Below, in pieces: positions 1-43,078 of a stretch of 43,078 nt of DNA. Origin of the DNA: a virus; the IMG/VR virus record IMGVR_UViG_3300024346_000147, positions 1-43,078 of that record. One strand, given 5' to 3'. Every line of letters starts with the position of its first letter. Position 1 is the stretch's first letter. The notes under the pieces were generated by a model. It ran no database searches, was not told the origin of the DNA, and was given only the letters and a program-made list of their open reading frames with translations. Both the position numbers and the translations under genes were made by a program.

Positions 1-149
1 GACAAGATAATAGAGGTGTGGTTTTAAGAGTTAATGGTAACTTTAACGAAGAGATACAATTAGTCGTACAAGATGACTTAACTACGGGAAATGCCAGTTT
101 TCTAGCCCTAGCACATGGGCATGAATTGCAGACAGCACCTAACCAATAA
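1..149 (+). CDS. C-terminal end of an unknown protein (partial)
   Basis: An open frame enters from the left edge (codons start at base 3) and stops with TAA at 147-149, giving the last 48 residues, which end in LQTAPNQ. The start lies outside the window. It ends 9 bases before the large terminase gene, so it is probably in the same transcript. The visible segment looks like alternating beta strands with no motif I recognise. It could be a small terminase, a decoration protein or an unrelated gene; I cannot choose. Only the open frame and the tight spacing support it. Confidence 0.5.
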   Translation, partial: QDNRGVVLRVNGNFNEEIQLVVQDDLTTGNASFLALAHGHELQTAPNQ

Positions 150-158
150 GAAGAAACT

Positions 159-1454
159 ATGCTAAATATAAGCAGACCTGACGTTGAGTCAACTTTTCTA
201 CAGGAATTTCCTGTAGAAGATAGGTTTCTTAAACTTCCAGTAGGTCCATACTTGGACCTACTGGGAATTGAGCCTATTGCACCACAGATGGCACTTATTA
301 ACGCCATCAATAATCCAAAGTATCGTTTTGTTACTGCTTGTCTGTCTAGACGAACAGGAAAAACATACATAGCAAATATACTAGCCCAGTTAGTCTCTCT
401 AGTCCCAGGGTGCAATATACTTCTTATGTCGCCTAACTACTCCTTAACAGTTATATCGTGGGAGTTACAACGACAGCTAATAAATAAATTCGATCTAGAA
501 GTTACCAAAAACAACCAAAAGGACAAGGTAATAGTACTTAGTAACGAGAGTTCCATAAGAATGGGTTCGGTTACTCAGGCAGACTCAGTCGTAGGTAGAT
601 CATACGATTTAATACTATTTGACGAAGCAGCACTATCAGACGAAGGTAGGGATGCTTTCAATATCCAACTAAGACCTACACTAGATAAAGTAAATTCAAA
701 AGCTATATTTATATCAACACCTCGTGGTATACATAACTACTTCCATGAATTTTACCAACGAGGCTTTTCACAAGATCCTAATTTTAGTGATTGGGTATCT
801 ATACACTCCGATTGGCGCGAGAATCCAAGAGCGACTGAGAAAGATATTCTGCAGGCTAAAGGCTCTATGTCCAGTGCTGAATTTAGACAAGAATACATGG
901 CTGACTTCACAAGTTTTCAGGGAAGAATCTGGGACTTTGATGCTGAGAAGTGTATACGTGACCTATCTGAGCTAGATACAAGACAGATGGATGTTATAGC
1001 AGGAATTGACGTAGGTTTTAAAGACCCTACAGCATTCGTAGTTATAGCTTATGACCCCGATACAGAACTTTATTACGCACTAAAAGACTACCTAGATGCA
1101 GAGCAAACCACTTCTAGACAGGCGGAGATAGTTAAAGCTATGGAAGTGCGCTACGATATAGATATGATATTTATAGACGCGGCCGCTGCGCAGACTAGAC
1201 ATGACTGGGCTATGGAGCACGACATATCTACTATAAATGCTAAGAAGTCCGTATTGGATGGTATAGCTCACGTAGCTGGGATTATAGAGAACGACAAGTT
1301 AATTGTTGACCCAGATTGTACTCACTTATTATTTGCTCTAGACCAGTATCAATGGGACCACAGAAGCACTCTCATAAGAGAGAAGCCAGTACATAATGAG
1401 GCCAGTCACATGGCTGATGCATTGCGCTATGCATTGTATACTTATGTACAATAA
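159..1454 (+). CDS. terL: Terminase large subunit (ATPase/nuclease packaging motor)
   Basis: This 431-residue protein drives DNA into the prohead at the portal vertex and cuts the concatemer. The N-terminal ATPase domain has a Walker A-like loop at residues 63-69 (SRRTGKT) and a Walker B strand at 149-156 (YDLILFDE) with catalytic Glu156. The C-terminal RNase H-like nuclease domain has candidate metal-binding acids at Asp284 (GIDVGFKDPTAF), Asp340 (FIDAAAAQT) and Asp420 (HMADALRYAL). Length and domain order are normal for large terminases. No small terminase is recognisable in the window. A strong promoter lies downstream, so the terminase appears to be transcribed separately from the portal and capsid genes. 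Confidence 0.95.
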   Translation: MLNISRPDVESTFLQEFPVEDRFLKLPVGPYLDLLGIEPIAPQMALINAINNPKYRFVTACLSRRTGKTYIANILAQLVSLVPGCNILLMSPNYSLTVISWELQRQLINKFDLEVTKNNQKDKVIVLSNESSIRMGSVTQADSVVGRSYDLILFDEAALSDEGRDAFNIQLRPTLDKVNSKAIFISTPRGIHNYFHEFYQRGFSQDPNFSDWVSIHSDWRENPRATEKDILQAKGSMSSAEFRQEYMADFTSFQGRIWDFDAEKCIRDLSELDTRQMDVIAGIDVGFKDPTAFVVIAYDPDTELYYALKDYLDAEQTTSRQAEIVKAMEVRYDIDMIFIDAAAAQTRHDWAMEHDISTINAKKSVLDGIAHVAGIIENDKLIVDPDCTHLLFALDQYQWDHRSTLIREKPVHNEASHMADALRYALYTYVQ

Positions 1455-1514
1455 AATTTGTTGAGATGCAAACACTATGGGTGCACCAGTCGAAGGTGGA
1501 AGTAAAACAAATGG

Positions 1515-1543
1515 TTGACATTTTTATCTGTATACGGTATAAT
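1515..1543 (+). promoter_or_regulatory. Consensus sigma70-type promoter for the virion operon
   Basis: TTGACA (1515-1520) and TATAAT (1538-1543) are separated by exactly 17 bases, a perfect sigma70-type consensus. It sits in the 158-base gap between terL and the HNH gene. Transcription would start near 1550, about 63 bases before the ATG at 1613. My manual scan found no other TTGACA on the + strand of the virion half with a fitting -10 element. The rest of the gap holds nothing else I can identify. Confidence 0.8.
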
Positions 1544-1612
1544 TGTTAAAATTAATCGAGAGTTTTTAGCCATAATCAGGGTACTAACTAGGTTAGAGCA
1601 AGGAAAAACCAA

Positions 1613-1984
1613 ATGTCCGAGTTAAAACGTGATCCTGTTAAGTATATTAGAGATCGTGTAAAATCAAACTACAAGAAAGACTCAGAATGTCGCATTTGCT
1701 CTACAACTGAGCCGCTAGAATTTCATCACTTTCACTCGGTTGCTGAAATGTACCACTTATGGACTTATAAGAATGGGTTACAGGTTACTAGTGTTGACGA
1801 TATTATAGAAGTAAGAGACAGGTTTATCGAAGAACACTGGGAAGAGTTAGTAAATGGTTGTGTTACACTTTGTAGCAAGCACCACGCAGCACTTCACAGA
1901 GTCTACGGTAAAAGTCCAGCACTTTTAACCGCCCCAAAACAGTCTAGGTGGGTGGAAAAACAGAGAATTAAACATTCAGTCTAG
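1613..1984 (+). CDS. HNH-type zinc-binding endonuclease-like protein
   Basis: This 123-residue protein has the layout of a small HNH nuclease: a CxxC pair (Cys26, Cys29), a His-His pair in LEFHHFHS (His38, His39), and a C-terminal CVTLCSKHHAALH segment (Cys83, Cys87, His90, His91). These would form a structural zinc site and a beta-beta-alpha metal active site. HNH proteins are commonly encoded beside terminase and portal genes in HK97-type phages, where some are needed for cos cleavage with the terminase. They can also be homing endonucleases. The gene starts 8 bases after an AAGGA element and is the first gene after the consensus promoter. A packaging role is inferred from context. Confidence 0.8.
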   Translation: MSELKRDPVKYIRDRVKSNYKKDSECRICSTTEPLEFHHFHSVAEMYHLWTYKNGLQVTSVDDIIEVRDRFIEEHWEELVNGCVTLCSKHHAALHRVYGKSPALLTAPKQSRWVEKQRIKHSV

Positions 1985-1993
1985 GAGAAATAG

Positions 1994-3241
1994 ATGAACC
2001 TATTTAGTCTTTGGGGTTCCAGTGGCGCCTCAGGAGATAAAGCTGCCTTAGAACTAGAAGAGAAATACAACCCGGCCCAGAGCTTAATAGCTCAAGCGGA
2101 AGGAGACTCAGTAACTTCCACTAAACGTGGTATAACGTTTAACAACGCGTACAACAATATAGAAGTAGTTAGGCGTGGGGTGGATCTTTTAGTTAACAGT
2201 GCAGCAGATGTAAATTTTGATGTAAAGGCTAAGTTGCCATTTACTTCAGCAGCAAAAATTCAGCCAGGAAGGATAAAAGTATTACTAAACAACAGACCTA
2301 ACCCGTATGAAGACATAAACTCTTTCAGAAGAAAATGTTATATGGATTTATTTGTAGAAGGTAACTGTTTTATATATTTTGACGGCGAGCACTTATTTAA
2401 CTTACCAGCAGTACGTATGGAAATTAAATCTGATCCTAAAACTTTTATATCAGGTTACATATACGATGGTAAGACACCTTTTAGACATGATGAAATAATT
2501 CATATTAAAGATAACTCGGCAGACTCTATTTATAGAGGCGACTCTAGGCTTAAATCAGCCACTCAGAGCATCTCTATACTAGATGCAATGCTTGGCTACC
2601 AAGAAAACTTCTTTGAGAATGGTGCAGTACCAGGTTTAGTACTAAAGACTAAAGATGTTTTAAGTCAAAGAATTAAAGATAGAATGGTTGCCGAATGGAG
2701 AGCCAAGTACAACCCCAAGACTGGAGGTCGAAGACCTGTAGTTCTAGATGGTGGTTTAGAACTGGACTCTATCAACCCCGGTAACTTAAAAGATTTGGAC
2801 TTCAAGGACGGGGTAACGTCTCATGAAGAAAGAATACTGAAAGCTTTAGGAGTACCCCCTGTTTTATTAAACTCAGGAAATAACGCTAATATATCTCCTA
2901 ACTTAAAGTTATTTTACCAAACCACTGTAATACCCGCAATTAAGATGTTTTTATCTGCGTTTGAAGCGTTCTTTGCTTATGATATGAAAGAAGACGTTTC
3001 TGAAGTTAGAGCTCTCAGACCAGATCTGCGTGACGAAGCTTCGTATTATACTGGCTTAGTAAATAATGGTATAATGCTAGGAAGTGAAGCTAGAGATGCC
3101 TTAAGACTGGACTCTATAACTGAAGGTCCTAGTGCATCTTTACTGGATTATATTAGAATACCAAACAATGTTGCAGGGTCCGCTACGGGGGTCTCTGGAG
3201 AAGAAGGCGGTGCGCCGTCCAAACCAAGCGAGGACGCTTAA
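1994..3241 (+). CDS. Portal protein, HK97-like
   Basis: This 415-residue protein should form the dodecameric ring at the capsid vertex through which DNA passes and to which the neck attaches. Evidence is its size, its place after the terminase/HNH genes and before the protease-capsid gene, and HK97-portal-like sequence (NNRPNPYEDINSFRRK near residue 95, the LDAMLGYQENFFENGAVPG helix region, and LKALGVPPVLLNSG). The C-terminus is rich in Gly, Ser, Pro and acidic residues. A good SD (AGGAGA) precedes the ATG. The stop overlaps the next start (TAATG at 3239-3243), indicating translational coupling. Confidence 0.9.
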   Translation: MNLFSLWGSSGASGDKAALELEEKYNPAQSLIAQAEGDSVTSTKRGITFNNAYNNIEVVRRGVDLLVNSAADVNFDVKAKLPFTSAAKIQPGRIKVLLNNRPNPYEDINSFRRKCYMDLFVEGNCFIYFDGEHLFNLPAVRMEIKSDPKTFISGYIYDGKTPFRHDEIIHIKDNSADSIYRGDSRLKSATQSISILDAMLGYQENFFENGAVPGLVLKTKDVLSQRIKDRMVAEWRAKYNPKTGGRRPVVLDGGLELDSINPGNLKDLDFKDGVTSHEERILKALGVPPVLLNSGNNANISPNLKLFYQTTVIPAIKMFLSAFEAFFAYDMKEDVSEVRALRPDLRDEASYYTGLVNNGIMLGSEARDALRLDSITEGPSASLLDYIRIPNNVAGSATGVSGEEGGAPSKPSEDA

Positions 3242-3498
3242 TGTCAGATACTATGTTAGATGACTTAGCCGAGTTTTTCAAAGATAAAAACCTCGATATG
3301 GAATGCCATGAATACTGTGCACATATAACAGCACCGTACTCTAGACAGCAAATCCGTAAAGAGTTTAAGTCTTACGAAACTATGATAGGCTTACTAAAGT
3401 CACAAGATAAAGAATTAAAGGTTTCAGCTAAAATAAAATTAGCGCCTGGCAAGACTAAAGTTGATAGAGGAGTCACTAAGAATGAAACTAAAAAGTAA
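3241..3498 (+). CDS. Small unknown protein between portal and protease-capsid genes
   Basis: This 85-residue charged protein is not recognised. It starts at an ATG that overlaps the portal stop and has a GAGGAC SD inside the end of the portal gene. It overlaps the following protease-capsid start by 17 bases, so it is tightly coupled on both sides. The N-terminal half is acidic and has a Cys/His-containing segment (MECHEYCAHIT). The C-terminus is very basic (KLAPGKTKVDRG...NETKK). Position suggests a head-assembly accessory or scaffold partner, but no motif shows this. Confidence 0.7.
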   Translation: MSDTMLDDLAEFFKDKNLDMECHEYCAHITAPYSRQQIRKEFKSYETMIGLLKSQDKELKVSAKIKLAPGKTKVDRGVTKNETKK

Positions 3499-5395
3499 TA
3501 AAATAGTTAGTCTTAATTCCTCAATTAGCTCAGTGACTAAATCTTCGGATGACTCTGATGATTTAATTATCGAAGGTTATGCCAATACTACTGATAAAGA
3601 TCGCGCAGGCGATGTAATTGTCAGATCAGCTTGGGAAACCAAAAATGCACTAACTAATTATTTAAAGAACCCTGTTATTCTAGCTTTCCATGACCATTCA
3701 CGTCCTGTTGGTAGAATGATTGAACATGAAGTTACTGATCAAGGACTTCGAATTAAAGCAAAAATCTCTAAAGCAGCTGGAGAAATCTACCAGTTGATTC
3801 AGGACGAAGTTATTACAGCTTTTTCTGTTGGTTTTAGGGTACTTGACGCAGACTATGATACTGCAACTGACATCTTTCTTATAAAAGACTTGGAATTGCA
3901 TGAAACTTCGGTAGTATCTGTTCCAATGAATCAAACAAGCATCTTTTCTATATCTAAGTCTTTTGACACGGATGAAGAAGTTGCAGAATTCAAATCACTT
4001 TACACAACAAACAAATCCGTGTCTGAGAATGACCATCCTAACGAGGAAATTTTAATGAATGAACAAGAATTGAAGGCTCTTATTGAAGCTACACTTAAAA
4101 CCAATAACGCCGAAGTAGAGCGCGCCCGCTTAGAAGCAGAAGAAAAAGCTGCTAAAGAAAAAGCTGCTGCAGAGCGTGATGAAGTAAGAATCGGAGTAAT
4201 GGTTAAGTCTCAGACTGAGCGTTTACTTGCTGATCTTGAAAAGTCACAAAAAGAAGGCGCTGAAGCTTTTGCTAAGCAGGTAGCTTTGCTACAGACTGAT
4301 ATCAAAAGTAAGGACGAAGAAATCCGTTCTATCTTAGCAGCTAGAGACAACAAGATGCATTATGGCGATGAAAGCGCTAAGAGTGCATTTACATCTAAAG
4401 AAATCGAAGATGCTTATATCCTTGCTAAAGTATGCAAGAAGGACCTTTTTGATACTAAGTTTGGTAGAAAACTATCAGAGAAAGCAGTTAACGCTTCTTC
4501 TTCTGGCCAGGTTTCTTCTGATAAGTACGAGCAAGAAGTAACTTCTAGACTATATGAGTCTATGAAAGAAATGCTTACTGTACAGCCATTGTTCAGAGAG
4601 ATTCAATTGAACTCTGCAACTCAAATTTTGCCAATCAATCCTAATTCAACAAGTGCTGGTTGGGTTGACGGTGCAAACTACGGTGCTGCTGCAAGTACTG
4701 GTGCTGAACTTACTAAAGCATTGACTGAAATCACACTTAATACTTTCAAGCTTGCTGGTAAGTCTTACATCACTGATGAAACAGATGAAGATGCAATCAT
4801 ACCTATCCTTCCGTTACTACGTGACCAGTTGGTAGAAGCTCACTCTTTAGCTATCGACAGTGCGTTTATTAGCGGTTCTGGTGTTGCTAACAACCCTACC
4901 GGTTTGATCACTCGTGCCATAGCTACTGCGGGTAGCGCTGTTTCAGTTACAACTGCTAAAGCAGATGGTTCTGTTAAAGTTACAGCTAAAATGTTACTGC
5001 AAGCTAGACGCGGTCTAGGACAGTGGGGCTTGAGCATGAAAGACTTAGCATTGGTTGTTTCTATGGACGCTTATTGGGATCTTTTAGAAGATACCGAGTT
5101 CCAGAACATCAATGAAGTTGGTGCAATGGCTACTAAGAAAACCGGCCAAGTTGGTATGGTTTACGGTATGCCCGTAATGGTATCTACACAAATGCCTACT
5201 AAAGCTGTAAACGCAGCGTATGCAATTATTGTAAATACTAAGAACTTTGTTGCTCCACGTCTACGTGGTTTCAACATTCAAAGCGACTACGATGTTGAGA
5301 AGCAACGTAGAGTTATCGTATCAACCCAGAGATTGGGCTTTAACGATATCATCGCTAATCAAGGTGTGGCAATCGCGACTTACGCAGCGGCCTAA
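3482..5395 (+). CDS. Fused HK97-type prohead protease and major capsid protein
   Basis: This is a 637-residue fusion. Residues about 28-160 are a U35-type prohead protease with likely catalytic His70 (LAFHDHSRP) and Ser115 (TAFSVGFRV), followed by ELHETSVVSVP. Residues about 192-291 are a charged, Ala/Glu/Lys-rich coiled coil resembling the HK97 delta (scaffolding) domain. Residues about 300-637 are an HK97-fold coat protein (QILPINPNSTSAGW, SGSGVANNPTGL, GMVYGMPVMVS). The ATG at 3482 has a GAGGAG SD; an in-frame TTG 21 bases upstream is a poorer start. In HK97 itself the protease and capsid protein are separate genes. An internal start (separate entry) probably supplies extra capsid subunits without the protease. 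Confidence 0.93.
   Translation: MKLKSNKIVSLNSSISSVTKSSDDSDDLIIEGYANTTDKDRAGDVIVRSAWETKNALTNYLKNPVILAFHDHSRPVGRMIEHEVTDQGLRIKAKISKAAGEIYQLIQDEVITAFSVGFRVLDADYDTATDIFLIKDLELHETSVVSVPMNQTSIFSISKSFDTDEEVAEFKSLYTTNKSVSENDHPNEEILMNEQELKALIEATLKTNNAEVERARLEAEEKAAKEKAAAERDEVRIGVMVKSQTERLLADLEKSQKEGAEAFAKQVALLQTDIKSKDEEIRSILAARDNKMHYGDESAKSAFTSKEIEDAYILAKVCKKDLFDTKFGRKLSEKAVNASSSGQVSSDKYEQEVTSRLYESMKEMLTVQPLFREIQLNSATQILPINPNSTSAGWVDGANYGAAASTGAELTKALTEITLNTFKLAGKSYITDETDEDAIIPILPLLRDQLVEAHSLAIDSAFISGSGVANNPTGLITRAIATAGSAVSVTTAKADGSVKVTAKMLLQARRGLGQWGLSMKDLALVVSMDAYWDLLEDTEFQNINEVGAMATKKTGQVGMVYGMPVMVSTQMPTKAVNAAYAIIVNTKNFVAPRLRGFNIQSDYDVEKQRRVIVSTQRLGFNDIIANQGVAIATYAAA
4055..5395 (+). CDS. Probable internally initiated major capsid protein (delta domain plus coat)
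   Basis: Within the fused gene an in-frame ATG at 4055 (residue 192 of the fusion) is preceded by GAGGA (4043-4047), 7 bases away, which is a good SD spacing. Translation from here gives a 446-residue protein: about 100 residues of Ala/Glu/Lys-rich coiled coil, then the coat domain. HK97 capsid protein likewise begins with a delta domain of about 100 residues that its protease removes. This start would let the cell make many capsid subunits for each protease-containing fusion. The site is seen in the sequence; its use is inferred. Confidence 0.6.
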   Translation: MNEQELKALIEATLKTNNAEVERARLEAEEKAAKEKAAAERDEVRIGVMVKSQTERLLADLEKSQKEGAEAFAKQVALLQTDIKSKDEEIRSILAARDNKMHYGDESAKSAFTSKEIEDAYILAKVCKKDLFDTKFGRKLSEKAVNASSSGQVSSDKYEQEVTSRLYESMKEMLTVQPLFREIQLNSATQILPINPNSTSAGWVDGANYGAAASTGAELTKALTEITLNTFKLAGKSYITDETDEDAIIPILPLLRDQLVEAHSLAIDSAFISGSGVANNPTGLITRAIATAGSAVSVTTAKADGSVKVTAKMLLQARRGLGQWGLSMKDLALVVSMDAYWDLLEDTEFQNINEVGAMATKKTGQVGMVYGMPVMVSTQMPTKAVNAAYAIIVNTKNFVAPRLRGFNIQSDYDVEKQRRVIVSTQRLGFNDIIANQGVAIATYAAA

Positions 5396-5406
5396 AACCT
5401 AAAGTT

Positions 5407-5435
5407 ATAAGTCCGGGGTAACCCGGGCTTATTTT
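5407..5435 (+). terminator. Intrinsic terminator or attenuator after the capsid gene
   Basis: An 11-bp stem (5407-5417 with 5422-5432, one G-T pair) closes a GTAA loop (GNRA type) and is followed by TTT. It lies 11 bases after the capsid stop. It probably ends a share of transcripts so that capsid mRNA exceeds mRNA for the neck and tail, and it may protect the 3' end of the capsid message. Confidence 0.8.
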
Positions 5436-5469
5436 CATATGCTTTTTAAAGCAGAGTATATGAAAATAA
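5429..5469 (+). promoter_or_regulatory. Second hairpin overlapping the terminator
   Basis: A perfect 12-base inverted repeat (TTATTTTCATAT at 5429-5440 and its complement at 5458-5469) can pair. The inner bases 5441-5445 and 5453-5457 extend it with G-T pairs. The left arm takes the last four bases of the terminator stem and its whole T run, so the two hairpins cannot form at the same time. It ends one base before the AGGAGGT SD of the next gene. An antiterminator or processing role is inferred. Confidence 0.55.
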
Positions 5470-5480
5470 GAGGAGGTAAT

Positions 5481-6044
5481 ATGGCTTTAGTTACATTGGA
5501 AGAATATAAAGAATACTATAAAATAAGTAGTGCCGAAGGAGATGACAGACTATCCTCTATGATAGATTTAGTCAGTGAACTTGTAGAAGTTTATCTTAGC
5601 AGAAACATAGCATCAGAGGTCTACTCTGATGTGTACTTGGAACTTTTAGGAAGCAGTGTTTACACTCCTAATTTCCCTATAGAGAGTATATCTTTACTAG
5701 AATACTTCGACAAGTCTACAGAGACTTGGGTAGCAATAGACTCTGCAAATTACTTTGTAGAGGAAGATAATGGTATCATTGAGATACTAGATTCATCTAT
5801 ACTGTCCCTAATATCCGGTAAAAGACGTAAGCCTGTAAGGGTCTCTATGACTGCGGGTTATTCAATAGTACCTTCAGACTTAAAGTTGGCTGTTTTTGAC
5901 TTAATAACTTATTACAATAAACGTCAGCAGACACCTGTAAGAAATATGTCTGGTCAGGGTGTTGATACTACTGCAGGGTTAAATGGATCTGAAATGCCTG
6001 CCCATATAAAGAGGGTACTAAGCCTGCACAGGCTACCTGCATGA
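5481..6044 (+). CDS. Head-tail connector (adaptor) protein
   Basis: This 187-residue protein resembles the head-tail connector family of HK97-type phages, whose members bind below the portal. Indicators are the N-terminal LEEYKEYYKIS and DDRLSSMIDLVSELVEVYL helices, the central strand region with FPIESISLLEYFD, and the PSDLKLAVFDLITYYNKRQ helix near the C-terminus. The start chosen is the ATG at 5481, which has a perfect AGGAGGT SD 3 bases upstream. An earlier in-frame ATG at 5439 lies inside the hairpin region and has no SD. The stop overlaps the next start (ATGA). Confidence 0.75.
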   Translation: MALVTLEEYKEYYKISSAEGDDRLSSMIDLVSELVEVYLSRNIASEVYSDVYLELLGSSVYTPNFPIESISLLEYFDKSTETWVAIDSANYFVEEDNGIIEILDSSILSLISGKRRKPVRVSMTAGYSIVPSDLKLAVFDLITYYNKRQQTPVRNMSGQGVDTTAGLNGSEMPAHIKRVLSLHRLPA

Positions 6045-7342
6045 GTAACTCCTCACTCTCTGAATTTTTAATGTCAGTAGCGGACGAGTACATGAGTAAG
6101 GCTCTTTATGACGATTTCAAAAAAGAGGCGTATAAACATACTCATTATTTTAGTTATGGAAGACGCGAGTTAAAGAGTATGTTTACTACTAGCGATGGCA
6201 AACGTTACTCAGCCAATGTTTATAACATCATAGTAAAAGCTATAAGATCTCACCCAGATGTTAAAAGTAATTTGTACAGACCTAGTGAAGACGAAAAATT
6301 ACCTCCGGGACTAAATAGAGCCACCACCTTAGAATTTAATAACTTTGCTGCCTCAGCAAAGGTTATATCGGCTCTTAAAGTACTAATCGCAGAGGCGCTA
6401 GACGAGTTATATACTATATCTAATGACGAAGAAATAAAAACCTTATCGAATAAATTTTCGGATAATGACGGTAAATATATGCATAGGGGTCATGTAACAG
6501 GCACCCTAACCCAAAAGAACGCGTATAACAGAGATAAGTTCTCCCTGAGAGAGGGGGAAATACGTAAGGCACTTGGCGGAACTGCACTATTAAATAGGTC
6601 CAATGCACTAGTAAACAGATTAGTACAGCTTGACATGAGTATGCACTCAAATAAGAAGCTGACCTCTAAAGGTGTACTTGCTAACGAGTATTCTATTCTG
6701 GTATTTGAGTATGGTAAAGGTAAGGATGGTAATGCATCCACCGGCTCCCAAGCTAGAAATACTACTATAAAGCTAAGAAACATTCTAGTCGCAAACCTAG
6801 AGAAAATGGCTCTTAGATTAGAAAGTTCTCCGTCTAATATGAAAATGATAGAAGATCATATTTCAGATACTCTACATGGGAAAAAGACTACTAGGAAGTA
6901 CTCTGGTAAGTCCAAGAAAGTATCTCGCAAGAAAAAATTCAAAGTAAATACCCAAATTGTTAAGTTAAAAAAGACAATGGCAGGGTCCAATACTGATGAT
7001 GAGCAAGAAGTAACCAATTACATCGGTATACGCAACCTAATAAATGCTAGCCTACCAGATGTAGTGCGAGCTAATATGGGGTCACCTGCGCTGAACAACA
7101 GAACAGGACGATTCGCAAATAGTGTTAAAGTAGAGAGCATCGCACCTTCCAGAGGTAGGCTTATCTCTATATTTTACTCTTACATGAATAACCCATACCA
7201 AACTTTTGAACCCGGGTTCGCCCAAGGATCCTCTGACAGAGACCCCAGGAACGTTATTAGGAAATCTATAAGAGAGATAGCTTCTGGACTTATGGAAGAG
7301 AAATTTAGGTCCTACAAGGTTACAGGAGGTAATACAGAATGA
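6041..7342 (+). CDS. Putative neck / head-tail joining protein
   Basis: This 433-residue protein lies between the connector and the tail-terminator candidate, overlapping both by ATGA junctions. The N-terminal 280 residues are helical and unrecognised. A strongly basic linker follows (about residues 283-304, rich in Lys, Arg and Ser). The C-terminal 90 residues contain NNRTGRFANSVKVESI and RDPRNVIRKSIREIA, which remind me of small neck or tail-completion proteins (HK97 gp10-like). It is much longer than those families, so the C-terminal domain may be fused to an extra N-terminal module. The function is inferred mainly from gene order. Confidence 0.5.
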   Translation: MSNSSLSEFLMSVADEYMSKALYDDFKKEAYKHTHYFSYGRRELKSMFTTSDGKRYSANVYNIIVKAIRSHPDVKSNLYRPSEDEKLPPGLNRATTLEFNNFAASAKVISALKVLIAEALDELYTISNDEEIKTLSNKFSDNDGKYMHRGHVTGTLTQKNAYNRDKFSLREGEIRKALGGTALLNRSNALVNRLVQLDMSMHSNKKLTSKGVLANEYSILVFEYGKGKDGNASTGSQARNTTIKLRNILVANLEKMALRLESSPSNMKMIEDHISDTLHGKKTTRKYSGKSKKVSRKKKFKVNTQIVKLKKTMAGSNTDDEQEVTNYIGIRNLINASLPDVVRANMGSPALNNRTGRFANSVKVESIAPSRGRLISIFYSYMNNPYQTFEPGFAQGSSDRDPRNVIRKSIREIASGLMEEKFRSYKVTGGNTE

Positions 7343-7770
7343 GCGCTCGATCTAGTATAGTCGACAAACTAGTTAATCTCTTAAAAGAAATTGATGGTAC
7401 TGGGGATTATAACACCAATGTTTACGGAAACGTAACAAAGAGACTATTATTTTGGGATGAGGTAACAGATTTTCCTCACATCTCCGTAGTAGCTGGCTCC
7501 GAAAGCAGAGAGTATAAACCTGCTAGTTTTAAATGGGGCAGGTTATCTGTTTCCTTAAAGGTTTATGTTCACAAGGAAGACCCAGTAGCCGCATTAGAAG
7601 ATTTACTAGTAGACATTGAGAGGCTTATAGACTCACATAACACTATAGACTTTGGTGCTGGAACTACTCAGGACATACGACTTACAAATATAGAAACTGA
7701 TGAAGGATTGCTAGTACCTTATGGTGTTGGCGAAATTAACCTTCAAATATTATACGAAGTACCAAACTAA
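7339..7770 (+). CDS. Putative tail terminator / completion protein
   Basis: This 143-residue protein sits immediately before the major tail protein, the position of tail-terminator proteins such as lambda gpU. It has an N-terminal helix (SIVDKLVNLLKEI), a strand with FPHISVVAGSE, then KVYVHKEDP, ALEDLLVDIERLI and a C-terminal LQILYEVPN strand. This alpha/beta pattern is usual for the family. Such proteins cap the tail tube and join it to the head. It overlaps the previous gene by four bases (ATGA). Assignment rests on pattern and position. Confidence 0.6.
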   Translation: MSARSSIVDKLVNLLKEIDGTGDYNTNVYGNVTKRLLFWDEVTDFPHISVVAGSESREYKPASFKWGRLSVSLKVYVHKEDPVAALEDLLVDIERLIDSHNTIDFGAGTTQDIRLTNIETDEGLLVPYGVGEINLQILYEVPN

Positions 7771-7790
7771 TTACTACGAGGAGTAGTTAA

Positions 7791-8945
7791 ATGTCATTAA
7801 ATTTACAAAGAAATACTAAAGTCTACATAACCGATAAGGCACTACGAATAGCGGATGGAGATTTTAACGCGAGTAATACTTGGGAACTTCCTGTATTGGA
7901 AGGTTTCACTTTCTCGCAAGCACAAGACTCAACACAGATTACAGTAAACGAGGCGGGAGCATCCCCTATACGTGGATCCACCACTTTTAACACTTCTCTG
8001 CAGCCAGCTGAATGGTCACTATCTACTTATATTAGATCTTACGTTGCAACTGATTCGGGAGTTCCTACAGACTCAGTTCAGGTAATTGACGCTATTATGT
8101 GGCATGCTTTGGCCTCTAACCAGGCTCCGGCTTTTGACCCTGATTCAGCAAACACCATTAAAGGTCAGTTAGCATCATTTAATGTAGACTTTGCATCCAG
8201 TAATGCACACGTGTTGCGCGAGTTGGAAATGTACTTTAAGATTGAAAACGTGTGGTACCAAATTGATGGTGTACAGGTAAATCAAGCTGAGATTGACTTC
8301 TCTATTGACGGAATCGGACAGGTTACATGGACTGGTCAGGGAACCAATTTAACTGAAGTAGCAGCACCTAATATTGTAACACCTGTAGATGGTTTAGCAA
8401 CTGATTGGGTAAATAGAGATACTGCAGGTACTTATTTGACTTTCCCTAATACAGCTACTTATATTAAGAATAAGTTATCTACTATAAGTCTTACCGCTTC
8501 TTCTACAAACCCTGAAGACCCTGACCAAGTGTACTCAGTACCGGTTACTGGTGGCAACCTTACCATAACAAACAACATAACCTTCTTGACTCCTAGTACT
8601 TTATCCGTTGTAGATAAGCCTATTGGCTCATTCACAGGAGCTAGGCAGATTAGTGGTTCATTGACTTGTTACTTGAATACTGGCGCAGGTAACTCTGCCT
8701 CATTACTAAAAGCATTAGCTGATACATCAGCTGTTAAAAACTCTTATGCATTGGTAATCAATGCAGGTGGAGAGACATTAGGTAATCCTGTAGCTATCTT
8801 CTCTATGCCATATGCTCACCTTTCAGTTCCCGCAATTGAATCTGCCGACGTTATCGGACTAAATATCGAATTTGCTGCTCAAGGGCAGTTAGGTGTAGAT
8901 AGTACTGATGAACTTACAGTTGCTTTCGAAGTAGCTAAGGCATAA
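7791..8945 (+). CDS. Major tail protein (tail tube)
   Basis: This 384-residue protein should polymerise into the tail tube around the tape measure. Evidence is position (after the tail terminator, before the chaperone pair and tape measure) and a beta-rich, Thr/Ser/Asn-rich sequence with the tube-like N-terminal pattern LPVLEGFTFSQAQ and IRGSTTFNTSLQPAEWSLSTY. It is long for a tube protein. The second half (from about residue 200) may be an added surface domain. The GAGGAG SD lies in the loop of a small hairpin (7773-7787). Codon use is smooth, as expected for an abundant protein. Confidence 0.8.
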   Translation: MSLNLQRNTKVYITDKALRIADGDFNASNTWELPVLEGFTFSQAQDSTQITVNEAGASPIRGSTTFNTSLQPAEWSLSTYIRSYVATDSGVPTDSVQVIDAIMWHALASNQAPAFDPDSANTIKGQLASFNVDFASSNAHVLRELEMYFKIENVWYQIDGVQVNQAEIDFSIDGIGQVTWTGQGTNLTEVAAPNIVTPVDGLATDWVNRDTAGTYLTFPNTATYIKNKLSTISLTASSTNPEDPDQVYSVPVTGGNLTITNNITFLTPSTLSVVDKPIGSFTGARQISGSLTCYLNTGAGNSASLLKALADTSAVKNSYALVINAGGETLGNPVAIFSMPYAHLSVPAIESADVIGLNIEFAAQGQLGVDSTDELTVAFEVAKA

Positions 8946-8960
8946 TAAAACCAGGCAGTT

Positions 8961-8977
8961 GAGGGCGTTCAGCCCTC
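8961..8977 (+). terminator. Short GC-rich hairpin after the tail-tube gene
   Basis: A 6-bp perfect stem, GAGGGC with GCCCTC, closes a 5-base loop 15 bases after the tail-tube stop. The following tract (TTCTCC) is only partly T, so this may be a weak terminator or an mRNA-stabilising 3' hairpin rather than a full terminator. It could lower expression of the downstream chaperones relative to the tube protein. Confidence 0.4.
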
Positions 8978-9006
8978 TTCTCCAAGACCCTCCTAAAGAA
9001 AAACTT

Positions 9007-9429
9007 ATGCAACTAAAAAATCTTATCGTAGAATCCCGCCTTGTTGATGTAGAATTCCCCGGCCTTGAAGGCTTTATTGTGAAGGTTAGCCATATCGGCA
9101 AAGAAACCTTAATGAATATGCGCACTAAATGCGTCTCGAAAAAATTCAACAGAAAAACAAGACAACCAGAAGAAGACTTCGACCTAGAGCTATTCAACGA
9201 ATTATTTGTTGAAGCGGCTGTAAAAGGTTGGAGCGGTTTAAAATACAAGCACCTAGAAGACTTAATTGTAGTAGATATAAGTGAACTAGATGCTGAAGAC
9301 GAGTTAGAGTTTTCAATTGAGAATGCTGTATTATTGATTAAGCACTCAAGTCATTTTGATACTTGGATCAGTGAGGTGATCTCTGACCTAGATACGTTTC
9401 GCACAAAGTCAAAGAGTGCAACTGTATAA
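9007..9429 (+). CDS. Tail-assembly chaperone, first frame (lambda gpG-like)
   Basis: This 140-residue acidic protein occupies the place of the first tail-assembly chaperone, between the tube and tape-measure genes. It contains VDVEFPGLEGFIVKVSHIG and a helical C-terminal half. The ATG at 9007 is chosen over an in-frame TTG at 8959, because the TTG lies on the edge of the 8961-8977 hairpin. The SD before 9007 is weak (AAAGA). The next frame overlaps its 3' end without a good start of its own, which is typical of a G/GT frameshift pair. Such proteins hold the tape measure soluble during tail assembly and are not in the finished virion. Confidence 0.7.
   Translation: MQLKNLIVESRLVDVEFPGLEGFIVKVSHIGKETLMNMRTKCVSKKFNRKTRQPEEDFDLELFNELFVEAAVKGWSGLKYKHLEDLIVVDISELDAEDELEFSIENAVLLIKHSSHFDTWISEVISDLDTFRTKSKSATV
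9392..9429 (+). promoter_or_regulatory. Probable programmed frameshift window of the tail chaperone
   Basis: The second frame is open from just after TAG at 9389-9391, and the first frame stops at TAA 9427-9429. A shift inside this window joins them. Going from the first to the second frame needs +1 (or -2), not the usual -1. A good +1 slip candidate is TTT C at 9397-9400, where tRNA-Phe can re-pair from UUU to UUC. I see no lambda-type heptamer. The exact site is inferred. Confidence 0.5.
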
Positions 9430-9784
9430 AAGTTTAGAAAGACTACTAGACAACCAAGCTTTAAATATCTCTAGAGAAACATATCTAGAGATAATAGCAC
9501 AAACCGGTGAGGAGTACGATGAAAATCGTGCTCCCCCCGACATTGCTGAATTACCCGTAGAAGTACAAATTGCTTTTCAACTATACCAGCACTTGCCTTC
9601 TATAGTTGGCGGAATGGGCGGTTATATAGGCAAGGATTGGGCAAGTTTACCCATGTTATTTGAACTATATAAAGTGCCAGATGAAGGTAGAAAAGATACG
9701 TTTGAGATACTATCCTGGCTGGATAATAAAAACATCCAACAGATTAACAAGCAACAAAAACAGAATAGCAAACGTAAAAATTAA
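9416..9784 (+). CDS. Tail-assembly chaperone, second frame (lambda gpT-like extension)
   Basis: This frame encodes up to 122 residues after a GTG at 9416, but it has no good SD and its first ATG is far inside. It is therefore probably made only as an extension of the upstream chaperone by frameshifting, giving a product of about 260 residues. It contains PPDIAELPVEVQIAFQLYQ, a GGMGGYIGKDW turn and a very basic Gln/Lys/Asn-rich tail. In lambda the corresponding T domain binds the tape measure. It ends just before the tape-measure SD. Confidence 0.7.
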   Translation: MQLYKSLERLLDNQALNISRETYLEIIAQTGEEYDENRAPPDIAELPVEVQIAFQLYQHLPSIVGGMGGYIGKDWASLPMLFELYKVPDEGRKDTFEILSWLDNKNIQQINKQQKQNSKRKN

Positions 9785-9802
9785 TTTCAGGAGATTCCTA
9801 AA

Positions 9803-12800
9803 GTGGCTGGAAAGAACACAGTAAACGTAAGCGTAAAGGTCACGGATAAAGGCCTACAAGAAACTACTAGAAAGGTAGATAAACTAGGCAAGGCAGTAAA
9901 AGGCTCTGGAAAGCAAGCTAAGAAAGCTAAGACAGAGATAGAAGGATACCACAACGCCCAGGGAGTTGCAAACAGTTCCACTAGAAGTGGTACTAAAAAC
10001 TTTGCTAAACAATCTCAGGGACTTGGCGGTCTTGTTAAGGCTTATGCAACAACTGCAGCTAACATATGGGCTATTACAGCAGCCTTTAGTGCATTGCAAA
10101 GAGCAATGGACGTTAAAATTCTAGAAGACTCTATGGCCACTCTTGACCGTGCTAAAGGTACCAACTTGGTTGGTATGGCTAAAGCTTTAAAAGAGGCTGC
10201 TGGCGGAATGATAGGATTTGAAGAAGCCGCACAGAAAGCCACTACAGTTATGGCCGCCGGTTTCGGACAGACAGAGTTAGTGGGACTAGGTAAAGCAGCT
10301 AGAGCTGCGTCTCAAGCACTTGGTAGAGACTTTGGAGACTCGTTAGATCGTATGATCCGAGGTGTTATCAAGGCAGAGCCAGAACTACTAGACGAGCTAG
10401 GTATCATACTTAGACTTAACGATGCTTCTAAAACGTATGCAGATACTATGGGCAAGAGTGTCAGTGAGTTATCTACTTATGAAAAGCAGGTAGCAGTAAT
10501 GAACGAAGTTTTGGCGCAGTCCGAAACTAAGTATGGAGCACTTATAGCCTCACAGGATAAAGTAAACCAGTTCACAAGATTACAAGCAACTGCCACAGAA
10601 GTACTAAACAAGTCTCTTGGCGCCATGGCAGAGTACCTATCCCCTCTAGCTAAATACTTCTCTGATAATAAAACTGCCCTTCAAGCACTTATGGCAGTTT
10701 TTGGTCTATTCATTTTCAAAATGGCAATCCCAGGATTATCTTCTTTAGGTTCTAAACTAGCTGCTACGTCCTCAAAATTTGACGACATGGCGGAGAAATT
10801 TTATGGCAGAGCCTCTCAGCTGAATCGCTCTAGTATAGACATGCAAAAGACTATGAGTTTAAAATCCGGTAAAGCATCGGAGACTATAACTGCCCAGATA
10901 AAAGAACTAGACAAGAATGGTAAGCTAACTGCTTCCATGAAAGCTAAGCTTGGTACTTCACTTAAAAATGGTGCCCTACTAACTCCCGCTCAAGCTAAGT
11001 CTGTAGGTAAGAATATTACTCAGTCTTACAACGAAGCTTTTAAGAATGTGGATCCAAATGGTATTGTTTCTAAGGGCGTATTTGAAGGTACATCTAGAAA
11101 AGTTTTAGAGAGACAATATGTAGCCCATAGACAGGCTATGAATACTCTAAACAATCAAACTACCACCGCTGTTACTAGGATGAGAAATGGTTTTGTTTCA
11201 TCAATAACTATCATAAGAGGTCAGTTCGCTCAGTTAAGATCAGACATATATTCTACGCTAGCTTCTGGTACTGTAGGTTTCTCGGCTATGGGAGCGGCTA
11301 TATCTAGCAGTGGGCTACTATCAGGACTAAAGCTATTTGTTTCGGGACTTGGTAAAGCTACCGCAGAAATGACTACTATGGGCACAGTAGCTTATGCCAC
11401 TGGTGGAGCTATTAAATTCCTAGGTTCAGCACTAATGAGTGCAATGAACGCAGCATTTATGTTGTACGCAGCATTTCAAGCTTACAAATTTATAAGTGAG
11501 TATTTTAAATCTGACGAAGTTAAAGCGTATGAGAAGGCCTTAAAGGAAGTTAAAGAAGGATACGATGATGTAAAAGTTTCAGCTGAAGGGTTCAGTTCTA
11601 CTCTATACAAGCTACAGAAACTTACAGTCTCGTCTTCATTAGAATCAGTTCAAAGCACAGAACTTCTAGTTAATTCTTACATACAAGCTTCAGATGCTAT
11701 AACTACTCAGATATCCAAAATAGGGGCACTTATACGTGCTAAGCAGAAAGACGCTGCAGCTACTACCGCAGCAGCTAGGGCTACTCTAGAGGCAACTAAA
11801 GCAGCTTCTAAGGCTAGAGCAGACGCAGCAGCAGCAAATACTACTAGTGCTACTGGTCAAAGAGGCGGCACTGTAGGGGTTGTCAACCCACTTCTGCAGG
11901 CGGCAAATACACTTGAAGACGGTGGACCTATAGGGATACAAGAGAAAAATCTAGCTGCAGCAGAAGCAGCAGAAGCCGCTATAGTGGTATCAGATGCTGC
12001 ACTGGCATTGTTAGACACAACAGAGCAGTTTTCTGGAATATGGAACTCTTTTAAACTGTCTGTAAAAGGTACCGAAGGAGAGTTAGGGGTACACTTTCTT
12101 GAAAAAGATACAGCTAATATAACTGTATCGCAAATAGAGCAGGTATCAAAAGCCTTCACAAACTTTATGAGTGTAGTTAAGGCGGAGAATCAGGCAGTAA
12201 AGAACAGCATGACACAACTGCTAGCAGTAGGACCTGATGCAGCTAGTAAATTAATTAAGTCTATAATACCGTCAGGAAATTCAACAGACACATTACTTAA
12301 TAGTGTATCTGATGTAATAGACGCTGCAGATATGGGTAGAGAAGCAATGCAACAAATGCTTCTTGTTAGACCTGAAGATGTTAAGAAGGGTAGCGTAATT
12401 CAGCAAATAAATGAGTTACGTAATATGATGGCTTCTATAAATGGTGATCCAATACCTATACCTCTTGAGGATAAAGATGTTGTATCAACTGCTCATGCTT
12501 TAGTATATTTAAGCGAAGAAATTTCTCAATCAGGTGATATACTGGAAGACGTTAGAGCTAAGTTCAGGGAGCCTTTAGTATTAAAGATTAGTTCTGCGGC
12601 TGCCAAAAACGCTTTAACTAGTAACTTAGCTATATTAAAGGAAAGTCTACGACTAGCTAAAAACTCTAAGGACTCCACGGAGAAGACCAGACTAGTAGGA
12701 GAAGGTACAGCCGCTGTAGCTAATGAAGAAATTAGAATTAGTGATACAGGTTTTGACAAGCAGATAGCAGCAAAGAAAGCAGAGTTGTCTAGGTCTGTAA

Positions 12801-14077
12801 ATGACATGGAAAAGCGCAGACTTGAGGATGATATTGTCAATCTTAAGCGTGCTAAAATAGTTGAACAAGACAAGATAATACAGCTTAGAATGTCCGGAGT
12901 ACTAACAGCAGCAGATCAGGCAGCTCTAGCTACCTCTAGAGAGGAACTTAATACTGTAGCTAGTCTTGAGGACCAATACACTTCTCTACTTAGAACTAAA
13001 GAAGATTTAGCTTGGCTTACTGAACAAGAATTAAGATTACTTAAAGAAACTGGTGCTGCAGCTAATAGAGCATACAATAGTATGAAGCAACGCTACCAGT
13101 CCGAGGCTCTTGCTCTTGAGATAGCACACGGTAAGTACACTGGTGCTGAAAAACAAAGAGCTGCGCTTGAAAAAGTAAAATTGGCAAACGCTCAAAGAAC
13201 TCTAGATTTGACACGCCAGATATACCAAGCGGAACTTGCTCTTTCTGCTCTTAAGATTAAAGAGAGTGAGTTGATTAAACTTGGGTCTAATAGATCATCT
13301 TCACAGGATCTTGAGTTAGCTGATGTTCAGAATCAAATAGTAGATGCAACAGCTAGTAAGTCTCTATTGGAAAAGACTGACCCTAATATAGAAAGTCAGA
13401 AAGGAATAGATGACGCTATACTACAAAATCCTCAAACAATCACAGAAGGTTGGAATTCCGCCTTAAGTGAATTGGCGCAGAAATCACAATCTGTTGGTGC
13501 AGTAATTCAAGAGTCTTTAGGATCTGCATTTGAAGGATTGGCTAACTCTATAGCTGAGTCTACGTGGCAGTTCGGAGAGATGTTAATATCTGGTGAGATG
13601 AACACTAAGAAACTTGGTGAAGCATTTGGTAACATGGCTGCTGACATAGTGAAAGATATCACTAAGATGATAATGAAGCAGATAATACTAAATGCTCTAA
13701 CTGGTGGTCTTGGAATGCTTGCCGGCGGAAGCGGACCTAGTTTTGCACCTAGAACTGCGTCACCTGGTGGACTTGGTGGTGGGATACCAAAGTTTGCAGA
13801 AGGTGGAGTAGTTAACAAGCCTACAGTAGCTCTATTTGGAGAAGCAGGCGCAGAAGCTTTCGTACCTCTACCTGATGGAAAAACAATTCCGGTAACTATG
13901 GATAACTCTAGCGTAGGCGGTATGGTTAACAATACCAATGTAACTGTTAATGTGGCGTCAGATGGAACTTCTACCATGAAGGATACCGGAGCAAAAGATT
14001 TAGGTAAAGCAATAAGTTCTGCTGTTCAGCAGGAGTTAATAAAACAGAGCAGACCTGGTGGTCTTCTCAATAGATAG
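9803..14077 (+). CDS. Tail tape measure protein
   Basis: At 1424 residues this is the largest protein in the window and sets tail length. By the usual ratio of about 0.15 nm per residue it predicts a tail near 210 nm. Features include a helical N-terminus, hydrophobic segments near residues 290-310 and 545-565 that could insert in the host membrane during DNA entry, long Ala/Lys/Glu coiled coils, and a lambda-family C-terminus with a Gly-rich hinge (about 1295-1335), KFAEGGVVNKPT and FGEAGAEAFVPLPDG. The start is GTG at 9803, 9 bases after AGGAG; there is no nearby ATG. It follows the chaperone pair, as in lambda-like phages. Confidence 0.92.
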   Translation: MAGKNTVNVSVKVTDKGLQETTRKVDKLGKAVKGSGKQAKKAKTEIEGYHNAQGVANSSTRSGTKNFAKQSQGLGGLVKAYATTAANIWAITAAFSALQRAMDVKILEDSMATLDRAKGTNLVGMAKALKEAAGGMIGFEEAAQKATTVMAAGFGQTELVGLGKAARAASQALGRDFGDSLDRMIRGVIKAEPELLDELGIILRLNDASKTYADTMGKSVSELSTYEKQVAVMNEVLAQSETKYGALIASQDKVNQFTRLQATATEVLNKSLGAMAEYLSPLAKYFSDNKTALQALMAVFGLFIFKMAIPGLSSLGSKLAATSSKFDDMAEKFYGRASQLNRSSIDMQKTMSLKSGKASETITAQIKELDKNGKLTASMKAKLGTSLKNGALLTPAQAKSVGKNITQSYNEAFKNVDPNGIVSKGVFEGTSRKVLERQYVAHRQAMNTLNNQTTTAVTRMRNGFVSSITIIRGQFAQLRSDIYSTLASGTVGFSAMGAAISSSGLLSGLKLFVSGLGKATAEMTTMGTVAYATGGAIKFLGSALMSAMNAAFMLYAAFQAYKFISEYFKSDEVKAYEKALKEVKEGYDDVKVSAEGFSSTLYKLQKLTVSSSLESVQSTELLVNSYIQASDAITTQISKIGALIRAKQKDAAATTAAARATLEATKAASKARADAAAANTTSATGQRGGTVGVVNPLLQAANTLEDGGPIGIQEKNLAAAEAAEAAIVVSDAALALLDTTEQFSGIWNSFKLSVKGTEGELGVHFLEKDTANITVSQIEQVSKAFTNFMSVVKAENQAVKNSMTQLLAVGPDAASKLIKSIIPSGNSTDTLLNSVSDVIDAADMGREAMQQMLLVRPEDVKKGSVIQQINELRNMMASINGDPIPIPLEDKDVVSTAHALVYLSEEISQSGDILEDVRAKFREPLVLKISSAAAKNALTSNLAILKESLRLAKNSKDSTEKTRLVGEGTAAVANEEIRISDTGFDKQIAAKKAELSRSVNDMEKRRLEDDIVNLKRAKIVEQDKIIQLRMSGVLTAADQAALATSREELNTVASLEDQYTSLLRTKEDLAWLTEQELRLLKETGAAANRAYNSMKQRYQSEALALEIAHGKYTGAEKQRAALEKVKLANAQRTLDLTRQIYQAELALSALKIKESELIKLGSNRSSSQDLELADVQNQIVDATASKSLLEKTDPNIESQKGIDDAILQNPQTITEGWNSALSELAQKSQSVGAVIQESLGSAFEGLANSIAESTWQFGEMLISGEMNTKKLGEAFGNMAADIVKDITKMIMKQIILNALTGGLGMLAGGSGPSFAPRTASPGGLGGGIPKFAEGGVVNKPTVALFGEAGAEAFVPLPDGKTIPVTMDNSSVGGMVNNTNVTVNVASDGTSTMKDTGAKDLGKAISSAVQQELIKQSRPGGLLNR

Positions 14078-14086
14078 GGGTAGAAT

Positions 14087-14431
14087 ATGGCAACTGTTTT
14101 TAATTATATCCCTTCTAGGGGTTTCGCCAGAGCTACAGCAGTCTCCTTACGGGAGGCTGCTTTTGGCGACGGATACTCTCAAAGGGCTCCAAAAGGTGTA
14201 AATAACGTTAGGCACACCTGGCAGCTAAATTTTGAGAATAGACCCGACTCCGAGGCTAACGATATTCTGGCCTTCTTTGAAACTACTCAAGGGGCGTTCC
14301 ATTTTTTATGGACGCCCCCTGATGGTTCAGGTGTTCAATATAAGATAAAGTGTAGTGATTGGTCTTCTGTTAACGTGGCTTATGGTTTTCAGACTGTTTC
14401 TGTTACGTTTACTCAGGTTTTCGACTTATGA
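14087..14431 (+). CDS. Minor tail protein, lambda gpM-like
   Basis: This 114-residue protein matches the phage minor tail family of lambda gpM, with FGDGYSQRAPKGVNNVRHTW and a FHFLWTPPDG segment, which are typical of the family. It belongs to the tail-tip complex at the distal end of the tube. It begins right after the tape measure and overlaps the gpL-like gene by ATGA, reproducing the lambda order H-M-L-K-I-J. Confidence 0.85.
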   Translation: MATVFNYIPSRGFARATAVSLREAAFGDGYSQRAPKGVNNVRHTWQLNFENRPDSEANDILAFFETTQGAFHFLWTPPDGSGVQYKIKCSDWSSVNVAYGFQTVSVTFTQVFDL

Positions 14432-15459
14432 GTACACTATATCAGCAAAACTCTGCTCTAGAGAATAGCGGCTTAATAGAGTTATATGAACTAAATTTAA
14501 AAAGCATGGGTATAATCGACCCTATAGAAATGGAAGTTTTTGTAAACGTTGGTGTAATTTCAAGTACTCAAAGTAGTGCTATGTACGCAGAACCTGAAAC
14601 TTCTAATCAATCTTTGAAAGTAGTTTCTTTTGATTCCATATTCTATATTGGTCCTATGTACGATCCTAGTAACTCAACTGAGCCCCATGCCTCAGTTGAC
14701 CCTTCCGCAAGAAGCACAGCTCTTGGCACCTCTCAAGGTGGCTCATATTCGTTATTGTATAGTGACACTATACAATATTCCCCACCGACAGGTTTTCAAG
14801 GGCTAGATTCGTTTAAAATAGTTGTAAACGCTGGCTCAATAATATATTTCCATTCTGGAGTTAGTGCTGTAGGCGAAGATATCATATGGCAGTCCAGAAA
14901 ATACTACGCATATCCTATCTACGCAGATGGTTTTGAACAAAGTGGGACTGGTCAGTTTCCAAGACCTGTACTTAGGGTAGCTAATGCACTAAGTATAATA
15001 AGTCAGTATCTGGAATCTTTCGATGACTTACTTGGTGCTACAGTTAAACGACGTAGAACTTATGTTAAGTACCTAGACGGAGTAAACTTTGGTGGTAGTA
15101 ATCCAACCGCCGATCCGACTGCAGAACTACCAATAGAAACTTTCAGAATAGATAGAAAGTCTTCAGAAAACGATTTAGCGGTTGAATTTGAACTAGCTGC
15201 TCCATGGGATGTTGAAGGTGTTCAATTACCTCGACGCACTATAGTTAAAAACGTATGTGCATGGAGATACAAAGGATCTGAGTGCGGGTACGTACTACCT
15301 ACAGGTGCAGGCGCAAAGTACTGGAACGAATTTGATAAACTTACAACAAGAACTTCTGATAAATGTAGCAAAACCTTATCTGGTTGCGCAAAAAGATTCA
15401 CTAATGCATACGAGGGACTTCCGTATGGAGGCTTTCCTGGAGCGGGTATTACTAGATGA
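14428..15459 (+). CDS. Minor tail protein, lambda gpL-like, with Fe-S cysteines
   Basis: This 343-residue tail-tip protein ends in a lambda gpL-type domain with four cysteines, Cys277, Cys286, Cys313 and Cys320 (spacing 9, 27 and 7). Lambda gpL binds an iron-sulphur cluster with four cysteines of similar spacing. The closing GLPYGGFPG motif is also family-like. It is about 110 residues longer than lambda gpL; the extra sequence is near the N-terminus (about residues 40-150, rich in Ser, Pro and Tyr). It overlaps the M-like and K-like genes by four bases on each side. Confidence 0.85.
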   Translation: MSTLYQQNSALENSGLIELYELNLKSMGIIDPIEMEVFVNVGVISSTQSSAMYAEPETSNQSLKVVSFDSIFYIGPMYDPSNSTEPHASVDPSARSTALGTSQGGSYSLLYSDTIQYSPPTGFQGLDSFKIVVNAGSIIYFHSGVSAVGEDIIWQSRKYYAYPIYADGFEQSGTGQFPRPVLRVANALSIISQYLESFDDLLGATVKRRRTYVKYLDGVNFGGSNPTADPTAELPIETFRIDRKSSENDLAVEFELAAPWDVEGVQLPRRTIVKNVCAWRYKGSECGYVLPTGAGAKYWNEFDKLTTRTSDKCSKTLSGCAKRFTNAYEGLPYGGFPGAGITR

Positions 15460-16169
15460 TAGATAACAGCGCAATAACTAATATGATAGAAGACGCCAAA
15501 GTTAACTACCCAGCTGAGATATGTGGTGTTATTGTTAACGGGGGAAACAAGGCTAAGTACTTCAAATGTAAAAACATTGCCCCTAATCCTGAAGACGAGT
15601 TTGTTATAGATCCTATGGATTATATTAGAGCCTCTCAGCAGGGAGATATAATAGCAATTGTGCATTCCCATCCTGACAATACTAGAATAAGTAACGCAGA
15701 TAGGGAAGGATGCAATAAGAGTGGGATACCTTGGACTATAGTGGATGCTACTAGTGGCACTTATACTAACTATTATCCGGAAAAGTACGTCAATAGGCCT
15801 TTTATAGGCAGACCCTTTATTCATGGCATTTTAGATTGCTATGCATTGGTTAAGGACTACTATAAAAAAGAATTAAATATAGAATTAGAAGAGTACTATA
15901 GACCTGAGGCTTGGTGGGAGGATAGAGAGACAAATTTGTATCTTGATAACGCTTTTAGTGCTGGGTTTATAAAAATAGAAAGCAAGGATTTACGAAAGGG
16001 TGATATAGTCTTAATGAAACTTCGTTCTCCAAGACACCCTAATCATGCTGCGATATACATGGGCGATGGAACTATAATGCACCATGTAGCAGGTAGATTA
16101 TCAAAAGTTGATCCTTACGGCGGGTATTGGCTATCTGCCACTCACAGTTTATGGAGATATAATGGCTAA
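15456..16169 (+). CDS. Tail tip protein, lambda gpK-like (JAMM plus NlpC/P60)
   Basis: This 237-residue protein joins two hydrolase domains. The N-terminal JAB/MPN domain keeps a full JAMM set: Glu21, His70, His72, Ser79 and Asp82 (HSHPDNTRISNAD). The C-terminal NlpC/P60 domain has likely catalytic Cys128 (GILDCYALV), His197 (HPNHAAIYMGD) and a third polar residue near His209. This is the domain order of lambda gpK. It probably processes tail-tip partners or cuts cell-wall peptides during infection. It overlaps the next gene by 8 bases. Confidence 0.9.
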   Translation: MIDNSAITNMIEDAKVNYPAEICGVIVNGGNKAKYFKCKNIAPNPEDEFVIDPMDYIRASQQGDIIAIVHSHPDNTRISNADREGCNKSGIPWTIVDATSGTYTNYYPEKYVNRPFIGRPFIHGILDCYALVKDYYKKELNIELEEYYRPEAWWEDRETNLYLDNAFSAGFIKIESKDLRKGDIVLMKLRSPRHPNHAAIYMGDGTIMHHVAGRLSKVDPYGGYWLSATHSLWRYNG

Positions 16170-16797
16170 AGTAATGTTTTTCGGCGAACTTGAAGATAAG
16201 TTTGGTAGTGGACTACCAAATATGTCAGTAAAGTCTATACCAGAGTTAGTAAGAGCTATAAACACAAATATACCTGGGTTCTCAGAACATGTACGCTCAG
16301 AAGGCAATCAGTACTTTGTGAAGGTAGATGATGTAGCAATAGCCGAAAAGCAACTAAAAGACCATCCTTTAGGTGCTAACGCTACTGTTAGCATAGTTCC
16401 AGTGATACGTGGGGCTAAAGAGGGTGGAGAACTTGCTATGATTGTGTTAGGCGCCGCCCTAATATTTATGTCTGGGGGTATAGCTGCGGGTATAGGTGGG
16501 GTGTTCACTAGCATGTCGGCAACTACAGTGACAGCTATAGCCGGTAATGTCTCCATGATGGGAGTATCCATGATAGGGATGGGGTTATACAGCTTACTTT
16601 ATACTCCAGAAGACTCTGACATAGAAGAAATTAAGAATAAGAGATTTAATGGTCCAGTTAATACTGTGTCACAGGGCAACCCAGTACCAGTAGGTTACGG
16701 GAGGTTAAAAATAGGTAGTGCAGTAATTTCCTCCGGACTAGAAAGGGACCAAGGGTTCTCTGTAGCTGCTGGAACTATTGGAGGTTCGGAGGCATAA
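16162..16797 (+). CDS. Tail assembly protein, lambda gpI-like
   Basis: This 211-residue protein has the gpI layout: an N-terminal ubiquitin-like fold (MAKVMFFGELEDKFG ... ATVSIVPVIRGAKEGG), a strongly hydrophobic Gly/Ala/Met-rich middle (about residues 92-150) that looks membrane-active, and a C-terminal QGNPVPVGYGRLKIGSAVIS segment. The ATG at 16162 is chosen because it has a GGAGAT SD and matches the family N-terminus. An upstream start would add 18 unrelated residues. Its stop overlaps the J-like start (TAATG). Confidence 0.85.
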   Translation: MAKVMFFGELEDKFGSGLPNMSVKSIPELVRAINTNIPGFSEHVRSEGNQYFVKVDDVAIAEKQLKDHPLGANATVSIVPVIRGAKEGGELAMIVLGAALIFMSGGIAAGIGGVFTSMSATTVTAIAGNVSMMGVSMIGMGLYSLLYTPEDSDIEEIKNKRFNGPVNTVSQGNPVPVGYGRLKIGSAVISSGLERDQGFSVAAGTIGGSEA

Positions 16798-19700
16798 TGA
16801 CTGAATATATACGAGGTAGTGGTGGCGGTAAGTCTGGAGGTAGTGAATCTCCAAATACACTAAAGTCTTCTTCTTTTGCCAAAGTTTTAGACTTGCTATG
16901 CGAAGGTGAGATAGAAGGTTTAGTAGGTGGAGACGCTGGAATTTACATTAATGATATTCCACTAGTTAACTCTGCAGGCGGTAAAAACTACGAGAACTAT
17001 AATTATAATATACTGCAGGGAACTCAAGCACAGGGTTACTTATCTGATTTTGCAAATGTTCAATCAGAACGTGGTATTCAAAACTCCGTGGTTAAGAAAA
17101 ATCTCCCTGTATATGAAAAGCTAGTAAGTAAGGAACTTGACGCAGTTAGAGTTACAGTAGGTACACCGTATCTTACAACGTCTGACGACGAAGGAAATGT
17201 TACTGGTGGATCAATTGTATATAAAGTATCTATTTCTGACGATAATGGCGCGACCTACACTCTAAAGGTACATGATAAAATAGAAGGTAAGACTACGACA
17301 GCTTACGAGCGTTCTGTAGTAATAGATTTACACGATGAATGGAAAGGTAAAACAATAACAGTAAAGGTTGAGCGAGTAACAGCTGACTTTCCAGATACTG
17401 CAGTCGACGGAGTTACGAAGAAAGGGGAGTTACTTTTCTACTCTGTTGCAGAGATAATATATGACAGGCTGAGATACCCAAATTCTGCAATTGTTGGTGT
17501 TAAAATAAGCTCTGATTACTTTAGCTCTATACCTTCAAGAGCCTACGACGTTAACCTACTAAAAGTACGTGTACCAAGTAACTATACGCCAAGGTCACCT
17601 ACAGGAGGCTCTTCATCTTATGTAAACGATAGTGGGGCTAATCAAGGTACTGAAATATGGGATGGGGTTCTTTCTCCACCTATATGGACAGATAACCCTG
17701 CTTGGTGTTTTTATGACCTACTGACCAATACTAGATATGGGTTGGGTGAGTACATAGACGAAGATACTGTCGACAAGTGGTCACTGTATGAAATAGCTAG
17801 ATACTGTGATGGATTGGTTCCTGATGGTTTTGGGGGCTGGGAACCAAGATACACGTGTAACATGTTTCTACAGAATAGAACTGAGGCTATTACGGCGCTC
17901 AGAGATATGGCTAAGATATTTCGCGGTATGCTGTACTGGAATGGCCAAGTTATAGCTACTGACTTCGATAGACCTCAGACTGCAGAAGCACTGTTTACTA
18001 ACGCTAACGTTATAGATGGAAGATTTAACTATGCAGGCTCTTCACTTCAGGCAAAAAAGAATGTAGTGAAGGTAACTTGGAACGACCCAGATAATGATTA
18101 TGCTAGGGCTGTAGAATACGTAGAAGACTCTGAGGAGTTAGCAAAAGATAATGTGCCTATAAGAGACTTGGAAATAAATGCCACTGGGTGTACCTCTAGA
18201 GGCCAAGCTTACAGAATTGGTAAGTGGGCTTTATACACCTCAAAGTATGAATCTGAGATACTATCATTTACAACTACTGATGTAGGCATGCACCTACACC
18301 CAGGTAGTCTGGTTAATATATCGGACTCACTGAAAAACAGTAGCAGACGCGGTGGCAGAATAGCAGAAGTAATAGACGCTAGTACTGTTAGACTAGATAG
18401 GCCTATAAACTTTAACCCAAACAACCCTGGAAAGCTTATAGTAGAAGTAGATTCTGTTAAGATAGAGAATCTACCAGATGGTAGTACAGTAGAGCGTAAC
18501 CTAAGCACTTTAGTCTCAGCTGTAATAGACCGAGTGGATTCCGACTTGGTATTCCTTTCTAGTTCTATAACAGCTCCGTTAATCGGATCTATTTGGATAT
18601 ATAATGAAACAGGAATTGCGGAGCCTCAGTTAGCTAAAATACTTTCTATTACTGAAGACTCTGACGCTGGAACATACGCTATAACATGCCACAAAGTAAA
18701 TAACTCTAAGTTTGGCTATATAGAGAACGGTTGGGAACTAGAGAAGAAATACACTAGTGACCTTAATGTTTTACAGGCTTCCCCTATATCTGGGAAATTT
18801 GATATAACTGAGGAGTTATATCTTGAGACTGGAATTCCTAAAGTTCAAATATCCGTTGGTTGGGATGATGTTCTAGGCGCTAAGCACTATATACTACACT
18901 ACAAAAAAGATTTGGATAACTGGAAAGTTGCCGACCTCCAGTCATTAACTTCCCAGTTTGATCTCAGAGATGCTAGTAACGGTACTTACGTTTTTAGAGT
19001 TGCTACAGTTAACGCTTTTGGTAAAGTTTCTGCTTTTGTTGAATCTGACCCAACTTTAATACTTGGTAAGACTAAAGAACCTTCAGATGTTACAAACCTT
19101 AGCGTTAGACTAACTGAAGCGGGTATTTACCTAGAGTGGCAAGCTATATCTGACTTAGATGTTAAGGGGTATGAAGTAAGACTTGGTGAATCCTGGGAGG
19201 ACTCTGATAACGGAGGTCCTGGTATTATACTTAGTACTAATATATCTCAGAACTCCTTCGTAACTACTGCAGTTAAAGGTGCAGATACTTATAAGTACCA
19301 TGTACGTGCTATAGATACTACAGGTCACTATAGTATCAACTCAGCATCTGCAGAGTTAGACATTTCAGAACTTAATAGAGTGTACGGATTTGCGTGCGTA
19401 CAGTCACTAGGAAGACTGGAATTTTCTTGGAAAAGGGCAACTTCTATTGGTATTTTAGGATACGAAGTTAGAGAAGGGACTTCGTGGACTGATTCAACTT
19501 ATATCGGATTTGTAAACACTAACAAATTATCATTACCATACGGCAGTAGTGCTACAGGCACAGCTAGGAAGTTTTTTATAAAAGCATTTAGTAGTGCTGG
19601 TCTGTACTCTAAGTATGCCGCTTTTGCGTCTACACTTATAGCTAAGCCTACACAAAGAAACGCTATAAAAGATATAAACTTTCATGATACTTGGGCAGGT

Positions 19701-20495
19701 GTACTTGTAAATACTACTCAAGAATCTTCGACAAATACAGTTGGTCAAGCTATATGGACAAGTTACGATGAAGACTCCGGAGAGTTTCTAGGTGATATTG
19801 TACACTCTAAAGAGTACACTGCGCAGACCACATTAAGCTTTGCACATGCAACTTACCTAAAGGACTCTGTAAATTGGGACAACGCCACTTTTGACTGGTT
19901 TTCTACAGAATCCCTAAGACGTTGGGTTATGGAATACGATCAAGCAGTAGGTGATGTATCACTAGAAATAGCTACAGATACAGAAATACCTGCCACTGTT
20001 TTAGACGCGTGGAGATTTCACAGTGTAGATGGTTTAAACAGTGCAATAGGTACTGCACCAATAGGTACACCTAAAAACTCACTTATAGAATCTCCTGCAC
20101 GTGGTAGATACAGCGCTGGTGTTTCAGTTGAACCTGTAACTTCCAATGACTACACTATAACAAGACTACCAACGGTATTCTCCGAGACTTTATGGCTAAG
20201 ACCAAAGGAGATATCTTCTTTCAGTTCCCTGGTTAAGCTATCAAACGAATCTTCTGAATATTTGAAACTTACTTACTCCAAACTAGCCAATAGGCTTTAC
20301 CTAGAAGATCAGGCTGGTAATAGGGTTGGGTTAGATTATAACCTTGTGGTAGATAAACTAGTTTTTATAGGAATTTCCCAAACAGAGACCACAAGATCAT
20401 TATACGCCTCTAACAAGCAAGGTACTAACGTTACTGGCAACACAGAATTACTCCCCCCAAATACCTTAGGGTATAATAAATTAGAGGTTATTTAA
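16797..20495 (+). CDS. Tail tip host-specificity protein, lambda gpJ-like
   Basis: This 1232-residue protein is the central tail-tip fibre. The N-terminal two thirds match the gpJ family (NTLKSSSFAKVLDLLCEGEIEGL at the start, NNPAWC-like DNPAWCFYDLLTNTRYG near residue 300, MAKIFRGMLYWNGQ near 370). Fibronectin III-like repeats follow at about 660-755, 760-850 and 858-960; two carry the related motifs GYEVRLGESW and GYEVREGTSW. The last 130 residues look like a lectin/concanavalin-type beta sandwich and may contact the receptor. It closes the M-L-K-I-J series. The receptor-binding end is the part least like lambda. Confidence 0.9.
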   Translation: MTEYIRGSGGGKSGGSESPNTLKSSSFAKVLDLLCEGEIEGLVGGDAGIYINDIPLVNSAGGKNYENYNYNILQGTQAQGYLSDFANVQSERGIQNSVVKKNLPVYEKLVSKELDAVRVTVGTPYLTTSDDEGNVTGGSIVYKVSISDDNGATYTLKVHDKIEGKTTTAYERSVVIDLHDEWKGKTITVKVERVTADFPDTAVDGVTKKGELLFYSVAEIIYDRLRYPNSAIVGVKISSDYFSSIPSRAYDVNLLKVRVPSNYTPRSPTGGSSSYVNDSGANQGTEIWDGVLSPPIWTDNPAWCFYDLLTNTRYGLGEYIDEDTVDKWSLYEIARYCDGLVPDGFGGWEPRYTCNMFLQNRTEAITALRDMAKIFRGMLYWNGQVIATDFDRPQTAEALFTNANVIDGRFNYAGSSLQAKKNVVKVTWNDPDNDYARAVEYVEDSEELAKDNVPIRDLEINATGCTSRGQAYRIGKWALYTSKYESEILSFTTTDVGMHLHPGSLVNISDSLKNSSRRGGRIAEVIDASTVRLDRPINFNPNNPGKLIVEVDSVKIENLPDGSTVERNLSTLVSAVIDRVDSDLVFLSSSITAPLIGSIWIYNETGIAEPQLAKILSITEDSDAGTYAITCHKVNNSKFGYIENGWELEKKYTSDLNVLQASPISGKFDITEELYLETGIPKVQISVGWDDVLGAKHYILHYKKDLDNWKVADLQSLTSQFDLRDASNGTYVFRVATVNAFGKVSAFVESDPTLILGKTKEPSDVTNLSVRLTEAGIYLEWQAISDLDVKGYEVRLGESWEDSDNGGPGIILSTNISQNSFVTTAVKGADTYKYHVRAIDTTGHYSINSASAELDISELNRVYGFACVQSLGRLEFSWKRATSIGILGYEVREGTSWTDSTYIGFVNTNKLSLPYGSSATGTARKFFIKAFSSAGLYSKYAAFASTLIAKPTQRNAIKDINFHDTWAGVLVNTTQESSTNTVGQAIWTSYDEDSGEFLGDIVHSKEYTAQTTLSFAHATYLKDSVNWDNATFDWFSTESLRRWVMEYDQAVGDVSLEIATDTEIPATVLDAWRFHSVDGLNSAIGTAPIGTPKNSLIESPARGRYSAGVSVEPVTSNDYTITRLPTVFSETLWLRPKEISSFSSLVKLSNESSEYLKLTYSKLANRLYLEDQAGNRVGLDYNLVVDKLVFIGISQTETTRSLYASNKQGTNVTGNTELLPPNTLGYNKLEVI

Positions 20496-20498
20496 CAC

Positions 20499-20969
20499 AT
20501 GAACGACAAAATTAAATTATACGGATCATTCCTATTCACGTTAGAAAAGGCCGATGGCTCTGTAGAGATAACAAAGAAAGACAATATAATTGTTTCAAGT
20601 GGATTCCTAGCTGTCTCTGACTCCATATTTAACTCAGCATCTAGGCCTGCAGTGTTTCAGTATATAGGTATAGGAGTGGGTACAGTAGCCGCTTCAGTAA
20701 CTGATACTCTACTAGGCTCTGAACTTACTACGTATACTGTAGCAAGTGTTAGGCCTGTAGCAACTTATGCATTTGACGGTGTAGGGGGTGTAGCTACCTT
20801 AAGTCACGTATTTGCACCTGGCGAAGTTACTGGTAACCTTACTGAGGCGGGTGTATTTAATTCCTCTGCCGCGAACTCTACAACAATGCTTGATAGAGTT
20901 GTCTTTCCTGCAGTTAATAAGGGAATTGACGACACACTTACGGTAACATTTTCCTTCTCATTGAGTTAA
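20499..20969 (+). CDS. Probable tail-fibre or virion structural protein
   Basis: This 156-residue beta-rich protein begins 3 bases after the J-like gene, with GAGG about 11 bases before the ATG. The sequence has FQYIGIGVGT, LLGSELTTYTV and ATLSHVFAPGEVTGNLTEAGVF, a pattern I associate with small tail-fibre-associated domains in many phages. There are no cysteines and no signal peptide. Its position between gpJ and two fibre-like proteins suggests it is part of the tail tip or a fibre attachment piece. The exact role is unknown. Confidence 0.6.
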   Translation: MNDKIKLYGSFLFTLEKADGSVEITKKDNIIVSSGFLAVSDSIFNSASRPAVFQYIGIGVGTVAASVTDTLLGSELTTYTVASVRPVATYAFDGVGGVATLSHVFAPGEVTGNLTEAGVFNSSAANSTTMLDRVVFPAVNKGIDDTLTVTFSFSLS

Positions 20970-20973
20970 GAAA

Positions 20974-22092
20974 ATGACTGTCGCCACAACTGTGGTGGTT
21001 GCTCCTATGCCTCTAAGCCAAGTTGAAGATTCAACTTGGCTATCTCTACTCGGTGTGGAGGCCTCTGAGTTAACGCGCCTCGAATACACAACTATAATAT
21101 CTACAGACGGTCTTAGTACTTCAGATTGGAATATGCCAGAAAATTGGTATACTATTCATACTTATTATGATGACACTAATTTTAAGACGTGGTCCTCCCC
21201 CTCTCTTCAAACTACCGACTGGGCCGGAGTAGCTGGGGAGAACTGGGGCTCTTTACTATACACAGCCAATTTTGTAGATAGTCAAACTAACGGCTTAAGA
21301 ATTACTGAAGGAGCTAAAAAGCTACATATGAAGAAACAATTCTTCTCTGTAGTTGAATTTTCAGAATTACTACGAACCTCAATACCTAGGTTTATAAACG
21401 CTGACGAGTCACTAAGCATTGTTGAAGTACTTAGAAAGATACTTCCAGATATTGAGCTAATTGAGAATTTAGCACTTGCCTCCAGTGCATCCACTGCTGG
21501 GTCTCAATTCATAGAGTTCTTATCTAGCATAGGTATATCTGACGAGGCAATACATAGTCCAGGATTGTACTTCTCAGAAGTAATAAAACTTCTAGATGAT
21601 TACTCCAATGGGTATACAGGTACTCTTTCCGATATTGAGCTATCCTCGGATCCTATTGATTCTATCAGTGAATTTGAGGATAGATTATTAAATGGTAGAG
21701 TGCCTGGGTACTCAGAGTTTAGAAGCTATATACAGGGCGATTATAAATATACTAAAGCTTTAGTCAAGGCTACACTAGAGTCCTTCGAAGCTAATACACG
21801 GGTTGAGCTTCGAGAGTTGAAAGCTGAAGTTGATCTACCTGACATAATAGATAGGGGTGTACAGTTCTACGACCCTGCTGTTCCAGCTACTTCTATAATT
21901 AATTTTAATTATACATTTGATGAGGCCCCTCAATTAAGTGTGGTAGTGGTCGGTGGGTTAGCGGGGGCAGCTAACTACAAAATAGAAGTTGTCGCTCTAA
22001 CCACAACTTACGCAGACATAATTTTGAAAGATACTGGAAACGCCGGAGCACTAATAGCTGGCACTGTAAATTGGACAGCACACGGATACTAA
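20974..22092 (+). CDS. Tail fibre protein with C-terminal H-type-lectin-like domain
   Basis: This 372-residue protein has an N-terminal region rich in Thr, Ser and Trp, a helical middle (about residues 125-280), and a C-terminal domain from about 290 (NFNYTFDEAPQLSVVVVGG ... VNWTAHGY). The C-terminal domain resembles H-type lectin domains, which end in a W-x-A pattern and bind carbohydrates. This suggests a receptor or polysaccharide-binding fibre. The ATG follows the previous stop by 4 bases with a weak SD, so translation may be coupled. The lectin call is from pattern only. Confidence 0.6.
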   Translation: MTVATTVVVAPMPLSQVEDSTWLSLLGVEASELTRLEYTTIISTDGLSTSDWNMPENWYTIHTYYDDTNFKTWSSPSLQTTDWAGVAGENWGSLLYTANFVDSQTNGLRITEGAKKLHMKKQFFSVVEFSELLRTSIPRFINADESLSIVEVLRKILPDIELIENLALASSASTAGSQFIEFLSSIGISDEAIHSPGLYFSEVIKLLDDYSNGYTGTLSDIELSSDPIDSISEFEDRLLNGRVPGYSEFRSYIQGDYKYTKALVKATLESFEANTRVELRELKAEVDLPDIIDRGVQFYDPAVPATSIINFNYTFDEAPQLSVVVVGGLAGAANYKIEVVALTTTYADIILKDTGNAGALIAGTVNWTAHGY

Positions 22093-22095
22093 CAT

Positions 22096-23418
22096 ATGCA
22101 ATCATTTCTACCTATAAATGGGACAGATACTTTACAGGCGTCTCTCCCTAAACTTAATAATAATTTTATAACCTTAAGGTCTAACGCATCTGGTGCCGCT
22201 GCACCTACCGCTAATTTGTATGTCGGTATGCTGTATTTTAATACGGGTACAAGTTCGTATGAAAAACTTGTAAGTCTGGGTCCTGCCGTTTGGGAACCAG
22301 TTATACCTGCTTCAATAAATGCTACCTCACTGGGTGGGGTCGTAGCTGCAAAGTATTCTCCTACCAGGGGTACTCTTACTAACACAACAAGTATAAACGA
22401 CGTAGCACTGGCTCTGGGTAGCTATACACAGCTGTCCACTACAGGCCTAATTGTTAAGGGGTACCCAGTTGAAAAGGCCGGTACTTTGTTTATTACTAGA
22501 GAATTTGACGGAACAACAAACTATATAGTACAAAGATATGTAACTACAGATTCCGTGGAATACACAAGATACTATAAGACTAACTGGACTTCTCCAGGAT
22601 GGTTAAGGACCCTAACATCTGCAAATTTAGGGGCTAAGGAGCTTGGTCAGGAATCAACTGGTATAGATGCAGATAGATTAGATGGGCAACATGGTTCCTA
22701 TTACTTAGCAGCAACTGGATTTAGTAAAACCACTGTTCTAAGTTTACTAAGTGGAACTAACAGCCCATTGAATGCTTCATCACTTGGACCCAATTCGCGT
22801 AGTGCTAATGATTTTCTATCGCCCGAAAGGCATACTAATAACAAATTATATAGTGGAAGTGTATCCGCTGGTGTGGCTGGGGCTCCTTTAACCCTGTACA
22901 ATAGTGACAATACGGCCACTGGACTGGGCTTGCCTAAGCTAGCGTTCTATGATCTGGCCAGACCTGGTTCTGGTTCAGACGTCCTAAAGGCAAAAGGCGC
23001 GCAATTTATACTAAATAGAACAAGTGATACTTCTACTGTTGATCTCTTTGACGCCGATGGTACAACTAAAGGGACCTTAGGTGTTAAGATACTATCGGCT
23101 ACAGATGTAAATACTACAAATGTAACATCATCTCTCGTAACTTCTGCTAACGTATATGTTACTTCTGACTTACGTAAAAAGAAGGACTTAGTAAAGATAG
23201 AGGGAGCCTTAGCTAAAACTAGAGCGCTAACTGGGTACTTGTACAAGATGAGAGACACTGATAAAGAATCTGCAGGTATTATAGCCCAGGACTTACAAAA
23301 GGTTTTGCCCGAAGCAGTCACAGAGATGCAAGATGGTTTCTTGGCTGTTGATACCCAGGCTATAATATCCATACTTGTTGAGGCTATTAAAGAGCTGGGA
23401 GATAGAACTGATGGCTAA
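22096..23418 (+). CDS. Tail fibre with pyocin-knob-like domain and S74 intramolecular chaperone
   Basis: This is a 440-residue fibre. Residues 1-70 resemble fibre attachment repeats (LYVGMLYFNTGTSSYEKL). Residues about 90-175 look like a pyocin-knob domain (LALGSYTQLSTTG, GYPVEKAGTLFI, GWLRTLTSANLG). The last 84 residues are a peptidase S74 intramolecular chaperone, with the Ser-Asp site at 357-358 (TSDLRKKKDL) and GIIAQDLQKVLPEAV. S74 domains direct trimer folding and then cut themselves off just before the Ser. The mature fibre would therefore be about 356 residues. There is no strong SD; it begins 3 bases after the previous stop. Confidence 0.85.
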   Translation: MQSFLPINGTDTLQASLPKLNNNFITLRSNASGAAAPTANLYVGMLYFNTGTSSYEKLVSLGPAVWEPVIPASINATSLGGVVAAKYSPTRGTLTNTTSINDVALALGSYTQLSTTGLIVKGYPVEKAGTLFITREFDGTTNYIVQRYVTTDSVEYTRYYKTNWTSPGWLRTLTSANLGAKELGQESTGIDADRLDGQHGSYYLAATGFSKTTVLSLLSGTNSPLNASSLGPNSRSANDFLSPERHTNNKLYSGSVSAGVAGAPLTLYNSDNTATGLGLPKLAFYDLARPGSGSDVLKAKGAQFILNRTSDTSTVDLFDADGTTKGTLGVKILSATDVNTTNVTSSLVTSANVYVTSDLRKKKDLVKIEGALAKTRALTGYLYKMRDTDKESAGIIAQDLQKVLPEAVTEMQDGFLAVDTQAIISILVEAIKELGDRTDG

Positions 23419-24295
23419 GGTAGATCCTAACTTACCATTAGACTTAAATGCTGCTGGAGTAGCTCTTGGGATATCTGGTAATTACAGTAGATATCCCGAG
23501 GAAGTGACAGTGTACTTAACTAAGTCCGATGGAAAATATGATTTGAAAGGCCTTCTAGGTAAAGTTAGGAAGCAATACATTGGCAGGGCCATACAACAAG
23601 TTGTTCATGAATGGCATGGTGGGCTTGTCCAAAAGAACTATATTTGGCACTACTTATACCCTAGAGACGGCTGGCAGACAGTTTACTTCCCTAAGGCAGG
23701 TGGTGGGGAAGATGCGGTTCAGATAATAGGTCCTTATTTTTTTAATCATTTTCGTCGAGTAGATGAGCATCGTAACTTCGAGAAGTTTGAACTAAGATTC
23801 TATTCTAAAAGCCTTCTCAATTTTAACTCTTTAAATATAACTATTGGTGATGTTACTCTAACTAACGCAGCTTTGAAATTAGTAGGTAATGGGCACGCCT
23901 TATCAAATACATACTACCATTTAGAAGATGGCCCCTACCCAAAAGAGGGCGGACCCTTCATGGAGCAGTATGTTACAGGGTCTTCAACAAGTGGAACTGA
24001 TAAGGACGGAAACCCCATAACTTTAAATTCTTATGGATATAGATTTCGAGAGAAATCTAACTATTATTTATATGTAGTTAATCCCAGAACCCCTGGAGCA
24101 CTGGATACTGAAGATGCAAATGGGATGGTAGGGGTGGAACCGTACGAAAACGATGAAGGTAAAACTAGATATAACTACAGACATAAGTGGTATGACTCTG
24201 GCCGCACCTCATGGCTTAAGCAGGGTCAATCTATATCTTACATTAGACAAGGATATTACTACTTGGATACTCCAATATACTTTGAAATATCATAA
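23411..24295 (+). CDS. Unknown protein at the end of the virion operon
   Basis: This 294-residue protein is not recognised. The ATG at 23411 overlaps the fibre stop by 8 bases and has a GGGAGAT SD about 7 bases upstream; an earlier in-frame start lacks an SD. The protein is rich in Tyr, Gly and Asn, with many aromatic residues (NYIWHYLYPRDGWQTVYFP, YRFREKSNYYLYVVNP, YIRQGYYYLDTPIYFEIS), and is probably all beta. Directly after the S74 fibre, this suggests a second adhesin, a fibre tip or a receptor-binding partner. It is the last gene before the terminator. Confidence 0.6.
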   Translation: MAKVDPNLPLDLNAAGVALGISGNYSRYPEEVTVYLTKSDGKYDLKGLLGKVRKQYIGRAIQQVVHEWHGGLVQKNYIWHYLYPRDGWQTVYFPKAGGGEDAVQIIGPYFFNHFRRVDEHRNFEKFELRFYSKSLLNFNSLNITIGDVTLTNAALKLVGNGHALSNTYYHLEDGPYPKEGGPFMEQYVTGSSTSGTDKDGNPITLNSYGYRFREKSNYYLYVVNPRTPGALDTEDANGMVGVEPYENDEGKTRYNYRHKWYDSGRTSWLKQGQSISYIRQGYYYLDTPIYFEIS

Positions 24296-24307
24296 AATCT
24301 AAACGTG

Positions 24308-24335
24308 AAAAAGGCCGCATATAGCGGCCTTTTTT
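24308..24335. terminator. Bidirectional terminator between converging modules
   Basis: GGCCGC (24313-24318) pairs with GCGGCC (24324-24329) around an ATATA loop. Flanking A5 and T6 runs extend the stem and give a T tract on either strand. It lies 12 bases after the last + strand gene and just beyond the end of the - strand dUTPase gene, so it can stop both transcription units. Confidence 0.92.
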
Positions 24336-24339
24336 GTTT

Positions 24340-24789
24340 TTAATTGCTGGTAGAGCCAAATCCACCCTCACCTCTAACTGAGTCTGGAAGTTTTGCTACT
24401 TCAACGAATGTAGCTTTTAGGTAGGGTACTAGCAATAGTTGACATACTGCAACATCTTTTCTAAAGTTAATAACGTCACCAAAAGAGTCGTTCTTTATAA
24501 ACATTTTAATTTCACCTCTGTACGTACTATCAATGATTCCTATAGTATTAGCAAGCTTGAATTTAAGTTTACCAGAACTGCTTCTAGGTACTAACATTCC
24601 AAATAGTCCAAAGTCTTTATATGTTTCAGGTATTGCCAATGCAAACCCTGCACTAATAAGCTTTGACTCTCCAGGGGACAGATCGAAACTATCTAATGGA
24701 TATAGATCAAGCCCTGCGTCTTCTGGGTGTGCGTACTCCGGAAAAGTATGTGCACCTATCATTTGTATCTTAAGTTCTACTGACTTCAT
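24340..24789 (-). CDS. dut: dUTP diphosphatase (dUTPase)
   Basis: This 149-residue enzyme hydrolyses dUTP to dUMP and pyrophosphate, keeping uracil out of phage DNA and feeding dTMP synthesis. All five motifs of the trimeric family are visible: HPEDAGLDLYP, PRSSSGKLK, ANTIGIIDSTYRGEIK, DVAVCQLLLVPY and the C-terminal RGEGGFGSTSN lid. Length is normal. The start has an AAGGAG SD and lies 20 bases inside the end of the exonuclease gene. It is the last gene of the leftward replication operon. In T5 the dUTPase gene also lies next to the D15 exonuclease. Confidence 0.95.
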   Translation of the reverse strand: MKSVELKIQMIGAHTFPEYAHPEDAGLDLYPLDSFDLSPGESKLISAGFALAIPETYKDFGLFGMLVPRSSSGKLKFKLANTIGIIDSTYRGEIKMFIKNDSFGDVINFRKDVAVCQLLLVPYLKATFVEVAKLPDSVRGEGGFGSTSN

Positions 24790-25612
24790 CTAAAATCTCC
24801 TTAATTCTTGTGTAGTGTTCCCCAACTGCATCGTAGCAGTAGTCTAAGTCCATCAACTCGTAGTTTATAAGTATTTGGTCTTTAAAGTTATTTATATTTT
24901 TAATGTACTGTGCAGTGCCTGGCAGTGGAATACTATCATGGATATCAAAAGCAGTGCCATACTGTCTAAGTAACGCTGCCCCTCTTTTAGCCCCCACTAG
25001 AGCAATACCCGGAACATTATCCCCAGAGTCTCCCTCCAATACCTTCCTAGATATGTAGTCAGCCGGAGCACAGTCATATTTATCCGCAAAGTTATCTAGT
25101 CTAATCTCTTTCCTAGTATAGTAACAGAACCTGTTTACCTTTTCGTTTATTAACTGGTCAAAGTCTTTGTCAGTTGAGATTATCCACAATTTGTCAAACT
25201 TTGCGGGCAGTTCTTTAGCAACTACTGCTATAATGTCATCAGCCTCTACACCTTGAAACCTTAGAAGTGGGAATCTAATTTCCGCCAGCTTAAGGGCATC
25301 CTCATAACTATTTAAAAACTCTGCGAACTCTTGCTTTTCTTCCTCAGTTTGTGTTGCGTACTTAGCCTCTCTGTTTCCTTTGTACTCTGGGAATATAGCC
25401 CGTCTATAGGAGGACTTACCCTTATCTGCGGCAATTATAACTTTACCGCATTCGTATGATTTAGCGAAGCTCTCTACAGAACGTACAAAGTCTGCTGCAA
25501 AGTCCTTTTGTCTCTTATGTTTGTACCTAAAAGATAAGTTAAGAGCATCAACTACTAATAAGTTATTCCCTGCTGTAGGTAGCGCGGCATCTAACTCAAA
25601 TATGCCCTTCAT
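24770..25612 (-). CDS. 5'-3' exonuclease / flap endonuclease, T5 D15-like
   Basis: This 280-residue protein has the acidic metal-binding motifs of the FEN/PIN-like 5' nuclease family: VVDALNLSFRYKH near the N-terminus, GVEADDIIA, STDKDFDQLI and EGDSGDNVPGI. The last begins the helix-hairpin-helix part that grips DNA. It removes RNA primers and 5' flaps during replication and may take part in recombination. T5 D15 has nearly the same size and lies in the same neighbourhood. It overlaps the resolvase-like gene by ATGA and the dUTPase gene by 20 bases. Confidence 0.92.
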   Translation of the reverse strand: MKGIFELDAALPTAGNNLLVVDALNLSFRYKHKRQKDFAADFVRSVESFAKSYECGKVIIAADKGKSSYRRAIFPEYKGNREAKYATQTEEEKQEFAEFLNSYEDALKLAEIRFPLLRFQGVEADDIIAVVAKELPAKFDKLWIISTDKDFDQLINEKVNRFCYYTRKEIRLDNFADKYDCAPADYISRKVLEGDSGDNVPGIALVGAKRGAALLRQYGTAFDIHDSIPLPGTAQYIKNINNFKDQILINYELMDLDYCYDAVGEHYTRIKEILDEVSRT

Positions 25613-26088
25613 AAAAAATCTCCCTGATCTTTAGTATTAAGCCAATCATTAAACGAGTATATTCTAACTTCGTCAATTATTGGATCTAAGTGTTTGTTTT
25701 CTCTAAATTCATTTATATAAATAAGTTCTGGTAGTATGGCTTCTGCCTCTCTAGTAGCTACCATCCAATGACCTCTATCTTTCTTAAACACTAATAGAGG
25801 TTCCTTATCTACTTGTTCAGATTCTCTAACTGTCTGTGCCCAAAACTTAGCAAAAGTATTATCTGGATTCTTTATCAATAGGTGGTTTATTGTATCATCT
25901 TTGTAGTGCTTAACTTCCACACAATACCTGATATTCATACCAGGTACATACACATCACCCTTCAGTCCATGAACCGAATTAAGTCCCCCAGACCCAGGAA
26001 CTCTCTCCCATTTTAAAGATGTACGATCCCTTAGAGAATCACGTACATCATACTCCGCTCTCGCACCTTTATTTCTGGAATCTACCAT
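25609..26088 (-). CDS. Holliday-junction-resolvase-like nuclease (T5 D14-like position)
   Basis: This 159-residue protein has the catalytic plan of the restriction-endonuclease-like fold as in Hjc-type resolvases: Glu12 in KGARAEYDV, Asp45 in LKGDVYVPG and Glu58-x-Lys60 in CVEVKH, with WERVPGSGGL between them. It probably cuts branched DNA made by recombination-dependent replication. Its place between the SbcC-like subunit and the D15-like exonuclease is that of T5 D14. It overlaps both neighbours by 4-7 bases. The substrate is inferred. Confidence 0.8.
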   Translation of the reverse strand: MVDSRNKGARAEYDVRDSLRDRTSLKWERVPGSGGLNSVHGLKGDVYVPGMNIRYCVEVKHYKDDTINHLLIKNPDNTFAKFWAQTVRESEQVDKEPLLVFKKDRGHWMVATREAEAILPELIYINEFRENKHLDPIIDEVRIYSFNDWLNTKDQGDFL

Positions 26089-27890
26089 TCAATCCTCGAT
26101 ATGTCATTTTCTTTGATTACTTCTACTTTATCTACTAAAGGATGTTGCCAGCCATGGCTTACTATGAAAGCGTTAATATCTGTTTCCTTTGATAGAACCT
26201 CTACTAAACGTTCCTTCCCTTCATCGTCCAGAACAGTAGTAACTTCGTCTAAGAATAGAAGATTCAGTTTATTATTATTTAAACTGTTCATAAGCTTACG
26301 TATAGCCAGTAATGTAGCTATGTTAACCCTAGCTAGTTCCCCACTTGACAACGCTGAAATACTAATCGGAACCCCACTATCTAATAGATCTACGTTTAGC
26401 TTACTCTCAGTTACAATGAATGCTATGTTAAATCTTCCATCAGACATATCGACTAAGTACTGGTTAATCAAACTTTCTAAGTCTTTGACCATAGATTCAA
26501 TTTTAAATGCTACAAGCCCCATAGTTCCAAAAGCCCTCTTTAAAACGTCCAAGTGTGATACCCTAACTTCCAAAGCACGCATAGTTGCAGCTTTAACACC
26601 TAGTTCCTCTAAGTGGTCATCTGTCTGTTGAGTTATTAGCTTTATTTTCTCATTATGTTGATCAACTTTGGAGTTAGCTGCTCTAATAAGATTTATAGCA
26701 TTCTCTGCATCTTTAATCTGCTTAGTCAATTTATTAAAATTATCTTCCAAGTCATATATATCTATCAATTCAGTCGGAAGACTAGGATCTACTAGCTCAG
26801 AGTACATCTTATGCTCCTTCTCGTGACGGAGTTTAGAGGCGTACTCTAATTGTGCGTTTCTAGCTTCTGTAATTCTAACATCCAATTCTTTAAGCTTATC
26901 CGCCGCTGCCTTTTCTAACTGTGCTTGGCTATTTATAATTGTCACAACTCTAGACCTATCTATAGTAGACTCACAAGTTGGGCACTTATCTCCTAGCTTC
27001 TCCATTTTAAGCCTTTGCGCCAAAGCCGTTGACTTTATACTAGATGCCTTACCCTTATTTTCTGTTAGTGTCGCTATGTCTTCCTCGGGAGGTTTAGCAT
27101 CCATTAGCAATCCTGCTGTAAAGCCTGCGTCCTCAGCCTTTTTCTTATTAACTAAGTTATCCTTAATCTTTTTATTATCATAAGACAAGTTGTTAAGGTT
27201 ATTCTTTACTTTCGCTAATTCGTCTCTTAAATTTTGAGGCTCAGGTGGAATTTCCTTTTTTGTCTGTTCTTCAAGTGAATCCAAGTTATACTTAGTTAAC
27301 CAGTTCTCAATGGTTTTTACTGAAGATTCAACAACAGCCAGTTCAACCTTTAATTCAGAAAGTTCGGCTTTTATAATTTTTTCTTTGGCAGTATACTCGC
27401 CAAGGTTTAGAAGTGATATTAAAAATTTCTTTCTTTGAGTATCAGTTGCGGTAAGGAACTCGAGGGATGAGTTAGAACTCTGATAGACTAATTGTCCAAA
27501 GGTAGAAAAATCCATTCCTAGCAAGTCTGACACCTGCTTATACGTAGCACTAGCAGTGTGTGAACCAATATCTACTCCGTCCTTAAGTAACTCAGTTTTA
27601 GTTGCCACGCCTTTACGAACAATACTAAAAAAGTACTCAGATCCATTTAATTCGAAGTCCAACGCAGCGCTGTAGGTATTAGAATCTACGTGCCTATTTG
27701 GTATATCAGATTTTTTAATAGACTTACTATTTTTGTTATAAAGTAACTCTTGAATTATTAGAGGTATACTAGACTTGCCATGCCCGTTTTTACCTACAAG
27801 CTGTGTTACTCTAGACTTATCAAGACTTAACTCATTATCCGCTCCATAGGAAAAACAGTCACTCCAATACAAAGTTTTAAGTGTTAACAT
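26082..27890 (-). CDS. SbcC/Rad50-like recombination nuclease subunit (T5 D13, T4 gp46-like)
   Basis: This 602-residue SMC-type ATPase has a Walker A motif near residues 32-41 (VGKNGHGKSS), two coiled-coil arms, a zinc-hook CPTC near residue 303, an ABC signature near 515 (LSSGELARVN) and a Walker B near 545 (LLFLDEVTTVLDD). It pairs with the upstream SbcD-like nuclease to process DNA ends for recombination. It is far shorter than bacterial SbcC but about the size of T4 gp46, so the arms are short. The start lies 9 bases after the SbcD stop with a modest AGGT SD. Confidence 0.93.
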   Translation of the reverse strand: MLTLKTLYWSDCFSYGADNELSLDKSRVTQLVGKNGHGKSSIPLIIQELLYNKNSKSIKKSDIPNRHVDSNTYSAALDFELNGSEYFFSIVRKGVATKTELLKDGVDIGSHTASATYKQVSDLLGMDFSTFGQLVYQSSNSSLEFLTATDTQRKKFLISLLNLGEYTAKEKIIKAELSELKVELAVVESSVKTIENWLTKYNLDSLEEQTKKEIPPEPQNLRDELAKVKNNLNNLSYDNKKIKDNLVNKKKAEDAGFTAGLLMDAKPPEEDIATLTENKGKASSIKSTALAQRLKMEKLGDKCPTCESTIDRSRVVTIINSQAQLEKAAADKLKELDVRITEARNAQLEYASKLRHEKEHKMYSELVDPSLPTELIDIYDLEDNFNKLTKQIKDAENAINLIRAANSKVDQHNEKIKLITQQTDDHLEELGVKAATMRALEVRVSHLDVLKRAFGTMGLVAFKIESMVKDLESLINQYLVDMSDGRFNIAFIVTESKLNVDLLDSGVPISISALSSGELARVNIATLLAIRKLMNSLNNNKLNLLFLDEVTTVLDDEGKERLVEVLSKETDINAFIVSHGWQHPLVDKVEVIKENDISRIEW

Positions 27891-27899
27891 GCATAATAC

Positions 27900-28871
27900 C
27901 TAGTCATGGGTGTCTGTCCCCCTAAATAAATTAGCGTACTCATTCATTATACTTTTAATAGTATCGGACTCTAAACCCTCTACTTCACCTAAGTACCATG
28001 ATAGTTCTTCTTCCTCAGTTAGAACAGTAGATTCCATTCTAGCTGAGACTTCTCTCTGAATTATTTTCTTATCTAGTAAGTCGTTTGCCTCGACGTTCGA
28101 TAATTCAACAGCGTCTCCCAATAGCTCATACACAGTGTGGTGGAAACCAGTTCTAACCATGTCAGCTGGATCTGTAACTGTGAGTCGAAGAAGCTGGGGT
28201 AGCTTAAGCTCGATAAACTCATAAGTAGCCCCGTCGTTGACATTAGTATCAATGAAAATAACACCGTTATCGCCAGAAGTTTCTCTTCTATGAAAAGAAG
28301 TAGTGACCGGACTGCCGGGGTATACAATGTTTCTTTGAGAGTTTGAATGTGCATGTAAATCTCCTGAATATACTATGTTCCACGGTTTAAACAAATCAAG
28401 GTTTATTTCTGCAGTAACGTGTGGAGGTATTTCACCCCTGACATGCGTAAACAGTATTTTACCAGATTTATTGTGCCAGTCCTTCTTCTTTAAATCAGTG
28501 TACGGTAGTACAAATACACCGTCTTCAATTTCTTTAAATTCTGAGATTATTTCAATCTTCTCATGCTTTAGTGGTTGAAACTCTTCCCAGAAGGATTTGT
28601 ACTTAGATGTAGCTTCGTGGTTTCCAGGGTATACTATATTAACCCAGTCTCCTCTGAGAACCTTAAACATTTCTAGCATTATCCCTACTTCTTCTGGGGT
28701 AGGTACTCTATCAAAAATGTCTCCACCGTGTATGATAGCATCAACATTTTTACTCTCCGCTATGTCTCTAACCGTCTCCCACAAAAGATTAAATCTATTT
28801 CTAGCCCACTCTTTAGGTACGTTCTTTTGACCAAGCTTTATATGATGGTCTGCTATAAATAATATCTTCAT
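27900..28871 (-). CDS. SbcD/Mre11-like nuclease subunit (T5 D12, T4 gp47-like)
   Basis: This 323-residue calcineurin-like phosphoesterase has the five metal-binding motifs: IADHHIKLG near the N-terminus, HGGDIFDRV, YPGNHEAT, FTHVRGE and YSGDLHAHS. With the SbcC-like ATPase it forms an Mre11-Rad50-type complex that resects DNA ends and opens hairpins. It is translated just ahead of its partner, which helps assembly. Its start overlaps the previous stop by one base (TAATG), so translation is probably coupled. Confidence 0.93.
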   Translation of the reverse strand: MKILFIADHHIKLGQKNVPKEWARNRFNLLWETVRDIAESKNVDAIIHGGDIFDRVPTPEEVGIMLEMFKVLRGDWVNIVYPGNHEATSKYKSFWEEFQPLKHEKIEIISEFKEIEDGVFVLPYTDLKKKDWHNKSGKILFTHVRGEIPPHVTAEINLDLFKPWNIVYSGDLHAHSNSQRNIVYPGSPVTTSFHRRETSGDNGVIFIDTNVNDGATYEFIELKLPQLLRLTVTDPADMVRTGFHHTVYELLGDAVELSNVEANDLLDKKIIQREVSARMESTVLTEEEELSWYLGEVEGLESDTIKSIMNEYANLFRGTDTHD

Positions 28872-29335
28872 TAGTCTTCGTTACTGAATAAGAACTTCAC
28901 TAGGTCTGGATTTTTGGAAACTGCTAAAGCCTTTATTAGGGCATCTTCAGATATGCCTTTACTTCCGTTCCTAGCAGCTTTAATTTCGTTATCAGAGTTC
29001 AGTCTTAGAGTTTCTAATTCTTGCGCGAAAGCTGCTCTATATCTAGTTTCAACTTCTTTAACAGCATCCTCTAGTCTATCCTGTGCAGACTCAGCGTTTG
29101 ATTCAACATCAAAGGTATCAATAAATTTTTGCATTACCTCTTTATTTAAATGTTCCGCATACACTGGTACAAGTGATTTATCAACATGAAATGCTGTAGT
29201 CCATGAATCTGGGTTAGGTCTATTGTAAACCCCAAAGTCAAATATGTATATACCTACTGGTTTTCTATTCCAGAAGTCAGCACCAAAACTTTCAGTTGAA
29301 TTAATACTACTTAACTCAATAATGTGTAGTTTCAT
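28871..29335 (-). CDS. Unknown protein next to the SbcCD-like pair
   Basis: This 154-residue protein is not recognised. The N-terminus is mixed strands with aromatic residues (ADFWNRKPVGIYIFDFG). The C-terminal two thirds is an acidic helix of coiled-coil type (AQDRLEDAVKEVETRYRAAF, ELETLRLNSDNEIKAAR). It has a clear GAGGAC SD and couples to the SbcD-like gene by TAATG. Context suggests a recombination or replication accessory factor, in the region where T5 has D11, but no sequence feature proves this. Confidence 0.65.
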   Translation of the reverse strand: MKLHIIELSSINSTESFGADFWNRKPVGIYIFDFGVYNRPNPDSWTTAFHVDKSLVPVYAEHLNKEVMQKFIDTFDVESNAESAQDRLEDAVKEVETRYRAAFAQELETLRLNSDNEIKAARNGSKGISEDALIKALAVSKNPDLVKFLFSNED

Positions 29336-29345
29336 AATTACGTCC

Positions 29346-29585
29346 TCATAATTCTTCGTTTCTTTTCGATATGGTGGAAGCTAAAGTGTCCTTGAACGCT
29401 GCCGCAGAGTACATTACAGCAAGACCTTTAACAAGTCTAGTGCTTTGAGATTGCTCCCCTGAGATCATTCTCAACTGAGAAGTTACTACTTTCTGGAAGG
29501 TTTCTTGATCAACTTTAGACATTGATTCTACTATTTTAAGTATATTCTCAGCCTCTAGCGCATCCAAGCTTTTTAATTCAGTCAT
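29346..29585 (-). CDS. Small unknown helical protein
   Basis: This 79-residue protein is predicted to be wholly helical (LDALEAENILKIVESMSKV, ETFQKVVTSQLRMI, a small hydrophobic LVKGLAVMYSAAAF helix). The ATG has a GAGGA SD. It is the first gene after the SSB terminator and I see no clear promoter, so it probably depends on readthrough. No function can be assigned. Confidence 0.55.
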   Translation of the reverse strand: MTELKSLDALEAENILKIVESMSKVDQETFQKVVTSQLRMISGEQSQSTRLVKGLAVMYSAAAFKDTLASTISKRNEEL

Positions 29586-29600
29586 TTAAGTCCTCTTAAT

Positions 29601-29627
29601 AAAAAAAAAGGAGCACAAGGCTCCTTT
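29601..29627 (-). terminator. Intrinsic terminator after the SSB gene
   Basis: On the - strand, AAAGGAGC pairs with GCTCCTTT around a CTTGT loop and is followed by a run of T (29601-29609 read on the + strand as A). It begins 10 bases after the SSB stop. It probably limits downstream transcription and gives a stable, abundant SSB message. Confidence 0.85.
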
Positions 29628-29636
29628 ACAATATTG

Positions 29637-30320
29637 CTAGAGAGCGTCTAGCTCATTTACGGCTTCATTCTGACTATCAGTTTCTGCGCCGTTATCGTCT
29701 GATTCTTTTTTGCCGCTTAGGAATGCATCTAAAGCAGCTTTCTGCTCTTCTGGAGTAGGTCTAGGGACGACTTCCTCGATTGGCTTCATATCTTTAATCA
29801 ATTCCAAATCTTCCGGGCTGAGTGCAGAGGAGCCATGCTTCATCATTGTTGGTATTTTTAGAATGTACTCAACATTGTATGCGAAAGCACCAGTCTTTTT
29901 ACGCTCTAAGATTATATCAAAACCGGTCTCTTGATCAGTTGGGTCAGATTCAATTTCTTGGCAGTATGAAATCAACGACTCAAACATTTTCTTTTTAAGG
30001 TTTAAAATTTCAAGCTTTCCAGTTTTTCGGTTAATAACCTGAACAACGTAAGCCCAACCACATTTGACAGGTTCACCAGTTTTAGGATCTTTTACAGTTG
30101 CCTGTACCCAATCCTTTTCTATATTAGTGAACTTCTCTTTCTGTCGGTCAAATCCTAAGCACTCGAAAGGCAGCTGCTTATTCTCAGCGTTGGTAACCCA
30201 GTACAAGTAACGAGGAAGGATGTTGCCCACCATTCTGAATGAGTTCTCACCTTCTTCTAGTTTCATGTAAGATCCGCCTTTCTTTGCGGAACCGTTTAAG
30301 TTTTTAAATGATAGTGCCAT
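29637..30320 (-). CDS. ssb: Single-stranded DNA-binding protein, gp32-like
   Basis: This 227-residue protein coats single-stranded DNA at forks and recombination sites. The N-terminal two thirds form an OB-type domain of the T4 gp32 kind (MKLEEGENSFRMVGNILPRY, LPFECLGFDRQ, WAYVVQVINRKTGK). The C-terminus is acidic and Asp/Glu/Ser-rich, ending NELDAL, the usual partner-binding tail of SSBs. I do not see a gp32-type zinc motif. A terminator lies directly downstream. A GAGA-type SD precedes the start, 4 bases after the previous stop. Confidence 0.88.
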   Translation of the reverse strand: MALSFKNLNGSAKKGGSYMKLEEGENSFRMVGNILPRYLYWVTNAENKQLPFECLGFDRQKEKFTNIEKDWVQATVKDPKTGEPVKCGWAYVVQVINRKTGKLEILNLKKKMFESLISYCQEIESDPTDQETGFDIILERKKTGAFAYNVEYILKIPTMMKHGSSALSPEDLELIKDMKPIEEVVPRPTPEEQKAALDAFLSGKKESDDNGAETDSQNEAVNELDAL

Positions 30321-30324
30321 ATTA

Positions 30325-30702
30325 TTAGTCTCTTTTTAACTGCTTGCGCTTAAGCTCAGCAGGGTCTGGTTCCAGTAAAAAATGAATTTTATTACCGTAC
30401 CTATTTATATAAGGATTATTTACTATATCCTGTTTAGTAAGTGGGCAAAAGTCAACCAGTAGGGTGTTATCACCGCTATTTAAAAACGACTCATAACTCC
30501 TAAAGCTGGCTAAAACTATGTAGTTTAACAAGTGGTAACCCGTACACTTGGGCTTTTTTACTTGAGCCTTCAAGTTCCATAGGTCAAGTATATAACTTGG
30601 ACCTCTGAATTCTTCTATATGTTTAACAATACTTCTTATGTCTTTACTTCCATAGTGCCTAACAAGTTGGTTAAGATCAAATCTAGTTACTTGCACTACC
30701 AA
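30325..30702 (-). CDS. Unknown protein upstream of the SSB gene
   Basis: This 125-residue protein is not recognised. The C-terminus is basic and helical (DPAELKRKQLKRD). The middle has aromatic strands (YILDLWNLKAQVKKPKCTGY). The start is uncertain: TTG at 30702 or GTG at 30696, both overlapping the end of the ASCH-like gene and without a good SD, so translation is probably coupled. It lies between the DUF3850-like gene and SSB and may be a replication accessory protein, but nothing in it shows that. Confidence 0.55.
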   Translation of the reverse strand: MVVQVTRFDLNQLVRHYGSKDIRSIVKHIEEFRGPSYILDLWNLKAQVKKPKCTGYHLLNYIVLASFRSYESFLNSGDNTLLVDFCPLTKQDIVNNPYINRYGNKIHFLLEPDPAELKRKQLKRD

Positions 30703-30998
30703 GGCTTTACAGACAACACCAATAAGTCTGTATTCCTATAGTAGTCCGCAAGATTCATAATATGAGTGATAGTAACGTACCTGCGTCTGCCTGTGTAAGT
30801 TACCGGCTTGTCTTCAGCTTCATACTCCCTTAGCGGTAGTCTAGTTTCTTTAAGGGCTAGTAAATCCCCTACTTTGTAGTCATAGTAATTATCTACTACC
30901 TCAAAGTTTCTTCTGCCTTCCCAACTTGCCTGAAATAGTAACGGCTCAACATCTATATTCATAGATACTCCAAGCGGCTCTTCATTATCAACTATCAT
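30696..30998 (-). CDS. ASCH/PUA-like protein of the DUF3850 type
   Basis: This 100-residue protein fits the DUF3850 (ASCH-like, PUA superfamily) pattern: PLLFQASWEGRRNFEVVDN, YKVGDLLALKE, YTGRRRYVTITHI and a final LLVLSVKPW strand. ASCH folds bind RNA or modified nucleotides, but this branch has no settled function. The ATG at 30998 is chosen because it has a GGAG SD at good spacing. A consensus promoter ends just upstream (31024-31053), giving a leader of about 19 bases. An earlier GTG at 31016 would lie at the transcription start. Confidence 0.7.
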   Translation of the reverse strand: MIVDNEEPLGVSMNIDVEPLLFQASWEGRRNFEVVDNYYDYKVGDLLALKETRLPLREYEAEDKPVTYTGRRRYVTITHIMNLADYYRNTDLLVLSVKPW

Positions 30999-31023
30999 AT
31001 AATCTCCAAAAATCACAAAACAT

Positions 31024-31053
31024 ATTATATCAAATTACCAAGGTCTTTGTCAA
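31024..31053 (-). promoter_or_regulatory. Consensus promoter before the DUF3850-like/SSB genes
   Basis: On the - strand TTGACA (31053-31048) and TATAAT (31029-31024) are separated by 18 bases. The -35 is inside the 3' end of the D10-like helicase gene and the -10 is at its stop. The start would be near 31017, leaving a short leader that contains the GGAG SD of the ATG at 30998. It would drive the DUF3850-like protein, the next small gene and SSB up to the 29.6 kb terminator. Confidence 0.75.
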
Positions 31054-32365
31054 TATCATTTTCCACAGGTGGCATGTCCTGTATACTATAACCTTTCTTA
31101 ATATATAAACCCCTGCGCAAGTTAGCTTGCCGTGACGCTGTAGCGCCTCTAGGTATAAAGTCAATTACTTGCGGTGTCAATTTTCCGTCAACAACACGAA
31201 CTATTCTTCCAATCAACTGTTCTAACAAGGAATCGTTGTTTATAGGGGTAGTAAGGATTAAGCTAGATAGTACATTTTCTGAAATACCTTCTGAGAATAT
31301 AGACGTTGTAGCAAACACATTGTCTGCTTTGCCTGTACGTACTAATTTAAGAAGCCTCTCACGTTCTACAGGGTCTTTTACCTCTCCCGTTATAAGAACA
31401 GAATTATCTTCAAATATTTCTTGACAGTCTTTTAGAAACTGCACTCTATCACACACTATTAAAACTTTGTGTCCTTTCAGGTTTTGAGCGTGTACCGCAG
31501 TTATAACTATATTAAAGAAGTCTTTATTTCTTAGTAAGTCATTAACTCTGTGAGCCCAAGGAACTTCGCTGTTATCTTGGAAGCGCACATTATGTAACGG
31601 AATTCTAAGTATCTCTGGGAGCATCATATTCTCTCTTGGAGGTCTGAATAGAGTTCTTGTAAAGTAATCTGGGAGAACAACATGCATCCCGTCCTTTCTG
31701 TCAAGAGTTCCCGATAAACCAATTTTGTACTGAGCCTTGCTCTGATTAATTATAGCAGTAAATGTACTAGCAGGTGCATGGTGACACTCGTCTAATATTA
31801 TAGTTCCGAATTCCTTCGACAGTTTAGCACTATGCTTTACTAATGTCTGTATGTTTCCTACTACTATTATAGGTTCTATGTTAAACTTGCTAGATCCTAT
31901 AATGCCCGGGGTTATTCCCAAGGTTTTCTTTATTTCTTTCTCCCACATATCCCGTATACCAAGGGTATGTGTAACTATTAGAGTCTTTCTCTTCAACTTC
32001 GCTGCTATAGCTATAGCGGTGAATGTCTTTCCCCAACTAGGGGCAGCATTTATTATACAGCTACTGTCAACAGCTTCGTATATACGTTGCTGAGATTCTC
32101 TTAGAGTAAACTTAAACTCTGGAAACTCTACTTCAGTACTAACCCTCTTATCAATAATTTCCATGCCTTCTGGAACTAAGTCCAACCTACCGGATGGTAT
32201 AGATATTATGTCATCACGTATACTCATAAAGTTATGGAGTGTTATCGGTTTTTGACTACCTCTATTAAACCTGTACAGAACATAAGTAAGTGACTGTTCT
32301 ATAATCTCTTTTTGATCTGGGGTTACTTTTATGTATATCCTATCGGATATTATTGCATTGCTCAT
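31025..32365 (-). CDS. Superfamily 2 helicase, T5 D10 / T4 UvsW-like
   Basis: This 446-residue DNA helicase has a Walker A-like PSWGKTFTAIAIA near residue 110, a DECH box (TIILDECHHAP), SGTLDRKDG (motif III), and a C-terminal RecA-like lobe with VFATTSIFSEGIS and EQLIGRIVR. This family unwinds branched DNA and regresses forks. T5 D10 occupies the same place beside the polymerase gene. Translation couples to the previous gene by ATGA, with an AAGGAAG SD. The 3' end holds the promoter for the next genes. Confidence 0.92.
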   Translation of the reverse strand: MSNAIISDRIYIKVTPDQKEIIEQSLTYVLYRFNRGSQKPITLHNFMSIRDDIISIPSGRLDLVPEGMEIIDKRVSTEVEFPEFKFTLRESQQRIYEAVDSSCIINAAPSWGKTFTAIAIAAKLKRKTLIVTHTLGIRDMWEKEIKKTLGITPGIIGSSKFNIEPIIVVGNIQTLVKHSAKLSKEFGTIILDECHHAPASTFTAIINQSKAQYKIGLSGTLDRKDGMHVVLPDYFTRTLFRPPRENMMLPEILRIPLHNVRFQDNSEVPWAHRVNDLLRNKDFFNIVITAVHAQNLKGHKVLIVCDRVQFLKDCQEIFEDNSVLITGEVKDPVERERLLKLVRTGKADNVFATTSIFSEGISENVLSSLILTTPINNDSLLEQLIGRIVRVVDGKLTPQVIDFIPRGATASRQANLRRGLYIKKGYSIQDMPPVENDIDKDLGNLI

Positions 32366-32907
32366 AACTTCCTTCTAGTTGTTTTCTTTTTTGCATCTAC
32401 TATCTCTAGTAGTATAGGTCTACCAGGTATGTCTATTATACCTGCGTATATAACACCTACGTTGCTAGGTAAATGCTTTTTCAACAAGAACGGAGTGTTA
32501 ATCCCTTCCACCATTAACATACAAGATCCATCATCTTTTAATATCACACGTAACACTTTTTTATATTTAACTTTATAAAAGGTCGTTGGCGCGTGGTTAA
32601 AATATTTTCCGTCACTGTCTACTATATGTCTGTATTTTATAAGGTTAGCTATAAGCTGTTCCTCAGTATATATAACAGCCTTCAAAGGGTAAAGACGTAG
32701 ATACTCATATCCCTTGGACTTTCTCTCTTTTAGTACACTTAGCATCTGTATCCGTCTATTTCCAAAAGAACCTTCTAGACTTCTATCGTCTAGAAGGTAT
32801 TTCTCGAAAGGTGTCTCTATGTACACCTTGTTGTTCTCTTTATAAACTTTTACTTTTTTGGCTTTGATAACAAATACAGGATACTTAAGTTTAGTAGCTA
32901 TGCGCAC
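32362..32907 (-). CDS. Unknown basic protein between polymerase and D10-like helicase
   Basis: This 181-residue protein has no motif I recognise. It is basic, with many Lys/Tyr/Val strands (FVIKAKKVKVYKENNKVYI, YKVKYKKVLRVILKDDG) and ends in KKKTTRRKL, which suits nucleic-acid binding. It starts at GTG, 10 bases inside the polymerase gene end, without a visible SD, so it is likely translated by coupling. Its constant company of fork proteins suggests a replication accessory role; this is inference. Confidence 0.6.
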   Translation of the reverse strand: MRIATKLKYPVFVIKAKKVKVYKENNKVYIETPFEKYLLDDRSLEGSFGNRRIQMLSVLKERKSKGYEYLRLYPLKAVIYTEEQLIANLIKYRHIVDSDGKYFNHAPTTFYKVKYKKVLRVILKDDGSCMLMVEGINTPFLLKKHLPSNVGVIYAGIIDIPGRPILLEIVDAKKKTTRRKL

Positions 32908-35231
32908 GCTAATGTTGGGAACTTGCTTTCTAAGTCTTCCGGACTCAAGAAAGAATAGTCATAACCTATCTCAGCATCAACGCTTATAGGGGCACCTGGA
33001 ATAGACAGTCCACGATCTAGTTGAGTTATTTCCTTCATAGTCTCTATAAAATCGTCTACTAAATCTTCTCGTACCTCACATAGTATAGAGTCATGTACTA
33101 GCGCGAATATCTTCACATCTAGTGATTTCTCGTTAACATAGTCATGTAAGTCTATAGCTGCCATCAAGTTTATATCGGAGGCTACAGACTGCACAAGAAA
33201 GTTTACACCAGATCTAACAGCACCACCAGCTATGCCTCTATCGCTAGAGAATACGTTAGGCAATCTACGCTTTCTACCTAGAACTGAATAAATGAATCCG
33301 TGAGTTTTGATATGCTCTTTAGAACTATCTAGCCACTTCTTAAGTCTACTATACGTGTTAAAGTACGTTTCGATAGCGTCTTCTGCGTCTGACTTAGTGA
33401 ATGACTTATATGGTACACCATAGTTAATATGCTGTTCCATATTAAAAGCACTAACTGTATCCGCAACACTCTGTGCACCGGAACCATACATAATACCAAA
33501 AGATACGGCTTTTGCAGCTTGTCTTTCAGATGGGTATAATTTCTTAACCTCTGATATCTCGCATGGTAGGTTGAATACCATCTTAGCGATTGCAGAGTGG
33601 AAGTCACCACCATCAACAAAGATTGATTGAAGTTTCTTATCTCCGGATACTACAGCAGCATAATACATCTCTGCCGTTCCAAGATCCTGTGATACAATCT
33701 TGTACCCTGGTCGCGCTTTGATACATGCTTTTACAATCTTATTATCACGTGGAAGCTGTTGCATATTCAGTTTTCCACTAGAGGACAATCTGCCTGACGT
33801 TGTTGATGTTAGGTTAAATCCCGTTCTCAGTCTACTGTCCCTATCCAACGCTGGAACAATCTTCTCAAGATAAGTATTACGTATCTTTGAGTGCTGTCGT
33901 ATGTTAAGTATAAGTGCTGGTATAGGGTGTTGCTCTGACAGTTCCTTCAATACTTCCGCATCAGTAGAGTCTGCTCCTGTCCCAGTCTTTTTACCAGTCT
34001 TTTTAAGACCTAGCACATCGAACAGTAAACCTCTCAGCTGTAGTGTTGAATTCGGGTTGAATATCTTTCCCTGCACTTTCTCAAATGCGTGTATTTCAGG
34101 ATAGTTATAGAGTGATTCTTTTAGTACTAGAAGTTCCTCCGCCATAAGAACAGATGCAGCCTCTAGCCTTCCCCTAGAAAAGGGAACACCGTTTTCTTCT
34201 ATATCATTTAGAAAACGCATACCAGGTAACATAATCTTATTATATACACCTTTCAGGTTTTCATTGGTATCTACTAACGGAAAGAACTTGTTAAATAGTT
34301 CTAATGTAGCGGCAGTATCCATAGCGGCATATGGGTACATAATGTCAAAAGGAATATAGGCATAGGAGAATTCATCTTGCTTAATTCCTTTTGAGGAGCA
34401 ATATGACTTCCTAAAATCCTCTAAAGGCTTAGCGTAATCCCCAAGGTTTGTGTAGCGTAGCGCTAGTGCCTTCAGTCCGTGAGTTCCTTGAGTCTCGTCA
34501 AGTAGATAGTGTAACATCATAGTGTCATGAACTACTTTAGGATATTTCAACTCTAGGTGATACTCTAGCCACTTAATATCGAACTTAGCATTTTGCATTA
34601 CAATAGTTCTGGTGTCAAGTACTTTCTGCATTAGTTCTAGTACTCGTTCAGATAGTACATCTGCTGCTATGTATACGCCTTGCTCGATTCTATGAGATAG
34701 GGAAACGCCCAATACGTAGCCCTCTCTTGCGTATAATGAGGATGTTTCTGAGTCCATCGCTACTACTTGAATAGAAGGATCTTTTAATATTCTGTTCAAG
34801 TATCTAATTGCTTCCTGCTCTGTTTCTATACCTACGTAGTCTCCCTTAGTTGGAGCCCTAAATTCACCACTTATATATCTAGCAGCCTTTGTTACAGCAG
34901 CTTCAAAACCCTTTCTAGCTTCTGGCTTAAAAGTTAGCATTGCTGGGTTTATCATTGGAATGAATTTTTCTTCGATTAAGTGTCCTGCGTAAGACATTAC
35001 GTTAGTTAGACCTGTATACTGCTTAGTAGCCTCTGAGCCAATAAGTATTACAAAGTCATAATTATCAAAGTCTACAGATAAGTCCACATCCTTCTTTAAA
35101 ACTTTTTTAGTCGCGGTAGAGCATAGATGTAGTAATTCTACTTTGTATTTGTTAGAATCTGTCAGGAATTGCATATGTCTACCGTAGTCAGTATTTCCCG
35201 GACATTTATCTACTAATGCTATTTTTATCAT
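32898..35231 (-). CDS. DNA polymerase, family A (T5 D9-like) with 3'-5' exonuclease
   Basis: This 777-residue replicative polymerase has an N-terminal lead (about 1-150), a DnaQ-type exonuclease domain (Asp160/Glu162 in AMDSETSSL, then QNAKFDIKWL and VVHDTMMLHYLL), and a Pol I-type polymerase domain. Motif A has Asp516 (SQDLGTAEM), the O helix has Arg570, Lys574, Phe578 and Tyr582 (RQAAKAVSFGIMYG), and motif C has His713-Asp714 (LVHDSILCEV). Motif A lacks the usual DYS and Arg, and motif C has HDS in place of HDE. Phe578 is the position that favours dNTP over ddNTP. The SD is strong (GAGGAGG) and the start overlaps the ClpP-like stop. Confidence 0.95.
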   Translation of the reverse strand: MIKIALVDKCPGNTDYGRHMQFLTDSNKYKVELLHLCSTATKKVLKKDVDLSVDFDNYDFVILIGSEATKQYTGLTNVMSYAGHLIEEKFIPMINPAMLTFKPEARKGFEAAVTKAARYISGEFRAPTKGDYVGIETEQEAIRYLNRILKDPSIQVVAMDSETSSLYAREGYVLGVSLSHRIEQGVYIAADVLSERVLELMQKVLDTRTIVMQNAKFDIKWLEYHLELKYPKVVHDTMMLHYLLDETQGTHGLKALALRYTNLGDYAKPLEDFRKSYCSSKGIKQDEFSYAYIPFDIMYPYAAMDTAATLELFNKFFPLVDTNENLKGVYNKIMLPGMRFLNDIEENGVPFSRGRLEAASVLMAEELLVLKESLYNYPEIHAFEKVQGKIFNPNSTLQLRGLLFDVLGLKKTGKKTGTGADSTDAEVLKELSEQHPIPALILNIRQHSKIRNTYLEKIVPALDRDSRLRTGFNLTSTTSGRLSSSGKLNMQQLPRDNKIVKACIKARPGYKIVSQDLGTAEMYYAAVVSGDKKLQSIFVDGGDFHSAIAKMVFNLPCEISEVKKLYPSERQAAKAVSFGIMYGSGAQSVADTVSAFNMEQHINYGVPYKSFTKSDAEDAIETYFNTYSRLKKWLDSSKEHIKTHGFIYSVLGRKRRLPNVFSSDRGIAGGAVRSGVNFLVQSVASDINLMAAIDLHDYVNEKSLDVKIFALVHDSILCEVREDLVDDFIETMKEITQLDRGLSIPGAPISVDAEIGYDYSFLSPEDLESKFPTLACA

Positions 35232-35884
35232 TAACCCTCCTCAGGCCCACTGTCAGAATCTTCTACAGCTACGTCTTTATCTTTTGGGTACTTTTCTGGA
35301 TTTATTTTAAATAAGTATTCCTTAGCGGTAAGCCTACTTCCAGAATCTAGAACAAAGTCTGCCATTCCGTTAACGCACATCTTTTCAGCACCAAACCATA
35401 GGTCCGTACCATCAAAGACTTTTTCAATATCATCTTCGCTCATAACATCTTTAAATAGGTTTCTAAAATACTCCTTAAGTGCCGGAACTTCAACTTTCAT
35501 TCTTCTAGCAGTTTCATTAGATTTACCTGCTAAATACATGGATACATCATGAACCATTAGTATACTGTGCGGATAAATAACTCTTGTAGAGCCTGCCATG
35601 AATAACAACGCTGCCATACTACACGCTTCTGCGTCTATAACAGTAAGGGATCTGTCTTTAAATCTATCTGTCATAACGTTTATAAGTTGTTGACCGTGAC
35701 TAACATAACCACCACCAGAGTTTATACGTAACTCTAACGTGTCTAGGTCGCTGGCAGAGTGAAGAGTGTCTAATATTTCATGTAATTGTGCACCTTCTTG
35801 TACTAAAGTATCTATGAACAATCTGTAATGGTTTGCTACTTCTACCTGTGTCTGGAACATTGTGTGTGGGGTAGTAGGGGTCAT
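35231..35884 (-). CDS. ClpP-like serine protease in the replication module
   Basis: This 217-residue protein has the ClpP/crotonase fold signature: LELRINSGGGYVSHG, then catalytic Ser89 in AEACSMAALLFMAG, His112 in ILMVHDVSM and probable Asp161 in GTDLWFGAEKM. The spacing is close to that of bacterial ClpP. The C-terminus is acidic (EDSDSGPEEG). In phages, ClpP-type proteases usually lie beside the capsid gene as prohead proteases, but this phage already has a U35 protease there. The gene sits between primase and polymerase, overlapping each by 1-4 bases. It may cleave a replication or host protein; no ATPase partner is visible. Confidence 0.85.
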   Translation of the reverse strand: MTPTTPHTMFQTQVEVANHYRLFIDTLVQEGAQLHEILDTLHSASDLDTLELRINSGGGYVSHGQQLINVMTDRFKDRSLTVIDAEACSMAALLFMAGSTRVIYPHSILMVHDVSMYLAGKSNETARRMKVEVPALKEYFRNLFKDVMSEDDIEKVFDGTDLWFGAEKMCVNGMADFVLDSGSRLTAKEYLFKINPEKYPKDKDVAVEDSDSGPEEG

Positions 35885-36738
35885 TTAGTTTCCTTTTTAT
35901 ATAACTCATGTATAATGCTGTCAACTGTATCCTGGTCAAACTCTCCAGGGTCAGTTCCCTCAGCCATTTCTAGTATTTCAACAACTAATCTTGTTTTCGC
36001 GGTTATTATCTTTTTTATATCTTTTGCAGCAGCTATACCTGCAGCATCGCCGTCTAACATTATGTACACCAACTTAGTCCCTGCCAGAACTAAGGGCATC
36101 AAGCGGTCCTCAGCATTATCGTATGATAATGTTCTAGTACCAAATAAGCAACCCACGTTATCTAATCCTTTATCTCGTAAGTTTATAGCGTCAAATATAC
36201 CCTCTACTAAAATAACAGAACCTTTATGAGGTTTTAGATTTGATGGGTATATAGGCAGCTTAACCTCTGAAGGGCTTATTATGTATTTTGGAGATGCACC
36301 CGAATGTAAGTGTCTAGCACAAAATGCTACGATCTTACCTGACACATCCCGAATAGGAAATACTATTCTATCCTCAAAATCAGAAGAAGTAAAAGCATCT
36401 ACACTCCTGAAAGTTGAAGCTTTTATACTTCTGTAATCTCTATTAAAAGGCAGTGACCCTGACGGTATCTCCAACCCTTTAGTACCCGCTAACAATGCAC
36501 GTATCTTCTTTCTTAGATGAAAGACTTTCTCAGTTTTGAAGTCTCTCAATTCATTAAAGAAATCGTATACGTTGCCTTTGTGTCCACAAGAAAAGCAGTG
36601 AAACATACCTGAAATTCTATGAACTCTAGTAGATGGTGATGAATCATCATGCTCAGGATTTAGGCAGTGGATTAAAACATCTTTACCTGCGGGTCTGAAT
36701 GGTATACCTTTATCAGTTAATATTTCTTCTACATTCAT
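35881..36738 (-). CDS. DNA primase (CHC2 zinc finger plus TOPRIM)
   Basis: This 285-residue primase makes RNA primers at the fork. The N-terminal CHC2 zinc-binding domain has Cys25, His30, Cys48 and Cys51 (HCLNPEHDDSSPS, FHCFSCGHKGN). The TOPRIM domain has Glu179 (VILVEGIFDA) and Asp229/Asp231 (IMLDGDAAG). It lacks a fused helicase and is smaller than bacterial DnaG; the helicase is the adjacent upstream gene. Four-base overlaps (ATGA) join it to both the helicase and the ClpP-like gene. Confidence 0.93.
   Translation of the reverse strand: MNVEEILTDKGIPFRPAGKDVLIHCLNPEHDDSSPSTRVHRISGMFHCFSCGHKGNVYDFFNELRDFKTEKVFHLRKKIRALLAGTKGLEIPSGSLPFNRDYRSIKASTFRSVDAFTSSDFEDRIVFPIRDVSGKIVAFCARHLHSGASPKYIISPSEVKLPIYPSNLKPHKGSVILVEGIFDAINLRDKGLDNVGCLFGTRTLSYDNAEDRLMPLVLAGTKLVYIMLDGDAAGIAAAKDIKKIITAKTRLVVEILEMAEGTDPGEFDQDTVDSIIHELYKKETK
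35896..35924 (-). promoter_or_regulatory. Candidate promoter before the ClpP-like gene
   Basis: On the - strand TTGACA (35924-35919) and TATAAA (35901-35896) are 17 bases apart, inside the 3' end of the primase gene. The predicted start, near 35889, is only about 5 bases before the ATG at 35884. Messages made from it would be almost leaderless; readthrough messages would keep the AAGGA SD. Confidence 0.5.
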
Positions 36739-38135
36739 AACTCGCCTCCACCACCAATACGCCCCTTACTTTTCATAAAGGATGCTTTAGGGTCGTCGTT
36801 TTCGTCTGCCTCAGAGTCTGGAGACTCCACATCGTAAGCTACTTCCATCGGGTCTATTCTTAGATTCTCCCAAGTTATCTCTGTTCTGAACTTAAATTCG
36901 TCACTAGAGTTTCGTGCTTTATCACATTTGAAAGATATACTTCCTGGAACTCTCTTAGCATCTAGTACTATAGATACGTCACAAGCGTCCTGAATGCCCT
37001 TAGCGAATCTAGCGACACCATTATCATCAATTTGGTAAGGTGATACTATACTAATTTTGTACTTTCTCGCTAAGTTTTTCAACTGCTTACTGATTGTGAC
37101 CTGGTCTTTCCAGTCATACATAGAGTCTGGGTTTCCACCCAAAGTTATCTGGTTTAAGTAGTCGATAACTACTGTTTTTATCTTATTACCATGCTGTGCT
37201 TTAAGTTTTTGTAGGCTTAAATCAATCTGAGTTATTGACAACTCTCTATCGTCTACAATCACTATCTGAGCTTCTGGTCTCAACGAGTCCTGCTCTTTTA
37301 ATTCTTTCTCAAGCTTAAATCTGTCATTATGTTCCAGGAAGCTATTGTAGTGTTTATCACCCTCGATAAACATACCACTTCTAGCTTTAGCTAACCTGTT
37401 TACCTCATCTTCGGCTAATGTGTTCTTTCTTAAATGGTCATAGGGAACTTCAGCCAGTATTGACATGATACGATCAAAGGTTTCATCGCTTGTCATTTCA
37501 ATAGTGAAGTAAGGAGTAATCATCCCCATTTCATAGTGCGCTGCCGAGATATTAGCACAAACAATAGATTTACCTGCACCCCTCTTACCTCCAAGTAATA
37601 TCAATTCCTCGTCGTAAAAACCACCAACAAAAGAATCATAAAAATTACTAATACCACTTGGTACCCTTGACTTGCTAGAATCTTCGGGTCTTTTAAATAC
37701 GGATAATTGATCTGAGGTTACAATAAGTTCATCTGTGTTAAGCTGACTGTCTAACTCTAGTAGGATTGTTCCTAAACTTTCCTTTATCTCATTAACATCT
37801 AGTATTGAGATACTATCAACGAAAGTATCTAACAGTGTTAAAGTCTCTACTTGAGCGTACTGGTCAATTAATGCACTAACGGCTAAATCTAACTCTACGT
37901 CTGGAACTTCAAGAGATTCCAAGGCGTGTACAGAGTTAAGTAATCTAGCATCCCTTAATGTTAGTTTCAAATCTTCGAAGCTCGGTATTCTTCCGTGCTT
38001 AGTATAGAACGATTTAACCGTTCTGTATATAGGACTATATGCACCAGAAAAGAAGCAAGACTTCAAATCCGCAAGAGCAGATAAGCTGCCCAATTCTAGC
38101 AGTTTGTAAAGTACAATGCCTTCTATATTTACCAT
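36735..38135 (-). CDS. Replicative DNA helicase, DnaB / T4 gp41-like
   Basis: This 466-residue hexameric helicase has an N-terminal helical domain (about 1-140) and a RecA-like motor with Walker A near residues 182-190 (GGKRGAGKSIVC), Walker B (TVVIDYLNQI) and a later SPYQIDDNGVARFAKGI region with the DnaB-type arginine/glutamine motifs. The C-terminal tail is acidic then Gly-rich (KGRIGGGGEL). It works with the overlapping primase gene. The ATG lies 1 base after the previous stop with no SD, so it is probably coupled. Confidence 0.92.
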   Translation of the reverse strand: MVNIEGIVLYKLLELGSLSALADLKSCFFSGAYSPIYRTVKSFYTKHGRIPSFEDLKLTLRDARLLNSVHALESLEVPDVELDLAVSALIDQYAQVETLTLLDTFVDSISILDVNEIKESLGTILLELDSQLNTDELIVTSDQLSVFKRPEDSSKSRVPSGISNFYDSFVGGFYDEELILLGGKRGAGKSIVCANISAAHYEMGMITPYFTIEMTSDETFDRIMSILAEVPYDHLRKNTLAEDEVNRLAKARSGMFIEGDKHYNSFLEHNDRFKLEKELKEQDSLRPEAQIVIVDDRELSITQIDLSLQKLKAQHGNKIKTVVIDYLNQITLGGNPDSMYDWKDQVTISKQLKNLARKYKISIVSPYQIDDNGVARFAKGIQDACDVSIVLDAKRVPGSISFKCDKARNSSDEFKFRTEITWENLRIDPMEVAYDVESPDSEADENDDPKASFMKSKGRIGGGGEL

Positions 38136-38136
38136 A

Positions 38137-38436
38137 TTAAATCAATTTATCTTCGTTGTCCGACACTACAACATCAAATACCTCGTCTACTAGAGATAAT
38201 ACATCCCTTCTTAGAATTTTTAGTTTTTCTTCGTACAAAATTCCGTCGTCATAGTAGCTGTGTACTTGTCTCATTGTTATATGAGACTGTATAGCGAAGT
38301 ACAGTAAATTAAATGGGTCGTCCGAATCAGGTAAAATACTAATTGAAACAGACTCTCCATACATACGTTTTGCTTCCTCTACAATCTCCTCAGGAGCAAC
38401 GGAAGTCGTATCGTTGTATTCTATCTTTACTTTCAA
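38137..38436 (-). CDS. Small unknown acidic protein before the helicase
   Basis: This 99-residue protein is not recognised. TTG at 38436 is the chosen start because a strong GGAGG SD lies 9 bases before it. The open frame continues upstream, but those codons run through a terminator hairpin and are unlikely to be translated. The product is acidic and mostly helical (APEEIVEEAKRMYG, YFAIQSHITMRQVHSYY, DVVVSDNEDKLI). Its place, directly coupled to the DnaB-like helicase, would suit a helicase loader or modulator, but this is only position. Confidence 0.6.
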   Translation of the reverse strand: MKVKIEYNDTTSVAPEEIVEEAKRMYGESVSISILPDSDDPFNLLYFAIQSHITMRQVHSYYDDGILYEEKLKILRRDVLSLVDEVFDVVVSDNEDKLI

Positions 38437-38457
38437 GGTTCGCACCCTCCAAATACA

Positions 38458-38488
38458 CAAAAGGGAGCACCAGTTTCCTGGCACTCCC
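38458..38488 (-). terminator. Intrinsic terminator with GAAA tetraloop after the D5-like gene
   Basis: On the - strand an 11-bp stem (two tandem G-T pairs) of GGGAGTGCCAG with CTGGTGCTCCC closes a GAAA loop and is followed by TTTTGTG. It lies 25 bases after the D5-like stop and before the SD of the small acidic gene. Partial termination here would keep the D5-like message abundant relative to the helicase. Confidence 0.85.
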
Positions 38489-38494
38489 ATTCTG

Positions 38495-38510
38495 TCAGTT
38501 AATTAACTGA
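38495..38510. repeat. 16-bp perfect palindrome
   Basis: TCAGTTAATTAACTGA is its own reverse complement. It lies between the D5-like stop (38513) and the terminator hairpin. It could be a binding site for a dimeric protein or a small extra hairpin. Function is unknown. Confidence 0.5.
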
Positions 38511-38512
38511 GT

Positions 38513-39259
38513 TTATGATGTTTTCTTGTCAGCGTTTTTAGCTGCTTTTTTAGCGCCATCATAGTCAGATGCTACGAGTCCTCGGCGAGTAAGAATGGTT
38601 TTAACACCTCGCTCAGACTTGCCGATACGCTCTGCGATATCAGCTACAGACATTTTAGCCAACTCACTAGCGTCGATAGATGCTACTGGGTCTACTTTCT
38701 GGGTAGCGTGAGAATCACGTTGCTTAGGAGTTACAAAGCCTTCTACCTGACGAGACATGCTCAAAGCCTTACCACGTACAGAAGGGATAGACTTGTTAAG
38801 TGCTGTAGCAATATCTTCAATCGCTTCACCGGCAGCAGCCATAGCTAGGAAAGTAGCTTCTTCTGCTTCAGTGTAAGTGCGCTTAACTTCTTGAGGCTCA
38901 GTCTTCTTAACCATTCCAGTAAGTTCCATAGATAGAACCTTACCTTGAATCGCTTTTGCACTGTATTGTCCATTACCAAAAGCAGCAGCAATTTCAGCGT
39001 AAGTCATTTCACCATCATTTTGGTTTAGCAATTCACGCAAGCCAGCTTCTTCTGCTTCAGGCCACTTGCTTTTAGCAGCATCAGAGGCTTTCTCTACAGA
39101 ATAGCCCATCTTTCGCAGCTTAGCACCAACGCTTCGTGGGGTAACATCTAGCTGTTCAGCAGCAGCACGTACGAGAGTCTGTGAAACTTCAATTTCAGCT
39201 GATCCAGCGATAGAAGTAAGGGTTGCAGTGCGCTCGTCATTCCAAGTTTTAGTAGTCAT
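38513..39259 (-). CDS. DNA-binding protein with four HTH/SANT-like repeats, T5 D5-like
   Basis: This 248-residue protein seems to be four related helical repeats of about 45-55 residues (roughly 6-57, 66-115, 128-180 and 195-238). They follow the pattern W/Y-x-E-x-E..., ...IA-A-..., S-V-x-x-K-x-L-S/R-M, as in LDVTPRSVGAKLRKMGY and LNKSIPSVRGKALSMS. Each looks like a SANT/Myb or HTH unit. Position and size fit T5 D5, an abundant DNA-binding protein that controls late transcription and aids replication. All 13 Arg codons are CGN, unlike neighbouring genes. The C-terminus is Lys/Ala-rich. A terminator and a palindrome follow. The link to D5 is inferred. Confidence 0.75.
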   Translation of the reverse strand: MTTKTWNDERTATLTSIAGSAEIEVSQTLVRAAAEQLDVTPRSVGAKLRKMGYSVEKASDAAKSKWPEAEEAGLRELLNQNDGEMTYAEIAAAFGNGQYSAKAIQGKVLSMELTGMVKKTEPQEVKRTYTEAEEATFLAMAAAGEAIEDIATALNKSIPSVRGKALSMSRQVEGFVTPKQRDSHATQKVDPVASIDASELAKMSVADIAERIGKSERGVKTILTRRGLVASDYDGAKKAAKNADKKTS

Positions 39260-39261
39260 TA

Positions 39262-40071
39262 TTATTTAGATTCCTTAATTGTCTTTGTTGTATATAAGTT
39301 GGTTAGTTCATTTATTGTTAAAATCTTGATACCAAGACTCTCGGCCTTGGTTCTAGATGACGAGTGTCTACCCTCTTCATCAATTAGGTAATCAGTGGTT
39401 TTATTTACTGACCCACGTACTTGAAAGCCAAGACTTTTTAAATGGTCTTGCGCCTCTGTACGATTTTTAAAGTCGTTTAACTTTCCAGTTATAACAACCG
39501 ATACGCAGCTTGTTCCAGATAGTACATTGGGTGTTTCTTCTGACTCACTAACATGGGATATTTGAGTTACTGGTATTTCTCTGTATTTTTCGATGTACCA
39601 TATTTGCTCAATCCATTCCCATAGATTAGCTCTAGCCTTATCACCTAACCCTGCTTCCTTCATTGTATCTGGAGTGATACTTCCTATATCACTTATAATA
39701 GCTCCTAGTTTGAAAGCAGCTGTAGTACCTATGAGCGGTATACTGAAAGCTGCTAGGAAGGTGGGGAAGTCCTTTATTTTTGATCTTTCTATTTCATCAT
39801 AGAGCTTAGTTCCTACCTTATCACCCACAGCGTCTTGAATGTCATCAATAGACAGCTCATATAACTCTGGGATAGAGGAAATTCCTAATTTCTCGATTGT
39901 CTTAGGCCCCATGCCTTTTATCTTCATAGTCTTGCAGTAGTGTTCTAACTGTTTACCGGCTCGGGCAGAGCATAGTTTATTTCTACAAAACAGTTGATCA
40001 TTTACAAGCTCTAAGGGAGAGTTGCACGAGGGACAATATGTTGGGGCTATAATTTTCAAAAATTCTTCCAT
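39262..40071 (-). CDS. NAD-dependent DNA ligase, C-terminal subunit (T5 LigB-like)
   Basis: This 269-residue protein holds the second half of an NAD-dependent ligase: a four-cysteine zinc finger (Cys13, Cys16, Cys29, Cys34; YCPSCNS, CRNKLCSA), helix-hairpin-helix repeats (MKIKGMGPKTIEKLG, FSIPLIGTTAAFKLG) and a C-terminal BRCT domain (VVITGKLNDFKNRTEAQDHL ... KTTDYLID). The catalytic half is the adjacent gene at 40125-41114. Phage T5 also splits its ligase into two genes. A promoter lies in the gap, with its -10 only 17 bases before this ATG, and there is no SD. Confidence 0.93.
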   Translation of the reverse strand: MEEFLKIIAPTYCPSCNSPLELVNDQLFCRNKLCSARAGKQLEHYCKTMKIKGMGPKTIEKLGISSIPELYELSIDDIQDAVGDKVGTKLYDEIERSKIKDFPTFLAAFSIPLIGTTAAFKLGAIISDIGSITPDTMKEAGLGDKARANLWEWIEQIWYIEKYREIPVTQISHVSESEETPNVLSGTSCVSVVITGKLNDFKNRTEAQDHLKSLGFQVRGSVNKTTDYLIDEEGRHSSSRTKAESLGIKILTINELTNLYTTKTIKESK

Positions 40072-40087
40072 TTCAAATTATGAATAT

Positions 40088-40117
40088 AGTATATCAAAAT
40101 AACCAAGTAAATGTCAA
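40088..40117 (-). promoter_or_regulatory. Promoter between the two ligase genes
   Basis: On the - strand TTGACA (40117-40112) and TATACT (40093-40088) are 18 bases apart in the 53-base gap between the ligase genes. The predicted start near 40081 leaves a leader of about 10 bases without an SD before the ATG at 40071. It would also transcribe the D5-like gene. The spacer shares TGGTTA with other - strand promoter candidates. Confidence 0.7.
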
Positions 40118-40124
40118 AACTATT

Positions 40125-41114
40125 TTAATCTGCTCTACCAACGATACAGGGAATAATTTCTCCACTTCTTATAACCTCTACTAGACAGCCTATCTCTAGG
40201 CCTAGGCCTTCGATATATGCCATGTTATTTAAAGTGGCTCTACTTATAGTAGCCTCGCCTATCACTATAGGTTCTAGGATAGCTACTGGGGTTACTTTGC
40301 CAGATTTTCCTGTCTGCCATGATACGCCTAACAGCATGGTACTAACAGGTTTTTGTTTTTGTTTGCTAGCGTAAGCGCCTCTTGGGTGTTTTGCTGTGTA
40401 TCCCATATTTGCAAACATTCTGTTATTATTAACTCGCAGAACCTTGCCGTCAGTAGGAAATATACTAAGTATCGGATCTTCTGACATTACTGTAAGAAAC
40501 CCTTCGTCTTGTAGCATATCTAAATCCGCAGCGTAGTTTGATTTTAAGTTGTCCTCTACAGATTGACCATCTAGGAAGGACACTCCGTAAGCCACAAAGG
40601 TAAGGTCTATCTCCTCGGCCCTAGCCTGGAACTCTTCCAGATTTTTCAATCCTAAAGAGCCTGACGCAGCATTTCTAGAGTTAGATACGTTTTTAGAAGC
40701 AACCATTTCACCAATTATCTGACAGTCGTACGGCATCATTAATTGAGTAACTACTGAATCTAAAGCTATAGCTTTATCAATAATCGACCTTCCTAGCTTC
40801 CCATCTCCACGAGTTAGTGCTTGCACTAATACGCCCGACTTATACAAAAGGCTAACAGCTGCTCCATCTAGTTTCGGAGTTTCGACTAGATTACCATTAT
40901 TAGGGAATGGAGGCTCTCCATCTTCCTTATAATGCTTTTGTAGTGAATACATGGGAATAGTATGTGGGATATCTCCTGTTGGAGCACCAATACCTCCAGT
41001 ATCGCCAAATAAAGCATCATAAGTAGAGTCGTCCATTATAGGAAAACCTCTATCATAAGATAAATTAGCCTTCTTTTGTAAGTCTAGTAAGTAATCGTTT
41101 TGCTGTTTCATCAT
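40125..41114 (-). CDS. NAD-dependent DNA ligase, adenylation subunit (T5 LigA-like)
   Basis: This 329-residue protein carries the catalytic half: an Ia-like N-terminus (YDRGFPIMDDSTYDALFG), the nucleotidyl-transfer lysine Lys81 in ETPKLDGAAVS, ALTRGDGKLG, and an OB-fold C-terminus (KVTPVAILEPI ... CLVEVIRSGEIIP). The start is ATG 41114 with AGGA 7 bases upstream; this makes a 50-base overlap with the PC4-like gene. The zinc finger, HhH and BRCT parts are on the next gene, so the two products must associate or the first works alone. Confidence 0.93.
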   Translation of the reverse strand: MMKQQNDYLLDLQKKANLSYDRGFPIMDDSTYDALFGDTGGIGAPTGDIPHTIPMYSLQKHYKEDGEPPFPNNGNLVETPKLDGAAVSLLYKSGVLVQALTRGDGKLGRSIIDKAIALDSVVTQLMMPYDCQIIGEMVASKNVSNSRNAASGSLGLKNLEEFQARAEEIDLTFVAYGVSFLDGQSVEDNLKSNYAADLDMLQDEGFLTVMSEDPILSIFPTDGKVLRVNNNRMFANMGYTAKHPRGAYASKQKQKPVSTMLLGVSWQTGKSGKVTPVAILEPIVIGEATISRATLNNMAYIEGLGLEIGCLVEVIRSGEIIPCIVGRAD

Positions 41115-41385
41115 CAATATGTCCTAGTACTGACTCCAATGCTTCTGCATCAGAGAGTAGCTTTGTTAGTGCTGAGAATATGTTTGCAAGTCGTTGTATA
41201 TCTACTTCTATACAAGCGCCTTCCCTGGATGGGATATATTCGCCTTCAAAGGACAGAAAATACTTTCTAAGATGGAGATACTCTCTTTCTCTGAACTTAT
41301 TAACTGTCATCCTCCATTGGAAGTACTTTTCAGGTACGTCACAGATAAGTTCATCTAGAACTATATCTCCACTATCCCCGTCCAT
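41065..41385 (-). CDS. PC4-like ssDNA-binding protein
   Basis: This 106-residue protein matches the PC4 fold pattern: FQWRMTVNKFREREYLHLRKYF, then FEGEYIPSREGACIEVDIQRLANIFSALTKL. PC4 proteins are dimers that bind unwound DNA through a curved sheet. A PC4 homologue is known in phage T5 and has been implicated in recombination-dependent replication. The 3' end overlaps the ligase gene by 50 bases in another frame; the final 16 residues lie in this overlap. The ATG lies within the end of the previous gene (14-base overlap). Confidence 0.8.
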   Translation of the reverse strand: MDGDSGDIVLDELICDVPEKYFQWRMTVNKFREREYLHLRKYFLSFEGEYIPSREGACIEVDIQRLANIFSALTKLLSDAEALESVLGHIDDETAKRLLTRLTKEG

Positions 41386-41653
41386 AACTTCGGTTTACAA
41401 CTTCATTTAAAGGAACTACCTTAACTACGTTAGAGGGATCAATTTGTCTAAAGTCATCTTGGTCCCACGCAAAAGTTAAAATACGATCTTCAATAACTTT
41501 CTGAACACGTCCGTTAGATCGAGTTTTTATGTGACTGTTATTTAAGTCAGTGGTAAGGATATTATATTTAACTTTTTGAGACACAGGACCCTTAATAAAT
41601 ACCTGTGCGTCTCCATATTCTTCCATCAACTTAAGAAATCTTGAACGATCCAT
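41372..41653 (-). CDS. Small unknown beta-rich protein
   Basis: This 93-residue protein has a clear GGGAG SD and overlaps the PC4-like gene by 14 bases. The sequence suggests a small beta barrel (VFIKGPVSQKVKYNILTT, DRILTFAWDQDDFRQIDP, NVVKVVPLNEVV), which could bind nucleic acid, but there is no motif I recognise. It is co-transcribed with DNA-binding proteins on both sides. Confidence 0.6.
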   Translation of the reverse strand: MDRSRFLKLMEEYGDAQVFIKGPVSQKVKYNILTTDLNNSHIKTRSNGRVQKVIEDRILTFAWDQDDFRQIDPSNVVKVVPLNEVVNRSYGRG

Positions 41654-41656
41654 ATA

Positions 41657-42265
41657 TTACTCCCTTACAATGCGATCAACTCTTACTCCTAACTTGGCTA
41701 AGTGTTTTAAACTTCCAAGCTCCTCTGTAGGTTGGTACGCAAATTGATTATTAGTTCCTAGTAGCCAAATTTGATATACATCATCAGCATGTTTTTTAAT
41801 AATTTCCGCAGCGCAGTTATATCTAGCACTCCAGACTAACTCTCCGTTTTCAAACGATGTACTAACGCACATATCAGGTAATAGAATTGGGTCAAAGTAA
41901 TTTGTAGCTGGCGTTTTTAGTAGTGCCCCATTACGACTCAAAACTTCCTTCACAACATTAAGACTGCGAAAGTGAGTTTTAGCTATTTGATCCATAGAAC
42001 CATTTGTTAGATAATCTTCTATCATTGAGGCAGCTTCTGAGTCCCCTACTGGAGTACCACGCCGCTTAGCTTTCTGAGACTTCTCATAGGCTAAGCGATC
42101 TACTAAATTTTCAATGATAGTTTGAAGACGCTTGGTATTATAAGCTATACCAAGCATTTCGCATGCTACTTTTTTTGTACATCCATCTTCTAAAGACTTT
42201 ATAGTCTTTAATACATTGGCCTCTGATAAATCTTCGCCTACTTTTAGTTTAATCAGCTTTGCCAT
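41657..42265 (-). CDS. Putative HTH DNA-binding protein
   Basis: This 202-residue protein has two helical segments that look like helix-turn-helix units: about residues 15-50 (SLEDGCTKKVACEMLGIAYN) and 77-112 (ASMIEDYLTNGSMDQIAKTH ... VVKEVLSRNG). The C-terminal half is a separate mixed domain (about 120-200) with one Cys at CVSTSF and one at RYNCAAE. It may regulate phage transcription or bind an origin. It is placed between the SANT-like small protein and the small beta protein, 11 bases after the former. Confidence 0.6.
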   Translation of the reverse strand: MAKLIKLKVGEDLSEANVLKTIKSLEDGCTKKVACEMLGIAYNTKRLQTIIENLVDRLAYEKSQKAKRRGTPVGDSEAASMIEDYLTNGSMDQIAKTHFRSLNVVKEVLSRNGALLKTPATNYFDPILLPDMCVSTSFENGELVWSARYNCAAEIIKKHADDVYQIWLLGTNNQFAYQPTEELGSLKHLAKLGVRVDRIVRE

Positions 42266-42276
42266 AGTACCAATCC

Positions 42277-42651
42277 TTAGTCAGATGCTTGCATCGAAAT
42301 CATTACACTGGTAAAGTACATAGCAGCCTTGCCTGTCAACTTGTCCAGAATTTCTCGATCAACTTCCGAACCTGCATCTTCAATAGCTGCGGCCAAGCTA
42401 TTGATAGCGTCAGCCTTATTCACACGCTTAGGCTTGTCTCCACCATCTGAAGATGCTTTGGCCGATGCTGCAGTACCAGAACCTTTCGCAATATACACGT
42501 CAGCCTTGGTAAGGATCATTCTAACACCGTTAGGGGTTTTTTCGAACCGCTCTGCCAACTCTTTTACAATTTCTGTAGAGTTTGCTGAGGTAGGTTCTGC
42601 CTTTTCATAGGCTTCGATAACTTCTTGCTTTAATTCATCTGTCCAAGACAT
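42277..42651 (-). CDS. Small SANT/HTH-like DNA-binding protein, paralogue of the D5-like N-terminus
   Basis: This 124-residue protein starts with a module similar to repeat 1 of the D5-like protein: WTDELKQEVIEAYEKA ... VKELAERFEKTPNGVRMILTKADVYI compares with WNDERTATLTSIAGSA ... AAAEQLDVTPRSVGAKLRKMGY. A Gly/Ser/Ala linker follows (about residues 57-75), then a helical C-terminus that may dimerise (INSLAAAIEDAGSEVDREILDKL). The ATG at 42651 has a GAGG SD 8 bases upstream; an earlier GTG is unlikely. A promoter candidate lies 70 bases upstream. Confidence 0.7.
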   Translation of the reverse strand: MSWTDELKQEVIEAYEKAEPTSANSTEIVKELAERFEKTPNGVRMILTKADVYIAKGSGTAASAKASSDGGDKPKRVNKADAINSLAAAIEDAGSEVDREILDKLTGKAAMYFTSVMISMQASD

Positions 42652-42720
42652 ATTTAACACCTCAATTTTGATTTTTAATTTGTTTTTGAAAATCGTTTTA
42701 TTTACTAATTTTCAGAATAT

Positions 42721-42750
42721 ATTATACCCATTTAACCACTACTAATGCAA
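42721..42750 (-). promoter_or_regulatory. Candidate promoter with perfect -10 and weak -35
   Basis: On the - strand TATAAT (42726-42721) is preceded at 18 bases by TTGCAT (42750-42745). The spacer has TGGTTA at the same offset as the ligase promoter. The leader to the ATG at 42651 is about 63 bases, very AT-rich, with a 7-bp inverted repeat (TGAAAAT / ATTTTCA). The -35 overlaps the end of the upstream 64-residue gene. Confidence 0.5.
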
Positions 42751-42757
42751 ATCTATT

Positions 42758-42952
42758 TTATTTTCGCATGGAGAGGGAAAATTGCATTGATTTACTAAGC
42801 TCCTGGTACGCCAAAGCATTAACTTGATGGTACTCGTATATTCGTTCTAGAGTAGATACCTTACACTTACTTAAATCTTGAACATCTGCCTCATCCAGAC
42901 CTAGCAAAATCTTTAAACTGTTTAGATACTCTTTCTTTGTGAATACTGCCAT
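42758..42952 (-). CDS. Small unknown protein after the thioredoxin-like gene
   Basis: This 64-residue helical protein (YLNSLKILLGLDEADVQDL, TLERIYEYHQVNALAYQEL) starts at ATG with a GAGGG SD located in the last codons of the thioredoxin-like gene. The two genes are 2 bases apart, so they are co-transcribed. No function is recognised. Confidence 0.55.
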   Translation of the reverse strand: MAVFTKKEYLNSLKILLGLDEADVQDLSKCKVSTLERIYEYHQVNALAYQELSKSMQFSLSMRK

Positions 42953-42954
42953 TA

Positions 42955-43078
42955 TTAAAATCCCTCAACCCATTTAGTTAAAGATGCCTTTGTCTGGCTG
43001 TTAGTTAAGACTCCCATTACGTTGCCGTCTATATCTAGTGCTACGAAAGTGGGAACACTACGTACTCTAAATTTAGTA
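42955..43078 (-). CDS. Thioredoxin-like protein, C-terminal part (partial)
   Basis: The last 40 residues of a protein that continues past the right edge. They match the end of the thioredoxin fold: RSVPTFVALDIDGNVMG with the cis-Pro motif SVPTF, then a closing helix (ASLTKWVEGF). The CxxC active site would lie outside the window. Phage thioredoxins can supply electrons to ribonucleotide reductase or act as polymerase factors. T5-like phages also carry one. Confidence 0.75.
   Translation of the reverse strand, partial: TKFRVRSVPTFVALDIDGNVMGVLTNSQTKASLTKWVEGF

Follow-up and report, generated by a model that had tools for sequence, protein, structure and literature searches.

Head assembly needs few proteases, hundreds of coat subunits and a protease located inside the shell, which raises a question about genes in which the two proteins are joined. 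One such gene is found in a 43 kb virus fragment (IMG/VR record IMGVR_UViG_3300024346_000147, 43,078 nucleotides, taken over its whole length and hereafter referred to as the window), where a prohead protease, a linker, a delta (scaffolding) domain and a coat protein follow one another in one reading frame (Table 1). Does this frame yield a single polyprotein, or is a coat gene with its own start nested within it? An earlier note on this DNA had favoured the latter, and a nested gene would meet the requirements for both number and location with one frame.

A protease-coat fusion in a T5-related head module

The fused protein matches Peptidase_S78 (residues 20-159, E 2.6e-15) and Phage_capsid (residues 351-620, E 3.6e-19) in Pfam, and the NCBIfam models TIGR01543 and TIGR01554 both score over their cut-offs; an S78-type protease domain and an HK97-type coat domain thus occupy a single open frame, which makes it a protease-coat fusion. 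No other Pfam protease family was matched in the Pfam and NCBIfam searches and a PDB search using the protease alignment gave no match, while His70 and Ser115 are present without exception both in ten T5-like proteases and in 46 fused proteins. An AlphaFold model built from a 46-sequence alignment (mean pLDDT 76.6; an earlier model from a 12-sequence alignment, with a pLDDT of 49, was too poor and was not used) consists of the protease domain, a disordered linker (residues 177-193), long helices (194-237 and 245-289) and the coat fold, and its top Foldseek matches are the DT57C and T5 capsids. The single stop-free frame with protease, coiled coil and HK97-type coat described in the earlier note is thus borne out. 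The helical domain does open with the Met encoded at 4055-4057 (Met192 of the full-length protein), as had been said of the coiled coil, but the delta domain is about 143 residues long by alignment with T5, rather than the ~100 residues given in the earlier note. Two further IMG/VR contigs, L001 and L002, share the fused frame and depart from the window sequence by 8 differences in 9.3 kb and by 2 in 4.1 kb respectively, so that an assembly error behind the fusion is unlikely.

The window coat is homologous to T5 pb8, its best solved structures being the DT57C and T5 coats, and it aligns to residue 1 of mature pb8 (PDB 5tjt, E 6e-76), the delta domain being predicted to end at K143|A144. Identity to T5-like phages is ~35-41% for the coat and 40-53% for the protease, and the order of the head genes is that of T5 (terminase, small endonuclease-like gene, portal, small gene, protease, coat, adaptor, neck, terminator, tail tube). 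The protease C-terminal tail of the cultured T5-like phages (..LEKLAxALG..) and the stop codon that follows it are missing from the window gene. The nine cultured references and the 18 separate-gene representatives all encode protease and coat as two genes, but the window has them in a single frame, and we therefore call the head module T5-related rather than a member of the named family Demerecviridae.

Several neighbouring genes are also of note. The gene following the coat probably starts at 5481 (AGAGGAGGTAATATG) and not at the first ATG, at 5439. The neck/tail-completion gene (6041-7342) encodes 433 aa, compared with ~255 aa in T5-like phages, and the family match is confined to residues 350-392, leaving a long N-terminal extension. 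A small HNH-like gene between terminase and portal (1613-1984) occupies the position of the T5-like nicking endonuclease gene. A short NAD-dependent DNA ligase-like gene (39262-40071, ~268 aa) lies among bottom-strand replication genes that include a polymerase, DnaB, helicases and an SbcC-like protein.

Table 1. Features of the fused protease-coat gene and its surroundings (window coordinates; SD, Shine-Dalgarno sequence)
Feature	Position	Strand	Details and basis
SD of the protease/fusion start, GAGGAG	3467..3472	+	Spacing 9 to ATG 3482; pairing energy -8.6 kcal/mol
Full-length frame, prohead protease - linker - delta domain - coat, 637 aa	3482..5395	+	Stop-free; same frame in L001 and L002; AlphaFold
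S78-type prohead protease domain, ~residues 1-175	3482..4006	+	Pfam PF04586
Protease His70 codon	3689-3691	+	
Protease Ser115 codon	3824-3826	+	
Linker with internal ribosome-binding site, unconserved, disordered in model	4010..4054	+	Alignment; pLDDT <50 at 177-193
Internal SD, GAGGA, encoded by Glu-Glu (GAG GAA)	4043..4047	+	Pairing energy -5.9 kcal/mol; spacing 7
Putative nested coat gene from internal ATG, delta + coat, 446 aa	4055..5395	+	Met aligned with separate coat starts; column-unique ATG and SD
Delta (scaffolding) domain, helical, 143 aa	4055..4483	+	AlphaFold helices; T5 alignment
Predicted mature coat, 303 aa, AVNASSS..., T5 pb8-type HK97 fold	4484..5392	+	Alignment to 5tjt; Foldseek
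Terminator-like hairpin directly after coat gene	5407..5432	+	Consensus scan; annotated terminator at same place in T5 record

Conservation of a candidate start site at the protease-delta junction

Both elements of the candidate internal start, the ATG and the GAGGA seven bases ahead of it, lie where the earlier note had placed them, and the Met at 4055 aligns with the coat start Met of the nine cultured T5-like phages, whose coat genes are separate. Judged by sequence and conservation, the window gene has a second start within it, in frame and preceded by a separate ribosome-binding site. In the nearest relative, L015 (~67% protein identity), GAG GAA and the ATG are unchanged whereas the codons around and between them have changed; together with the information profile of 49 lineages described below, this gives a positive answer to the question, raised in that note, of whether SD and ATG are kept more than the flanking codons.

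Viral contigs were searched twice, with coat profiles and with protease profiles, the search peptides lying outside the junction. Together with the loci already in hand, and counting near-copies, the two domains share one frame at 97 loci and are encoded by separate genes at 68. The fused loci represent 49 lineages at <90% identity, mostly just 35-48% identical to the window, and all 49 possess an SD and ATG at the protease/delta junction, in the same column in 39 cases and displaced in 10, although the lineages are mutually related, so that these counts and the p values below overstate independence. The column of 4055 has an ATG in 39 lineages, every one with an SD, while the runner-up column has 12. 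Pairing energies average -6.2 kcal/mol and are -4.1 or lower in 49/49 lineages; the anti-SD assumed for these and all other pairing energies may not match that of the host exactly. Values of -5.3 or lower occur at the junction in 47/49 lineages, compared with 8.5% of 637 other in-frame ATGs, and an equally strong combination of SD and ATG is found in 7% of the other 40-codon stretches of the fused genes. The spacing between SD and ATG is 5-11 bases, mostly 7 or 10. The displaced starts, which were chosen post hoc, lie 2-26 codons away and have SD energies of -5.6 to -11.8. Nine loci fetched from genome contigs after the hypothesis had been formed (two near-copies among them; L183 was left out as its frame is broken) all have an SD and ATG at the junction, in each case at a shifted position.

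Codon usage at the junction is also unusual. The Lys preceding GA is encoded by AAG in 32/35 cases, compared with 96/451 (21%) elsewhere (p 4e-17), and Glu by GAG in 14/28 cases, compared with 43/411 elsewhere (p 8e-7), which points to selection acting on the RNA rather than the protein. Across the 49 lineages information content is highest from -12 to -7 and over the ATG, with a trough at -6 to -4, a base-by-base profile that is, on alignment, that of a ribosome-binding site. Synonymous recoding is a less discriminating test: 48 of the 49 real sites beat their own recoded mean, but recoded junctions still average -4.1 and the per-lineage test is weak (combined p 0.024 over 49 lineages) because the conserved Lys and Glu residues themselves spell the SD. 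These upstream residues thus explain part of the strength of the junction SD.

The internal start for coat alone postulated in the earlier note is therefore strongly supported by comparison, well in excess of what chance would give, through its presence in all 49 lineages, the codon bias and the later loci. In this large group of uncultured T5 relatives, coat is very probably also made by itself from the conserved internal ribosome-binding site, and one gene probably gives two head proteins.

Some of the fused relatives (L176-L185) come from contigs that binning assigns to marine Gammaproteobacteria (Halieaceae, Porticoccaceae and others), which is a weak hint as to host; two of them were assigned to Parcubacteria, and L183, whose frame is broken, to Bacteroidetes. 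In Salmonella phage MET_P1-88 (L175) the coat gene is annotated as three pieces, an arrangement that looks like the result of sequencing errors.

Candidate junction starts in other fusion families

PAJU2 and its relatives are not close kin of the window gene, and nevertheless have an ATG and SD (often GAGGAGG-like) at the junction in 41/41 lineages; one of the six search peptides used for this family spans the site, and most members do not match that peptide. In PAJU2 itself the SD ahead of the junction ATG is almost perfect. In the actinophage family of the Microbacterium EE phages and their relatives, an ATG or GTG with an SD is present at the junction in 36/48 lineages, against a background of 9%, and ten lineages use GTG. 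Interchange of ATG and GTG fits a start codon, but not a methionine conserved for the sake of the protein. Among the remotest EE-like relatives (L338-L352) the junction ATG is often kept but the SD is weak, perhaps because their hosts rely less on SD sequences. A junction start is found in 4/5 Maggie-like phages, and the single genes of Circum and Nocturne116 have candidate internal starts.

We considered whether an internal start is universal in such fusions and rejected this, since no conserved one is present in the Circum-like actinophage family: a junction start occurs in 33/58 cases against a background of 32%, and is not clearly conserved. Fusions can thus apparently exist without an internal start, which is common rather than universal. 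The junction in this family (L357-L436) is a variable, mostly acidic linker, unlike that of the other fusion families.

It is perhaps an even chance that in-frame nesting of the coat with an internal ribosome-binding site recurs in at least three unrelated HK97-fold lineages (T5 relatives, PAJU2-like and actinophage EE-like), that genes described as polyproteins or fusions are two-product genes, and that the separate genes of T5 may have arisen by gain of a stop.

Predicted strengths of the two starts

The earlier note further took the internal start to be what fixes the protease:coat ratio. This is plausible but is not supported in that form, as the internal SD is not predicted to be stronger than that of the protease (-5.9 and -8.6 kcal/mol respectively in the window, with fused-clade means of -6.2 and -7.1) and the protease start is no less accessible in folding predictions. 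Predicted strengths therefore show no excess of coat. As a predictor of the ratio, SD strength was discarded: it runs the opposite way in the fused genes and is no better a guide in phages with separate genes. The internal sites do resemble the coat starts of separate-gene T5-like phages, with no significant difference in SD (-6.2 compared with -6.0) and with matching local folding. Predicted folding is weaker at the internal sites (-3.2 kcal/mol) than at random in-frame sites (-8.2 kcal/mol), but the effect is gone against same-base shuffles (z -0.05); base composition explains the openness of the site, which was dropped as evidence for a start. Promoter-like matches between 3000 and 5700 occur only at the level of shuffled sequences, giving no sign of an internal promoter before the coat.

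Alternative explanations and the history of the fusion

If translation began at 3482 only, every coat subunit would be made as a protease-delta-coat polyprotein from which the protease is freed by autocleavage. Such a reading agrees with the open frame, with the good ribosome-binding site of the protease start and with the existence of Circum-like fusions that have no clear internal start, yet it leaves the SD and ATG of all 49 lineages, their shifts in position and the codon bias unexplained. Autocleavage has been proposed for the PAJU2 fusion (as cited in PMC8306868), yet PAJU2 itself has the almost perfect junction SD noted above, and an SD with ATG recurs in all 41 lineages of its family; we consider a single polyprotein improbable. 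The site might instead slow ribosomes as they pass from the protease domain to delta, aiding folding without any initiation. Pausing at SD-like sequences has been proposed in general for domain boundaries, and the site does sit at one, but slowing needs no ATG, whereas an ATG is always present within the observed range of spacings, and the interchange of ATG and GTG in the EE-like family has no place in such a scheme, which we regard as very improbable.

The remaining alternatives concern the origin of the fusion. A leftover of a two-gene state, now out of use, would be expected where the site is found, namely where separate-gene relatives begin their coat, and in Vibrio phage JSF12 protease and coat are in one frame with just a stop and one codon between them, an architecture that differs from the fused one by a single in-frame stop codon. 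An unused site should, however, have decayed over the divergence of these lineages, whereas sites have moved yet stayed strong and the codon bias persists. One fused/separate change suffices on the coat tree, and midpoint rooting nests the separate genes within fused diversity, which would make the separate state derived, although the root is not settled because the outgroups of both coat and portal trees are too distant to fix the direction of change. That the start is vestigial thus seems to us hardly credible. A further view accepts the internal start and denies only a tethering role: the stop was lost by chance, the fusion has no role, and a nested coat and a working protease domain suffice. 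The frame between the two genes is indeed free in separate-gene relatives (matching in 5/18), and JSF12 is one stop codon away from fusion. A frame without function is nevertheless difficult to reconcile with the single change on the coat tree, with the portal tree, where separate genes again form one clade, or with linkers that vary widely in length while the frame is kept; no reversal to separate genes was found within the 49 fused lineages, although split genes would have been picked up by the searches with protease and with coat. We judge an accidental fusion unlikely, if less so than the other alternatives.

Proposed mode of expression and assembly

We think it highly likely, taking all its parts together, that this is a two-start gene, in which a fusion translated from 3482 tethers the protease into the prohead, delta-coat is translated from 4055, and the delta domain is subsequently cleaved. 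Ribosomes starting at 3482 would produce the protease-delta-coat fusion, and those starting at 4055, using the SD at 4043-4047, would produce delta-coat alone, the shell builder, presumably in excess. Scaffold projects from the shell toward the interior (PMC10275583), and the fusion could join the shell through its delta-coat part; the protease would then be carried into the prohead and face inward, alongside the delta domains. A T5 prohead contains 775 coat subunits, from which the protease removes the scaffolding domain (PMC5292684). The window protease may cut near K143|A144 in nested-product numbering, which is K334|A335 in that of the full protein, and this would strip delta from all subunits and the protease from the fused ones; we infer the exact cut site from the T5 alignment. 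Nesting would thereby tie each protease to the coat subunit that carries it in, while most coat is made alone.

If correct, many database entries for a "capsid polyprotein" or "fusion" give one of two products, with wrong start sites and coat precursor masses. PAJU2 and the Microbacterium EE phages are in culture, which makes the idea of a nested gene directly testable.

Comparison with known systems

Fusions of protease and coat are on record for Arthrobacter phages (PMC5513430, which also mentions the lambda fusion) and in thaumarchaeal proviruses (PMC6563490). Genes annotated as a major capsid and protease fusion are present in PAJU2, Microbacterium EE phages, Curtobacterium phage Barebow, Arthrobacter phages of the AM, AU and AN groups, thaumarchaeal proviruses and Lactococcus phage Nocturne116, and resemble the window gene in that an HK97-fold coat is joined at its N-terminal end to a prohead protease. 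The proteins they encode have no relationship, or a very remote one, to those of the window, and they are described as single fusion proteins or polyproteins. The EpicDab paper discusses a different internal ATG, ahead of the protease. Such fusions are therefore already known, and the new part appears to be the conserved internal coat start within them: the open-access literature, as far as its texts were accessible, yielded no description of an internal coat start in protease-coat fusions or of a coat nested in a protease gene.

Nesting as such has a precedent in lambda, where the scaffold gene Nu3 lies in frame within the protease gene C, one frame having two starts. The analogy with C/Nu3 drawn in the earlier note is apt in its logic but does not extend to homology, since among the Pfam protease families the window protease matches Peptidase_S78 alone. 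The nested product also differs, being scaffold only in lambda, where the coat is a separate gene, and scaffold plus coat in the window.

HK97, which had served as the reference, has a protease (gp4) and coat (gp5) of the same families as the window, with the scaffold as the N-terminal delta domain of the coat, but its protease and coat genes are separate and its coat is only weakly similar in sequence. T5 is the closer system (~40% identity and the same gene order). T5-like phages (Demerecviridae; protease pb11, coat pb8) share with the window the gene order, the coat start point, a delta domain on the coat and a terminator-like hairpin after the coat gene; they have two genes parted by a stop, whereas in the window the stop and the protease tail are gone and the frame is continuous.
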